Under the pieces are notes generated by a model. The model was given only the letters and a program-made list of their open reading frames with translations, did no database searches and had not been told where the DNA came from. 64,000 nt of DNA. It comes from Gracilariopsis chorda (taxonomy: Eukaryota; Rhodophyta; Florideophyceae; Gracilariales; Gracilariaceae). Shown in pieces: positions 1 through 64,000 of this stretch. The stretch lies in NCBI GenBank assembly GCA_003194525.1, contig NBIV01000050.1, positions 1 to 64,000 of the forward strand, written 5' to 3'. The position numbers were made by a program, and so were the translations under genes. Position 1 is the stretch's first letter; each line of letters starts with the position of its first letter.

Positions 1-1709
1 AAGTATACCAGACAGCTGGTCCATTTGAACCCTCGCCAAGAGGATATCGATTGCCCGTTGGAATGTAGCTGGGGCATTCGTTAGTCCAAACGGCATTCGC
101 TTAAAGCGATATAGTCCTTGATGGCACACAAACGCGGTCTTATCACGATCTTCTTCCTAATAGGGAACCTGCCAGTATCCCGAATGGCATCGCGAGGGTA
201 GTGAACACCGTTGCGGCTCCCCAGGAGTCAATGTACTCGTCCATTCGTGGAATCGGATAGACGTCCTTGACAGTAACCGCATTCAGGCGGCGGTAATCCA
301 CACAGAAACGCCATGATCCATCGGCTTTCGGAACAAGGACAACAGGAGAAGCTCCAAGGGGATTGTGCTGCTTCGATAACTCCAGCTCGCAGCATCTTCT
401 CCACCTGAGATTTCTCTTCCCCCCTTGCTTTAGGCCTGCCCGATACGGGTTGCTGTGCAATAGGCCGTGTATCCGGCAACAAATCAATCCGATGTTCGTT
501 ACCCCTATCGTCCCCAGGGAACCGTCCCACAATGGCGGTAAAGTCCCTGAGCATGTCACGAAACTTCTCACGATGAGATTCATTAATGTGTATCCAGTTC
601 CAACTTATCCAAAGCCTGTTCTGGGTCTAACGCAGTATCTGCCGATGCTGAAGTCGTGCTCTTCTGAGCTTCTTCGACAGTCGAATCTGAACTTTCCCGG
701 GCGGAATCCAACGGAACGAACGGGACCTCCTCCCCCTCCTTAGGGTCTTGTATTCCGAGAACGTCGGATATCGGAATCTTTGTAGGAAGGATAGCCAACG
801 GATGCGGAAGCATGTTGCCCAGGACCTGGTTTTTAACCAACCACTGAGTGGTAGTTCCGAGGTTAGCAACGAGAACCTTAAAGGTTTGTCCGGCTCGACG
901 GATACGATCCCATTTGCTAATGCGAGACGGCGCTGTTCGTAGAGCGAGGGGAGCGGTTGAACAACCTGCAACCCGTGGTGTTTGGATGTTACTGAGACCC
1001 ACACCTGAGATTCCTTCGGGATCGAAACTGGTTCCGCGACGCGAATCTTCGTAGATGCTCGATCCACATTGACGCTTCCTGAGCAGCAGGTTAAAGGTAC
1101 CCGTTTACGGGAGGCGTGTCGCAAGGGCTTCCGTACAATCGGGATGGTCGAACCGTTGGCCAATTCTACGGATCTGGAGCGAGGGCGGATAGCTTCCACG
1201 AAGCGGTCACAGAAATCACAACCGAGGATGACCGGTGCAGCAAGAGAATCGCATACGATGAAGTCCAACTTCACCACGTAGGTGCCTAGTCTGAGTACCA
1301 GAGGAATTGTTCCAAGAGTCTGGAGCGGGTTGTTATTAGCGTCCGCCAGATCCAGACTTGGACCAATGCGAATGCATTTCCGCATGGCGGGTGGAATAAT
1401 CCCGATATTGATCAGGTTCGGAGCGGCACCTGTATCCAGGACAGATAACTGACGAACCATGAACTGGTTAGAGAGACCGAGGTCACTATAAACTTTATAG
1501 TTCCTCTTGGCCATTACCAAAACTCGATCCGGGATGCGGAGGTTACGGGACCGTATCCACGGACGACGCAGAGCCACTAAGTGGTCCGAGCTCACGTCTT
1601 CTTGAGCCAGTTTCCTCGTAAGGATTTTGGCAGGGGAGCGAAGCGGTGGCGCCTCAGGCGTCTCCAACTTCGGCTTGGAAGACACCCCTCCCGTGGGGGA
1701 GACTCCCAA
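1..1709 (-). pseudogene. pol fragment of Gypsy element A (protease, start of RT)
   Basis: Pol part of element A. The aspartic protease region carries the VLDTGAAPN motif and is followed by a linker typical of this family. The reverse transcriptase N-terminal part (VDYRRLNAVTV, then IPRMDE) lies near 143-583. It is read in a different frame from gag; members of this family commonly join gag and pol by programmed frameshifting. The piece is broken and also cut by the window edge. The family call is firm; activity is unlikely. Confidence 0.8.
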
Positions 1710-1711
1710 GA

Positions 1712-3754
1712 TTAGTTTTTCGGGACCGAATCGACCGCTGGGTGCGGCTGAGCCCGTTCCGAAAGGTTAGGGTTGTTACCGTTCGCGGTTTTCGCGGCTT
1801 CTCGAGCTTGAGCATTGTGGACCGCAGCCTTTGCGTCTTCATACGAATTACTCGGGACACGAGCCTTATGCTCCGGTGGGAGATTCTCATAATTTCCCAC
1901 GATCTTCCACATCTCGCGAATGGGGAGGGTACACTGCGACGCAGTATGACCTTCAAGGTAACAAATGTAGCAAATCAGTGGGGCTGAACGTGTTCCGGTG
2001 GCGTGGGACATCATTCCGCGGTGCTGAGGGTGTTGTGGTTGGAATGCTAGTTGCTTCGGGTTGGACCATCCCGGGCGGGAGTGTCTTGTGGCGCTCGACG
2101 CGTAGGCTAGCGGGGCTGGGGGAACCCGACCGGGGTTTGCGTAAAAGGCCGGATCTACCACGGGTGGTGTAACCGTGGACGGCAGTTCCGAGGTTGCCAA
2201 CGACTGTTCAAGACTGCCAAGATACTGGATGTTATCCGCAAATCCGGAAGGTGGTCCCGGGTTAGGGAGAGATGCCGAGGAAGCCTCGTTCTCGACGAAG
2301 AGAGCCTTCGACGACCGACGTCTCGGGTCTCTCGCTCTGAGGGTGTCACCCTCAGCCTGCGCGTACTGGACCAGTTCCAGATACGTCGCCTTGCGCTTCT
2401 CTTCCCTGTAGCGGGACACCAGTGCCCTGATACCAGGATCTAAACCATCCACCAGCATGGAGCAACGCTCAAAAGCGGTAAACACATTTCCACAACGATG
2501 AAACGCTTTATTCAAGCGAGTTGAATACGACGTTTCCGTTTCACCAGGCTTCTGTTTCGTATCGCGAACCGCCACGATGGCTTGACTGATTGCAGTTCCC
2601 GTCGCGTACGACCTGAGCAGGTAGTGTACAGCCTCGGGCCAGCACGTAACACCTCCTTCTGAGGCCCTGGACGAACCCCTGACCGAGTTGTACTGATCTT
2701 CAGCCATTCCTGAAAGAAAGTAGGGCAACGCAACGTATGCCTGCGCCTCACTCATTTCGAGTACGTCTGCTTCCTGCACAAAGCGGGCCAGAAAATCCAA
2801 CACGAGGATCGGATCTTCACCGGAGAACTTCTGCTTAAGCATCGTCACATTCATACGACGTATGAGATCCTTCACCCGACCGGTGTCTCTCGAACTTCGA
2901 GTGCCCGAAGAGTCTTCCAATCGGTAATAACGATAGGACAACAGCTTCCTGTAAAGGGGATTCGTCGGTTTCAATTCCTTCAAGCCGAAATGACGGCGAC
3001 CTTTCTCCCGCGCACGGATTGCTCCATGGGAGGTGTAGGTAGCCCTCGAACTAGGTTCTTCTCCGCGACGGCGGCCTCTCCCTTCACGCGATGATCTCGA
3101 AGACGAGCTACTCGAACTTGTTTCCGAGTCAGAACTTGGCGAAACTTCATAACGATGAACTCTCTTTCCAGGGTGACGGGGGAGGTGACTGGAGCGGTGT
3201 TGGGTTGAGATGACCTTCACTTCCTCCTGTCTCGGAGCGTTCAGGTCTTCTCTGAGCAACGCTTCCAGCGTGTCCATACGTCCGGTTACCCGCATCATAT
3301 GGGTTTTAACTTCCTCCACGAACTCCCGATATCCTTCTACGAAGGCAGCCGGAGTACCCAGACACTCCAGAATGGAATTCACATCAGCTCTCAGGAGACG
3401 AATATCTCCCGAGTAATCCCGAGCCAGGGAGTCACTCCATCGCCGTTCCAACTCGGTAACTTGCTGCGAGAGGGAGGCGTGGGCCACATTGGCAATGTCG
3501 ATTCTCGACTCGAGGAGATGGTACTTAGGCGACCCGGGTCTCGGGGGGACAGCCGACGGCGTTTCGACCACCGGAGGTGGCGTAGTGGCCACAGCTGTCA
3601 CGGCTCGAGGCACCGAGGTTGCCGATGGGATTCCTTGGGATTCCAGACCGACGGCATTGGTAAGTAGTTGTTCCGGAACGGACCTTCGTGATCTTGCCGC
3701 TGCGGCGTTCCGTTGCGGACCATTCCTGGGGGAACTCGGAGCTGTGGGTAGCAT
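1712..3754 (-). CDS. gag polyprotein of Gypsy element A
   Basis: An open frame of 680 residues. The N-terminal 200 or so residues are low-complexity with a predicted helical stretch. A Ser/Arg-rich basic segment follows. The conserved capsid-like core contains GEDPILVLDFLARFV and GSSRASEGGVTCWPEAV. Near the C-terminus is one CCHC zinc knuckle, CYICYLEGHTASQC (CX2CX4HX4C), which in this family binds RNA. The core is nearly the same as in element B's gag at 7517-9691, including the identical stretch GSSRASEGGVTCWPEAV. About 680-720 residues is long for a Ty3-type gag. It is a relic part of the mobile element, not a host gene. Confidence 0.85.
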   Translation of the reverse strand: MLPTAPSSPRNGPQRNAAAARSRRSVPEQLLTNAVGLESQGIPSATSVPRAVTAVATTPPPVVETPSAVPPRPGSPKYHLLESRIDIANVAHASLSQQVTELERRWSDSLARDYSGDIRLLRADVNSILECLGTPAAFVEGYREFVEEVKTHMMRVTGRMDTLEALLREDLNAPRQEEVKVISTQHRSSHLPRHPGKRVHRYEVSPSSDSETSSSSSSSRSSREGRGRRRGEEPSSRATYTSHGAIRAREKGRRHFGLKELKPTNPLYRKLLSYRYYRLEDSSGTRSSRDTGRVKDLIRRMNVTMLKQKFSGEDPILVLDFLARFVQEADVLEMSEAQAYVALPYFLSGMAEDQYNSVRGSSRASEGGVTCWPEAVHYLLRSYATGTAISQAIVAVRDTKQKPGETETSYSTRLNKAFHRCGNVFTAFERCSMLVDGLDPGIRALVSRYREEKRKATYLELVQYAQAEGDTLRARDPRRRSSKALFVENEASSASLPNPGPPSGFADNIQYLGSLEQSLATSELPSTVTPPVVDPAFYANPGRVPPAPLAYASSATRHSRPGWSNPKQLAFQPQHPQHRGMMSHATGTRSAPLICYICYLEGHTASQCTLPIREMWKIVGNYENLPPEHKARVPSNSYEDAKAAVHNAQAREAAKTANGNNPNLSERAQPHPAVDSVPKN

Positions 3755-3883
3755 ACTGCAGATAGCCGTCCACGGCTTACTTCACCAGTCCCACGGCTTG
3801 GGAATCTCAACGAAGGAGCAAAAAGGGATAAAAGGGAAAAGGGGAAACGGACTTCCGACAGGCCGGCTTGAAAGCCAAACCCG

Positions 3884-3901
3884 TTCTAGGTCGGGAGACC
3901 A
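3884..3901 (-). other. primer-binding site of Gypsy element A
   Basis: Eighteen bases (plus strand TTCTAGGTCGGGAGACCA) end in CCA two bases before the LTR. The same 18 bases occur in element B at 9776-9793. On the plus strand they read like the 3' end of a tRNA including CCA, as expected of a primer-binding site in a minus-strand element. I cannot name the tRNA. Confidence 0.7.
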
Positions 3902-3903
3902 CT

Positions 3904-4812
3904 TGTGGTGCAATCCCGGTGTGGGAAAGGCACCCAAGGCAGCTCGAAGCCTTGCTCTCTTGGAGAGGTAGGCCCAGCTGGGTAGAGCCCTCCGTGTCCC
4001 GTATGACGGGTGTAACTCCGTCGGGAGCCTGGATGTACCTCGGAGGTTTAGGGGTTAGAACGGGTCGGAACCACGGCTGGTCCGGAAGTAGCCTGCGAAC
4101 AGTGGAACAAAAGGGGGAAAGGGACCACCGACGGGGCGTGCGGAAAGCGGGAACAGACCCCGGAGGGGGGTGCCGTCACACACACACGAACACGCACCGC
4201 GCGGCGGTTAGGGGATATGAAGGGAAGGGATGGTCTCACGGTCTCACGACACACGTCGGTAATATCAATACCCAAAACTGGGCGGAGATAGGGCCTGTAC
4301 GGGCGGTCACACGACAACAACGAATACCACGAGTGGTCACAACCCACTGGGTACGACGAGCACGGTCTCCTCGGTGGTGCGAGTCGGGTGAAACTATCGG
4401 CAAGCGGTGTACCTCCGCGAGGAGTTAGACACTTCGCATGGCGAATAGAGTCAGAGCCGAACTCTTGTTACTTTTCTTGGTGAGCTCGCCGCCGTGCGGC
4501 CGACGCTCAAGTACTAGCTCAGTGCAGTACAGTAGGTAGTGCACTAGCCTAAGTAAAATTAACCCCTAAACTATACTAAAATAAGTAGCCATTTTGGGCC
4601 TCCTGGCCGGGGCTGTAGCCACGTGTCCACCACCCTTGCCAGGCAAGTACCACAAAGTATGAATGTTCCCATAACCACCCTGGGTAACCCGACCGCTAAT
4701 TAGCCCGGTAAACGGGGGCTAAAATTCATGCATCCCGCTTCATCGCTCGCACCGAGTACACCTCAGATATGAGTTTCACCATCGCCCGTACGCGGGAATG
4801 CATTGCACTACA
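3904..4812 (-). repeat. 5' LTR of Gypsy element A
   Basis: About 909 bp between the primer-binding site and the junction with element B. On the plus strand it starts TGTGGTGCAATCCC and ends GCATTGCACTACA, so it has canonical TG...CA ends and an imperfect inverted repeat of about 12 bp at its termini. Its overall plan matches the element B LTR but the sequence is clearly diverged. The partner LTR is outside the window, so no age can be read from it. Confidence 0.75.
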
Positions 4813-7499
4813 GTAACGGGTTCTCAGATTCATCTCGCAATGCGAGTAGCTCGTCAAAATCAGCATCCTCGTCCCAGTTTTCTGGCCCAGCCTCGACGGC
4901 ACATTCCGGATCATCCGGGTCTATAGACATGAAACATGGGACTTCATCATCCTCCGTTGGGAGTGCTTCCCCACTTGTGGGTAACCGCGACAGAGCGTCG
5001 GCTTGGGTGTTCTGCGCGCCCTTTTTATAAATGACTTGAAAGTCATATTCCACGAGGCGGAGTCTCCAGCGCATGAGGCGTCCCGACGGGTCGGAGATAT
5101 TCATCAACCACCTCAATGAGGAATGATCCGTGTACACGGTGAAGTGAATTCCCATAAGGTAGGGGCGCAGAGTGGTCATCGCCCATACGACGGCGAGGCA
5201 CTCTTTCTCCGATACGGAGTAGTTCCGCTCATGAACATTGAGCGAGCGCGACCAATAACCAATTGGATGTCGTTCCCCATCGGGGGTGGTTTGAAAAAGA
5301 GCACACCCGACTTGGTAGTCGCTCGAGTCCGTATCTACGGAGTATGGCAACCCAAGTTTTGGGAGATGTAGGATTGGTGCTGATGTGACAGCCTCCTTCA
5401 AGGAGTTGAAGGCTTCCGATTGCTCGGGCGTAAATGTTCCCAGTTTTGGGGGGTTCCCTTTCGCAACAACGCGTTCAGGGGCGCCGCAGTATCCGAAAAG
5501 TTCGGGATAAACCGTCGATAGACGTTGACCAGCCCCAGAAAGGAGCGCAGTTCCGTTTGAGTACGGGCTCTTTCGCCTCGACGAGGGATTTGACTCGAGC
5601 TTTCTCGATCGCTAACCGTCCAGGACGGATAATGTGACCCAGATACTTCACAGTATCTGTGAAAAACTCGCATTTCCTCAACTTGAGGGTAATTCCCGCA
5701 TCGCGGAGTACGGTCAGCACGTCTCGGACGTGAGTGAGATGGTCGTCCAACGAGTTGGAGAAGATGATAATATCATCAAGGTAGACCAGACAACTCCGCC
5801 ACTTAAAGCGGTTGAGTAGAATATCTACTGCACGCTGAAAGGTGGCAGGGGCTTTGGTTAACCCAAATGGCATCCGCTTGAAGTGGTACGTTCCTGCGTG
5901 GCAGGTGAATGCGGTTTTGTCGCGATCCTCTTGTCTGACAGGTACTTGCCAGTATCCCCAATTGGCATCGAGGGCCGTGAACACGGTGGCGTCTCCAATG
6001 GAGTCAATACACTCGTCCATACGAGGGATAGGGTACGTGTCCCTAACAGTCACGGCATTGAGCCGGCGGTAGTCGACACAGAACCTCCAGGTTCCGTCGG
6101 GCTTCAAAGCCAGTACCACTGGGGATGCCCAGGGTGATTGAGCGGGCTCAATCACACCTGCGCGGAGCATCTTGTCCACTTGGGACTGCTCCTCTTCCCG
6201 AGCTTTCGGACCTGCCCTGTAAGGGGGTTGTGCAACCAGTCGCGCACCGGGGATTAAATCGATCCGGTGTTCCGTTGCGTTAATCTCGCCAAGCGAGCCA
6301 TCCCACATTGTTGTGAATTCCCGTAACATGGTACGGAGTTTGTCGCGGTGCTACTCTGGCACGTGGCTGAAGTCCAGCGCTTCAAGTGCTTTTTCCGGAT
6401 CAATCCTGTCGTTGCTCGATGGAGCATTGTCCTGTGGAACAGGTGTGGTTCGCAATTCCGAGTTACTCGGTATGTTCGACGCTGAAGTAGCAGTTTCCTC
6501 CCCTCCCTAGTCTTGACGTCTTCGGACGGCGGGGCGAACTCCTCAGAAAGAGGTGGTAACTCCGAGTAAATCGGCGGCTGTCATCTTCGTTGGCAGCATT
6601 CCCATAGGATGGGGGGTTACACTCCCAATTACTTGGTGTTTTACCAGATACTGGGGGTGTTTGCCAAGGTTGGCAACCAATATCCGGAAAGGAACATCCG
6701 GGGAAATGGAGACAATTCCATTAGCCAGCGCCAGCTGGGATTTCTCGTACAACGAGGCGAGGGGTTGTATAACCCGAAGACCGTGTTGACGGGAATTTAC
6801 CTGCACCCAGACTTGGGACTCAGCCGGTATAGAAACCGAGGCAGCGACGCGGAGCTTGGTGGACTCGCGGGACGCGGGCGGTGGTTCCTGCGCAGCAGGG
6901 AGCGGAACGTGTTTCCGAGAGGACCGCTTTAGCGGGCGGCGAACAATCGGAACCGACGATCCGTCGTGAAGTTCTACACGCCTGAGGCGGGGCCTGATTG
7001 CGTCGACAAATCTGTCGCAGTAATCACATCCCAGTATGACTGGTGCTGCCAATGAACGGCAAACGATGAAGTCCAACTTCACCACAGAGGTACCAAGTCT
7101 CACGACGAGGTCCACTGTGCCCACCGTTTGTAACGGATTGTTGTTCGCATCCGAAATGTCGGGGACCGCGTCAGAGCGGATACGCTACCGCACAAGCGGG
7201 GGTAACAATGATTCCACAACAAAGTTGGGGCCTGCACCTGTATCCAGGACGGTGAGAAACCTCACCATAAACTGGGGATCAACGCCAAGGTCGGCATAGA
7301 CCTCATAATTGCGTTTGGCCAAGACCAAGACTCTACCGGGAATCCGGGGATTTTTACTACGTATCCACGGGCGACGCAACACACCGAGATGCGCAGAGTC
7401 CGCGTCAGCGGTGTCTTTCCTCGAGAGGACTTTCACCGGGGAGCGAGGCGAGGACGCCTCGGGCGCCAACAGCCTCGTTCTTGAGGACGCCTCTCCCAA
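4813..7499 (-). pseudogene. pol of Gypsy element B (protease, RT, RNase H)
   Basis: Protease near 7185-7499 has the VLDTGAGPN motif. Reverse transcriptase at about 5475-6329 shows the family motifs VDYRRLNAVTV, FTALDANWGYWQ, MPFGL and LVYLDDIII, which include the catalytic YLDD. RNase H at about 4813-5401 shows SVDTDSSDYQVG and YTDHSSLRWL, ending in the usual ADALSRLP. The coding stretch stops exactly at the LTR of element A. It is broken in about three or four places. Reverse transcriptase motifs make the Ty3/Gypsy assignment firm. Confidence 0.85.
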
Positions 7500-7516
7500 A
7501 TGGGAGACTCCCTCAG

Positions 7517-9691
7517 TTAGTTTTCCGCCTTCGGCGGTGGGTTGGTTTCCTCGACAACGAGTGCTTCATCCCGTTGATGGGGGTTTCTATCCGCATAAGC
7601 GGAGGTTGCAACGGATGGTTGCGTGCTCTCCCGAATCGGGGTGTATGAAGCTTGCTGCGCACGCGGGGTCTGTGGTAGGGCATGGGAAAAGTCCGTTTTA
7701 GCACGGAGGTAGGAAGCCGTCGGGACGGAACGTTTCTCCTCTGGAGTGAGGGCCTCATAATTTGCCTCTACCTTGGCCATATCCTTCAGTGAACAAATAC
7801 ACTGAGGTGAGGTATGGCCATGGGCATAGCACAGGTGGCAAATGAGAGCCAATACCGCGACACGCGGATTATTATTCCGAGTATGGGAGAAGCGAACCGC
7901 AGGGCGGGTGTCAGTCCATCCAGGCCGTTGATAACGGGATTGACGGCTTGAAAACGGGAGTCGTTGGGGTTGAACCCGACTGTTACCACCGTACAAAACG
8001 GGGTCTTCCGTTCGCGTATCACTGGTCATCTCCATCGTTGACGGTAAATCATTGGTGGGTATCGACACGCCATCCTCCTGCACTAAATGCACGGTATCAA
8101 ATCCCTGTCCAGGGTTCCCATCCGCGGTGAGCGGGAGTGAGGAAGCTTCGCTTTCTAGCAACAACGCCTTGGCGGATTTAGACCGATTGTTCGGAGTTCT
8201 TGCACGAAGTGCATCCCCTTCTGCTCGGGCGTGTGGGAACAGCTCGAGATAGGTGATCCTTCGCTTTTCCTCCCGATAACGGGTAACTAAACTCCGGATT
8301 GCCGGGTCAAGACCATCGATGAACATGGTACTGCGCTCCCCAGCGGGGTATACGTTACCACATCTGTGGAAAGCCTTGTTAAGGCGCACCGAGTAATCGG
8401 TCTCGGTCTCTCCAGCACGCTGGCGTGTATCTTGCAAAGCGAGGATAGCCTGCTGAATAGCGGTGTTTGTGGCGTAGGAGCGCAGTAGATACTGCACAGC
8501 CTCTGGCCAGCAAGTAACTCCTCCCTCGGAGGCACGAGAAGATCCTCTGACAGAGTTGTATTGGTCCTCCGCCATTCCCCGTAAGAAATACGGTAAAGCC
8601 AAATACGCTTGTCCCTCATTCATACCGAGGATATCGGCCTCCGCTACAAAGCGGGATAGGAAATCCAGTACTAGGACTGGGTCCTCTCCAGTAAAATACT
8701 GGTTGCGGAGCGAGAGCTGCATTCGCTTAATGCATTCTCGCACCTTTCCCGTACCACGGGGCATACGTCCAAGTGACGAGTCTTCGAGCCGGTAGTACCG
8801 GTATGATAAAAGCTTCCGGTAATCCGGGTTTGTCGGTTTCAATTCCCGAAGACCGGGGTGTCTTCTCCCCTTCTGGCGGGTTCGGACCACACCTTCAGTG
8901 GCCGATGACCGCTTCGAGCGGGAGGGGTAGCCCCACTTCTCGTCCTCCGAGTCGGAGTCCAAGGAGCTCGAGCTAACCGAATGGTTTCGGGATGAGTCCG
9001 ACGATGTCGAAGAATCGGAGTCCGAATATTTTCGGTGGTGTTTCCGTCGATGACGGCGTTTCTTCTTCCCAGCTAGCTGGTCGTTGTGCGATGCCTCGTT
9101 TACCGGATCATCCGGTAATGGTTTGTCCATGAAGACGAAGTGCTCCAGCGTCTCCAGGCGGGCACCAATCCAATCAAATCGGGCTTCAACTCCTTCGATG
9201 AAGGTGGCGGGTTGTCCCAAACTCTCCAACACGGAGTTGACGTCAGACCGTAAAATACGGAGTTCCTCGGCGACCTCCTTTACGGGGGTTGCCAAGACCA
9301 CCTCTTGGAGGGATTTTAGTTCCCCTACAAGGGTGTCATGGGCGGTCCACAGAGCGCGGACCTGGGATTCCAGGGAAGTCCCCTGGGGGGTGTTATCGCC
9401 CGTTCCACGGGGGTTTGAAGCTGCGACAGCGGGAGCGGGCCGGGGTGCCTGGGGCACTGCGGCAACAGCCGGAGTCGATGCTGCATTCCCCTGCGGGGGT
9501 GATAATGAGGGCAAAAGGAGGTTCCGGGGTTCCCGGTCGGGGGTATCATTCCACGATGAGGCGGCGCCAGTATGGCTGGAACTTGTCCGTATAGGGATAC
9601 GGGGTACGAACCGAACTTCGGAAGTGTCCGCGTTGTCGCGGGAGCGACTACGCGTAACCACTGGCTCCGCATCGGAGGGATTTCTCGACAT
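7517..9691 (-). CDS. gag polyprotein of Gypsy element B
   Basis: An open frame of 724 residues beginning MSRNPSDAEP. A Ser/Asp/Lys-rich basic segment lies in the middle, followed by a capsid-like core (GEDPVLVLDFLSRFV, GSSRASEGGVTCWPEAV). One CCHC knuckle, CHLCYAHGHTSPQC, lies near the C-terminus. It is homologous to the element A gag along most of its length. Pol follows in another frame, consistent with the frameshift strategy known in the family. It is a retroelement part, with no evidence of host use. Confidence 0.85.
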   Translation of the reverse strand: MSRNPSDAEPVVTRSRSRDNADTSEVRFVPRIPIRTSSSHTGAASSWNDTPDREPRNLLLPSLSPPQGNAASTPAVAAVPQAPRPAPAVAASNPRGTGDNTPQGTSLESQVRALWTAHDTLVGELKSLQEVVLATPVKEVAEELRILRSDVNSVLESLGQPATFIEGVEARFDWIGARLETLEHFVFMDKPLPDDPVNEASHNDQLAGKKKRRHRRKHHRKYSDSDSSTSSDSSRNHSVSSSSLDSDSEDEKWGYPSRSKRSSATEGVVRTRQKGRRHPGLRELKPTNPDYRKLLSYRYYRLEDSSLGRMPRGTGKVRECIKRMQLSLRNQYFTGEDPVLVLDFLSRFVAEADILGMNEGQAYLALPYFLRGMAEDQYNSVRGSSRASEGGVTCWPEAVQYLLRSYATNTAIQQAILALQDTRQRAGETETDYSVRLNKAFHRCGNVYPAGERSTMFIDGLDPAIRSLVTRYREEKRRITYLELFPHARAEGDALRARTPNNRSKSAKALLLESEASSLPLTADGNPGQGFDTVHLVQEDGVSIPTNDLPSTMEMTSDTRTEDPVLYGGNSRVQPQRLPFSSRQSRYQRPGWTDTRPAVRFSHTRNNNPRVAVLALICHLCYAHGHTSPQCICSLKDMAKVEANYEALTPEEKRSVPTASYLRAKTDFSHALPQTPRAQQASYTPIRESTQPSVATSAYADRNPHQRDEALVVEETNPPPKAEN

Positions 9692-9775
9692 GAAAAAATA
9701 CCGTTACGACGGGAAACGATCACGGAACTTCCGGTAAATAAAAACAAACCTCGTAAGAGGGAAAACAAAAACCGA

Positions 9776-9793
9776 TTCTAGGTCGGGAGACCA
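9776..9793 (-). other. primer-binding site of Gypsy element B
   Basis: Identical 18-base sequence to the site in element A, ending in CCA and separated from the LTR by three bases. Conservation between two otherwise diverged elements supports a functional primer-binding site. Confidence 0.7.
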
Positions 9794-9796
9794 CTT

Positions 9797-10623
9797 TGTG
9801 GTGCCATGCCCCAAAGGGGAAAAACACCGAAAGACGTTCGGGATCTTCCTCTCACGAGGTGAACCCAGTCGGGTAGAGCCCTCCCAGAGGTGTCACGGCG
9901 AAGCCGGTTTGTAAGACCAGGGACACCTGTCGCGACTCGCGCAGGGAGGTGAAGGCGAAGAATCGGTATCCGCGTGAGCAGGGTGTGATCCTCAGTAGAG
10001 GTATGTTTCCTTGTAAGTGGGGAAGTGTGAGCGGATGCGCACACGAGGGCCGCGGATAGCGGGAGGTGCTACCCTAAAAAGGGGGAAAAGGAAGGGCGAA
10101 GAGGAGGAAGAGAGGACGATGTGAGTCGCGAGAGCGATGAGCAGATACGGCAATGCCGGTGGACAGGACTCCCTATACAGGGCGAAACACCAATATGATT
10201 GGAACAATTATACTCCCAAGAATGGGCTTCTTTAGATGTGCAAGGGGGTTAGATGTCCCGTGGTTTACGGCGTTTCCCTACAAGGAGGAGTACAGCACGC
10301 GCGCAAGCGGCAACAACTAGAGCCAATTCTCCAGGTTGGGGTCCCTTGTTGGGGAAGGTTTACTGGTGCGACGGCAGTGCGCCGTCGCACTAAGTACTAA
10401 CTTCCCAGAAATGGGTGTGAAAATAATAAATAATATTAACTAAAATACTCCACATTTCGTGGCAACATCCACTACTGTGGCCAACCGCCAATTGACCCAA
10501 AACCGTGTCCCACGTGTCCATACCCACCATTGTGGGGCGTAGTTCATACACGCACTACACAACCGATAATATCGGGAAAACGATCAAGTACCTAGAATCC
10601 CCCCCTGAGGGCGTTGCACTTCA
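9797..10623 (-). repeat. 5' LTR of Gypsy element B
   Basis: 827 bp with TG...CA ends. The plus-strand left end is TGTGGTGCCATGC and the right end is GCGTTGCACTTCA, an imperfect terminal inverted repeat. It aligns end to end with the solo copy at 12821-13644, by eye about 85-90% identical. It contains a perfect 10-bp hairpin, GTGCGACGGC-agtgc-GCCGTCGCAC (10366-10390), also preserved in the other copy. It interrupts the Myb/SANT-like gene to its right. Confidence 0.8.
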
Positions 10624-11282
10624 GATATAAGTGATGCATTAGTTGCTTGTTGCTTGGCAACGAAGTCCGCCAGAAGTACGTCTCTGGAGAGCTTGATCCT
10701 TTTTCGGCTGCTGGATTCTGGTAATGTTGTGCAATGTGTTCCGTCGTCAGTAGAATACTGCGCAGGTGGATCATACCGAGCTTTTCCATTATCCAATTCG
10801 TGCATCTGTTCGAAATATTCGGGTTTATCATAAAGGTCTGAGTCATCTCCATCTCTTCCGGATGCTTTTAGCTTGGTAATGAAAACTGCGTATTCTTGCT
10901 TGATGCGCGTAAATTTCCTCTGCCAACCCTTGGCAGTGCGCCTTATCTGGTATTGTTTCTCCGCTCACTTAACAGCCTCTGTGAAGACGTCTTTGAGACT
11001 CTTTTTCTGAGCTCTCCTGTCACCATAACCAGCTTGCTTCATCATTTGGAACAATATGAGCACTGTGTCATTGTCATAGTGCTGGCTGTCAGATGTGGGT
11101 CGTGTTGAGCTGGGGGACGCGCTTTTTGGTCCGATGTTTTCGTCCAAAGATGGAACGGAGGGTGTGGACGTTGGTGCTGGTTGTGGTGTGGCCAACAAAG
11201 ATTGGGAAGAACTGCTACCATTGTTTGCGGTTTCAGGTGACAGAGGCAGCTGGGTATGGTGTTGGGATGTGCTCTGAGCCAT
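10624..11282 (-). pseudogene. Myb/SANT-like DNA-binding protein gene, broken
   Basis: One reading frame from ATG at 11282 leftward. About 70 residues of Ser/Thr/Pro-rich leader are followed by a Myb/SANT-like module (NDTVLILFQMMKQAGYGD, KGWQRKFTRIKQEYAVF, DLYDKPEYFEQMHEL). An in-frame TGA at 10965-10967 splits it, and its C-terminal tail is cut at 10623 by the LTR of element B. Such modules occur in host transcription factors and in accessory proteins of Harbinger-type transposons. It lies head to head with a Tc1/mariner transposase gene 527 bp away, so it may have been part of a DNA transposon. The domain call is fair; the origin is open. Confidence 0.5.
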
Positions 11283-11809
11283 TATTTCTAGTGTTTGTAT
11301 GGCTGTTGTGACGCATAAAGGAAATGGACAGAAGGGAGCAATGGTGGGAACGTTGTTTTATAGTCGGCTGCGTCTTGTCATTTGGCGCGAAAGGGTTCCG
11401 GGCAGTTGTTATGTGTTGTCTACTGGGTGTTTCTACATTGTGGTGGGAGTTGGGTCTTTACATTAAAAATGTCCAATGGACAATTCGATCGAAAATAGTG
11501 TCCCGGCCCGGGTTGTCTCAATTCATATGTAGAAAGGGCCTTAGCGGTATAGCGATGTGATGCACGCTGCAATTTGGTTAGCTAATCACATTCATAGACT
11601 TTTTTTGTCATAGATAAGAACTGCAGCTCTGCTATCATTAAAACACCTTGCGAAACTTCTTTGGACCCACGAAATACTATTTGACAAATGTCACAAAAAT
11701 GGCGGAACTTTCTGCCAATTCAAACCTCTTTACTAGCACTAGTTAGTATTAGTGACGGCAAACACTGCGTTGCTTGTCTATCCCAACTATCCCAACTAAG
11801 GCCCCAAAT
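11283..11809. other. divergent spacer between Myb-like and transposase remnants
   Basis: No gene is seen in this 527-bp stretch. It separates the Myb/SANT-like remnant (minus) from the mariner-like transposase (plus) and would hold both promoters. I could not identify terminal inverted repeats of the transposon by eye. Confidence 0.4.
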
Positions 11810-12563
11810 ATGGCGATAGGAAAGTACTTATCTCAATTTGAGAAACGACAGATATCTGCACTCAACCATGAAGGAATGTCTTTACGCCAAATTGCAGAGC
11901 ACGTACAACGCTTCGTCAGGGCTGTAAAAAGCTTCTTAAGTTCAAAAACGAAGCCAAACCAGCCAATCATCGCCAAAAAGTTTCGAAAACTGTCTCCACA
12001 GCAACATCGCGCTTTTCTACGGGAGGCACTTAAGGGCAACTCGATTGCATCAGATATGAAAAGGGAAGTAAATCTCAGTGTATATGTCCGCTGAGTGCAG
12101 GAGCTACTCAAAGAAGACGAAACCCTAAAATATTCAAAAATGATGCAGGGCCCGAAAATGTTCGAACAACATAAGATAGCACGGCTAAAATGGGTACGAT
12201 GCAAAATATCTAAAGGAGATTATTTTTGGAATAAGGTTGTGTTCTCGGATGAAGAAAAATTCAACCTTGACGGTCCAGATGGTCTTACATATCACTGAAA
12301 TGATTTGAGAACACAACCACGACGTCTATTTTCCCTTGTTGGAGGTGGTAACTCGGTCATGGTTTGGGGTGCGATATCATTGTATGGTGTCAGTGAATTA
12401 TTATTTTTATCGGGCACTCAGGATTCTAAGAAGTATTGTGATACACTAAAGCTTGGAGTAATACCTTGTACTGCCGAAATATTTGGATCTATGTCAACTT
12501 GGTTGTTTCAGCAGGACGGTGCATCAATTCATTGTTCTACTTTCACAAAACACTGGCTACTCC
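11810..12563 (+). pseudogene. Tc1/mariner-family transposase, decayed and truncated
   Basis: Continuous frame from ATG at 11810. It starts with a helix-turn-helix (FEKRQISALNHEGMSLRQIA) and continues to a DDE catalytic core. The first catalytic Asp lies in VVFSDEEKFNLDGPDG and the second in WLFQQDGASIH; the third acidic residue would lie beyond the truncation. Two in-frame TGA codons interrupt it (12092-12094 and 12296-12298). The second stands where the family usually has Trp after DGPDG..Y(Y/H), so TGG to TGA is likely; the first fits a CGA to TGA change. An LTR starts at 12564 and cuts the gene. The motif set resembles Tc3-type transposases. Confidence 0.75.
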
Positions 12564-12820
12564 TGTAGTGCAATGCCCGGAAGCGGGAGTGCACCTAAAG
12601 ACGTTCGGGTTTTTTTCTCGTTGGAGGTGAGCCCAGTTGGGTAGAGCCCTCTCAGGAGTGGCACGACTATGTCGAGATGTAAGGCCGACGCCACCCATCG
12701 CAACTTGCGCAGGGAGATTGAAGCAAGAATTGAGTATCCACAGGAGCGGTGTATGGGGTGGTCCTTCTCTAGAGAGGTGAGGCTTCCACGTTAGTGGCAC
12801 GCGCGAACACGAGCCGTGGG
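12564..12820 (-). repeat. Partial Gypsy LTR inserted in the mariner transposase
   Basis: 257 bp homologous to the left third of the neighbouring LTR. It starts TGTAGTGCAATGCCC and shares AAAGACGTTCGGG and GGGTAGAGCCCTCTC. It stops where the second LTR copy begins. It is more diverged from the copies at 9797 and 12821 than they are from each other, so it is probably the older insertion. The missing remainder is not found to the right of 13644. Confidence 0.65.
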
Positions 12821-13644
12821 TGTGGTGCAACGCCCCAAAGGGGAGAAACACCGAAAGACGTTCGGGATCTTCCTCTCACGAAGGGAACCCAGCTGGGTAG
12901 AGCCCCTCTAGGAGTGGCACGGCGGAGCCGGTTTGTAAGACCGAGGCCACCCTTCGCGACTAGCGCAAGAGGGTCTAGGACAAGAATCGGTATCCGCGAG
13001 AGCGGGAATGCGTCCTCGCCAAAAGTAGGTTTCCACGTAAGTGGGGGTGTCTGAGCGGATGCGCACACGAGGGCCGCGGGTGGCGGGAGGTGCTACCCTA
13101 AAAAGGGGAAGAAGGAAGGGCGAAGAGGAGGAGGAGAGGAAGAAGTGAGTCGCGAGAGCGACGGGGGCGAACGGCGATGCCGGTAACAATATCCCTATAC
13201 ATGGCGAAACACCAATGCAACTGGAATAATATGACTCCCAGTGATGGGTCCCTTTAGATGTGCAAGGGGGTTAGATGTCCCGTGGTTCACGGCATTTCCC
13301 TCCAAGGAAGAGTAGAGCACGCGCGCAAGCGGTAAAAACTAGACCCAATCCCCCAGGTTCGGGTCCCTTCTTGGGGAAGGTTTACTGGTGCGACGGCAGT
13401 GCGCCGTCGCACTAAGTACTAACTTCCCAGAAATGGGTGTGAAAATAATAAATAGAATCAACTAAAATACTCCACATTTCGTGGCAACATCCATTGCTGT
13501 GGCCAACCGCCAATTGACCCAAAACCGTGTCCCACGTGTCCATACCTACCATTGTGGGGCGTAGTTCATATACACACTACTCACCGATAATATCGGGAAA
13601 GCATTCAAGTACCAAGAATCCCTCCCTGAGAGCGTTGCACTTCA
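12821..13644 (-). repeat. Solo Gypsy LTR, same family as element B
   Basis: 824 bp with left end TGTGGTGCAACGC and right end GCGTTGCACTTCA, homologous throughout to 9797-10623. No primer-binding site, gag or pol adjoins it, so it looks like a solo LTR. Flanking 5-mers do not match, so no target duplication is visible; it sits in tandem with an older partial LTR. The 10-bp hairpin at 13388-13412 is preserved. Confidence 0.75.
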
Positions 13645-16439
13645 AATTCAAGTTTGCTGTGAGCTGGTATCGCGTTATTATTTCTAAAGAACTTCAAAAC
13701 AGTTTCGAGGAGGTAGGGTTGTGGACCTGTGAGCATGAGTCTCTGAAGAAGTTGAGAATGAGATTGAAGCGGCGTATCCAGAATGAAAATGAATGGTTTG
13801 AACTAGTAATCAAACGAACTACAACTTCAGCCAGTTTGCGATGTAGTGATATTAGTTTTGGTAACAAGGTCCGTGCCACGCTGCGTTAAATATTAAAAAG
13901 GATCCCATGATTGTGCTGAGCGCTATTAAGAATAGTCTGCAGAACAACCATACCAAAAACAGAATTTTGTGGGAATGTGCTCTTTTTCGTATTGCTGTGC
14001 TTATTGTAAAGGCAAAAGACCATCTCTCGGAGAAACTTCAGCTTGTTTGCTAAAAAAGGCAGTGAACTGTCCAAAGCTGTGCAATGATGCCTAGCCCGAA
14101 ATAAAAACATGTTCCGAGTAATGCAGGCAAGGGTTCCGTATGGAAAGGACGCAAGGGAACGGGTACAAAGAGGGTGTTGCCGTCAATTTTCCAATGCAAA
14201 ACGGACGACGAAAAGTCAATTTGCTCTCTTATTAAACGTCGTGTGGCATTGGGATCTTCTGCGATGGCAATGAGAGAGGGCAGGGAGACCACAGAAAACG
14301 CGAGAGCATTGCTTCGTCGGCTCTTGCCTCGTTGAGGGACGCAAGGTAACAGATGTGAAGTTAGAAGCTTGCGTCTCAAATGAACCCACATTGTTCAAGT
14401 GGAGAGTCAGCGACGTTTTTTGAGGGTGTCTTTATGTGATTTCAGGTTCAAAATCGAACTTTTTTGGCACTCAATTTTTGTCTCAAATTGAGCCATGCTG
14501 ATTGCTACCTCCAGCACGCGTAACGGCCAAAATCATAAATCTGCAGACGTTGAGACTTAGCGACGGAGCCCCTTAGCCGCCGTGCCTTGTATGTTGCTCG
14601 AGAATAATCTTAAAAGGTTCCGCTCACAGCAACCACAACGAAACAGATTTTGACATGCGACGATCAATCGTGCCGTACACTTCTTCAAACTCCGTCTTCG
14701 CACTCGGCCCATAAAGCTACTCCTCGCATCGCAGTCAAATCCAAACCCTATCCCTGGCACTGGTTTGACACGTACTGCTGCCGTGAAAGCTAGCGCTGTT
14801 TACGAATATGGGAAAAGTCTCTTACAAGATTGGGCACTGGGCGCGCGCTGAGGAGTCTCCGCACGCGGGGTTGCTCTTACAGTTGCTTAGCATACCGCAT
14901 ACCGGCAGGGTGGGAAGGGTGGCGGCATTAAGAGTTTAATACGCGTGATCTTGCTGTGTTGGCCGATATGCAGTTGAAAGGAGAAAGGAAAGCTTTGAGT
15001 GCAGTTTGAGCTCTTTTGAAGCTGCAAGAAATGTGATGTTGATGAGGGGGAAAAGCAGCGAGAAAAGATGCGGGAACATGTGAATACACTGTTTGATTGG
15101 GCATAGTGTGAGAAAGCAGAGAAAAGGCGAACAGGTAGGTATGACGGGCAAACAATTTGTTTGCAGTCTTGGCGATTATAGAAACAGGGGTGTGCTGTAC
15201 CCTCATAGTTGTATTGTGCGAAGTTTGGTGCAGCGAGATTGAATGAAGAGCGATTGCGATTCACAAGTTATGAAGGCGTTGCTGGTGCTGTTGCCTGTTG
15301 GCAAACACTTGTATGGTTGGCGGGTGATGGAAGGTAGGAAAACATACAAGTGGTTCCATATGCTCTACTCGCAGAGTAAGGGATATTGTTTTGAGAGGGG
15401 CGAAGGTAGCTCTAGATATGATCGCAATAGAGTTGTGGGGGAGTTGCGATGGATGGAATGGGGTGAGATTAGTGAAGAGTTTGTCAGTGATAACGATATG
15501 TTGTAACCTGTTTGGTCGTAGCGGTGGCAAAGGACGAGAGTTTTTACAACGAAAGGATGGGGCTTGTTGGTTGATGACGTGGAGAGAAGACGTATGTACT
15601 CTTGCGCAATTGGTGAAAGGAGCTCCTGAAGCAGGATGTACGTCACTGATACGACGAATCCCATTCAAGAGCAGGTGCACTGAAAGAATGAGATGGGAGA
15701 CAAGGTGCGTTCCCAAATCGCACTGAAAGGGAACGCGGGCTCGAGAATCAAGCTTCGCAGTATCATTCAGCGAGCAGAAGCACGCGCGCAGCGACAGTGC
15801 GGCACATTAAATGGCACGCAAGCAGTTGTATGACAGCCAGCAAGGTATCGACGTGGAGCACAACAAGCAGTGCCAAATTGTGGTGCGCAGCTTTGAGAGC
15901 GGCGGCGGGACAAGCACCTCCGCGCAATCTGGCAGTGTACGCTTGAGCAATTCGCTGACGTCGTGACCCGTTAGGTCCGCCTCCGCGCCCCATATGCCTT
16001 GCGCCACATCCGCCGTGGAGCGGCGTGTCGGCGCTATGCTGCGCCAGCGCCGTTGCGCGCGCCCTTGTAGAGCGTTGCATAGCTTCGCAAACGACCATCA
16101 CAGTGCTGGTAGAACGCCGCGTCGCTACGAGCGAACCCTTATATCTAACCCTGGGTAACTTAGCTTAATTGCACGCCCGACGGCGGCAACAACGCAAGCG
16201 CGCGTAAAGCGCGTCAACTTGAACTGTAACTTTCCGACGCGCTGTTGGAGTCCACGTTGTCGGCGCCAGCGTCGCAACAGAAGCGTGGAACAAGTCGTAC
16301 AGTGCGCCATTCACGGGTCCGTTCGGGGCGAGGGCGCGCCACAATAGCGCGCTTCGCCACTGCACGCGCCTCTTATTACGCCGCTCAGCAGCGTTCGCCA
16401 ACCGTCTGACCGCTCAACGTTGCCGTCCGCTCGCCACCT
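13645..16439. other. Long intergenic stretch, no recognised gene
   Basis: About 2.8 kb. Short open frames are present on both strands but none has a recognisable domain or convincing composition. 15750-16439 is GC- and CpG-rich with many GCGC words, and lies upstream of the kinase gene at 16740, so it may include its distal promoter. Confidence 0.4.
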
Positions 16440-16739
16440 TTTTTATGAGAGCTTGGCTGCTGTGCCACCCTCGCACCCACACCCATATCCCCGTGTCCGC
16501 CCCTCCTCCCCCTCCTGCCCTACCCCATCCCAACTCCACAAGCTTCATCCATTTTCGCACTTCTAACTTTGCATTCCTGTCCGCCTTGCTGGTCTTTCCC
16601 CACCATTTTTTTGCCGCATCCCCACATTCCGCATACACATTACCCCTTCGTCACTCCATCCCCCCTCTTCTCCCCTCGACACTCCTACTCTCATCTCTCG
16701 CCTAACCACCTTCCTTCCTTCACCCCCAGCCCATCCGCA
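16440..16739 (+). promoter_or_regulatory. Pyrimidine-rich leader/promoter of kinase gene
   Basis: The 300 bp before the kinase start is dominated by C and T (CCCCTCCTCCC-like runs). Similar pyrimidine-rich stretches precede the second kinase (51695-52160, read on the minus strand) and the GYF gene (24600-24734). This may be a core-promoter or 5'-UTR style of this genome. The open frame continues into it only through a non-ATG start. Confidence 0.4.
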
Positions 16740-18353
16740 ATGAGCGCTGCCCGCGTCGCCCGCAGCTCCCACGAAGAGGCCCTCAGCCTCGTGCGTCGCA
16801 TCCCAGCAGTAAAGTCCGCATGGGTTTACGCCCGACCCGTTGCCAACATCCGCTGGCGCGCCAGCAAGCGCTGTTGGGCAGAGCTTCGCGGAAACACTCT
16901 TCTTCTCCATGTCGTCGGCGAGCAGAGCTCCCGCGCCAATCCGGAGCAACTTGCCCGACGCACCGCCTCCGAAAACGTCATCATGATCAATCTCAAGGAC
17001 GCCCGCATGCGCACAGACACCAACAAGAACCGCGTCCGCATCAAGCGTCCCGCGGGGGAAAGTACCATCGAACTTAAGATGAAGGACCCCGTTGAAACTA
17101 GAAAGTGGCACTCTGCTCTTGTCCGAGCTGCTACCCATCGCGCCGCCTCTCTCAACGACTTTGAGATTTTGTCGCAGGTCGGAAAGGGTGCCAGTGGGAG
17201 GGTGTTCTTGGTTCGCGATCGTCTCACAGGCGAGCATCTTGCACTCAAGGTCATCGAGAAGAGTTTTGTCTATGAGAATGATGACGCTTATCGTCACGCT
17301 CTTGATGAGCGTCTTGTATTGGAGATGGCTTGTGACCATCCGTTTATTCTCAACCTTCGCTATGCTTTTCAGACCTCAAAACGTCTCTACTTGGTCACCG
17401 AGTACTGCGACGGTGGCGATCTCTTCGACTATCTAAAGAAACGCGGCAAGCCCTTCAAGGAACCGGAGGGAAGGCGTATAGCCGCTGAAATCCTCCTCGC
17501 TCTCGAGTATATTCACAGCCTTGGCGTTGTGTATCGCGACCTCAAGCTCGAAAACGTCTTGCTGGATCTCGACGGCCATATTCGAATCGCCGATTTTGGG
17601 CTGTCAAAGCTTTTGGGCAAGAGACGACACAATTCGAGAAGACCACCTCCACCACCCTCCGCCAACTTACGCATTGCCCCTCCCAAGCCTGTTAACATGA
17701 CCAAGACATTTTGTGGAACAAGGGAATACATAGCCCCTGAGATGCTTAATGGCAGTGAATATGGTCAGTCGGTTGACCTTTGGGCTTTTGGAATCCTGCT
17801 GTATGAGATTTTGTGTGGCAGAACTCCGTTCTACTCTCGCAATCGCGAGGAGGTGTACAGCAAGATTGAGAGTGGTCCTCTTCGCTTCCCGAGAAACCTC
17901 TCTTCCGAAGTGGTTTCGCTCATTCGTGGCCTGCTTGACCGTAACCCAGGCACCCGTCTAGGCTTGGGCCCTGAGGGTATCAGTGAGATCAAGCAGCATG
18001 AGTTTTTCCAGGACATGGACTGGGAAGGCATTTTTCTCAAGGACGAGCACCCTGATAATATTGTGGTGGAGAAAACCGCTGTGGATATTGCTGTAGCCAA
18101 TGACCATAGCACACATTCTGACAAGGAAAAGCTCAAGCCGAACAAGAAGATTCCGAATGAGATTGACATGTCTGGCAGGGAAGCGGACATGTTGCTCGAG
18201 GATGAATGTACTGAAGAAAGGAAGCGCCCGGACATTTTTGCCATGTTTGTTTCTACAAAGAAGAAGGCGGCCAACATTGCTGGCTATTCGTATGCTGCCG
18301 TTCCTCAACTGCCCAAGCCGGACGCACGCGCCGAATTAGAGTATCCTCGGTAG
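16740..18353 (+). CDS. AGC-family Ser/Thr protein kinase with N-terminal PH-like domain
   Basis: 537 residues from ATG at 16740 (MSAARVARSS). Residues about 27-130 look like a PH domain: basic strands, KRCWAELRG, closing helix with Trp (ETRKWHSALVRA). The kinase domain starts near 141: glycine loop GKGASGRV, ATP lysine K170 (LALK), catalytic YRDLKLEN with D267, DFG at 285-287, activation segment TFCGTREYIAPE. A proline-rich insert of about 25 residues (294-320) sits between DFG and that segment. The C-tail ends in IAGYSYAAVP, which aligns with the AGC hydrophobic motif (compare FEGFSYVNP), with S517 as the candidate phosphosite. PH plus AGC kinase is the Akt plan, predicting membrane lipid recruitment and PDK1-type control; orthology to Akt is not claimed. 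The gene has no introns. Confidence 0.88.
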   Translation: MSAARVARSSHEEALSLVRRIPAVKSAWVYARPVANIRWRASKRCWAELRGNTLLLHVVGEQSSRANPEQLARRTASENVIMINLKDARMRTDTNKNRVRIKRPAGESTIELKMKDPVETRKWHSALVRAATHRAASLNDFEILSQVGKGASGRVFLVRDRLTGEHLALKVIEKSFVYENDDAYRHALDERLVLEMACDHPFILNLRYAFQTSKRLYLVTEYCDGGDLFDYLKKRGKPFKEPEGRRIAAEILLALEYIHSLGVVYRDLKLENVLLDLDGHIRIADFGLSKLLGKRRHNSRRPPPPPSANLRIAPPKPVNMTKTFCGTREYIAPEMLNGSEYGQSVDLWAFGILLYEILCGRTPFYSRNREEVYSKIESGPLRFPRNLSSEVVSLIRGLLDRNPGTRLGLGPEGISEIKQHEFFQDMDWEGIFLKDEHPDNIVVEKTAVDIAVANDHSTHSDKEKLKPNKKIPNEIDMSGREADMLLEDECTEERKRPDIFAMFVSTKKKAANIAGYSYAAVPQLPKPDARAELEYPR

Positions 18354-20410
18354 AAGCAAGAAGAATGTAAATGTAACAGCAAGAGAGAATACTTATTCGT
18401 GTGCGTAAGACGGCAAGTCTCTGAAGAGCGTTGGAGGTGCCGTTCATTTTTTTAACTTTTCGACATTGGACATCATCCGAAGGGAAGCATTTTGTTATGT
18501 CGTGTAACTGGTATGAGTGTGGTCTTGATGACGCACAGGTTAGGTAGATAGATGTGTGCGTGTGGACTAAACAAACAAGAGCCTCATCTTTTTGTACAGT
18601 ATGTTAAAAATGGACGCTACAGGTAGCTTCGTGGAAGTTGAGCATGCAGTGATGTGCGGCACCATTTGCTCGCCAGCGTTTGCAATTGCGTAACGTGGTT
18701 TGACGCGGAAGGTGCTTGAGGTGTCGTCAAGATGGAGGGAGCACTGGGGGGTGGAAGTGCGCACTAACTGCGATGCTTACGTCCCGTACACGCGGTACGC
18801 TGGGATTGTACGGCTTCGTACGCGGGCGAGTTCAAAAATGCATGCACGAAGGTAAACGTTGGGAGAGGATTTGATTTGGCGTGAACGTTGTGACCTCACT
18901 TCGACTGCTCGTGGATGCGGAGATGGAAGAGATTGAAGAATGCATACAAGAAAAATATAGCTGTTGCGGGTGTCTTGAACGGCTGTCCACCTTCATTTCT
19001 GGGTCTCGAGCGCGGTTTCTATTTTCGGAAAATGAGCGCCAAACGCTATCTCATCTGATTAGAAATGTATGTACATAGCATTGCCCCTTCACACTATCTT
19101 GCAAACACACGTGCGTGCAGTGTGGCGGGAGCGGTTTCTATGCGGTCAGGCTTAGCGGCACTCCACCTCGAGAATTTGGAGCGAGACAGAAAAAGGGCGG
19201 TTTTGTTTCGTTTGGATTCGCGTCGGACCCGAGTCTTGCGTTCAAAAAGCAAGACATGTCTCGCGCTCTGCTGCTACGTAATTCTCATACCGAGGAAGGC
19301 ACGGGGCCCCCTCCCAGCGCTCCGGCCCGCTCCAGCCACCGCCCGTCCCTTTTTACGGAACGCCATAGAAGAAATGCGTCATTTGCGCTTCGCTAGGAAG
19401 GCCGCTTAAACATGGCACATTGCGTTCAACGCACATGAATTTTTGGCGAGCGATGTCCAAAAAACTGCCGGCGTATTCCATTGCATTCAATTCAAATCCC
19501 TGTAGAAGAAATTCTTTGTCTCTGTCACCCTCATCCCAAGACCTTCGCTGGCAGCATAATGGTATTGTACCAAGGGAAATACCGAACGCAAGTTAATGTT
19601 TTCAACCACATCTCCGTCCCGACAAAGAGTGAATCTACCGCGTGAATCTACCGTTGGTACCTTCGTAGACACTGCACGAATCAACCGCACATCACCGCTG
19701 AATTTGGAAACCTCCATTTGCTTTCAAGCAAGTTCATTAAATGCAAATTCCGTCCTAGAAGGATACACCATCACCCATCCCACAACCCATCTCAAAAGCA
19801 GAACTGTGATATTTTGACCTGATCAAATATGTCATCTAGCTTTACTCCGCACAAAAATGACTAAAACACATGATCGGAGGGACGTCGTCCCGGACCTCTG
19901 ATGCAGTAGCATGGTACGTTTATCACATCATGACATGTTGAAGCCCAACCGCTCGAACAGCCCTGCGCTTCTATAACTTCACCTAAACATGCTTAGCCCA
20001 CCTAAAATCTGGGCGGAAGCAGACCCGTGGATGCAACAAGATAAGCACTGGAAGCAGTGGGGCCATGAAATTATTCCAATAACGCTTCGAAAAGTACAAT
20101 TTCGTCATCCCTGATACGAGCTCATCACAGCACGATTTCGGGACCTATCGGTGCAATTCTTGCAGGTCCTTGAGTTCCGTGCTTAGGGCGACCGGTTGTT
20201 AGCTTGCTAGCTATAGGCGGCATGCGTCTCCGTCCTCGAGCTTCTGCACTTTTAACAGAATTGCCACAACATTTCATGAATACATGTATGAGCTCTGCGT
20301 GCATTCCGCCGAATCACGTGCGATAGGAATCGCCCCCATTTCGAACTGCTCTTCATTTCTGACGCCATCCGTACTTCCCCAGCTCTCCTCCGTCAGTATT
20401 ATTCTCCGTT
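18354..20410. other. Intergenic, no recognised gene
   Basis: About 2 kb between the kinase and the SPX transporter. Several short open frames (for example 18881-19078) have no recognisable domain. No repeat or RNA gene was identified by eye. Confidence 0.4.
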
Positions 20411-22873
20411 ATGCGCTTTTCAGATACTCTTCGATTGAACGCGAAAGCCGAATGGTGGGAGTACTACGTCCCATATGATGAACTAAAACGACGAATAAGC
20501 GCACTCAAGTATTTACGCGACGAGCTCTTCATACGGGGTCACACAAACAGAGGAGAAGAAGTCAATCATGCCGAAGAGTCATCCGATGAAGAACGTCAGG
20601 ATCACGAAGAAGTTTCGCCCCGCCGAAAGCCGTTGCGACGCAGTGCTTCGGTACGCGTTTTGGAAGAGATTAAAACAGAGACGGAGAAGCATCCGCATGG
20701 ATATGGAGCGATGCTAAAGACCACCGGCTTGCCACATGATGAGTTGATACCGTTGGATGCGACGGCAGCGGAAGTACACGCCACCTTCAATAGACAGGAA
20801 AGCTTGTTTCAGGGTGTTCTACAGAACAGTGTGGTTAGAATTGAATCATTCTATGGACGTATGGCAAACGAGCTTGAAAAGATAACCAAAGAACTTGAAC
20901 AAGACGCTCAAGTCTTTCTAAACCAACCACCACAGCGCTCTGCTTCCAACGAAACGGAGAATCTGCCACTGCTTAACATTCATGAGCCATCTTCCCCCGG
21001 AGTGCATTTGAATCCTGTCAGACTTCGTAGGCGATTTCTTGAACATTACCAGGAGCTCGGGGAGACCATTAACTTTTCTTCTCTTAACCGTACAGCTTTC
21101 GATAAAATTCTCAAGAAGCACGATAAATACACCAGCTTAACCTCGCGATGGAGCGTTATGCAGCAGCTGGATACTTCGACCACTTTCACAGACGTGACAT
21201 GTATCACACTCCTGCAAAATCGTACAGTTAATCTGTATGCAAAAGTCTTCTGCAACGGACAGACCGCTCAAGCCAAGAAAGAATTGGACGAAAACCTACG
21301 GTATCTCATTGTATGGGATCGGAGCACTGTATGGCGGGAAGTATTGCGAACCGAACGTCGAGTCTCCGTGTTTCATTCGATTCCCGGAGGAGAGCAAGTA
21401 GACCTTGGAAAAGCGGCGCATGCCGTTACATGGCGGCCGCAGATTGTCCCCGTTACAATCGCAATTCTTGTCTTCCTTATACTTCTATTGTTCCCACAAG
21501 TAACCCGGTCTTTGCCGGTAAAGAACGGGCGTGAGTATTCGATGGCTACATTGGATGCAGCACATAGATGTCTCGCCCTTACAGCTTGTGTAGTCATTTT
21601 GTGGGCCACAGAAGGAATACCGCTCTATGTAACTTCATTCTTAGTAGTACCGGGTGCGATCCTACTTCGAGTGTTTGTTAATTCGGATGGGCGACCTCAT
21701 TCTGCGCATGAAGCGTCCAAGGAAGTTTTCGGGCATCTGAGTTCTGACACGTTGTTGCTCATTGTGTGTGTATATGCTCTCGGAGCTGCGTTATCAAAGT
21801 TCGATATCGACAAGGTCGTCGCTACAGCTGTTTTATCAAAGATCAAGAGGGCAGAAGTCCTTCTTTTGGCTCTGATGACATTGGGCGTTATCGTGTCTAT
21901 GTTTGTCAGCAATGTGGCCGCCCCGGTGTTGCTAAATTCAGTCATGATGCCGACATTCAATGCTTTAAGAAGTTCAAACTACAACCGGCGATACGTTGAA
22001 TGCCTCCTTTTGGGAATCATGGTATCAAGCAACATCGGAGGGTTTGCAAGTCCGATATCTTCACCCCAAAGTGCTGTTGGGTTTGGTCTTTTGACCGGAG
22101 CAAACGCAATTTCGTTCGCGAAATGGCTTTACGCAGCACTTCCTTTGTGCGCCCTAATGGTTTTAGTATTTTATGTTGCTCTATCCATTATCTACAAGCC
22201 GTCTGCATACAATCTACCCCCCGTACCCGTTGCATCAGAGAAATTCAGTTTCCCGCATTTCGTAGTTACCGGGACACTCGTAGTGACAATATTCATGTGG
22301 GCGTACCATCCGTTAACAGCCGTGTTTGGCTCTCCTGGAATTGTTGCCGTGATTCCCATTCTCATCTTGTTTGGCTCGGGGATTTTGATCAAGGAAGACT
22401 TCAATAATCTTCCCTGGGATGTAGTGTACTTGGTTGCTGGGGGTGTAGTTTTAGGTGCGGCGGTTGAGTCATGCAAGCTACTGGATCTGATTGCTGAAAG
22501 ACTGCTGTATGTAATCGGTACTGAACAGCTGCGACTGACGTATGTGGTGTTCAGCGTATTTCTGGCGTTGGTGGCCAACTTCGTATCACACACGGTATCA
22601 GCAATTGTAGTGTTACCCCTTGTGTTCAAGATCGGGGTGAGCCTTGGACACCCGAAGATGATGGTTTTGGCTGGCACGTTCGCTGCTTCGTGCGCTATGG
22701 CGCTTCCCATTAGTTCATTCCCCAATATTTCCGCAATTCAGGTTGAAGACGAGACTGGGGACGCGTACCTTAGAACAAACGATATCGTCAAGGTGGGATC
22801 ACTGATGACAGTGCTTGCTACGATTGTTCTTCTTGCTCCTGGGTACGACCTGATGTTGTGGCTACATTTGTAG
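20411..22873 (+). CDS. SPX-domain SLC13-type phosphate transporter (PHO91/PHO87-like)
   Basis: 820 residues. The N-terminus begins exactly as SPX domains do (MRFSDTLRLNAKAEWW, then YDELKRR), which fixes the start. The SPX part spans about 1-260, with its third block NRTAFDKILKKHDKYTS carrying the lysine cluster that binds inositol pyrophosphates in known SPX domains. From about 350 to the end there are roughly ten or more hydrophobic segments of the divalent anion:Na+ symporter (SLC13/ArsB-NhaD) type. Signature-like loops are SNVAAPVLLNSVM and NIGGFASPISSPQSAVGF in one half and NFVSHTVSAIVVLP in the other. Yeast relatives move phosphate at the plasma or vacuole membrane with SPX as regulator. 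The location here is unknown. It is a single exon. Confidence 0.9.
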   Translation: MRFSDTLRLNAKAEWWEYYVPYDELKRRISALKYLRDELFIRGHTNRGEEVNHAEESSDEERQDHEEVSPRRKPLRRSASVRVLEEIKTETEKHPHGYGAMLKTTGLPHDELIPLDATAAEVHATFNRQESLFQGVLQNSVVRIESFYGRMANELEKITKELEQDAQVFLNQPPQRSASNETENLPLLNIHEPSSPGVHLNPVRLRRRFLEHYQELGETINFSSLNRTAFDKILKKHDKYTSLTSRWSVMQQLDTSTTFTDVTCITLLQNRTVNLYAKVFCNGQTAQAKKELDENLRYLIVWDRSTVWREVLRTERRVSVFHSIPGGEQVDLGKAAHAVTWRPQIVPVTIAILVFLILLLFPQVTRSLPVKNGREYSMATLDAAHRCLALTACVVILWATEGIPLYVTSFLVVPGAILLRVFVNSDGRPHSAHEASKEVFGHLSSDTLLLIVCVYALGAALSKFDIDKVVATAVLSKIKRAEVLLLALMTLGVIVSMFVSNVAAPVLLNSVMMPTFNALRSSNYNRRYVECLLLGIMVSSNIGGFASPISSPQSAVGFGLLTGANAISFAKWLYAALPLCALMVLVFYVALSIIYKPSAYNLPPVPVASEKFSFPHFVVTGTLVVTIFMWAYHPLTAVFGSPGIVAVIPILILFGSGILIKEDFNNLPWDVVYLVAGGVVLGAAVESCKLLDLIAERLLYVIGTEQLRLTYVVFSVFLALVANFVSHTVSAIVVLPLVFKIGVSLGHPKMMVLAGTFAASCAMALPISSFPNISAIQVEDETGDAYLRTNDIVKVGSLMTVLATIVLLAPGYDLMLWLHL

Positions 22874-23236
22874 TTAAGGCAATTCTAAATGTGTTTTGAA
22901 GCATAGATGTCGTAGTGCTGCTGAATTTGGACCCGAGGTCGCCAGCGCTGGCCAAGATTCCATGGATATATTGAATGGTGTCTTGCTCAGGAGACATAGA
23001 AGCAGAGTGGAGTCGGGGCTCCCAGGTGGCTGTAGGGGGAAGAGTCTCCGACGTTCTCAGATGCGCTCGCTGGACTTTTCTGTTTCGTAGCGTTTACTGC
23101 ACCACGGCTGCACCATTATGGTGATGTTGATCTCCCAAAGGGGTCGAACTCACTACAATCCTTGCACTTGCTTGCGTGGAAGACAGAACGAACGAGCGAA
23201 CGATATTCTTTGTTTACGCCACGGGAGGCGGATGTG
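22874..23236. other. Intergenic, nothing recognised
   Basis: 363 bp after the transporter. No feature supported. Confidence 0.4.
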
Positions 23237-23720
23237 CTACAGGCCTCCTTTGAGCCCACTAGCGTAGGTAAGGCGACAACGATTGACAGCTGCTGCCGTG
23301 AGCTGCAATTCAGTACGTTCTAAACACATAGCTAAATAGTGGTATTCGATGATTGGCTTGGTGCCCCGTTTCTGGCCAAAGAACTCTGCGTTTCGTCGGA
23401 GCAGGCTCTTTGCGGACTCGCCGGCACCGCCGTGGACATCGAAGCCTACAGGTTCCAATTCAGTGTGATGAATGTGGCATAAATGTGCATACTTTGAGAT
23501 GTTTAAAGCTTCCGCTCGCGTCGCTGCGCCGCCGGCCTGAGTAAATGCCAGTGAGATGTGCATGGTATTATGAGGGCTCACAATCGTTACGTCATGCCTA
23601 CGAAAACTGGTGCAAATGTTCATCAATCACCACGTCTAATCGCAGTTGCTCGTTTTCTTGTAAATGCGCTTGAGAAGGTAACGACCGCTCCCGCGAGACT
23701 TGCAAGCAAAGCGAAGGTTG
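23237..23720 (-). pseudogene. LINE-like (non-LTR retrotransposon) ORF2 C-terminal remnant
   Basis: On the minus strand, LRLDVVIDEHLHQF (one frame) is followed within a few bases by RRHDVTIVSP, then KYAHLCHIHHTELEPVGFDV and GGAGESAKSLLRR (another frame). The order RxDVVI, then DVT, then KY...L.PV.F...G..G is the pattern I know from the region after the reverse transcriptase in several LINE families. The two frames change near 23600, so a frameshift is present. No RT core or endonuclease is seen. It is a short, old fragment; homology is inferred from pattern only. Confidence 0.45.
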
Positions 23721-23760
23721 TCTCAAGAATGCAAACAAAGTACTTCGTAGAGCATTTTGC

Positions 23761-24734
23761 CTCATACCGCCTGGGCCTGGTGCGGATGTAATTGACAATG
23801 ATCGCGATATGCTACGAACGAGTGACTCTTCCATTTGCAGGGGAGGTGGGAGCTGTTGTGACGGTCTAGAATGAACTGTTCTCATGGGTGCTGGATGGAG
23901 CCACTGAGGAGATTAGGGTTTCAGCTGGACTTGTCGCAGTGAAGAGGATGGAGTTTTCGCGGGAAAAGCACCAGTTTCGATAATGCGCAAATTGTGCGGG
24001 GCTACTGCTGTAAAGGCCTTCGGTATCCGCCGTGCCGTTGTTGAAATACTGAGTTACAGTCCAGCTTCCGGGCGGTGAGACCAGTGGGCTACAATCGTGT
24101 CCGGCCAGACACCGATGCGAGCGTGTCCAGCGATACTGGCAGTGAGCTTCCACAGGGGCCCCTCATCACAAGCCCAGGCTATAACCCTCCAGCCATTTCG
24201 CATGCCAAGGCGAGCGTGCTACCGGTGCAGCCACAGAAATGTAAAAATCAGAGAATTGCTTGAGGGGCACCAAACCGCACCCCGCAGCAGCCCACCGCCA
24301 CGAATGGCTGCGTGAAGAGGGGCACCTGTGCATCACACGTATCCACGTTGCACTGCGGGCGACAGTCATCCAATCACGTGCTCAACGCAGACACCCAAAG
24401 CGGCCCGACGAGGGACAGCTTGTCCGTGATCGCGGAAGTGTTCGAACGGATACTGGTTCGCAACTAGTGCGTGTCGTCACCACCTCCGTTGGCGGCAGGG
24501 GGCTTTCACTCCGTTCATACCAGCAAAGAGTTGCAGCTCGCCCGAGTAACGCAAACTTCAGACGTTCGTTTCCCGCTTTCAACTGCTTCAGCTTCCTTTC
24601 GATCGTTGCGCTACACTTTCGTACTACTCTCACCTTCCTCCCTCTTCTGTTCTCCCTCGCCTTTTCGAGGAAGCCTCTTTTGCCCTTCTACCCCATCCGC
24701 CGTCCACTCCCACGCGATTCCTCATTCGCACGTA
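23761..24734. other. Intergenic and leader region before the GYF gene
   Basis: No gene recognised. The last 130 bp (24600-24734) is pyrimidine-rich like the leaders of the two kinase genes and probably belongs to the GYF gene promoter or 5' UTR. Confidence 0.35.
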
Positions 24735-27700
24735 ATGGCGTCCAAACCAACCGACTCGCAGGAACTCAAACTGGGTCCAGGTTGGACTTCGCTCTCTAAG
24801 GGCACCATTCATTCCACCACCCCTGCCACCTCCACCGCCTCAGTCGCATCTGCGGCCGTTCCCTCATCCACCCCTAGAATCGCTTATACCAAAGCTCAGC
24901 TTCTCGAACTCTACGAGCCCGGAAGCACAGCCACTATTCCCCCCGAAATGACCAAGTACCCTGGCTTGACCTCATCTGAGCCGCTTGTACCAGTCAACAT
25001 AGCTCCGGATGATCACATTGCGCATGTTTCTGCGCTTGTTGAGTCCACGGAACCAACCTCTTCCCGCTCGCGCTTTCAGTCCAATCCTCCACGTGCTGGA
25101 GTCGAAGCTATCCTCGGTCGTGACCAAACTCCGACTCTAGTCAGTCATTCGTCTTCTAGCCTTCCCCCGACCGACGCCCCATCTGCCTCGCCGCCTCCAA
25201 AGAAACCAGGCCATGTAACTGCCTCCTCTCGCGATTTCTGGTCCGGTTCTGCTGTCTTGGCTCCCGCTGAGCGCCCCTCCACGTCGGGTGGTACTGCCTT
25301 GGAGAGGCGACCTTTACCTCTGAAGCCGCGTTCTGCAGCCCCCGATCGCGCTTCCTCTCCAAACGCAAACCCTCCTGACAAGTCATCCTCCCAACAGCCA
25401 TACTGGAGTCGCTCAGGTAGAACTGCAGCAGACTCAAACTCAAACTGGCGCGGTGGCAACACTTCTGTAGCGTCGGGAGGCACCAGGTATCCTGGCTCGT
25501 CGAATGACGACATACCCGCTACCTCGTCAGGTGGAGCAGCGGACCGTGTCGCCCAAGCGCGCAAGTCTTCCGACTTTTCTGGCACGTCTACTAGTACGCG
25601 TTCCGGATTCTCTCGTGACGGCGGCTTATTTAGCCGAAACAACAAAGATGCGTTGAAACCCACAAACACTCGCGATCTAAGTGCGTTGACGAAAGGTTCT
25701 AGTAGAGATCCATCCTCTTCGTCTAGCTCCTTGCATCAGGACCGTGAATCTCGTGCGTTTAACCCTGATAACTCGCACAGGAGTCAGTACGACATAATGA
25801 CAGATCAGCGTAAACTTTGGTTCTACAAGGACCCGCAGAACGTCAGTCAAGGACCTTTCACCGCTGCTCAAATCATGGAATGGCATAAAGCTGGTTACTA
25901 TAATGAAGAACTTCCGGTCAGCAAGCACAGGGAACATGGGTTTAAAGCGCTCGCCATTGCTTTTGGTTTGAGGAAAGAGGAAGCCCCAATTCCGGCGCCC
26001 CCGCCTGGCTTTGTGAAGGATGCATCTCCCCCCAAGGAAGAGCCAACGGGTAGTAGCACGACATCGTCAAGCAGGGCCGCCAGGGAAGATCGTGGTCGTC
26101 GTGGAGGCCGTACTGTTGAAGAACTGGCTGAAGAAGTTGAAATGATGCGCTTGCAAAACCACCGGAAGATCCAAGAATCAAACGCTAGTAGCACTTCGGA
26201 TGTGAATCAACCTCGCAAAGAGAAGTCTTTCTTCGACTCGCAGGCTACAACAGACAAAGAGCTAAACGGACACGGTATACTAAACGAGCCTTTAGAAGAA
26301 CCAGCGAAGAAACTGATCGAGAAAGCGAAAGAGGACGTCAATTCATCCACTGTGAGCTTTGTTGAGCGTAATGAACCCAGCGTTGAAGACCCCGTCGGAA
26401 TCCCGAAGACATCGATTTCCATGGCGTTACCACCCAAAACCACGGCATTGTCGAAGACTGTTGAACGAATGGGTCCCGAGTCACCCCCACCGAAGCAGAG
26501 TCGTTTAGCCGCATTCATGGGTCAAGGACTGAATGACGACGACGAGAAGCAAAACAGGCTTCCCGTTGTAAGTTCTCCTTTCAACGATACCTCCACAGGC
26601 CGCACCCTGCCAGAAATCTCAAGCGCGATAATGAATGAAGCAGTGCAGACGTCGACGAACATGAGGCCGCCGGTACAGCCCCTAGCAACAGAGTCTATCG
26701 AGACAACAAGGCTTAGCGATTCAGGGCTTTCGTCTCCCTGGAAAAATATCATGATTGGAATGCAAAAGCAACAGAACGAACCGGCCAGAGCACCAGCTGG
26801 TGGGCAGACCACTACAGAGCAGGATCTAATGGCGATTGATCCCGCTATTGCACACGCGTCATTTGCTCGCCCGAATCCACCGGTTTCGTCGAGCGTGAGC
26901 TCTTCCCATGTTGTCTCTAATAGTCAAGAGCTTCCTGCCTGGCTCCGTTTTAGTGCAGCGCCGGAAACGGTTCCCATGGGTCATAGGCATGAACCACTAC
27001 ACGATGTTAATCACGCTCTTTCGGCTCACCTTCCAGTTCACGCCCCTGCTGTCCAGCACAATGGCCCCCAAGAGCTTGGCGTTTTGCAAGACGCAAGCAT
27101 GCGTGTTCAAGCCCAACCCGACTATCAAGCGATTGAGAGAGCACGACATGCTCAAGCTCAGGTGCAGGCGCAACAGATGCGAAAGCTACAACTGCAGCAA
27201 CAGATACAAGCTCAAGTTGCAGCTGCGCAGCGCTCCAGTGCAGTTGCCCGTGCCCAGGTTCAAGCTCAAGCCCAAGCTAGTGCTCAACTCCATGCTCCTG
27301 GCCAAGACAGAGTTTGGGTGCTCCAACACCAGCTTAGTCAATATCAGCATCGTTATGAGTTAGAATGTCGTGCTCACGTGGAATCAACAAGAACAGTTCA
27401 AGCGGCAAGGGCAGCTGCTGCGAGTGTTGGAGTGGCAGACCCAGATCACCAAAGATATCTTACGGTGGCTGCACAAGCGGAAGCGGTATCTAAGCAGCAC
27501 GCGCTTGCAATGGAGAACATTAAGGCTGCCGCTGGGAGAACTCACTCTCAACTTCTGCTACTTGCCCAAGAACAGCAACAACAAAGAGGTTTTCAAGCCC
27601 AAGCACCTCAGGTTCACTCTGAGGCTTTCATAACTGGAACTTTGTCTTCCACCCATGCCGGGTTACCTTCTTCTAATCAACCTACTATTTCTGCTCAGAT

Positions 27701-29171
27701 GCAACCAAGTGCATCTTCTTCGGTTTTTGAAGTGAAGAGAACTGAAGTAGTCCATCCCATGGATGATCACAGTTCAGTCATATCCGGAGATCAGAGCGAT
27801 CCTAATCACATCATACAACGTGCTTTGCCAGAAGCGTACGATTCAATAGTTCAGAATGATGCGCAAGGTTGGGAACGAGTGAACAGGAAAGCGAAACCCA
27901 ACGGGACAGGATCGGCATTAATTCGCAACCCGCAAAGCAGCATTCAAGACGTAAGCCTTACTGCAGATGTGAGCCGAGCGGATCAATTGGAGCGAAATGG
28001 CCCAGCTGTCCTCCTTTCTACCCAGACACCTCCGAATCAGGTGAAACCTGAAGTCGTCCACACTCCGCAGGCGATTGCAGTTGAACCTATGAATCACCAC
28101 CAAGCGCAAAGCGATGCAGCCAAGCATGAGAGAACTTCTGAGCCTGTTTCGGCTGTAGCACCATGGAGCAAAACATCCGCTCAAGGATCAGCCAACGGAT
28201 TAAGCTTAAGGGAAATCCAAAAGCAGGAAGAACTGCGGAGCAAAGCGAATGAGAAAACGGTAAATCCATCCCAAGAGAAGGAGCAAGTACGGGCTGCTCC
28301 AGCTCGTTGGAATACACTGCAGCCATGGGGTAGAGCAGGAGATCCCTCAAAACAGAGAACGATGAGCCTTCGAGAGCAAATGAGGTATGAGGAAGAGCAA
28401 AGAAAGAAAAGTGCGTCTCTAGTACGGGAGTCCACGCCTTCAAGTAACGGTTCTGCTCTGGGAACTAGGACTGGTTGGGCTAGTTTGGTTGCAAACGCCA
28501 AGCCACCTGCAAACCGTCAAACTACCACTGTAGTTGGGAGAAAGATGGAAGATGAGACGTCCTTCTGGGATTCCGTAAATTCTGGGAATCACAGCGCATC
28601 AGCCCCAACGCGTAGAGTACCGAAGGCTAACCTTAAACCGCAGCCACAAGCACTAGCTCAGCAAGTTCATTCAAATGCGGGAACTGCTCGTCAGATTTCC
28701 AGCCAGAGCAATGTGACGTCAGTGCGTCGACCCCCATCTCCCGCGAAGACTGCAAAGCCCGAAAGGCGTGATGGTAACAACGAAGTTGTCATCGGTGGCC
28801 GGATCAGTCATGAGTTTGCGAAGTGGTGCACCGACAACCTGCAGGCACTCACTGGAAACCCAAACCAGGATACTACATTGGTGGAATATCTGGTGACCAT
28901 CAAGTCTCCCTCCGAAATACGAGACACGGTAGTACAGAATCTTGGGGCGACGGACAAAGCGCGGTCATTTGCCGATGAATTCATCCGTCGTCTGGAATTC
29001 GAGAAGCCCAGCATGGTTTCAGATGCCGGTAACGGGGGATCAGCAGGGCGCAAGAAGGGTCGCCGGCAGCGTGCTGCTAGAGTGGATCCTAGTCTTGTTC
29101 TGGGTTTCACGTCAACAAGCTCTAGTTCAAGAATCATGCAAGGGACTATTGAAACCCCTGAGATGAAGTAA
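24735..29171 (+). CDS. GYF-domain protein, GIGYF/SMY2-like
   Basis: 1478 residues from ATG at 24735 (MASKPTDSQELKLGPGW). The first 350 residues are Ser/Pro/Thr-rich and probably disordered. The GYF domain lies at about 354-412: LWFYKDPQNVSQGPF, then IMEWHKAGYYNEELPV, matching the WxYxDPxxxxQGPF..MxxWxxxGYF signature with Tyr for the last Phe. Such domains bind proline-rich PPGF/PPGL ligands. Residues about 790-950 are Gln/Ala-rich and helical. The C-terminus (about 1355-1425: FAKWCTDNLQALTG, TLVEYLVTIKS, FADEFIRRLEF) matches the conserved tail of GIGYF1/2 and plant GYF proteins. In animals GIGYF joins 4EHP to repress mRNA translation; a similar role is inferred. It is a single exon. Confidence 0.85.
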   Translation: MASKPTDSQELKLGPGWTSLSKGTIHSTTPATSTASVASAAVPSSTPRIAYTKAQLLELYEPGSTATIPPEMTKYPGLTSSEPLVPVNIAPDDHIAHVSALVESTEPTSSRSRFQSNPPRAGVEAILGRDQTPTLVSHSSSSLPPTDAPSASPPPKKPGHVTASSRDFWSGSAVLAPAERPSTSGGTALERRPLPLKPRSAAPDRASSPNANPPDKSSSQQPYWSRSGRTAADSNSNWRGGNTSVASGGTRYPGSSNDDIPATSSGGAADRVAQARKSSDFSGTSTSTRSGFSRDGGLFSRNNKDALKPTNTRDLSALTKGSSRDPSSSSSSLHQDRESRAFNPDNSHRSQYDIMTDQRKLWFYKDPQNVSQGPFTAAQIMEWHKAGYYNEELPVSKHREHGFKALAIAFGLRKEEAPIPAPPPGFVKDASPPKEEPTGSSTTSSSRAAREDRGRRGGRTVEELAEEVEMMRLQNHRKIQESNASSTSDVNQPRKEKSFFDSQATTDKELNGHGILNEPLEEPAKKLIEKAKEDVNSSTVSFVERNEPSVEDPVGIPKTSISMALPPKTTALSKTVERMGPESPPPKQSRLAAFMGQGLNDDDEKQNRLPVVSSPFNDTSTGRTLPEISSAIMNEAVQTSTNMRPPVQPLATESIETTRLSDSGLSSPWKNIMIGMQKQQNEPARAPAGGQTTTEQDLMAIDPAIAHASFARPNPPVSSSVSSSHVVSNSQELPAWLRFSAAPETVPMGHRHEPLHDVNHALSAHLPVHAPAVQHNGPQELGVLQDASMRVQAQPDYQAIERARHAQAQVQAQQMRKLQLQQQIQAQVAAAQRSSAVARAQVQAQAQASAQLHAPGQDRVWVLQHQLSQYQHRYELECRAHVESTRTVQAARAAAASVGVADPDHQRYLTVAAQAEAVSKQHALAMENIKAAAGRTHSQLLLLAQEQQQQRGFQAQAPQVHSEAFITGTLSSTHAGLPSSNQPTISAQMQPSASSSVFEVKRTEVVHPMDDHSSVISGDQSDPNHIIQRALPEAYDSIVQNDAQGWERVNRKAKPNGTGSALIRNPQSSIQDVSLTADVSRADQLERNGPAVLLSTQTPPNQVKPEVVHTPQAIAVEPMNHHQAQSDAAKHERTSEPVSAVAPWSKTSAQGSANGLSLREIQKQEELRSKANEKTVNPSQEKEQVRAAPARWNTLQPWGRAGDPSKQRTMSLREQMRYEEEQRKKSASLVRESTPSSNGSALGTRTGWASLVANAKPPANRQTTTVVGRKMEDETSFWDSVNSGNHSASAPTRRVPKANLKPQPQALAQQVHSNAGTARQISSQSNVTSVRRPPSPAKTAKPERRDGNNEVVIGGRISHEFAKWCTDNLQALTGNPNQDTTLVEYLVTIKSPSEIRDTVVQNLGATDKARSFADEFIRRLEFEKPSMVSDAGNGGSAGRKKGRRQRAARVDPSLVLGFTSTSSSSRIMQGTIETPEMK

Positions 29172-31069
29172 CTGCTAATGTTCTCGTAAACTTACTATGA
29201 CGTCGAGCGATGCGTGTTGGAATCGCGTTCTTTGCGTCTGTACAAATGAAATGATAAAGACGATTTTTGAATTGCTGCTTTAGTGAACGAAGGGTACGAG
29301 CGCTGCGCCTATCATCAAACATCTACCCAAAGCTCTGATAAGCATGATGTTTACGTCGTCCGCCCTGACCTTTTTCCGGGTTTATCGGTGGTATAATCTC
29401 CCTGCGTAACGTTCATTGTGAGTCACACCTAGCGAGCTGGTGATGACTATTGTGTTCCGTCCGGAGACTTGATGGAGAGCAACGGAAATCAAGGGTAGCA
29501 AACTCCTCGAGAAAAAGGGATGAACTTTGTTCGTCTTCTTTCTTGGAGCTTCGTTCCCCCAGGGTTCGGATTGAAGACAATTGGTCAGCATTTATCAGGT
29601 TAAGCACAAGCAAGAAAATTATCGCATTGTCAACCTCATCAGCGATGTGTCGCTTCGCCTGTCCCTGGTAAAGCGCGAACATGCCGTTTTCATCAGAGTT
29701 TGCGGTAACATATTCAAAAAAGAATGTTTAGAACTGACGAACTTGAATAGCCATTCTAGCACAATATCAAACACGGCTTCCCCCCTCGTTTTGTTGGCAG
29801 AGGGAGACTGCTCCGCTAGATGCTTTTTCGTTTTCGTGTAGAAAACTGCAGTCAAAAGTGGTTCATTGCCCGTAGAAACCGTGCGTGCTCTTCATATGTC
29901 TCTTCGAAGTCTGACATGCTCGGTTCTGCTCGGTTCTGTTCAATAATTTTAATTTGCCAAGATAATCCAACGTCTTCGCGCATGCTAAGGCTGCCGTTCG
30001 TGTGTCTAGTAAAAAACTCAGGAAAGGAAGAGAAGTGGCAGTGATTTAGTCAACATGTTTCTTCAAAAATTCCATTCGTCAAAGATGTGCACAACGGGGG
30101 CTCCACAGTAGGTCTATCGTAGCCAAAACGACTAGGCCACATGTCCGGTGTTGTCCTAGGGATAACTGGCGGTCGCAGCTGGTAGCGGTATCCCTATAAC
30201 CCTTAACCCTACACGTAAAGGGTTGCACGTATATCATCCCCCACACACAGAAGATCGTTTGTGCGATGATGAATTATGGAAAAAGAGCGGTCTAAAATTC
30301 TTATATTTCTTTCTTATGGTTGCATACTGAACTTCAGATTGCAAGGTCCGAAGTTTTGTGAACATCAGGACGTTGTGGAATCTTCTTCACAAATAATAAA
30401 GGCCTCACAGCAAAGTGATATAACCATGATTTCGTGGATCACAATACTATAACTGCTTCAAGCAAGCTCAGAAACGGCATCACGATCTTTTTAGATAGAG
30501 GGCGGTTTGTTGGGATGGAACCGTTGTGCAACGAGCTGTTTAGAAATGCAGCATAGTATGATAGAGCTTCCACGCAGAACGGCCATGATACATATTTGCT
30601 GTGGCATGTTTCACTGTTTCCTGTGCGATATGTACACTCCTCACGCGTTCGATTGATATTTATGTTGGTGCAAGTGACTTTGGGGGCTGGTTGGAGAAAG
30701 CATGGTCGCTTTTTCATTACAATTCTCTTGAGCTTCCTCTCTGAGATTGCAGGAAGCCGAACTTTCGGTTGAAAGCATATCATCTTGTTCTTCTTGGAAT
30801 AAATGTTCTGCCATCTTCAGCAGGCCTGATCTTCAGAGTCCAAAGATTGTGCGTGCACTCAGAACAAAATCATACTGGTTCAGACCCGTTCTCTCATATT
30901 GTCCTTCCCCTCGAAGAACAGGTGTATTTGTCTGGGAGTCTACCTAGTCCTCAGTTCGTGGTACAACAAACAGTCCTTTCGTGTTGTTTCTTTTCAGTAA
31001 GGTTGACTGCAAACCTGTAATCAATCCTCAAGCTGCAGTATCGCATCTCGACTGAAATTGTTGGAAAAC
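29172..31069. other. Intergenic, no recognised gene
   Basis: About 1.9 kb. It contains a small inverted repeat (TAGGGATA at 30157-30164 against TATCCCTA at 30189-30196) followed by a CCCTTAACCC-like stretch. No convincing coding region was found. Confidence 0.4.
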
Positions 31070-31957
31070 ATGAAGATCTACAACGCAGGGAATCAAAAGA
31101 AACTTCAAGAAATCAATATCTGGGACTCAACTTGTGAAAGAAACCCATTGTACAAAAGCCTTTCTGAATGGGCGTCGGAGATACCTGAGATATGTTTCTC
31201 TACGTTTGGGGAACCAAATTCTTGGTGTTTAGACATTCTGACCATTGCAAATAATGCCATACGCTTCGAGTTGAACGACATGTATGAAATGCATCGAGCT
31301 ATGGCTCTTCTAAAGCAGCAACTCACCTTTCATGACGTCAAGCTCGCCACGCTCTGGTTCAGGACCATGTGGAAATTTATGACGAGAAACCTCCTTCAGT
31401 GGCACGGGGACGTACTTCTTCCGTGGGTTGAATCTCGTGTCTCGAAAACTCCTTCGTCTAACGAAACAATTACAACATTGAAAAGGCGTCGTGGAATGCT
31501 CGAAATCATGTCTAATGCGGCGTGCTCAATACAATCTCTTGTGTCTCGCAATGTTTCCACTGAAGCAGATGGTTTGCTTGTGCAATGCAACTTAGCGAAA
31601 TGCATCAAAAACGTCAATGAGCTAGGAGAGCGCGTTCTTGAATACCTACGGAACTGCGAAGTTCTGCTTGCTCCTCTTCTGATTGGAGCCGGAGTTAGCC
31701 AGGAAGAAAAAGATCGCGTAATTCAGGATCTTCTACTCAATATTCTTCAGACAGGACGTGAAAGCATGGAGATTCCTATACTTCTTTCATGGATGCCAAT
31801 TCTAACAAAGAAGGCCTTCATCAAATCTTTCTTGAAAGATAGTAAGCTCCGTCCCATTTCTTTGGCAAAGTATAACGAATGGCAAGAAAGCGAGTTCGAA
31901 GCACGTCACAGAGATATTGTTCGATGGATGGGCAATCGGGCTAGGGGATTGCAGTGA
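31070..31957 (+). CDS. Hemerythrin-like helical protein, ligand residues mostly absent
   Basis: 295 residues from ATG at 31070 (MKIYNAGNQK). It appears all-helical. Two segments recall hemerythrin-like proteins of other eukaryotes: NNAIRFELNDMYEMHRAM and LLQWHGDVLLPWVESR, with the second resembling the HxxxE..LFPW part of hemerythrin helices. Most expected iron-binding histidines are missing, for example Asn where helix 1 would have His, so it may not bind di-iron. The stop codon lies two bases from the stop of the convergent methyltransferase gene, so transcripts must overlap. The family call is tentative; otherwise it is an unknown soluble protein without signal peptide. Confidence 0.4.
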   Translation: MKIYNAGNQKKLQEINIWDSTCERNPLYKSLSEWASEIPEICFSTFGEPNSWCLDILTIANNAIRFELNDMYEMHRAMALLKQQLTFHDVKLATLWFRTMWKFMTRNLLQWHGDVLLPWVESRVSKTPSSNETITTLKRRRGMLEIMSNAACSIQSLVSRNVSTEADGLLVQCNLAKCIKNVNELGERVLEYLRNCEVLLAPLLIGAGVSQEEKDRVIQDLLLNILQTGRESMEIPILLSWMPILTKKAFIKSFLKDSKLRPISLAKYNEWQESEFEARHRDIVRWMGNRARGLQ

Positions 31958-31959
31958 TG

Positions 31960-33276
31960 TCAATTCCAAGCAGCAATTGCCTGATTTCTCACACTCACAG
32001 ACTCGGGCCATACACGCATAGTTCGCACTGTATGAAATTGTTCTTCAAGTCTGGCGGCTCTATCAAGAACGATAGCCATTTCAAGAATTTCCCCAGCAAC
32101 AGCTCTCGGAACTGACAAAGCTCGCACTGCGCGGTAGTCGACAGCTGCAGCTTCCATCCTCTCTCCCGCCTCTTCTTCAGATAAACGTAAGTTGATTTGA
32201 TGAATCTCTGCAATCTTTTCTGATACATACTTCAAACCATGCTTAAATGCATGACGAGACAATCCATGAACTTCATCTCCGTGCTTAAAGTGTAGCCCAT
32301 GATCCCCCAATAGCTTCCGTAGTGCATATCTAGTAACACGTCCCTGTGTGCTGGTTTGAGAAGCATTTCTTGATCTGTTTGTAACACCAAGAAGACGCCT
32401 CTCCGTCTTTAATAGTTTCAGCAACTGCTTATCTTGTACGACAACGTCTGAAAGCGGATAGCGAAATGGCAAAGCAGGCCTTAGCTTTTGTAGACAACAT
32501 GAAACCAGAAACACAGCGGAAACGCCACTCTGAACTGCTTTCTCAATTAATTGATCACCAAGACTACCACATGCATGTAATCCAACAAGCATATCGTTCG
32601 TTCCAATTTGGACGTCCTCCCTGGGCGTGCCGATACAAGCCTGGTGCCAACTCAGATTAGGAATATCACTGTACAGTTTCTTTGACGTTCGGAGTAAATC
32701 GCTGTCCCGGTCTATGGCCAGTATTGGAAGTCCAAGCTTCTCTCCAAAATTTGCAGAAAGATGAGAGTGACCCGCACCCATATCAACGATGCGTTCGATA
32801 CTATCAGATCTCATCTGTGAAATGATAGTTTGTGTACACTTTGTGACGACTGCTATTTGATGACGTTTTGCAGATCGGATTCGGGTTCGTGGGAGCCCTT
32901 TCTGTGGGTGGAGCGCTACGCTTTGCTGATATTCATCAACTGCAAAATCTTGGCATGCCCCTGGGAAGAACTGCGAAAGATTGAAGGCCAGACTTGCCAA
33001 ACAGCGAAGATACGGAGGTGCATCTCCTCCGAGCAAAGTCTCAGTAGCCCCATGGGTTTCAATGTGATGCAAGACTGGATCCGAGAGGTTTTTCAAGTAC
33101 TCCTCTACCTTGTGATCAAAGATTGAGGGTGCTTTTGGGACATACACACGATTCCTAAGTAGGGAACATAATGATTCAACATGTGGAGCGATAATCTCTA
33201 AGCCCTTGGAGGGCGGTGGCGTCGGCAAAATGAATGAATACGGGGAGGAATGACTGTGAAAGACGGAACGCACCAT
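31960..33276 (-). CDS. METTL25/RRNAD1-like methyltransferase
   Basis: 438 residues from ATG at 33276 (MVRSVFHSHS). The N-terminal half is helical. The SAM-binding Rossmann region begins near 160: VDMGAGHSHLS is motif I and LAIDRD closes the second strand. KRHQI just before it, LVGLHACGSLG after it and SCCLQKL further on are the hallmarks of the METTL25/RRNAD1 family. The C-terminus (HGLSRHAFKHGLKYV) carries helices typical of these proteins. The reaction and substrate of this branch are not settled; relatives have been linked to protein or RNA methylation. A non-ATG extension to 33312 exists but a stop lies just upstream, so the ATG is preferred. Convergent with the hemerythrin-like gene. Confidence 0.75.
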   Translation of the reverse strand: MVRSVFHSHSSPYSFILPTPPPSKGLEIIAPHVESLCSLLRNRVYVPKAPSIFDHKVEEYLKNLSDPVLHHIETHGATETLLGGDAPPYLRCLASLAFNLSQFFPGACQDFAVDEYQQSVALHPQKGLPRTRIRSAKRHQIAVVTKCTQTIISQMRSDSIERIVDMGAGHSHLSANFGEKLGLPILAIDRDSDLLRTSKKLYSDIPNLSWHQACIGTPREDVQIGTNDMLVGLHACGSLGDQLIEKAVQSGVSAVFLVSCCLQKLRPALPFRYPLSDVVVQDKQLLKLLKTERRLLGVTNRSRNASQTSTQGRVTRYALRKLLGDHGLHFKHGDEVHGLSRHAFKHGLKYVSEKIAEIHQINLRLSEEEAGERMEAAAVDYRAVRALSVPRAVAGEILEMAIVLDRAARLEEQFHTVRTMRVWPESVSVRNQAIAAWN

Positions 33277-34157
33277 TCTGGTGCCTTGCTCCTTCGTAAC
33301 CTTGTTTGACAAATAATTCTAGTTCCTGACAAGTTCTAACCCTTCAACCGTTTGCAGATCGTCAGGCGGCTACCAAGAACTGTTATAGATCTAAGAGTAA
33401 TTCTTGTAAAGCACCTGGACACAGCTTAGCCCGCCCGGTTTTGGCTAAAGATATAGGCCTAACAATAATTCCCAGGACACGATTAGGCGTTCTGAAGTTC
33501 GAACTGCTTTTGTGAACGGACTGACTGTGGCCGCTCATTGGAACGAGCCACAGGGTCCACACACTAGCCTCATGGAGGTAGTATAAATAAACTGAACGTT
33601 CTCACTCCCCCAAGGAGAATGAAAAAGGGGGAGCGACAACCGCTACAGCTTTCGCGGAGATCTTTCACTGCTAAAATCTTGTATTCAGGAGATTCAGGAT
33701 TTCCTCAAATAGCGAAAGATGTGATATGAGTGACGGACACCTGCAGCTCTGCACGCTGTACTGTAGAACAAGGGAAACCCATATCAGAATACGCTTGTGA
33801 CTTTGAAATTGGTTTGAACTTGTTTCATTTAAGACTTGTGAAATTGTACCATACAGCAATGTATTCGGCTGGCGTTAAATGTTAGCGGGGGGGTCAGCTC
33901 AGCCCGAAGGGCTGAGCCACAGTTTACTGTGGTCACTTTCCCATCTATTTGGGCAACAGACTACCAAATGCTAGCCAAATTTTGTAAGTGTGCTTCACAA
34001 TGTTCAATTGTGCCATCACCGAGCTTCATGGTTGGAATGTCCTAGAAGAGCACTCTTCCTGAGCGCATTCCAGACTAGAAAGCATGGAACCCAAACTCGG
34101 AGCAGACTCACCGGTAAGCATTTTGTATCATTCTCAATATTGGTAGTACAATATTCC
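33277..34157. other. Intergenic, with two adjacent hairpins
   Basis: No gene recognised. The only clear structure is the hairpin pair at 33898-33933, listed separately. Confidence 0.4.
33898..33933. other. Two back-to-back perfect hairpins
   Basis: GCTCAGCCC-gaa-GGGCTGAGC (9-bp stem, 33898-33918) is followed directly by CCACAG-ttta-CTGTGG (6-bp stem, 33918-33933), sharing one base. A run of seven G lies just upstream. It could be a structured RNA, a terminator-like element or a small mobile-element end; nothing nearby decides. Confidence 0.5.
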
Positions 34158-34535
34158 TCAGCGGTACGAGCACCATCCCTTGATATTCGCTATCGGATAA
34201 TCTCCCTGAACGCTTTCTTGTGCTTGCCGCTGGATTCCGTACCTGATAAGCAAAACGGTTTCGAGGCGAGTGCGACTCCTGGACTTTTCTAGTCGGTCAA
34301 AGTCATCAAGCGTTCTAGGAAGGTCAAAACGGAGATATTCTCCGAAGCTCGCGTCTGATCCCGCCAAGTACACTTTTGTCCGATTAATTTGTTGTTCGCA
34401 TCAAGAACTTGTGCAACACAAAGCCGAAAACCAATTGCGATACGCCGGAAGTCTGTCTTGGTGTGTTTGCCCGGATTGCCAAGGACTAGCCACTTTTTTG
34501 AGTCTAAGGAGAGTTAGTAGACCTACTGAACCTTG
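34158..34535 (-). pseudogene. Unrecognised coding-like stretch in two frames
   Basis: Minus strand. LSLDSKKWLVLGNPGKH, TKTDFRRIAIGFRLC and VLDANNKLIGQK run in one frame to about 34385. They are followed at once in another frame by VYLAGSDASFGEYLRF, then LVLLIRYGIQRQ-like sequence (ETVLLIRYGIQRQAQ) and DYPIANIKGWCSYR before a stop. Upstream of the first part, the sequence CTACTAAC followed by TCTCCTTAG looks like a branch site and 3' splice site, so a spliced gene is possible. The frame change would then need another intron or marks a broken gene. I do not recognise the family. It lies divergently from the PPPDE-PUL gene. Confidence 0.25.
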
Positions 34536-34565
34536 CTGCATCTCATCACTTTTTTCTCTTTCGGC

Positions 34566-35879
34566 ATGACCACAGTCACACTACATGTCTATGACCTGTC
34601 ACAGGGTATGGCCCGTCAGCTTTCATCTGCATTTCTTGGGCGACAAATAGATGGGATATGGCATACAGGAATTGAAGTGTACGGCAGAGAGTATTATTTT
34701 GGGGGAGGAATATGCTCAGATGCTCCAAATCAGACCCCATATGGAACCCCCTACTCGGTAGAGTCACTCGGATCAACGTCTAAAACAAAGGAGGAGTTCC
34801 TCACTTTCCTTGGTTCAATTTGTCGACAGTTTTCACTAGAAAGCTACCACCTTTTGGAGAACAACTGCAATAACTTTTCTGATGCGTGCTCCATGTTTCT
34901 TCTCGACAAGCACATTCCGCAGTACATTCTTGACCTACCTGCAGAGGCAATGAATTCTCCCTTAGGTCCAATGATCAGACCAATAATTGATCAGATGCAG
35001 GCAGTTGTAAGGAACCAAAGTGCTGGTCATGAAGAGGTTTTCAACGTGCCACGGAATGAGCGAATACCACAATCCCAAAACAGCGCAAATATCACCACTG
35101 TGGCTCGCGAGGAAACCTCAATTGACCAAGTATCTGACGTAAAGCGATACTGGAGATCTCCAGTATTGCTGAGTAAGGCTAACCGGAGGGCGATCAGGAA
35201 TAAGCTGAATCAGTTTGATTCGTCGTTCCCCGTGGACAGTGATCCTCCTTTTAGCAAAGTTCTGTCGGCCTCACGAACATGGTCCGTTGATAAGGTCTTC
35301 CCACTCCTTGACTACCTAAGGCTGTACGTACTTGAGGACAGTGACTATGCTTCAACTGTCGCTAAGGACTTAGCATCTTTTTTTGAACGGTTCGTCGCTG
35401 CAGATGATACCCGAGACAGTGCCTGTATGATGACGTTGAGAATAGCAGTCAATATGTTTGCGCATAAGTCTTCTACGGCCATTATTTGCGAAGCGGGCGT
35501 TAGTAAGGTCGCCATTGTAACACTATGTGCGGCTCTCGAAAGCACGAATCCGCAAGTAAGGAAAACTGCAGCCTTACTTGCGCTTAACTATGTCGGTGCT
35601 GCGAAAAGGTACCCGGACGTACGAAAGCTTGATGAAGATGACACCGTGATGTTTTTGTACTCAGCCGTTATGCGCTTGAACGCCGATCCCACCCCTAATT
35701 CAGACGAAGCTACACCGCTCATGCAGGCTTTGGCAATCCTTGCCGATGGGAGCGAAGATGCAAAGGGATGCATATCTGCGTTTGAGTTAAACATGAATCT
35801 GTACTTCAAAAAGGAAAGCTGTCCAGATGATGACACTAGAACAGCAGCGGAGCGCCTATCTAGGATTTTGTCTGCGTAA
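34566..35879 (+). CDS. PPPDE (DeSI-type) peptidase fused to a PUL domain
   Basis: 437 residues from ATG at 34566 (MTTVTLHVYDLSQGMARQLS). The PPPDE domain covers about 1-145: His33 in GIWHTGIEVYGREYYFGGG and Cys101 in LENNCNNFSDACS form the expected catalytic dyad of DeSI/PPPDE cysteine peptidases, which remove SUMO or ubiquitin. From about 225 to the end the helical repeats (FPLLDYLRLYV, NPQVRKTAALLALNY) fit a PUL domain, which in PLAP/Ufd3/Lub1 binds Cdc48/p97. Fungal relatives often carry thioredoxin between the two; I see none here. The fusion suggests deSUMOylation or deubiquitination coupled to Cdc48, which is inference. It is a single exon. Confidence 0.8.
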   Translation: MTTVTLHVYDLSQGMARQLSSAFLGRQIDGIWHTGIEVYGREYYFGGGICSDAPNQTPYGTPYSVESLGSTSKTKEEFLTFLGSICRQFSLESYHLLENNCNNFSDACSMFLLDKHIPQYILDLPAEAMNSPLGPMIRPIIDQMQAVVRNQSAGHEEVFNVPRNERIPQSQNSANITTVAREETSIDQVSDVKRYWRSPVLLSKANRRAIRNKLNQFDSSFPVDSDPPFSKVLSASRTWSVDKVFPLLDYLRLYVLEDSDYASTVAKDLASFFERFVAADDTRDSACMMTLRIAVNMFAHKSSTAIICEAGVSKVAIVTLCAALESTNPQVRKTAALLALNYVGAAKRYPDVRKLDEDDTVMFLYSAVMRLNADPTPNSDEATPLMQALAILADGSEDAKGCISAFELNMNLYFKKESCPDDDTRTAAERLSRILSA

Positions 35880-36441
35880 TGAGTTACTACTTGCGGCTTA
35901 GTAATTAACCGATTCCGGGAATGCGTGGTTCACGAAATTCCAGTCGTATTTAACTTATAGGCATCTAAGGGTTGAGGATTAAAAGCAGATCTGGAATTCT
36001 CGCCGATAAATATAGAGTTGGAGTTATGTGTTGGAGCAAGCCGGTAGTAGTGCATAAGAGGCAATTAAGGATTGCGCGTGTTGTTGTAGATTCCTTTGCT
36101 TCGTTTTTCTGTCTCCCAGTACGCGAACTTGTGTATAAAGGTGTGCGAACTGTATAAAACCGAACCTTAGGTGTGTGAAAGGGGTCATGCAAGCAAGCTG
36201 GGAATTAGATCGAGATCGTGCACGAATCGAAACTCGTTTCATCAATGCTTGCACCCTGTACGCAAGCGTTACCTTTCATTCAACAACGACTTCACCCAAC
36301 CCTTTCTTGTTAGTTCTCCCATCGAGGCAGAGTAAGCTGTCGAATACAACACGATACCAACAGTGCTAAAATGGGTGAACCAACAAGAAAGGGTTCTCCT
36401 CTGAAACATCAGAAAATGCAAAAAGGATTCTTGAAGCGGAC

Positions 36442-36717
36442 GCTATGCGCATTCGTCTTGAAAAAAGAAGCCATCGTGCTCCAGTCGTTGGTAAAGAAAA
36501 GAACATTCTCAACCTGGCTACGGTATGTCCTCTGCCCTTGCGAAAGGGTTACAAGGATAGATACAACGATCTTTCTTATTAGGTCGGCTACGGAGAAAAG
36601 CTCCGTGTTGGGCTGGGTTCTTTGGCGAAAGAAGGACGCACATGGGCTGCTATCTACGGCAGCCCATTCGCCCATGGACAGACAACGCCTCAACAAGGGA
36701 CGGCTGGATCACTTTGA
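36442..36717 (+). CDS. Candidate small spliced gene of unknown function
   Basis: An open frame (SSETSENAKRILEADAMRIR, then LEKRSHRAPVVGKEKNILNL) runs into GTATGT at 36523. It resumes in the same frame after TTATTAG at 36582 (VGYGEKLRVGLGSLAKEG), ending at TGA 36715-36717. The implied intron is 60 nt with canonical ends and a pyrimidine-rich 3' end. With ATG at 36442 the product is 71 residues, but coding-like sequence extends upstream to about 36379, so an earlier exon may hold the true start. A second, unspliced frame (36371-36847) competes but has poorer composition. I recognise no family. Confidence 0.35.
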
Positions 36718-37038
36718 CTTCCGTGGCTCCGTGAAATTTTGGAAAAATTCTTGTTTCGTGTGTGATGTGAATCTATTAAGTCTACTCTTCGTCGAACAGC
36801 CGTTTCAGGGTCAGACTGTCAAACGTGTCGCGCCAGGCAGCGTTTAGAGCACCGTGCCTGCGTAATGTAATGCGCTGAAAACCAAGGTCGGGGAAGGAAG
36901 CTTAGCTTCGCTGTCGTGGACAAACTGCTCCAGTAGAGCTCAGATCGACAACATTTCCTCTACTATGCTGTCATTTTGAACAGCTTGAAGTTTGAAAACG
37001 GCTGCTACACTTCTACTTCTTTTATCTTTTACGCCAAG

Positions 37039-38487
37039 ATGCGTCCCGCTTTATTGGTTTTCCTGTTGTTGTCCGCTCTTCTAGGTTTTGCCTTAGCTAA
37101 CTATGGTCGCGTAGAAAAGGATGTCGGTCCTCCCGAAGAATTCTCAAACTTGGATTCTGAGAAATTAGTAGATGATGCCGACATTCCAGCAGATGACGAA
37201 GCTCTGGAAAACGTCGAGAAGGAGAGCCAAGAATTGGCAGAGAAACTCAAAGAGATGGAGCAACTCAGAAGTCGCATCAAGTCCAAGAATGAACTTCTCA
37301 AGCGAGTCCAAAGCCTGCGAACTAAACTTAACGACACCGTGAAGCTTGAAGAGGAGGCTAAGGAGCAAGAAGAAAAGGTCGAAGAAAGTGTCACTAAGTC
37401 TATGAAGAAGAACAATGAGACATACGATGAAAAAGAGCATATCGCTGATCAAAGGCGGAAAATAGAGCAAAGAACACAGAAAGTGGTAGAAGAGGAGAAG
37501 AAGTTCGAGGTGGAACTGGCGCGTGTTGAAGAGGAACGCAAGAGAAAGGAAGCCGATGAAAAGGAGCTGCAACTTGAACAAGAACGGCTAGTGAAAGAGG
37601 TGAACGCACTTGTATCGCAGTTTAAGGATCACGGCATGCACACATGGTTGGAACAGAACGTCAAAAGGTTCCCCCCTGTTATTCGTGAAACAATACTGAA
37701 GTCCAGTGCCGTCTTAAACCCTGTCTTGGATGGTGTCGAAGGAGTTGCTGAGATTAACGAGCAACTTACCAATGAGACCACAGAAGCAATCACTCAATAT
37801 CTTCCTGCTATCAAGAATAGTCCCTTTTACACCGGGCTTATTTTCTACATCATTCTGTTGTGTCCGCTTGTCGCGGTGATTTGGCTCGTCATGAAGGTCC
37901 GTGCTCGTCTTTCGCTGATGACGATCGAACACTATTTGATAGCCATCAACATGTACTTCGGAATTCTGAGCCTTGCTTGTGCCGTTATGACGATGCTCGG
38001 CAAGACTGACATCCTGATCGTATTCAGGCATCGTGCGCAACGTCTTGCTGAGTCCTTTATGATACTACATGGATTTTTGTTCATTTTACATCTTGTTCTG
38101 CATGGGATTACTGCGTATGTATCCGGATCACGAAAGGATTTTGCGCAGTATATCGGTATATCATTCGTTGGGCTGCACTTTTTCACGAATGCCTACAAAC
38201 GAACGATTCTTGATCAAGATCCAAACATAGGGGCTCCTGCTTACATCGTATATGCGACCTTCTTCCTGTACACTTTGTATGACCGAGGTGTGCATATACT
38301 CGAGGCTGCTGTCAAGGACGACAAAGCAAATGCAGCAGCTTTTCGGACCTATGCAGGGTCTTCCTCTCAGAATCTGCCTGTAACCACCGCCTCCAAAGAG
38401 AAACGAGATACAACAGTGTATTTTGCCGGCTTGCCAGTCTTCAACGGTCCAGCTCAAATGTCACTAGACGATGCTAAGAACATTTAA
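37039..38487 (+). CDS. Secretory-pathway coiled-coil membrane protein, paralogue 1
   Basis: 482 residues from ATG at 37039 (MRPALLVFLLLSALLGFALA), a clear signal peptide with cleavage likely before NYGRV. Residues about 55-200 are a charged Glu/Lys-rich coiled coil. A conserved block follows, HGMHTWLEQNVKRFPPVIRE then ILKSSAVLNPVLDG. After it come about five hydrophobic segments, for example GLIFYIILLCPLVAVIWLVM and FMILHGFLFILHLVLHG. The C-terminal 60 residues are hydrophilic. The predicted topology is a lumenal or extracellular coiled coil anchored by a multi-pass membrane domain. The next gene at 39059 has the same plan. I do not recognise a named family. The open frame upstream of this ATG has no in-frame ATG within the signal-peptide context. 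Confidence 0.75.
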   Translation: MRPALLVFLLLSALLGFALANYGRVEKDVGPPEEFSNLDSEKLVDDADIPADDEALENVEKESQELAEKLKEMEQLRSRIKSKNELLKRVQSLRTKLNDTVKLEEEAKEQEEKVEESVTKSMKKNNETYDEKEHIADQRRKIEQRTQKVVEEEKKFEVELARVEEERKRKEADEKELQLEQERLVKEVNALVSQFKDHGMHTWLEQNVKRFPPVIRETILKSSAVLNPVLDGVEGVAEINEQLTNETTEAITQYLPAIKNSPFYTGLIFYIILLCPLVAVIWLVMKVRARLSLMTIEHYLIAINMYFGILSLACAVMTMLGKTDILIVFRHRAQRLAESFMILHGFLFILHLVLHGITAYVSGSRKDFAQYIGISFVGLHFFTNAYKRTILDQDPNIGAPAYIVYATFFLYTLYDRGVHILEAAVKDDKANAAAFRTYAGSSSQNLPVTTASKEKRDTTVYFAGLPVFNGPAQMSLDDAKNI

Positions 38488-39058
38488 TGCCATGCCCAAT
38501 ACATGCATTCGGACCTCTATCAAGGGCTCATTCGAAACTTGCTTGATGGACTGAATTGAAACAAGGGTACGTCGACATCAAGCATGTCTTGCGCGTTCTG
38601 AGCTGGATACGCAAGTTTTGTACTATTGAGTCAAAGGGATGTCAGAGACAGATCAAATCATATTTACCCTCGAATGCAGCACCGATAATCTCCACGGCGG
38701 ATTGCAGCTTTCACATGCCAATAATTTATCAGAAGACACTGTCTTGCGGTTATATCCTCTCACGAGGCGCGCGCACTGATGATAACTCTATTAATGACAA
38801 CTACAGTGTACTAATAATGGGATAGCTGAGTTGTACTGGTACCGGATTCAATTCGAACCGCCCATGTCGCATTTCGTCAATTCGACCAGGCCACACACAG
38901 CGTAGGGTTAGCAGCGAATATGACTCAAGTTCCGTCACTTTGAGACGTCAATATCATAGAGGAGTAAACATATATGCTTTTCTTCCCCGCTGATCGTATT
39001 CTCTTCCCTCAGGTGACCCGAGCGTACCTTCAGACCCCGCGACTGACCACGAAGAGGA
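38488..39058. other. Intergenic between tandem paralogues
   Basis: 571 bp, AT-richer than the flanking genes. No further gene recognised. Confidence 0.4.
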
Positions 39059-41053
39059 ATGTCTCTTGCTGTGAGCAAAGGGCTTCTTCCGCTTTTTGTA
39101 TTCTCGTACGTGGTGTTAATTGGTGCTGCACAGAATACAATTCCAGGAAGTGGTGCCACGTCTCGTCGAGTGACGAGGAGAGCAGAACTCGACAGCACCA
39201 TACCCGTTCCAGACCCCGAAGATGAACCTCTAACCAGAGATAAGTATAGGAATTCTGGATACCATGGTCAAAGAAAGAGTTCTGCTAGAACCGTGAAGTT
39301 GCTTTTTGGACCTGCGTCGAAGAAGACACCTCGCCTTCAACAGAAGGTGAACGAGGTAGACTCACTTCCTAATCTTTTCACCGAAAAAGGAAAGGATGGC
39401 AATTCCGAGCACAGTTTGGTTACGTCTCATGGGTCCGATATTTCGCGGGATCTAAGTTCTTCTACTACGGCATTTGAGGTTCCGTCTTCCGCAAAAACTC
39501 CTCTCACGGAAGGAGTGGATTCGAAAACTCACGTTGCGGAGAGTCGTCATGTGGAAGGAACCGCAACGCAAGAAAGAGAGCTTGACGCTGAGGAACAGAA
39601 GCTCAAACTGGCGACAAACAAACTTGTCAAGTGGTTACGAAATCGGCTTAGGAAGCGCCTGGAAGACGTTGCAAACTTAGAACATGAGATGACGACGGAG
39701 AACGTGTTGCTTGAGAACTTGGAATCTGAAATCAAGGACACATCGGAGGAGCGAAAAAGTGAGATTCGAGAGAAGATAGCGACTCAAAAGGAGCTGTCTG
39801 AGTTTCGACGCCATTCTACTTCACCGGATGCTACCATGGAGAGAGTAAAGAGTCAGACCACGGCACTATCGGAACAATTGGAGAAGGTAAAGGATGCATA
39901 TGAGTCCATGGCTGCTAGGCACAAAGATCTGAAGGACAAACTCAGGTCAGCTGGGCTAACGCATTGGCTCGAGGCTCGTGGAAAAGAATACTTCCCAGAA
40001 ACGGCGGTTGGAGTTTTGTCAAAGTCCGCTCAAATCTTAGGACCAGTTACGCACGGCTTCCAAAAAGTGGTTAGTCTTGATGACATGCTCTCACGCAAAG
40101 TGGAACGCGTAATGCATGGTTCAGATGAAGGCATGTATGGAAGCATTGTCTGGGATCTTACAATGCTGATTCCATTCGTACCGTTTCTGTGTCTGCTGAG
40201 GGTTGCGGATCATGCTTTCCATCATGTTTCGATGTTTCATATTGTGCTTTGTGGATCAGCACTCTTTGCAGCCGAGAGTTTCATCAGCTTTATTCTGTCC
40301 GTATTTCTAGGAAAAGAAGTACTGTCTGTCACTCAGAAAGTCAATGAAACCATTCTTGTGGCATTGGTATTGTTGAATGCTGTTCTCTACACCTTGGTAC
40401 TCTTTTCACAGGTATTGATATCTTGTCTTCACTCCTCCCGCAATGAAGGAATTCAAGTGATTCTTATGTTTACAATCGGGTATCGATACTATTATCACGT
40501 CTTTCAACCGGCAATGCTCGGTAGACCCATCATGATCACTCTGATGAGTCACATTGTACACATTCTAACATTCTCCTTGGTCTTTATCGAAAAGAAACGA
40601 CTCTTGGACTACAAGACGCCGTACGACTTGTATTTCAACAAATTGATACTTGGCACAAAAGACTGGGTAATGGACACTTTTCAGGCGATGCTTAATGTCT
40701 TCTCTGATATTGTTCCACATGGATCACGCGCTCGAACGAGTGAGTACGGAAGCCAAACGTCATACGCATCCACATTTGATGGAGACCACAGTTTTCAAAC
40801 CATCAAACCAGTATCCGAAGAGGATGAGCAGAGAACTGTTTCTCTACTACAAGAGAATTCCAGATATCTTGGGCACAATAGATGGTATGAAGTGAATCGG
40901 TCTGCGAGTTTAATCAGAAAGACATTCACAGCGAGTCAGCTATACGGGGATCACATGCACTCGACGGTGAAGTCAACGGGCAAAGGAACAGCGCAAGAAA
41001 CTTGCCGTTCATCCTCGAATAATTCCGCAGCTTATCAATCTTGCAGGGAGTAG
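39059..41053 (+). CDS. Secretory-pathway coiled-coil membrane protein, paralogue 2
   Basis: 664 residues from ATG at 39059. A signal peptide (GLLPLFVFSYVVLIGAAQ) leads into a polar, Ser/Thr-rich region of about 150 residues absent from paralogue 1. A coiled coil at about 170-300 follows. The shared block is AGLTHWLEARGKEYFPETAV then VLSKSAQILGPVTHGFQKV, aligning with HGMHTWLEQNVKRFPP in the neighbour. Hydrophobic segments such as LTMLIPFVPFLCLLRV and ILVALVLLNAVLYTLVLFS come next, and a long hydrophilic tail of about 120 residues ends the protein. The tandem arrangement and shared order indicate local duplication. Divergence is strong, so the duplication is old. Function unknown. Confidence 0.75.
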   Translation: MSLAVSKGLLPLFVFSYVVLIGAAQNTIPGSGATSRRVTRRAELDSTIPVPDPEDEPLTRDKYRNSGYHGQRKSSARTVKLLFGPASKKTPRLQQKVNEVDSLPNLFTEKGKDGNSEHSLVTSHGSDISRDLSSSTTAFEVPSSAKTPLTEGVDSKTHVAESRHVEGTATQERELDAEEQKLKLATNKLVKWLRNRLRKRLEDVANLEHEMTTENVLLENLESEIKDTSEERKSEIREKIATQKELSEFRRHSTSPDATMERVKSQTTALSEQLEKVKDAYESMAARHKDLKDKLRSAGLTHWLEARGKEYFPETAVGVLSKSAQILGPVTHGFQKVVSLDDMLSRKVERVMHGSDEGMYGSIVWDLTMLIPFVPFLCLLRVADHAFHHVSMFHIVLCGSALFAAESFISFILSVFLGKEVLSVTQKVNETILVALVLLNAVLYTLVLFSQVLISCLHSSRNEGIQVILMFTIGYRYYYHVFQPAMLGRPIMITLMSHIVHILTFSLVFIEKKRLLDYKTPYDLYFNKLILGTKDWVMDTFQAMLNVFSDIVPHGSRARTSEYGSQTSYASTFDGDHSFQTIKPVSEEDEQRTVSLLQENSRYLGHNRWYEVNRSASLIRKTFTASQLYGDHMHSTVKSTGKGTAQETCRSSSNNSAAYQSCRE

Positions 41054-42071
41054 AAACGGACTCATAGATACGAAAAACCCAGCACTCGGTAAACGAGAAG
41101 AAGAGTGACCTTGCTGTGTATTCGCGTTGTTATATGGCACAATAAAACTTTGCGCATTTCGATATCAACAGCGTTTCAACCAACATATGTTGTTGTTGTT
41201 CTTTATGGGCGCACATCACATTGTCTAATTGCGACGCCGTGGTAGAACTTATCATAATTCCTTCTCAATCTCTCAACTAAGGTTAACCGCTAGCTACTCC
41301 TCGTGAATGACAAGTTCTCTCTACCCCGTTACACCATTCTTAACTTCCGACTCAAAATATTACTGATAGCTGTTGCGTGCTCCCACCCTGCAGCAGCCGT
41401 GTTACGCTCACCAACTGGTATTCCAAGACGTAGAAGAATGGTGCAAAACTTCTACGGGGAGACCTGAATGTATAATCCATTTCGTTCTGGCGCGTTTCGC
41501 CTCTTCCAGACTTTGCTCTGCTTATCCTTCCTCAACTCTAGAGAACGCCAGGTAAGGGGTACACCAGGACAAGGCGGATTCCATGTACCACGTTCGCGTC
41601 ACCCAGAAGATCTGGTGACATGTTACCCTCCCTTTTCTCTTTATCCTTGGCGATAAAGGCGGTAAGATCGGGTTGGGGCCCGTGTGTGCTGTAGATCTCA
41701 GCGTAAGTCCAGAAAAACCCTGTAAAACCATTCAGATCCTTGTACAGGCAGTGTTGCCGCTTCCTAAAATCCCTGGTCTCCGTTGGAGACCCACTGCGGT
41801 CCCGCCAGAGTTTCCGTGGGAACCTCCATGATCCTTCTGGGAAAAGTTAGGGAAAGGTTGGTAAGATCCGCAGGGTTGCACGTGCCTGTTCCCTTCTGTT
41901 TCGCACATATAAGCGGGGGTCTTTTTCCGACGCTACCGCCCAGGTCTTCAGGCTGTCGGTGCGCCGACTGCCTGGGCGATTTCACGGACATCCCAGGTCC
42001 GTTGAGGCGATCAGTCCGCCGATCGCCTGGACGAGTTTAACGACCTCCCGGGTCACCCACATATGCAACAT
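41054..42071. other. Intergenic, twin hairpin repeat near its right end
   Basis: No gene recognised in about 1 kb. 41949-42028 holds two diverged copies of a unit of about 55 bp, each with its own hairpin, listed separately. Confidence 0.4.
41949..42028. repeat. Diverged tandem repeat with a hairpin in each unit
   Basis: Unit 1 has CAGGCTGTCGG-tgcg-CCGACTGCCTG (one mismatch in an 11-bp stem, 41949-41974). Unit 2 has AGGCGATC-agtccgcc-GATCGCCT (perfect 8-bp stem, 42005-42028). The sequences after each stem are similar (CGGACATCCCAGGTC and CGACCTCCCGGGTC). The stems are kept while the bases differ, which suggests selection on structure or a remnant of a mobile-element end. Confidence 0.5.
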
Positions 42072-42076
42072 CTGTT

Positions 42077-42244
42077 TGTGATGCTAGTCGCATAACCCGT
42101 CTCCCGGGTTCCTTTACGAGTTCGGGTGTGTCGTATATCTACCTACGGTCGGCCGCCGGTGGCCAGCATGGTGGACAACTGTCAGAGTTGTCGCATCTAC
42201 CCTGTGCGCGCCCCGTCTCTTCTAAAATTGTCAGAGTTGTCACA
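42077..42244 (-). repeat. Copia LTR, left copy
   Basis: 168 bp, TGTGATGCTAG at the plus-strand left end and GTTGTCACA at the right. It matches the right copy almost perfectly over about 119 bp but has about 49 bp extra between two GTCAGAGTTGTC repeats. A purine-rich tract (minus strand CGGGAGGAGTG) adjoins it, as expected next to a 3' LTR. Confidence 0.8.
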
Positions 42245-43170
42245 CTCCTCCCGAGACGGGGTGGGCGTGAAAGGGTATGATGTTAAGGGAACGGCGGAGG
42301 AGGTTAAACGCTTGCCATTTAAGCGGTTTCGTCATAAGGTCTGCGAGTTGGTGCTTGGTAGGAATGTAGCGCAGTTTGATGTGGCCTTGACGGATGTGGT
42401 CATGAATATAGTGCTTGCGGAGATCAATATACTTTCGTCTTTTCGTAGGAGCTTGGTTGTTTGCGATACTAATCGCGGATGTGTTGTCGACGTGCAAGAC
42501 AATGTCAGGTGGGCTGTAACCAGTGATATCATGCAAAAGACGCCTGATCCACTGTACTTGTTGTGTTGTGTCAGTGGCTGCCACATACTCTGCTTCGCAG
42601 GTTGACAACGCCGTTATGCGTTGTTTGCGAGATTGCCAGAGAAAAGGTATCTTGTTATAGCAATGGATGGATCCAGACGTGGATTTGCAGTCAGTGGGGT
42701 CGCCAGCGTGGTCGGAGTCTGAAAATGCGTTGTAGAGATGGGCTAGGGCTGTCGTACAGAGTCGTTGGTTGCTGGAGGCCATGTTTATACCAAAATCGAT
42801 AGTCTGCTTAAGATATCGGAGCAGGCTTTTAAGTATGTGCCAGTGACGTTGTGAAGGGTTCGAAAGGGCCATGGCGAGTTTGTTGACGATAAAGAAAATG
42901 TCGGGTCGTGTGCAGTCTGCAATGTATCGTAGCTCGCCCACAATTGATTGATAGAGAAGTTGTGGTTTTGTGGCGGGTTGGTCGCGGGCAGTAGGTTTAT
43001 GCAGCTGGATCCCATCAGGGTATGGGCTTCTTTTGCCATTGCACGTGTCCAGACGGAGTCGTTTCAGTACATTCAGTATGGCGTGGGGCTGTGATAGATG
43101 GATGTCCCCGTTCTTATTCCGTGTGATTTTCCAGCCCAAGTAATTAGATGGGAAGCCTAGGCGTTTCACC
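42240..43170 (-). pseudogene. Copia reverse transcriptase C-terminal end and RNase H
   Basis: Copia-type motifs: LGWKITRNKNGDIHLSQ, YIADCTRPDIFF, ALSTCEAEYVAATDT, VLHVDNTSAISIANN, RKYIDLRKHYIHDHI, LADLMTKPL. These give the connection region and RNase H found at the end of Copia pol. Part of the rearranged element; its start lies at the inversion junction. Confidence 0.85.
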
Positions 43171-43179
43171 ACTTCAACC

Positions 43180-44190
43180 AAGACGCAACCCACCAAGAAC
43201 ATCAAGAAACCGACTACCGCAGCGGTATAGAAACAACGACACACATTCTACACCAGCACGACAAACAAAAGCGCGAAACACACCACACAATACGCAGCTC
43301 CATCGAAATATGTCCCAAGTACCCACAAACAACCCACAAGCAATCCAATCGTTAACTACTCCCAACACACCTGAATTCTTGTCACCACAGCAAACAATAC
43401 CCCTCCAAGAGCCTGTATTGCCTTCTGCTATTCCCAACATGCAAATAGAGGACCAAACTCACTCCAAACATTCCACTCAATATCTACCAAGACTTACGGA
43501 TGACGGCAGCAATGTCCACAAATGGAAAATTGCCATTGAAGATTTCGCCATCATGCACGACATGGAATATTTACTGGCCCCGGAACACAACATACCGTCC
43601 TCATCTGATCAATCTTATCCCAAATATCGGAAACACAGAGCCACATTACGCAATGCGCTCATGAACAGTCTTCCAGATGACTTCGATTTCCCAATGGATA
43701 TAGATTCTTCCACCGAACCCCATCAAATCATCACTGTCGTGCGCTCCCGATTTGAATGTACTACAACTGCAGACCACCAGCTTCTACGACAAGAAGCTGA
43801 AGCAACTACTTTGGACCCCAACACTACAATACAGGATTACGTCCGCAAGCACAGAACCATTAGAACGAAAATGATCTCTGCAAAATTCCCGAACGCCAGT
43901 CTCGAAGCCACTACACTTGATTACATGATCCGAGGCATTAGCGCCAACCCCCATTTTTAAACAATTGTTGACACCTGGTATGACTCTAACAGCGTTCCAT
44001 CGACCATAACTGAGTTCGAAAAGCGCCTTCGCACAGCTGAAGCCCGCTTACAGACCAAGTCAACAACTGCCACGCCACAAACCTCAACAGAGCCCCGCGA
44101 AACGCGCTTCCGTTATCCGAGGGGGCGTAGAGGTGGCCGTGGCCGAGGCGGACGTGGTCGAGGCCGTTTTTACCAGCCCCCCTGGGCCCA
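43180..44190 (+). pseudogene. Copia gag part, inverted relative to pol
   Basis: Plus-strand coding stretch with the Copia gag pattern KWKIAIEDFAIMHDMEYLL, then DLDPNT-like TLDPNTTIQDYVRKHRTIR, ending in an Arg/Gly-rich tail (RYPRGRRGGRGRGG). It is broken in about one place. No CCHC knuckle is seen. It lies between the pol part and the right LTR but in the opposite direction. Confidence 0.75.
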
Positions 44191-44195
44191 TAACC

Positions 44196-44314
44196 TGTGA
44201 TGCTAGTCGCATAACCCGTCTCCCGGGTTCCTTTACGAGTTCGGGTGTGTCGTATATCTACCTACGGTCGGCCGCCGGTGGCCAGCATGGTGGACAACTG
44301 TCAGAGTTGTCACA
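44196..44314 (-). repeat. Copia LTR, right copy
   Basis: 119 bp, TGTGATGCTAG to GTTGTCACA, directly followed by the CTGTT target duplicate. Unusually short for a Copia LTR. Confidence 0.8.
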
Positions 44315-46683
44315 CTGTTCAGGAACTACTAATTCATTGTGTCTATGCTGGTCGTATTCTAGAAACAAAGCTTTGTCCCTATCTGAAGGTCTTTAGAAAG
44401 GCCCGAGATTTCCGACTAAGGCACATGGGATGTAACTCTTCCAGGCTGAGAACAATACTAGATAGCAACATAATCTACATACTGAATATTGAACCATCAC
44501 GTTGCGAAGATAGTGCTTGATAGATAGGGAGATTCACCGGCTTGTCTTTGATAATAGAAAAACCCTTTCCAAAGACTGAATGGTATTGATTCATTCACTC
44601 CAGCTTTCCTGGAGACGGTTGACGGTTGCCATGCTCTGAAGACGTCATGAAGTGCATGTGCAATTTTCTGTCATAAAGAGCGTCAGTCTTTCCGTGTCAT
44701 AAAGAGAAGCGAAATGGGTTTGTCATCAGGTCTCCTTCGAATACAAGCTACTTGGTCGTTCGGAATACTAGCCTAAAAGCCTCAGAAGCAACGTTAGTTT
44801 GATCAAGTCAAGCCCTTGGTGCCAGACTTAATATTTCTCTCTCTTGAGCCTTTCGAAACTGGGCTTGGAGAAGAAGCCTGTGACAAAGACCGGAAAGGGC
44901 CAGAGTTCCAGAGATTACTTCATACCCGATAACCGGTAGGGACTGGTTTGAAATCAGGTTGTCTTAGCTCACCCTGAGTCTCGGTACGTGTGTTTGTGCA
45001 TGTCTGCGTGTACATGCACTCCCGATTGCGAAGGTATGGAGCGGCGTTTCCTCGAGAACGCCTTCTGGAATGGCAGCACTTCATCTGCCCACTTGACCAC
45101 TGCATCTGTCACAGAAATATCGCGTCGTTCTATAGGCGGTGGTGCGAAAGGATTGCTGCGCTAAGTTAATTTGTGATGGACTAGTGCTCCCGGGAGAGGT
45201 CAAGGAAAAGCCAGTTGTCGCGTCGTCATAGATCACGCACGGAACGTCTTGCAGATGGGAATGACAAGGAAAACAAAATGGACCAGCAATTGGGGACCTA
45301 CCCGTCGATGTGGAGATTAGCTCATGGAGTCCGTTGAATTTGGATAAAGAAGTCTTCTGCCGAGTCGGTGCCGACAACAACTAGCCAGCCATTCATAGCA
45401 CGCCCTCCAATGCTGCTCGATTACTACCACGAATCTTTTTGTCGAGCTCTTCACAGCAAGCGTTATCTACAGCAGTTTTACATTTGCGCGTATAACCGTG
45501 TCGCAGGAGGATGAGGTATGGTATTTGCGCTTCATTGATACTCCGTGCTATAAAGAGCCAATCACCAGCACATGACGAGATAGAATTGCTTAAATGAAGC
45601 GATATGCGCGCCGTCCATGATGATTTGACTGTTCTTTTGTAGTTCAACATTTGGGGCGTACCGCAAGGTACAGCTCGCTTGGTACAAGAGTTCGAGCTCT
45701 CCTAACGTTCGTACCATATGGTACCTATCCTTTGATAGAATTATTCGTATATCCCACGTACGCAGTATTTCTGTGAAACATGCTGGCACGAATAACAGCA
45801 CGCACTTTCCAATCTCATGACACTATCGCGACCGAGATTGTACACCCGAGAAGGATAAATCGCATTCATTAAAGCTGTCTTGGTTTTTGACCGCGATCCT
45901 CGTTTCATATCCAAGTTTGGGACGTCATTGTTGGCGTAACATTGAAGTTGTCTTCCACGCGACACCTACGGACGGAGGGAGTCTCAGAGGTCGTGAATCA
46001 CGTAGTAGGGAATTTCATTCTCTGCTCTAGTTCACCATGAACATTACACCTTACTGTCTACGTTTGGTTTTCTTTCAGTTCAGCAGTTTCGCAAGACCTT
46101 GCTGTGTCCCTGTCTGAGGTGGATCTTGATTGAAAACAGCTACGCAAAGAGCAATGTTGATGAATGAGTTAAGGAAGCTTTAAGATTGTAGTCGAACAGT
46201 ATCCTCATTATCTTGCTACGGCCAAACAATCAAGTCTGAAGTCGCCTTTTGCTAGAGATGCAAGCGCGGCCTCTGCTGCGAGAACAAGCGCAATAATCAT
46301 CCCAGACAAAGCGTTAACAATCTCACCCTCCGTAGATTGCAGCGTAATCAGCGCCCTCTGTCCCTAGCTAGAAAGCTCATTGTAGGTTCGGTGTTGGTCA
46401 GCGGTCAAGCCTACATTACTTGTCAAAACTGGATCATTGCGGAGATCGATTGGGGGACTCAGGTGGGGCACCAAAACCCTTTTTCAACAAATACATTTTG
46501 AACAGGGATAGACTCTATCCGATAGAGCCGCTCCATTAGAGCGTGACTAATTTAGTGGTGTAGAATCGACACCAGGTACCGTTGTACCACGGTAACCAGC
46601 GACACCGCTACTCGACTAACACTGCTAACTGTTATCCCTTTAACACTTAACCCGCAAATTACCTTTCCTAGCTAGATTCGATG

Positions 46684-46741
46684 TGTGCATTGCGAAACTT
46701 TGGTAGCGATAGCCCTCAACCTCGCAACTTCGCAATGCACA
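46684..46741. repeat. 13-bp perfect inverted repeat
   Basis: TGTGCATTGCGAA (46684-46696) and TTCGCAATGCACA (46729-46741), separated by 32 bases. Possible small transposon remnant or structured RNA; isolated copy. Confidence 0.6.
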
Positions 46742-48390
46742 AACGCGTTGCTCCCATTCAGCGCATACACGGGCACAACAATTAAGCACACTCGCTATCG
46801 CAATTAGAGTAGGTCGCTCTAATTTATGTGACAGAATCCGTGCAAGAGAAACACAATAATGTGGACCGTGGTTCTTAAGTTTGCTTTCTTCAATTCACAG
46901 GCTAACGGAATATATTAAATATAGGTATGCGTGTGTGTCTGTGGTTACGGGCGCGTGCCTCTAATTCCAAGGCAACTGTATCCGCTTTCTACAAGTAGAA
47001 GGCCAATCATCTATTCGACGGCTAAATTCACCTAATAGACCCAATCGCATCTCCATTTGGCTTCCTCATCCGGCCTAACTTTGTGTTTTATAGCCTTTTC
47101 GGAAGGTCGACACACCTCGACGGGCGGAACTGCATGTGCCCTGAGCGGGACTCGCTAGTACCTTGCAGTTGTCCCTCACCACAACGGTAAATATAGGTAT
47201 ATATTGGAGCAGGTTTCAATTGCTTTGTGACCATAATCGGAAACGCTATGTCTCGAGTTCAATAGAGATTTGAAAGCAGATAATCTTGGTCGCCCATTCT
47301 GTGACCCGCCCCCGGCCAAGGCCGTTTTTAACACGCGTGATCGTTCATTGACTGAGAGAACCTATTCGGAAGACTTTCATTTGAACGTTCGAAGATGCGA
47401 CCTTTTAAGAAGTTCTATCGACAGTACTACGACGCCAAGAGCAATACGAAAGATCAAGGGTCAACGCTTACCAGGGGTAAAAGCTTAGAAGGCCAACTCT
47501 CTTATCTAGGGATATCTTCACCACAATACGGCGTGTCCCAAGGGTGTAAGGATAAACGTTATATACAAGTCCGTGAGCGCGAGCGCCATAGAATGCTTTA
47601 GTCCCCATCCGTTAACGCAATCTGATTTGTAGCCTCTCGTACCATACCAGATAACTCGCCACTCCAGAAATACCGATTGGTAGGTAGAGTTCATTACATT
47701 CCTCTTGTCACATGAAAGAAAGAACACGACGACGACTAGCGTTTTAGGTCAGTAGGAAGAACGCTGGGCGCTAACTCTAGATAATCGAATATCCTACTCT
47801 TGAAATCTCGGACCAATCTGCGAGAAGTCAGTGCGTGCGTGTCCAGTTTGAGAGGAACATAAGTCTTGAGCCTGTGGTGCTCAAGAGACTGACACTTTTC
47901 ATCTTCCAGTTCCACGTAAGCTCAAGAACCGTGTCTCGAGTCCAGCCCAGTGCTGCGTTGTTTTTCTCCGGCTGTTTGGAAAAGTCCAAATTTGCTAGCA
48001 GTTCCACGGGTCTATTTTTGAGTTTTCCTGGGTTATACATTTGTGATTTCTTTGGATAACGTGCATGACAACATAGGACTCAAAAAGAACTGGAAACTGT
48101 ATGTCAACGTCCTCTTGGATCAGAGAACCTGTCTTCCGTACCTTAAGCTCTGCGCAAGTGCTAAGTATTTGCTTGCTGTAGCCCTATACTTGCTAAGTGA
48201 GATACGCCCAGTAATATAACCTCATTAGGTTTGCTACTTTCCATGCATCAAAGAGTGGTGGAACATGCGGAAAAGCCCTCAGAACCACGAAAAAAAGTTT
48301 AGGTTGCGATATGATATCGTCAGCCGTTTCGAAAGTCGAAAATGATGGCCTTTGGTAATGGCTAAATAATACGGGTTAGGCACTGTACGC

Positions 48391-48411
48391 GGGGGGGGGG
48401 GGGGGGGGGGG
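48391..48411 (+). repeat. Run of 21 G
   Basis: An uninterrupted G homopolymer in the gene-poor region. It could form a G-quadruplex and is prone to slippage, so its length here may be imprecise. Confidence 0.9.
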
Positions 48412-49474
48412 AGAGGGAAGCCTTCCTCAGAACTGTCGTTGTCCGACTTTCGGTTCCCAGCTCTCTTTTCATACCTCGTATCGATATAAATATGCGCGAG
48501 ACGACTCCCACTAAACGCGTAAGACGTGAGAACAATATGTACTCTTGGTAGCGACTGGTGGTCGAGTATTTCGATCGAGAAACGGCACTTCTTCGGTACA
48601 GTTCCAAACCCTGTCACAGTGACAAGTGCATGTCGGCAAGCCCACAACCGACAGTTTTATTTAGAGGGTTACTCGCCACAAAAGATAACTCTTGTAACAC
48701 GGTTAGGTCTTCGCGAATACAGTTGCATTGGTAGTCAACATTCGGCGGAGGACAACTTGTGGATGTAATCAACGCATTGTCTATTCAGAGTCATTTGTCT
48801 CATCTAGGATGGCGGGGTACACGGGAAAACGAATGTAACGAATATCATGCGCAGGCTTGTATATACGACATAGTACTCCACGATGTCCACACGTATCGAG
48901 CGAGAACAGAAAAACTGAGATGAGTTCAGAGTGTGTAGGCCTGCACACTATTGATTAAGCATACATTGCGTTATGGACCACCAAACAGTTCTTGCTCAGA
49001 AAAACCCATAGGCACACACAGAACCTCTCATCGCCCTTCGCAAGTGCCATCAATTCGTTCAAAACGCTGCAGCGCGCGTACAAACATACTGCGCGGACAT
49101 GGACACAGAGGTGCTGCTCACAGAAATGATAAACTTGGAAAACTAGACCAGTTGTGTTGGTTGCATTGCATTCCATTGCCTTCCCCCTCAAAAAGAAAAA
49201 CCCCTGTTGACGGGTCCGCATCAGTGCGCTATGTCATCTACACGGGCAAAGCAGGACGCTTCGTTTCATCAAGACAACACATCCTTTCATTCAAAGCCTA
49301 TGTGTAGCCCACACACTATTCCTTGAGTGAAGCCGATCCCCCCATGTTCAACTAAGCTGCTGATATGACACTGTTTGATAGTATTTCATCAACCTATATA
49401 CATTTCATCCACCTGGGAATTTGTTTGGGCGGAACGTGATCGCATCCACTCCTTGCTTTCGATTCTCCTAGATT

Positions 49475-51694
49475 CTAGAGATAGGTTTTCTCAGATAGAC
49501 GACGTGCGCTCCTGGAAATCGGTCTTCTCCCTGATGACGGAACAGCAAGCTGTGGTTTGTTAAGGGGGACAATGCTATCAGTTGTCAAACCCCAACCCGG
49601 AATCATTCGAGTGATGCTCGGCAAGTCATCCACAGTGTTTAAGTCCGGCCTGAAAAAGCTCGCAGTAGAACATCCGTCGGACATATCGCTGAAGCTCATA
49701 TTCGACCACTCGTCAGGATCAAAGTTGCGCAGTAAATACATCCCACTCTCCCCGCCAATGTGTTCTATAGAAGGCGCTTCCTTCTCCTGACTCCTAGCCT
49801 CAGCAGATATCTTATCCATCACATCCTTCACAGAATTCGGGTGGGGTTTCTTCTGTATGAGCTCTTCCCAATTGATTCCCGCGAAAATTGGGAACTGCCT
49901 CAGATCCTGACAGGTCGGACGACGAAGAGGGTTTGGACGCAACAATGCACACACCAAGGCGTACGCCTCGTCAGATAAGCCGTTGATAGGAATTTCCGCC
50001 TTCCTTTGATCCTCAAGGATTTCCTGTCTGCTTCTGTTCTCCGTCTCAAACGGCATGTCACCGGTCAGTACCTGGTAAATAAAAACGCCAAGCGTCCACA
50101 TATCAAATGCAGTACCATACTGCTTCTCGCTCAACATCTCCGGCGCTGCGTAAGACAGTGAACCGCAAATAGTCTTCGTCAAGTAGTCATTCTCACGGCT
50201 GAGAAGCTTAGCCAGTCCCAGGTCAGCTAAGCGAACATGTCCATGATCATCCAAAAGCACGTTCTCGGGTTTCAAGTCTCTGTACACGATACCCATATCA
50301 TGCATACTTTGCAGCGCCAGGATAACCTCTGCTATAATCCGAATGGCCTGACTTTCTCTGACATCACTGTGATGGGAGCGAAGGAACGAGAACAAATCAC
50401 CTCCTTCATAGAAATCGGTGACGAGATACAAACACGATGCAGTCTGAAAGGCGTATCTGAGCTGAGCCATGAAAGGCTTTCCGCGCACAAGTTCCAGGGT
50501 AAGGCGCTCATTTACGGCGCTCTCAAAGTGAAGTCTGTCTTTGAAGACAAGGCTCTTATCCAACACTTTGAGGGCGAGGTACTCGCGCTTGACAGTATCA
50601 TGCACGAGGTAAACGCGACCAAAGGCGCCCGCTCCAAGCGCATCAATAAGCTGGAAGTCGCCGAGGCGTTTGGATGCATAGGCCTGCGTTGTATTCCTGA
50701 GAGCCCACTCCCACTTGTCAGCCTCCGGGGCGCTGGGTATCTTCAGAACCAGCTCGGCAGTAATCTCTTCACCGATTGGGGTGTCCGGAGCAGGTGGTTT
50801 GCTCTTGATCTTGCCGCTCATGATCCTCTTCATGGTGGAACCAAAACTACGCTTATCAAAGCTAGAGCTCTTGGCGGAGCGTTCGGAAAAACGGGGGTCA
50901 GAGTCAACGGTGCGCATCTGAATGTCATCATCATCGACGATGCCCGAACTAGTGGCGGTGGCGGAGTCGTTTCGACGTCTGGATGAAAGGCGACTGAGGC
51001 GCAGACGAACGGCACCCGAGCGGGAAACCAAGCGGGTAATGTGGCAATGTGTGGCGCCGAAGATGTAATCGACAGGATTTTGGCAGGTGGAGTCGGATAC
51101 GGAGGCAAAGGAGTTGTGCTCGCGCGTGAGCAAGATGTAGCCTCCTCGAAGCTCAGCCCAAAACATCGTCCAAGTGGACCATCTGAGACGTCCGGGTCCG
51201 GTGGGACACTTGAGCTGGACCCAGCCGGCCATTACCTCGGGGATCTTCCTGAGCAGGCGCAAGGCGTCGAAGGTGGGTCGGAGAGCGGGGTGCGTGTAGC
51301 GAGCATCTGTGTCGCGTAGACTTGCAGCGGAGTGACCTTCACTAGCGAAGGAGGTGTAGCGCGAGGAAAGGGGGGCGTTCTGGCTTTGGCTTTGGTTTTG
51401 GTTTGAGCGGTGGTCGTCGGCGGTAGTGGGGATGACGAAGGGGGTGTTGGTGTGGAGGGAAGGGGTGCCATCGTCGTAGGTCCTCTGGGAGGCGTGGAAG
51501 GAACGTCGCTTACGGAGGCGCTTGTGGTCGGAGGCGGAGCGCGAGCGACGACGACGGGAGAGGGACCAACGACCGGCTACGGAGGAAAAGGAGTCGGCGC
51601 TACGGGCAGCGGCGTCGAAGAAGGCTGCGCGGCGCGAACGTTTGTTGAGGGAACCGGAGGCGCGACGCCAATCATCGCGGGGGCCACGAGACAT
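49475..51694 (-). CDS. AGC-family Ser/Thr kinase with split PH-like domain, paralogue of the 16740 kinase
   Basis: 739 residues from ATG at 51694 (MSRGPRDDWRRASG). The first 130 residues are Arg/Ser-rich. A PH-like domain at about 157-335 (AGWVQLKCP, TMFWAELRGGYILL, closing DKWEWALRN) carries an insert of about 110 residues rich in Ser and Asp. The kinase domain starts near 346: GAGAFGRV, K376 (LALK), YRDLKPEN with D473, DLG instead of DFG at 491-493, activation segment TICGSLSYAAPE. The C-tail ends in IPGWGLTTDS where the other kinase has IAGYSYAAVP, so the hydrophobic-motif Ser is Gly here. Shared R(K/R)IPxVxxxWV and WAELRG before the kinase domain show common descent with the 16740 gene. 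The frame extends upstream only via non-ATG starts through a pyrimidine-rich leader. Confidence 0.87.
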   Translation of the reverse strand: MSRGPRDDWRRASGSLNKRSRRAAFFDAAARSADSFSSVAGRWSLSRRRRSRSASDHKRLRKRRSFHASQRTYDDGTPSLHTNTPFVIPTTADDHRSNQNQSQSQNAPLSSRYTSFASEGHSAASLRDTDARYTHPALRPTFDALRLLRKIPEVMAGWVQLKCPTGPGRLRWSTWTMFWAELRGGYILLTREHNSFASVSDSTCQNPVDYIFGATHCHITRLVSRSGAVRLRLSRLSSRRRNDSATATSSGIVDDDDIQMRTVDSDPRFSERSAKSSSFDKRSFGSTMKRIMSGKIKSKPPAPDTPIGEEITAELVLKIPSAPEADKWEWALRNTTQAYASKRLGDFQLIDALGAGAFGRVYLVHDTVKREYLALKVLDKSLVFKDRLHFESAVNERLTLELVRGKPFMAQLRYAFQTASCLYLVTDFYEGGDLFSFLRSHHSDVRESQAIRIIAEVILALQSMHDMGIVYRDLKPENVLLDDHGHVRLADLGLAKLLSRENDYLTKTICGSLSYAAPEMLSEKQYGTAFDMWTLGVFIYQVLTGDMPFETENRSRQEILEDQRKAEIPINGLSDEAYALVCALLRPNPLRRPTCQDLRQFPIFAGINWEELIQKKPHPNSVKDVMDKISAEARSQEKEAPSIEHIGGESGMYLLRNFDPDEWSNMSFSDMSDGCSTASFFRPDLNTVDDLPSITRMIPGWGLTTDSIVPLNKPQLAVPSSGRRPISRSARRLSEKTYL

Positions 51695-53562
51695 TTGGTG
51701 GGGGAGGGGGTGGGGGGCGGAAGGAAGAGAGGGAGGAGGTGGGGGCCTAAGTGGTTGGGGGGGGGGGGGTTTGGAGGGGCGTAGGCCGGGGGGAGGGCTT
51801 GGCTGGGCGGGAGTTTTTGGGGCGATTGTGCTTACACAAGATGGGGTGGGGGTGGGGATGGGGTAGCAAAATGAGGATAAGTTGGGGTAGATGGTTTGGG
51901 TTGTGGTGGGTAACTTAGATAGGGATAGGAAGAAAACGGAGGGCAAACGGGAGAAGAATAATGATGGGGGGAGTTGCGAGAGTTGGTGAATAATGGGAAG
52001 GGGGGTAGGGAGAAGAAGGTAGCAGGGAATTTTGGATGGGAAGGGGGGTTGGTTGAAGGAAGGTGGGGGACGGGAGGGAGAAGGGGAGAGAGAAGGGGGC
52101 TGGGATTACGGTGACACGGGTGGAGTAGACATACACGATGCAGTTGTGGGTTTGGGTGGTGGCGAAAGGGAGTTGGGGAGAGAAGGGGGATGGTGGGGAG
52201 GGGCGAGAGGCTGCGAGGGGCGCGGGGTGCGTTGCGTTTGTTTTCTGTTTTTTGTTTTTGTTTTTGCGGTTCTGTGGAAGTGGGTGGAAACGCTTCGAGA
52301 GCGTGCGCGCACGGGTGGCGCACGGCGCCATGGCGCGCGTTGCTTGGCGCGGCGCGTTTTCGCGCAGCGCCCATTGGGCGTCGTCGCAGCGGCTACGTAA
52401 CGCGCGCGCGCATGCGTCACGCTCGCTATACCGTCGATGCGCCGCCGTCGTGCGTTCGATTCCCGAGTAAAGCGGCCGCCAGCGCGCCGTTCCACCCGTC
52501 GCCAAACGCCGACACCAGCGCCACCGCTTGTCGGCGTCGCGCAGTCAACCTTTCAATTACATCATGCTGCCAACAACGCCACAATGGCGGTGGTAGTGGC
52601 ACCTACGTCCAACAATAGATGTAAAGCCGCCCCCCTGTTCCACGCGCCGTCGCTTGGCACACTTCCCGCAGTCAGCTGCGCTGCGTCACTTGGCGAGTGT
52701 ATCGCGGAGTCGCTACGCGTTTTGGCGCTAAACGCGCCATTCCTATCCACAACTTGTTCTCCCTCACAACGCAAACATCTTGTCCCACTGCAGAAACTCA
52801 CTGTACAAACACCTTCTTCACCCCACACTTCATCTCTTCGACCGCAACCGCACACACAATTCTCCCAGCCTGTGCTTGGAAGCGAATTCAGATTTGGTCG
52901 GTCGACGAATGTCCACACGCCTTTGCCCTTCCTTGCATACCTTACCACTTGTGTATATCTTCGGCAATCCAGTGTCGTCGACGTTGTAAACTGCCACCAG
53001 AAACGCCTGTATGCACGCTCCTGCCGCCGCATCTTTTTCCTTTCGTAGGTTCTAGTCGTGTACGGTCGATGGCTGCTGTACGCTGCGTTATAGGGCTACC
53101 CTTGGTACCAAAGGGAACTCATCTGCTGCTATCACACTGTACATACTATGTACTACATACTATGTACTACATAGATGCCGCAGAAACTGTGGTGTGACTT
53201 GTCAGCTGCGCATGCTCTCCTCTTGGCGTACGTATTTCCGCTCGCTTTGTCACTCAACCGTCACCCGCGATCCACAAAACAAAACAAAAAACTCAAAACT
53301 TTGCTGTACAAATTCAACGATTTATCATTTTTTTAGGCTATGACACTTGTCGTCCAACGACTAGTCCGCAGCCCGCCACTTGATCCCGTCTCCGTCGTCA
53401 TCACCCTGGACGACGGCGGCACGCTCGCCCGCCACCGGAAAAAAAAACGGTTCAGCCCGTCCACCGTCCCGCACTTTTGCGTTTCGCACCCCAGCGCACA
53501 ACCGATGCCTGCACATAGCTACATTCATCTTTCGCGCTTAATACCCATTACATACAACCAAA
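51695..53562. promoter_or_regulatory. Divergent intergenic region between kinase and UTP20
   Basis: About 1.9 kb serving two divergent genes. 51695-52160 is purine-rich on the plus strand, that is pyrimidine-rich in the kinase sense, like the other kinase leader. 52280-52560 is CpG-rich with GCGC runs, recalling the GC-rich block upstream of the first kinase. A 14-bp unit repeats about 2.4 times at 53141-53174. No further gene recognised. Confidence 0.4.
53141..53174 (+). repeat. Short tandem repeat, 14-bp unit
   Basis: ACATACTATGTACT repeated twice and followed by ACATAG. The unit is itself partly palindromic (CATA...TATG). Confidence 0.7.
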
Positions 53563-56500
53563 ATGCGAGGCAACACCGGAACCGCTCCTTTAAAGGTACT
53601 CGACGAACAGGCACTCGTTGAAGGACGCAAGCGCTGGCGTTTTGCAACTCTTAAAACACGTCTTCAAACCACGTCCGCCCGACCAGCGGCGCTCCCTTCC
53701 CTCCAGTCACACTCGCACGTGCAGCAGCAAACAGACAAACATGACACCACCGTTTCGCACTTTTCAGCAATCCTTGCCACAGAAGCAGATGCAAATATCA
53801 CAGCTTCTTTCAAACAGTTTTACACTCTTGTGCATCCGCTTTCACTTTCACTTCCTCTAGTCTTTCGAAATCGCAAAAAGCTTATCAACATCTGTCTCAC
53901 TGCTCTTCAACATGCCACGGAGCACCAGGCGGAAGCCACTGTTTCGGTTGCGAGATGTCTCACTGCTATATTTGTTGATATTGGCCCCAACTTTGTTCAC
54001 CCGCTTTTTCCACGCATCATCGCTTCATTTGCTTCCGTTCTGAATGCCACCACTGTCGCTGCCTTTTCTTCAGCGCCGAATAACCAACAGAACAAACGCT
54101 CATCGACACCCTCCATTTTGTGGGACCCAACCACTTCTCTCATCCCACTCTTCGCTTCACTTGCTGAAATAACCCGTTTGGCAATCCACGTGCTTGCACT
54201 TCATCCGCAACATACCGTCAACAGCTTGTTACCACTCTTGTGTCACCCGCACTTCAGGATTCGTGAAATGACTGCCGAGTCTTGTCTGGGCTATCTCATA
54301 CGAAAGACTCGCGATGAACACCGTCTTAAGCGACTTACCGAATGCGCTGCCCTCGCCGCTGCTTGCTCTGAAATTCCATCTGAACAACACCACCACGCCG
54401 CACATGGCCTTGGCGTGTCTTTATTCGAAGCTGTGAGAGCTCCTTCGGGTCGATTGCACTCCAGATCGTCACTTGTTATGACCCAAGTACTGGACACCCT
54501 CTGTTTGCAATGCAAACCCACTGAAAACAATCACGCTGACATTGAGCGATACATGATGGTGGTATACACTTGCTGTTCAAATCTCAGTCGTTACATCTCC
54601 AACGAAAAAGATGCAAACGCTTTATCTGCCGTTTTTGTCACGTGCGGAGAATCAGCTCTTTCCGAATCCAACGACGTAGCTCTCACTAACGTACTCTACT
54701 TACTTCGAAAGTGGATTCAATATGGTGGAAAAAAGCTTTCTGACTTGCTTGGGCTCCCATTCTTGCAACGCATATTGAACTTGTTGTCGAAATGTGTTTT
54801 CGAACGCAACGGTGATCCTCGTATTTGTTACGAGTCTCTGTGTGCTATGTGCAGTGCTAGCAGACATGCGTCTTTTTCGTTCAGTCACAAAACCTGTCGT
54901 CATGTCATATCTCCTGCGCTAAGCAAAATCTCTGAAAGCGACGCACCGGAAGCAATGAAGGCAGCCTTGTGCGTTGTGCTTGACAAGTACAAGGATGACT
55001 GGGACTTTGCTCGGTTAGGCGCACTTGCGAAAGGGGTGGGTAGCCTTTGCGACAAAGTTGCATCTCAGACGCACCGCGAAATGCCTGCATCTGAAGATTT
55101 CGAACATGCAAAAATCTCAAAGCCGGCGCTCTTTGCCGCTCTGAGGTTCCTCGAACTACGTAACCTGTCTCGCAATTGGCAACAAGTTATCGCTTCTGGA
55201 CTACAATGCGTGGAACTCAATTCACAGATAAATTCTGTTCTTCAATGGTATGCCGAGAAAGATGATGTCCTGACAGATCGTACCTCTGATAGCGATGGGA
55301 ACAATCTGCTCAGATATGTTCTTCAGTACTTGTCTAGTGTGCATGTGCCAGCATCTGTAGAGTTGCTGGGTACCATTGCTGCAAAGGATGGGTTGTCGTT
55401 GCGATGGAAAGCCGATACTCTGCGCGCCATGACTTATCAGTTGTTCCAGAGTGGAGCTGGAATTTCAGGGAAGGACCACGCGATTTTCGACTTGGTGAAG
55501 GATATTTTATCGGAGGGAAAAGACAAAATGCTACCTCCTAGTGCACTTCAAGCGTTGGATTTCTTCTTCCGAAGTTCAGATGTAGGGGCTAGATCCTCTG
55601 AAATCATACGTGATTGTGTCTCTGAAGAGTTGGAGACAAAGCTCATGGAGGGCCTTAGCTCGTCCGACTCGGCTGTCAGAATCGCCAGCGCTTCTAATCT
55701 GGCTAACATTGCGATGGTACAGAGGTGGCAAGCGGAAGAGCAGGGTGTCGAGCCAGATGACAACAGCGAAGAAGAACACCATGCGCATGAGCTGCTTCAA
55801 CTTCAGCGCGCGTTTGACGGCAACGATACATTTGCAAAGGGATTGTTTGAACTGATGCGCAACATTTTTGAAACAACTCAGTCCATGGAGAAGATATCAG
55901 CAAAGAAGAGGCATGTTCAAGAAATTCTCAGACTTGTTCAAAACTCACGGAGTGTTTCGACGCATCTCTTGAAGTCTATTGTTCATTTCAGTATTGGGAT
56001 CCTACGAACGCCTCTTCGCCTTATTTGGAAGGATGCACGATATCTGTTGGCAAATGCTGTCGACCGTGATGATAAACTCGCTATGAATATTGTGGTTCGA
56101 AAGCTTGGAGCTTGTTCAGATGTAGTCCTGTCTTATGCACAGAGACAGACATCTGAAGAAGATGAGGTTGAGGACATCAATGATGCAAGCAATCTAGATG
56201 AACGTCCTAACCATGGAAACGAGCAACCCGAAAATAAGGGCCAGAGTACTTCAGAAGAAAGAGACCAGAACAAGGGCTCCCCCGGAAGCGTAGGTCTAAA
56301 GAGATCGACCGCTGGTTCGAGTTTCGAGACATCTGGAAAGCGGAGAAGGACATCCTCTAGAGCCGCTCTCGACACAGTGTGGCACTGGAGTGCCCCAGAA
56401 AGTTGCGACCTGAAAAAAGTTGTGGAAGAGTCACACCTATTCACCCCGTGCTGTTTCAGTGATAACGGAAGCTTAGGTGAAAACTCAACCACTGACGCAC

Positions 56501-59500
56501 CAACCGTCCTTATTGAGCTTGCTCGAAGCCTTTGTGACGTACCCAAACATACAACTAAGTATAGAACAGATATCATTTCCATTTATCTCCAACTCGATCG
56601 ACATTTATTTTCTCAGAGGCTAGGGGGGAGTATATCGCATGTGTTTACAAATCTCTTGGAGAAAATGGGAGGCCTAAAGTGCTGTGAATCTAACAAAAGC
56701 CTGGAGGATCAGATGAGGGAGAGATTGCTATCGGATCTCACAGCACCTAATTCGGAACTCCAAGGCTCTGTACTTCGCTGTCTTTGCGCATCAAGATCGC
56801 CGTGGATCAAACCGCACCGCGATTCTCTCATAAGACTTACGCAGTCCGCAAGCTTTCGAGAGGAATTGGCGCTCATAACTGAACGACTTTTCTCTGGACC
56901 ACAAGAGCTGGCGCTTTCTTTTGATCAGAAAGAAGCCATGGTCGACGTGCTTACGAGAATATGCTTCTCCAAAATGCAAGGGAAGATGAACAAGAAGGAC
57001 AGCCATCGTTCCGCTGCTCTATCATTTCTCGCCTCAAAGCTTCCAGGGGATATTGCATTTCCAAAACTAACTTCATTGATACTGAGGCCATTAGGCCATG
57101 TTATTAGCGCACTGGAGGGTGATTTAAGCAGCAAGATTTCTCATCTTGAGATGCCCAACTCTAACGTTCAAAAAGCTATTCTTTCGTCAATTGAGGCTGT
57201 TGTGAAGAACTGCCGCATGTCACTGCAGCCTGCTTCGTGGAGGAAGCTTGGGATTGGGGCTCTAGTGATTCTTCGCAACGCAGGAAAAGGGTCTCAAGGA
57301 CAATCGATACGATCTCGGTCACTTAAACTGTGTTCCGCAATGCACCTTAGTCGCCCCGCGGAAACTTCAATACTAACACGAGGCGTGATGGAGGCACTCC
57401 AGAAGGCCGGTTTTAGCACTGAAGTTGAGAAAAAGACTACTCGGGGCACACCTGCATTAATGCGCTATATAGGTGCAGTCATGGAAGCGAATGGAGATGA
57501 TGCGAAGGAAGAAGTAGTCAACAGACATTCATGGGCAATAGAGTACTGTTTTGCCATAATGAAAGGATCGGATGTGGGTGTTGAGCCGCTTGAAGCGAGT
57601 CTGAAAGTCGCGAACGGGTTTTTGCACTTCTGTTCTGAATGCGCGCTCACTCATTCGACACCATCATCACTAAGTTCACCTGCTACCACGCTTCTGAAGC
57701 TATTGGGATCGTCTTTGCGAAGCTTGGTCTCTCTTCTTCTTAGCAAAGCCGAACAGGGGCGAAAGGCTCAGAAACATTGGTCAAAGACATACGCTACGTC
57801 ACTGAGTGCTCTGGAGAAGCTTTCCTCAATCTCAGTAGTGGATGTTACCGTGATGGTGCCTGTTGCAGAAGCGCTGAGTGTGTCTCTCATATCTGGTGAT
57901 GCCTTTCCAATCTCAACTTCAATTCCCCTGAAAGCCTTGTCGGGCATCATAGGTCGAGCCCACAAGAACCCTGGGACAGCGCAAGGGGCTATTCTAAACT
58001 CCATTTTGCGTCTGATACCCATTGCAGCTGAGCCGAGGATCACAAACGACTCAACGGCCTATGCGGCGTTGTGTGACTTGCTATCAGCATTGGGACTTCC
58101 TGACATAGAAGCTGCTTCACAATTGTTGAAGCAAATGCATGCGATGCAATCTTCTAAATTAGATGCCCCAGATCTTGATAAGCGAATACAGGCGTTGAAT
58201 GAGCTCATCAGAGTCACAAAACGAGGGCTTGTAAATAGAAAGGCATGTATCAGACTCGTGCAAAATCTGACACAACAGCCTAAAGACGCTTCGGATGGTG
58301 ACGCACAAAGCCAAGAAGTCGCATGCTCTTCAAATGCGCTGATAGCGTTGTTTTGTGGCGCTTGTGCCGCGGTAAGGAGTGAAGATACGGCAGTTCGTGG
58401 GAACGGTGGATACGCCATCATGTTAATGGCGCAATGGGCAGGGTCATCGGAGCATGGAAGTGCGTTGGCATTAAGAACGCACATCTTCAAGTATCTTCTC
58501 CAAGCCACCATAGCGTCAAGAGACCAGACCTATCGCAGGGAATATTGCAGAGCCCTGGGAGAGTTTGTGAGAAAAACGGAAAGACTGGAAAATTCTGATG
58601 ATTGGGACGGGTACACTAGCTTTCCTATCCTCAAGAGTTTGGCCTCCTCCGAGGATGTGAACGCTGACTTTTTCGAAAATCTCGTTCATCTTCAGGCTCA
58701 TCGTCGTGGAAGAGCGCTCCGTGATCTCGAAAAGTCTTTGCAAACCCCAAAAGCAGAGGATCCCGAGGATGCAGATACAAATGTTGCATACCAAGTCTTT
58801 GCAACAACGTTTTGTTTGCCTCTAGGGATGAACTTGGCCATGGAATCTATGCGTAATCCAGACCTTTTAGGTCATAAACGTTTTGGAAGGGGTTCTCAAG
58901 CAAAAGAAGACGCTAAACGTGACGTTGCTGTCTGGGCAGTGTCTCTAGTTCGAGAGTCAGCGAAATACCTATCTTGGGAGGAATACAAGAAGTGTTTGTC
59001 AACCGTGTTGCGACGGCTGAATGTTGAATCAAGCGAGCAGGTATACGGCGTTCTTTACAAGCTTCTTGTAAAGATTTCAGAAGCCTACCCACGCCATGAA
59101 GAAGGAAGTGCCGATTACGACCGTGTATCTAATTATCTTGTTGAATTCGTTTTGCCTCGAATGCTTAAACATGTTACTTCTGGAGCTGTTGAGGGAAATA
59201 TACTGCAAGTATCAGACTCTCAGAATCTTATGAAGAACAGACCCGCTGCCAATGCATTTCAGGCACCTGTTGCTACCGCCATTGCTCAGCTAATGACTCG
59301 TCTTCCGAATGGAATGCTAGATACGACCATCCCTCTCTTGATAACACCGATGACAAACGCCTTACGTTCGAGAATGACTGGAATTCGAGATTCGGCTAAG
59401 AAGACACTTACGTCCGTAGTTCTTATCCTAGGTCCGAAATATTTGGGATACATACTCAAACAGGTGCTTTCGGGGTTAAGTGAAGGCTTCCGTAGAGATA

Positions 59501-62208
59501 CCTGCATTTATGTGGTACACTCGTTGTTGAGTGGTATATTTGATTCGAAAGACACGGGTAACGTCTCTTTCTTTCTAGATGATATTTATGACATTGTGTC
59601 TGGTTTGCTAATCGAGGAATTGAAAAATGGAATCAACGAGGAAAGAAGGGATTATGAAGACCCCAACTCCTCAACATCGCGTCTTCGGCAGGCATCTCTA
59701 CGAGCGGCGAAGGCCAGTGGCTGTGCAGAAATCATCGCAACACATTTGTCTTTCAAGGAGCATGCTGAACGGTTTTGTCTGCCCTTTTTGGAAATACAAG
59801 CTGGTGCTTCTTCTTCGAAGTTGCTGAACAGAATGCAAGATTTCTGGCGCCACGTTGTTCAGGGATTCTCAAAGAATAAAACCATGAACGTGCAAGACTC
59901 GTTCATTCTATGTTACAAGATAATCAGTCGGAGAACATTGCTTGAAAACAGCCATGGCGAAGTAATGGACAATGAAGATGGAGCAGAGATTTCAGAAAGA
60001 GGAAGGCCTTCGACAAGTGATAACTATCGGATGTCAAAGGTTGGACTACAAATCTTGCAGTCCATTCTCACGAAGAATTGGCCACTGATAAGCGGCACAT
60101 CGGATGAATCTCGACGCCTACAAGCTATGTGCGAACCATTCTGCGAGATATTAGTTAGTGCACTGAAGCATGGCCGAGATGATCTGACGATTATGGTTTT
60201 CCGAGTGTCGCAAAGGCTTCTTAAGTTGCCTCTTATTGGTAGACCAGAGATGGGAAGTCGGTTGTCTGAAACCATTGTCGATGTGTTATCTCATGGATCA
60301 AACGCAATAAGCAGCACTGGGGCACCTGACACGGAAGATAGCTTGTTTATAACATGTTTGCGAGCTGCTGCAGTTTTGCTCAGTGAGCTCGGCACGCAAA
60401 GTTTCAAGGTGGTACCCAGAGATCGGGTCGAAGCACTCATTTCTGTTAGCGTCGAATGTATCGACTCAGGAGGGCCGGAGGTCAGAATGGCCGCTCTCTC
60501 AGTCCTTCGGTCTTTGGTACTTGGGGAGGTGATCATACCGGCATTGTACGACGCAATGACCAAAGTGAACCATATGGCCATCCACTGCCAGTCTCGGCAA
60601 CTTAGAAATGCCTGCACCGCTCTATCCGTTACATTTCTGGTTTCGTTCCCACTGGGATCAAAAAGAGTCAGACAGCAGCTTGAGTTTTTTGTTAGAAACT
60701 TGAGTTACAAGCTTCCGGAGGGAAGGCTTGGAGCATTGAACGCAATTAATATGGTGGTGAATAAGTTTCCTGTGCCTGTTCTGGAGAAGGAGTGTGAGTA
60801 CTTATTTGTAGCTTTAGCTTCCATGGTTTCCCGTGATGCGGACTCTCAGTGTCGCTCTGAAGCTAGTCAATGTCTTCGGCTTCTTTTTGAGAAATTGCCG
60901 GCTGGTCGAAAAGTAGCGGATCTTCTGAGAATGGCGGTTGCGCTTTCTGGTCTGAAGCTATCCGACGGACCAAGCCTCGAAGTCCATATCAAAGTTGAAG
61001 ATGTAGATCCAGTCATTCAAAGATCGGGAGCTTCAAGCATGACCGCTGCATGTATGAGTGGAAATCTTAGCGATGAGCAGATAACTATCGTCGTGCGAGC
61101 TGCCGCAACTCTGCTTCCGGGTCTTTCGAACGTTCCGGGCTGGGAAACAGCACATGCATTTCTAGTTTGTGTGGAGGAAGCTTTCGAAAGAAGTGCGCTG
61201 ACAGCAAACAAGCAAATGGAGCTGCAGAAATTTGTATTGCCATTATGGAAATCTTTGCCGTCGTTCTTGTTATCCAAACACCAGTGGGTTCGCCTGTCAG
61301 CGGCTAGACTCCTCAGACGCCATTTATCGTCAGCAGGAGGCAGGCACGTTGACATCCAAGATCCTATGAGCCCCTATACGGTTTGGAGTTCAGATGATCT
61401 AGTGAGGGAAATTTTGCGGTCTTGCAGTTTGCAACTTGAAGCAAACATTCTCTCTCCAGAACTTGCGCGGCAGGTCCTGAACAATATTATGTGTATGGCA
61501 GACGTATTGAAGCGCAATCCACAGGTAGGAGACTTGAGAACTCGGGATGCAGAAAGTGAAACGTTGCAGACTCATGTAAGTCCTTGCGAAGAAGACAGTG
61601 ACCGGACAGAAGGCCGCGCGCTCACGTGGCTTATAGCACGGATGTCTGGCATAGCAATGAAAGGCAGGTTCGAGTCGAGTGATGTTCTTCGTCGTGGATG
61701 TGCTTTACGTTTTCTAATTGTCACATCGAAATGGTGGGACCCTCCCGTGATTAAAAGGCACGAAAGACAATACATCAATGCAGTGGTGAAAGTGTTGGAA
61801 TCGGGAGACATTCGAGCTGCATCAGGCGAGGTTGCTGACGTGAGCATCCCCTCCAGTAACCCAATAAAGAAGACAGATCCAGTCGAGAGCACCGCGGAGG
61901 AAAGTGGGCTAACCGGGCAAGGGTTGCAATTACTGGCACAAACATTGCAAGAGTCTTTAACAGAGGTCTTGGGAACGGCCGAATACTACAAAGTCTACAA
62001 TCAACTCCGAAGCAAACGAGAAGAAGTGAAACAAGAACGAAAAAGAAAGGCGGCATTATTCGCTGCAGTTGATCCAGAGCGTGCAGCCAAGAAACGTAGG
62101 AAGAAAGCAGATGCGAAGAAAAGAAAGAAGAAGAAGAGTGAAAGAACGATTCCGAATGCAGTAGATCCGGTGGCAAACCAGCGTGCACAGCTAACCGAGG
62201 GTCTTTAG
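53563..62208 (+). CDS. UTP20: UTP20-like U3 snoRNP / small-subunit processome HEAT-repeat protein
   Basis: 2881 residues in one exon from ATG at 53563 (MRGNTGTAPLKVLDEQ). The length fits UTP20 (human about 2785, yeast about 2493). The protein is built of helical HEAT-like repeats throughout. It carries a basic Ser-rich insert near residues 860-930 (LKRSTAGSSFETSGKRRRTS). The C-terminus is a Lys/Arg-rich helix (EEVKQERKRKAALFAA, then KKRRKKADAKKRKKKK), as in UTP20, likely nucleolar targeting and RNA contact. In yeast and humans the protein is needed for 18S rRNA maturation in the nucleolus. The call rests on length, repeat character and tail rather than a catalytic motif. An uninterrupted 8.6-kb frame underlines how intron-poor this genome is. 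Convergent with L2HGDH, stops 173 bp apart. Confidence 0.75.
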   Translation: MRGNTGTAPLKVLDEQALVEGRKRWRFATLKTRLQTTSARPAALPSLQSHSHVQQQTDKHDTTVSHFSAILATEADANITASFKQFYTLVHPLSLSLPLVFRNRKKLINICLTALQHATEHQAEATVSVARCLTAIFVDIGPNFVHPLFPRIIASFASVLNATTVAAFSSAPNNQQNKRSSTPSILWDPTTSLIPLFASLAEITRLAIHVLALHPQHTVNSLLPLLCHPHFRIREMTAESCLGYLIRKTRDEHRLKRLTECAALAAACSEIPSEQHHHAAHGLGVSLFEAVRAPSGRLHSRSSLVMTQVLDTLCLQCKPTENNHADIERYMMVVYTCCSNLSRYISNEKDANALSAVFVTCGESALSESNDVALTNVLYLLRKWIQYGGKKLSDLLGLPFLQRILNLLSKCVFERNGDPRICYESLCAMCSASRHASFSFSHKTCRHVISPALSKISESDAPEAMKAALCVVLDKYKDDWDFARLGALAKGVGSLCDKVASQTHREMPASEDFEHAKISKPALFAALRFLELRNLSRNWQQVIASGLQCVELNSQINSVLQWYAEKDDVLTDRTSDSDGNNLLRYVLQYLSSVHVPASVELLGTIAAKDGLSLRWKADTLRAMTYQLFQSGAGISGKDHAIFDLVKDILSEGKDKMLPPSALQALDFFFRSSDVGARSSEIIRDCVSEELETKLMEGLSSSDSAVRIASASNLANIAMVQRWQAEEQGVEPDDNSEEEHHAHELLQLQRAFDGNDTFAKGLFELMRNIFETTQSMEKISAKKRHVQEILRLVQNSRSVSTHLLKSIVHFSIGILRTPLRLIWKDARYLLANAVDRDDKLAMNIVVRKLGACSDVVLSYAQRQTSEEDEVEDINDASNLDERPNHGNEQPENKGQSTSEERDQNKGSPGSVGLKRSTAGSSFETSGKRRRTSSRAALDTVWHWSAPESCDLKKVVEESHLFTPCCFSDNGSLGENSTTDAPTVLIELARSLCDVPKHTTKYRTDIISIYLQLDRHLFSQRLGGSISHVFTNLLEKMGGLKCCESNKSLEDQMRERLLSDLTAPNSELQGSVLRCLCASRSPWIKPHRDSLIRLTQSASFREELALITERLFSGPQELALSFDQKEAMVDVLTRICFSKMQGKMNKKDSHRSAALSFLASKLPGDIAFPKLTSLILRPLGHVISALEGDLSSKISHLEMPNSNVQKAILSSIEAVVKNCRMSLQPASWRKLGIGALVILRNAGKGSQGQSIRSRSLKLCSAMHLSRPAETSILTRGVMEALQKAGFSTEVEKKTTRGTPALMRYIGAVMEANGDDAKEEVVNRHSWAIEYCFAIMKGSDVGVEPLEASLKVANGFLHFCSECALTHSTPSSLSSPATTLLKLLGSSLRSLVSLLLSKAEQGRKAQKHWSKTYATSLSALEKLSSISVVDVTVMVPVAEALSVSLISGDAFPISTSIPLKALSGIIGRAHKNPGTAQGAILNSILRLIPIAAEPRITNDSTAYAALCDLLSALGLPDIEAASQLLKQMHAMQSSKLDAPDLDKRIQALNELIRVTKRGLVNRKACIRLVQNLTQQPKDASDGDAQSQEVACSSNALIALFCGACAAVRSEDTAVRGNGGYAIMLMAQWAGSSEHGSALALRTHIFKYLLQATIASRDQTYRREYCRALGEFVRKTERLENSDDWDGYTSFPILKSLASSEDVNADFFENLVHLQAHRRGRALRDLEKSLQTPKAEDPEDADTNVAYQVFATTFCLPLGMNLAMESMRNPDLLGHKRFGRGSQAKEDAKRDVAVWAVSLVRESAKYLSWEEYKKCLSTVLRRLNVESSEQVYGVLYKLLVKISEAYPRHEEGSADYDRVSNYLVEFVLPRMLKHVTSGAVEGNILQVSDSQNLMKNRPAANAFQAPVATAIAQLMTRLPNGMLDTTIPLLITPMTNALRSRMTGIRDSAKKTLTSVVLILGPKYLGYILKQVLSGLSEGFRRDTCIYVVHSLLSGIFDSKDTGNVSFFLDDIYDIVSGLLIEELKNGINEERRDYEDPNSSTSRLRQASLRAAKASGCAEIIATHLSFKEHAERFCLPFLEIQAGASSSKLLNRMQDFWRHVVQGFSKNKTMNVQDSFILCYKIISRRTLLENSHGEVMDNEDGAEISERGRPSTSDNYRMSKVGLQILQSILTKNWPLISGTSDESRRLQAMCEPFCEILVSALKHGRDDLTIMVFRVSQRLLKLPLIGRPEMGSRLSETIVDVLSHGSNAISSTGAPDTEDSLFITCLRAAAVLLSELGTQSFKVVPRDRVEALISVSVECIDSGGPEVRMAALSVLRSLVLGEVIIPALYDAMTKVNHMAIHCQSRQLRNACTALSVTFLVSFPLGSKRVRQQLEFFVRNLSYKLPEGRLGALNAINMVVNKFPVPVLEKECEYLFVALASMVSRDADSQCRSEASQCLRLLFEKLPAGRKVADLLRMAVALSGLKLSDGPSLEVHIKVEDVDPVIQRSGASSMTAACMSGNLSDEQITIVVRAAATLLPGLSNVPGWETAHAFLVCVEEAFERSALTANKQMELQKFVLPLWKSLPSFLLSKHQWVRLSAARLLRRHLSSAGGRHVDIQDPMSPYTVWSSDDLVREILRSCSLQLEANILSPELARQVLNNIMCMADVLKRNPQVGDLRTRDAESETLQTHVSPCEEDSDRTEGRALTWLIARMSGIAMKGRFESSDVLRRGCALRFLIVTSKWWDPPVIKRHERQYINAVVKVLESGDIRAASGEVADVSIPSSNPIKKTDPVESTAEESGLTGQGLQLLAQTLQESLTEVLGTAEYYKVYNQLRSKREEVKQERKRKAALFAAVDPERAAKKRRKKADAKKRKKKKSERTIPNAVDPVANQRAQLTEGL

Positions 62209-62381
62209 GGAAGCGGGCGTTTAACAACAATGTATATATAATATAATTAAGCTAACTTTTTGCTACAAGGAGCATTAGGGAACATCACATTTGAAGCGAG
62301 TCATGTAGTTGTTGCTTGAAATTGAGAGCGAACCCAGCATTTGCCTGGTTGATTGCTCTTCTCACTAAACGTGAGAGGTCG

Positions 62382-63888
62382 TTAACTTGATAAGCTTTTG
62401 TCTACAATCATTCTGGCTATCGAAAGCGAGGATGTAGCTGCTGGGCTTGGCGCATTTCTTGTATGTAACACACGTCCATCAGCAGCTGTTTCAAACACGA
62501 AGTCATCAACAAGCTCACCCTTTAATCCAAGTGCTTGCGCGCGGATACCACTGAATTGAGCCCCTCGTCTCTCAAAGTCCGACGACTTCAGTACTGGAAC
62601 ATATCGTTGCGCAGCTGTAGTCGCAGCAGAAAGGAATATGCTACGATAAAACTCAGCAGCTCCATATCGCCAGAACCTTCGTGCCAGATGCCAGAAACCA
62701 GGATACGATAACATATCCTTCATGTCGCGCAGTGAGAAGTCCAGGGGGCGATATCCTGCTCGAGAGAATGCTAGAACAGCATTCGGCCCTACGATTAACT
62801 CTCCAGACATTGTAGGGGTGAAGTGGACGCCGAGAAACGGCGTACCGGTACCGGAATCTGGTACGGGATATATGTTTCCTCTTATCCTTTTCACGATGTG
62901 TGGATTTGTGACTCGCAAGTACTCACCTCGGACAGGTAGAATCTGTGGAGCCCTCAGCCCATCGAGAAGCTGGGCTACACGATCTGACTGCAGTCCGGCA
63001 CAAGATATGACTCGCTCTGTGCTGAGAGTGCTCACTTTGTCACCAGTTTTGTAGTTTAGTGTTATTGTATCGTTACAATTCACACCAATGACGCGAGCGC
63101 TTGTAAGGATTTCGCCACCTAGATTTCGAATGTCTTGAGCGTAATGATCTGCTACCAATCCCCAGTCAACTACACCAGTGAGGGGAGAATGTATAGCTGC
63201 AATACCAGAACATTCAGGTTCTATGTCGCGAATGCCCCCAGCATCCACAAGTCGGATTTCAGGAACAGCGTTCTCCTGAGCATTGACAAAAATGCGATGC
63301 AACTCCGGCAGTTCTGAGTCATCTAGGGCTACAATAAGTTTTCCAACTCTTTTGTGAGGGATGTTGTTTTTCTCTAGATACTGGTACGTCTTGTGAAGTC
63401 CTTCTAAGCAGAGCTTTGCCTTAAGCGAATGCGGCGCATAGTAAATACCAGCGTGTATGACGCCGGAGTTGCGACCTGTTTGGTGAGATCCCAGTTTGCT
63501 CTCTGCCTCAAGAACTGTAACACCTTTGACATTACGCAAGAGAAGTTCTCGAGCCGTCGCGAGACCTAGAATTCCACCTCCAATCACAGCTACATTGGTT
63601 GCGGGCGGCATAATCGGGTGGATATTGACGGGCACCCTTGGAAGCGAAAGGGCGTCGATCACATTTCCAGCATCATGCGATGATACTCTGTATGTTGCTG
63701 CGGTTCTGTCTGTCCACTCGCCTGGGCCGATGTCGCCCTGTCCTTAAAAAAGGTTACGAGATATGGTTTGGCGCAGTAGACTACGGAGCGCTGTCGTACT
63801 GTGTACCAACGGTACCTAGTAGGTACACAGTACGACAGCGCTCCGTAGTCTACTACCTACCTGTACGAGCGGACGGCACAGAAGCCAT
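62382..63888 (-). CDS. L2HGDH: L-2-hydroxyglutarate dehydrogenase, FAD-dependent (two-exon model)
   Basis: Oxidises L-2-hydroxyglutarate to 2-oxoglutarate, a metabolite-repair step usually in mitochondria. The FAD fold shows VAVIGGGILGLATA, then HQTGRNSGVIHAGIYY, and later GVVDWGLVADHYAQ; these are hallmarks of the family. The main exon alone could start at ATG 63611, but then the protein begins only nine residues before the glycine motif. The frame stays open upstream without ATG. A short exon at 63861-63888 (MASVPSART) ends in a GTAGGT donor, and joining it to the acceptor before 63742 (CCTTTTTTAAG) restores the frame exactly. The result is 462 residues, close to human L2HGDH (463), with an N-terminal extension that could be a presequence. 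The enzyme call is firm; the first exon is inferred. Confidence 0.8.
63743..63860 (-). other. Candidate 118-nt intron of L2HGDH containing a long hairpin
   Basis: Minus strand: donor GTAGGT, then a perfect 33-bp inverted repeat with 14-nt loop, then 32 nt ending in a CGTAAC-like branch site and CCTTTTTTAAG. The splice joins phase 1 to phase 1 and keeps the reading frame. Confidence 0.55.
63775..63854. repeat. Perfect 33-bp inverted repeat (long hairpin)
   Basis: Left arm 63775-63807 and right arm 63822-63854 are exact reverse complements. The 14-nt loop contains the palindrome GGTACC. Probably intronic to L2HGDH. Resembles a tiny palindromic transposon or introner-like insertion. Confidence 0.9.
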
Positions 63889-64000
63889 GGGAAACGGCGA
63901 AAACGCGCGAAAAATCGTTCTCGCACAAAGAGTATTGTTCACCCCCAGGCGCAGATTCGTTTGCATCACTGCTACAACGCTAATTACCACCTCTTCCCGG

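Follow-up and report, generated by a model that had tools for sequence, protein, structure and literature searches.

The candidate first intron of the L-2-hydroxyglutarate oxidase/dehydrogenase gene (L2HGDH) of the red alga Gracilariopsis chorda consists largely of a perfect hairpin with 33-nt arms. We favour, with modest confidence, the view that this structure is a single-copy inverted duplication generated by local DNA fold-back, either recent or kept perfect by later copying, which most likely arose inside a pre-existing spliceosomal intron. The window analysed, i.e. the whole 64-kb stretch to which all positions below refer unless a contig or locus is named, belongs to contig 50 of an assembly comprising 91.3 Mb in 1081 contigs. 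The features relevant to this interpretation are as follows.

62382 to 63742, minus strand: second L2HGDH exon under the spliced model (read without splicing, the open reading frame starts at ATG 63611 and encodes 409 amino acids).
63743 to 63860, minus strand: candidate first intron of L2HGDH, 118 nt, GT...AAG, proposed from donor and acceptor scores.
63743 to 63774, minus strand: intron tail outside the perfect stem, 32 nt, with a weak branch-like GTAAC, a T6 tract and the AAG acceptor.
63775 to 63807, no strand assigned: 33-nt hairpin arm on the exon 2 side, the reverse complement, without mismatch, of the arm at 63822-63854.
63808 to 63821, no strand assigned: hairpin loop, 14 nt.
63822 to 63854, no strand assigned: hairpin arm nearest exon 1, 33 nt, beginning 6 nt past the intron start.
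63861 to 63888, minus strand: candidate exon 1 of L2HGDH, 28 nt, ATG GCT TCT GTG CCG TCC GCT CGT ACA G, proposed from its sequence and in frame with exon 2.

The first-pass annotation had described a perfect 33-bp stem with a 14-nt loop, starting six nucleotides after the donor, and this geometry proved exact when the coordinates were re-derived: the hairpin (63775-63854) is present in the assembly as read and its arms are exact reverse complements. Read on the minus strand, the intron passes from GTAGGT (6 nt) through the first arm, the loop and the second arm into the 32-nt tail, which ends TTTTTTAAG. Perfect arms of this length are far above chance. The second-longest perfect inverted repeat of the window is 14 bp long (loop of 3-100 nt), the longest in five Markov shuffles of the window did not exceed 12 bp, and random sequence of 91 Mb would be expected to contain about 1e-10 perfect stems of 33 bp. 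The predicted folding energy of the intron RNA together with one flanking exon base is -76.3 kcal/mol (z of -13.5; none of 200 shuffles was equally stable), which corresponds to -0.62 kcal/mol per nucleotide, as against -0.26 to -0.03 in 18 other introns inferred from the same genome. None of the 33 base pairs is mismatched, which places the divergence between the arms below a bound of about 4.3% per site. The suggestion that such perfection implies youth or selection is therefore only weakly constrained: the bound is compatible with youth, with selection, and also with continuing homogenisation, since repeated template switching can keep a stem perfect.

Judged by its protein-family match, the gene downstream of the hairpin is an L-2-hydroxyglutarate oxidase/dehydrogenase: its product matches the NCBIfam L-2-hydroxyglutarate oxidase model NF008726 (E of 5.9e-128; 427 bits against a cut-off of 299), and its best PDB chain is 8w75_D. 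The divergently transcribed neighbour encodes an mRNA cap guanine-N7 methyltransferase (ATG at 64247). GC content is near 50%, resembling that reported for Gracilaria genomes (about 49-50%; PMC12502185), and the phycobilisome-linker domain has seven matches in the assembly, as would suit a red alga (in the control set it was found in 1 of 14 genomes, a cyanobacterium). Elsewhere in the window (627-9691 and 42240-43960), open reading frames resembling gag and pol pieces of LTR retrotransposons were recognised by eye.

It had been proposed that a 28-nt exon with an ATG, a GTAGGT donor and an AAG acceptor together restore a product of 462 residues. The joined exons (1389 nt) indeed encode 462 residues, with a frame that stays open up to a single terminal stop. 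In order to judge the splice sites, we assembled a reference set of 18 introns, inferred by eye from exon gaps and reading frames in Ras, chaperonin and mitochondrial-carrier genes of the same genome. Thirteen of the 17 loci fetched yielded introns (11 in Ras, 6 in carrier and 1 in chaperonin genes); the other four gave none on inspection by eye (L037, an in-frame insertion; L043 and L044, not clear; L046, a frame change). The inferred introns are 67-231 nt long and 16 of the 18 have GTAAGY or GTACGY donors. GTAGGT occurs in one, which also ends in AAG; this acceptor is a minority type, present in 2 of the 18, both within one gene. Scored with matrices built from these introns, the donor CAG|GTAGGT (9.1 bits) ranks second among 80 GT sites in 63501-64600 and the acceptor (5.3 bits) fourth among 69 AG sites, and both lie inside the leave-one-out ranges of the reference introns (2.0 to 11.1 bits for donors, -1.7 to 7.0 bits for acceptors). 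Over 608 kb of strand, the density of equally good donor-acceptor pairs with a spacing of 60-240 nt is 0.128 per kb.

The protein-coding potential of the sequence that splicing would add points in the same direction. No stop interrupts the 43 codons spanning 63740 to 63612. Of 283 coding windows (the score's own training set), 72% attain a codon score as high as theirs; the corresponding proportions are 3.7% for 1244 intergenic windows, 11% for the stop-free subset of 375 among these, and 21% for 374 stop-free wrong-frame coding windows. These proportions give moderate support to a coding extension.

The alternative is that there is no intron: L2HGDH would start at ATG 63611, transcription would begin downstream of the hairpin, and the latter would occupy part of the 635 bp that separate L2HGDH from the divergent cap methyltransferase gene. 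Several observations agree with this arrangement. The 409-amino-acid frame already includes the entire catalytic domain, which starts at its residue 6 or 7, and the N-terminal extension shows no abundance of basic residues (4 K/R and 5 D/E among the first 50 residues of the spliced product), a composition unlike that expected of a mitochondrial presequence. Moreover, 43 stop-free codons are not rare, being found in 30% of the 1244 intergenic windows. The branch motif CTRAC, found somewhere in 15 of the 18 inferred introns and missing in 3, is absent from this one, whose sole TRAY match is the GTAAC located 11 nt from the acceptor. The predicted fold (computed with 40 nt of flanking exon at either end) also occludes both splice sites: five of nine donor positions (-1, +1, +2, +5 and +6) are unpaired with a probability of at most 0.07, and the acceptor falls in a small CCUU/AAGG hairpin. 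Such predicted pairing would not favour splicing, though splicing factors compete with folds of this kind. Against the absence of an intron stand the ranks of the donor and acceptor among the surrounding sites, the scarcity of equally good site pairs, and the codon score of the extension, which lies inside the coding range. We regard an unspliced gene as possible but doubtful; even then, the hairpin would still be a fold-back duplication. The intron annotated at first pass thus gains from splice-site scores within the genome's own range and from the co-occurrence of GTAGGT and AAG in one inferred intron, while the missing CTRAC, the paired splice sites and a catalytic domain that needs no extension weaken it. 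On the sequence data, 63743-63860 is a likely candidate intron.

An introner or a MITE that became an intron was the origin first suggested for this structure. We ran the search for further arm copies that had been called for, using 32 of the 33 nt across the whole genome, and found no second copy at up to three mismatches apart from the partner arm (counts of this kind may be lower bounds). The 146-nt interval covering the intron and exon 1, and its 1.1-kb surroundings, match only themselves in the assembly, in which no haplotig or paralogue without the hairpin was found, and the arm has no exact match in a viral contig collection. No exact direct repeat of at least 2 nt flanks the arms at offsets of 0-4. 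ACAGG (5 nt) is present at both intron ends, but end repeats of at least 5 nt also occur in 4 of the 18 inferred introns, and its interpretation as a target duplication was rejected on this ground; use of the second ACAGG copy as acceptor would put L2HGDH out of frame. The search was able to see repeat families, because one of the same kind revealed a dispersed hairpin repeat, represented by L020:5886-5953 (C30:105886-105953), with arms TCTTGCCATGATGGCAGGGC separated by about 20 nt. In this family the arm has 52 forward and 43 reverse matches at up to two mismatches (95 in all), and the repeat looks like a very short MITE-like family.

These results largely refute, on copy number, the insertion of a palindromic mobile element that then became or entered an intron; the missing flanking repeat adds to this. 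Some features would nevertheless suit such an element: the 33-bp perfect arms could be its terminal inverted repeats, a target duplication of TA would escape notice (TA being its own reverse complement), and the genome does carry a dispersed 60-nt hairpin family. Nor is the lack of a visible duplication decisive, as one was seen in just 49 of 130 assessable introner families in the survey of PMC9860276. Taken together, we consider this origin very unlikely, and an introner or MITE was rejected as a candidate.

We also examined how common such hairpins are in this genome. The survey covered 304 kb, i.e. the window and 24 of 25 ten-kb stretches (L005, which overlaps the window, was left out). 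When mismatches were allowed, three stems reached a score of at least 20: the one described here, a 26-bp stem in L011 and a copy of the dispersed repeat. In one shuffled set no stem reached this score. Shorter perfect stems, of 15-20 bp, are more frequent: those of at least 15 bp (loop up to 100 nt) numbered nine in 250 kb, the L2HGDH stem included, and copy number was checked for three of the other eight. One of these is a second single-copy perfect hairpin (26 bp with a 3-nt loop; L011:5484-5538, C1:205484-205538); the 19-bp stem of L023 occurs at two places on contig C80, and the 20-bp stem of L020 belongs to the dispersed family. The single stem of at least 25 bp found in one copy outside the window, in 240 kb, corresponds to a genome-wide estimate of roughly 380 (interval of about 10 to 2100). 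Some 650 bp away from the 26-bp hairpin lies a perfect inverted repeat whose 76-bp arms are separated by 216 nt (L011:4471-4838, C1:204471-204838). On contig C80, the regions near 58-60 kb and 183-186 kb carry the L023 hairpin and a related arm in mirror-image spacing, which suggests a large inverted duplication. In eukaryotes, the density of inverted repeats has been reported to be higher in introns than in exons (PMC13155455), in an analysis of spacers of up to 8 nt, a range outside which the L2HGDH hairpin falls.

The lengths involved help to choose between ways of forming the hairpin. Without the whole hairpin the intron would measure 38 nt, below all 18 inferred introns, and without one arm it would measure 85 nt, which is mid-range among them. 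A reverse duplication is therefore favoured over an 80-nt hairpin having been inserted into an intron already present, although this argument does not exclude the creation of the whole intron by insertion. In addition, a reverse-complement copy lies next to its single-copy source, as is characteristic of an inverted duplication.

We propose that an ordinary ancestral intron of about 85 nt, containing one arm, would have been present at the 5' end of L2HGDH. A DNA 3' end may then have folded back near the inverted pair GTACC/GGTAC at the stem's inner end (a pair that today's stem includes and that is inseparable from the copied arm), copied the neighbouring sequence, and either resumed or been joined outside, by way of a replication template switch or of fold-back synthesis at a break. 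The resulting hairpin would be a tolerated passenger, because its perfect stem reaches neither the donor hexamer nor the 32-nt acceptor tail; this step is uncertain given the predicted extra pairing of the splice signals. Events of the required kind are described elsewhere. Fold-back inverted duplications at yeast breaks, as reported in PMC11724301, measure mostly about 5-34 bp, and their priming relies on inverted microhomology (spacers of 41 or 18 nt); template switches in great apes range up to 128 nt (PMC7954356), and template switching is described as able to make perfect hairpins in one step (PMC8794818).

The fold-back origin has its caveats. A 33-bp stem is long beside the yeast events, the majority of which are below 14 bp according to the same report (PMC11724301), and beside the great-ape median of 12 nt. 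The ancestral state is deduced from one genome, and either arm may be the original. A steady neutral process should, furthermore, leave decayed single-copy stems, and none of this size was seen in the 304 kb, where the sole imperfect stem above the threshold belongs to the repeat family (an observation based on few cases).

An assembly artefact, i.e. a fold-back chimera or a consensus error, is another conceivable source of the hairpin, and we consider it very improbable. The assembly may hold errors, as a chaperonin (TCP-1) gene (L046, contig C16:152080-152320) changes frame, by eye, at a G run, which represents either an assembly indel or a broken gene. However, the arms are embedded in unique sequence with plausible splice signals on either side, and palindromes left by missed adapters are usually far longer than a 33-bp stem.

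The hairpin had alternatively been credited with bringing the splice sites together. Yeast zipper stems, as characterised in PMC12350175, likewise lie between the donor and the branch region, and require a minimum distance of 10 nt to the donor and of 20 nt to the branch point, together with a total linker of 42-85 nt. The full L2HGDH stem differs in leaving 6 nt to the donor, 20 nt to the putative branch A and 26 nt of linker in all, and so misses the yeast rule. Its inner part of about 25 bp would comply if about 8 bp were opened, and the yeast rule may not be a red-algal one. The proposed role is thus doubtful, though compatible with the inner part of the stem: we see no positive reason to call the stem a splicing aid, and the predicted pairing of donor and acceptor would hinder splicing.

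Another reading is that the hairpin functions as RNA, with Dicer cutting the spliced intron as a precursor of siRNA or of a tailed mirtron-like kind. In favour of it are the 33-bp perfect duplex RNA, lengthened by a few predicted pairs, and the possibility of dicing, because Argonaute-type and Dicer-like genes exist: there are two strong Argonaute-type genes with a Piwi domain (contigs C77 and C163) and two Dicer-like open frames, each with two RNase III domains (C249:51720-52955 and C12:559599-560498; 1754 and 1762 amino acids). Chondrus crispus is reported to have a Dicer-like and an Argonaute gene, and mirtrons appear in the legend of a proposed red-algal pathway (PMC12026948). Separate from the two strong genes, contigs C483, C648, C777 and C944 carry degenerate matches to the Piwi domain. 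Many of these contain stops, and they recur on both strands at intervals of about 8.0 kb, as tandem repeats on small contigs. Other evidence speaks against a functional RNA. A known RNA family was rejected, the window having no Rfam match at gathering thresholds; the hairpin, which starts 6 nt from the donor, has a 32-nt tail between its 3' end and the splice site; and a search over 32 nt at up to three mismatches showed no further complementary site in the genome. We judge the proposal distinctly improbable. We give the same low weight to its more specific version, in which a one-step template switch would have turned an ordinary intron into a tailed-mirtron-like precursor and thereby a very young Dicer-processed hairpin gene.

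If the fold-back origin is true, L2HGDH offers a clean natural case in which one mutation made most of an intron a perfect hairpin. It would also make two questions testable in red algae, namely the frequency of short inverted duplications and the tolerance of the spliceosome for RNA structure beside the donor.

No hairpin intron of a red-algal nuclear gene appeared among the matches listed in our literature search, which covered titles and the openings of abstracts; this does not prove absence from print. The main text of PMC9860276 contains none of the terms "red alga", "Chondrus" or "Gracilari". Among the systems that have been described, the introner elements of Amoebophrya (PMC7789003) resemble the L2HGDH intron in their internal inverted repeats and predicted hairpin, but they are reported to form families with repeats of 8-20 nt and border direct repeats of 3-5 nt, whereas here there is one copy, a 33-bp stem and unremarkable borders. 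The symmetrical sister (stw)introns of Hypoxylaceae (PMC8469720) are also largely self-complementary and free of tandem duplication; the arms shown there are imperfect (about 73% identical) and multi-copy, in contrast to the perfect and unique arms described here. Nonconventional euglenid introns (PMC4770533) share secondary structure near the intron ends, but their reported pairing of positions +4 to +6 with -8 to -6 is absent from the L2HGDH intron, which has canonical GT...AG borders. The closest parallel is provided by template-switch and fold-back duplications (PMC8794818, PMC7954356, PMC11724301). Compared with those in the cited accounts, the L2HGDH duplication is longer than typical and is located in a candidate red-algal intron; it shares with them a perfect adjacent reverse-complement copy, a short spacer, a single-copy state and a size within their range.
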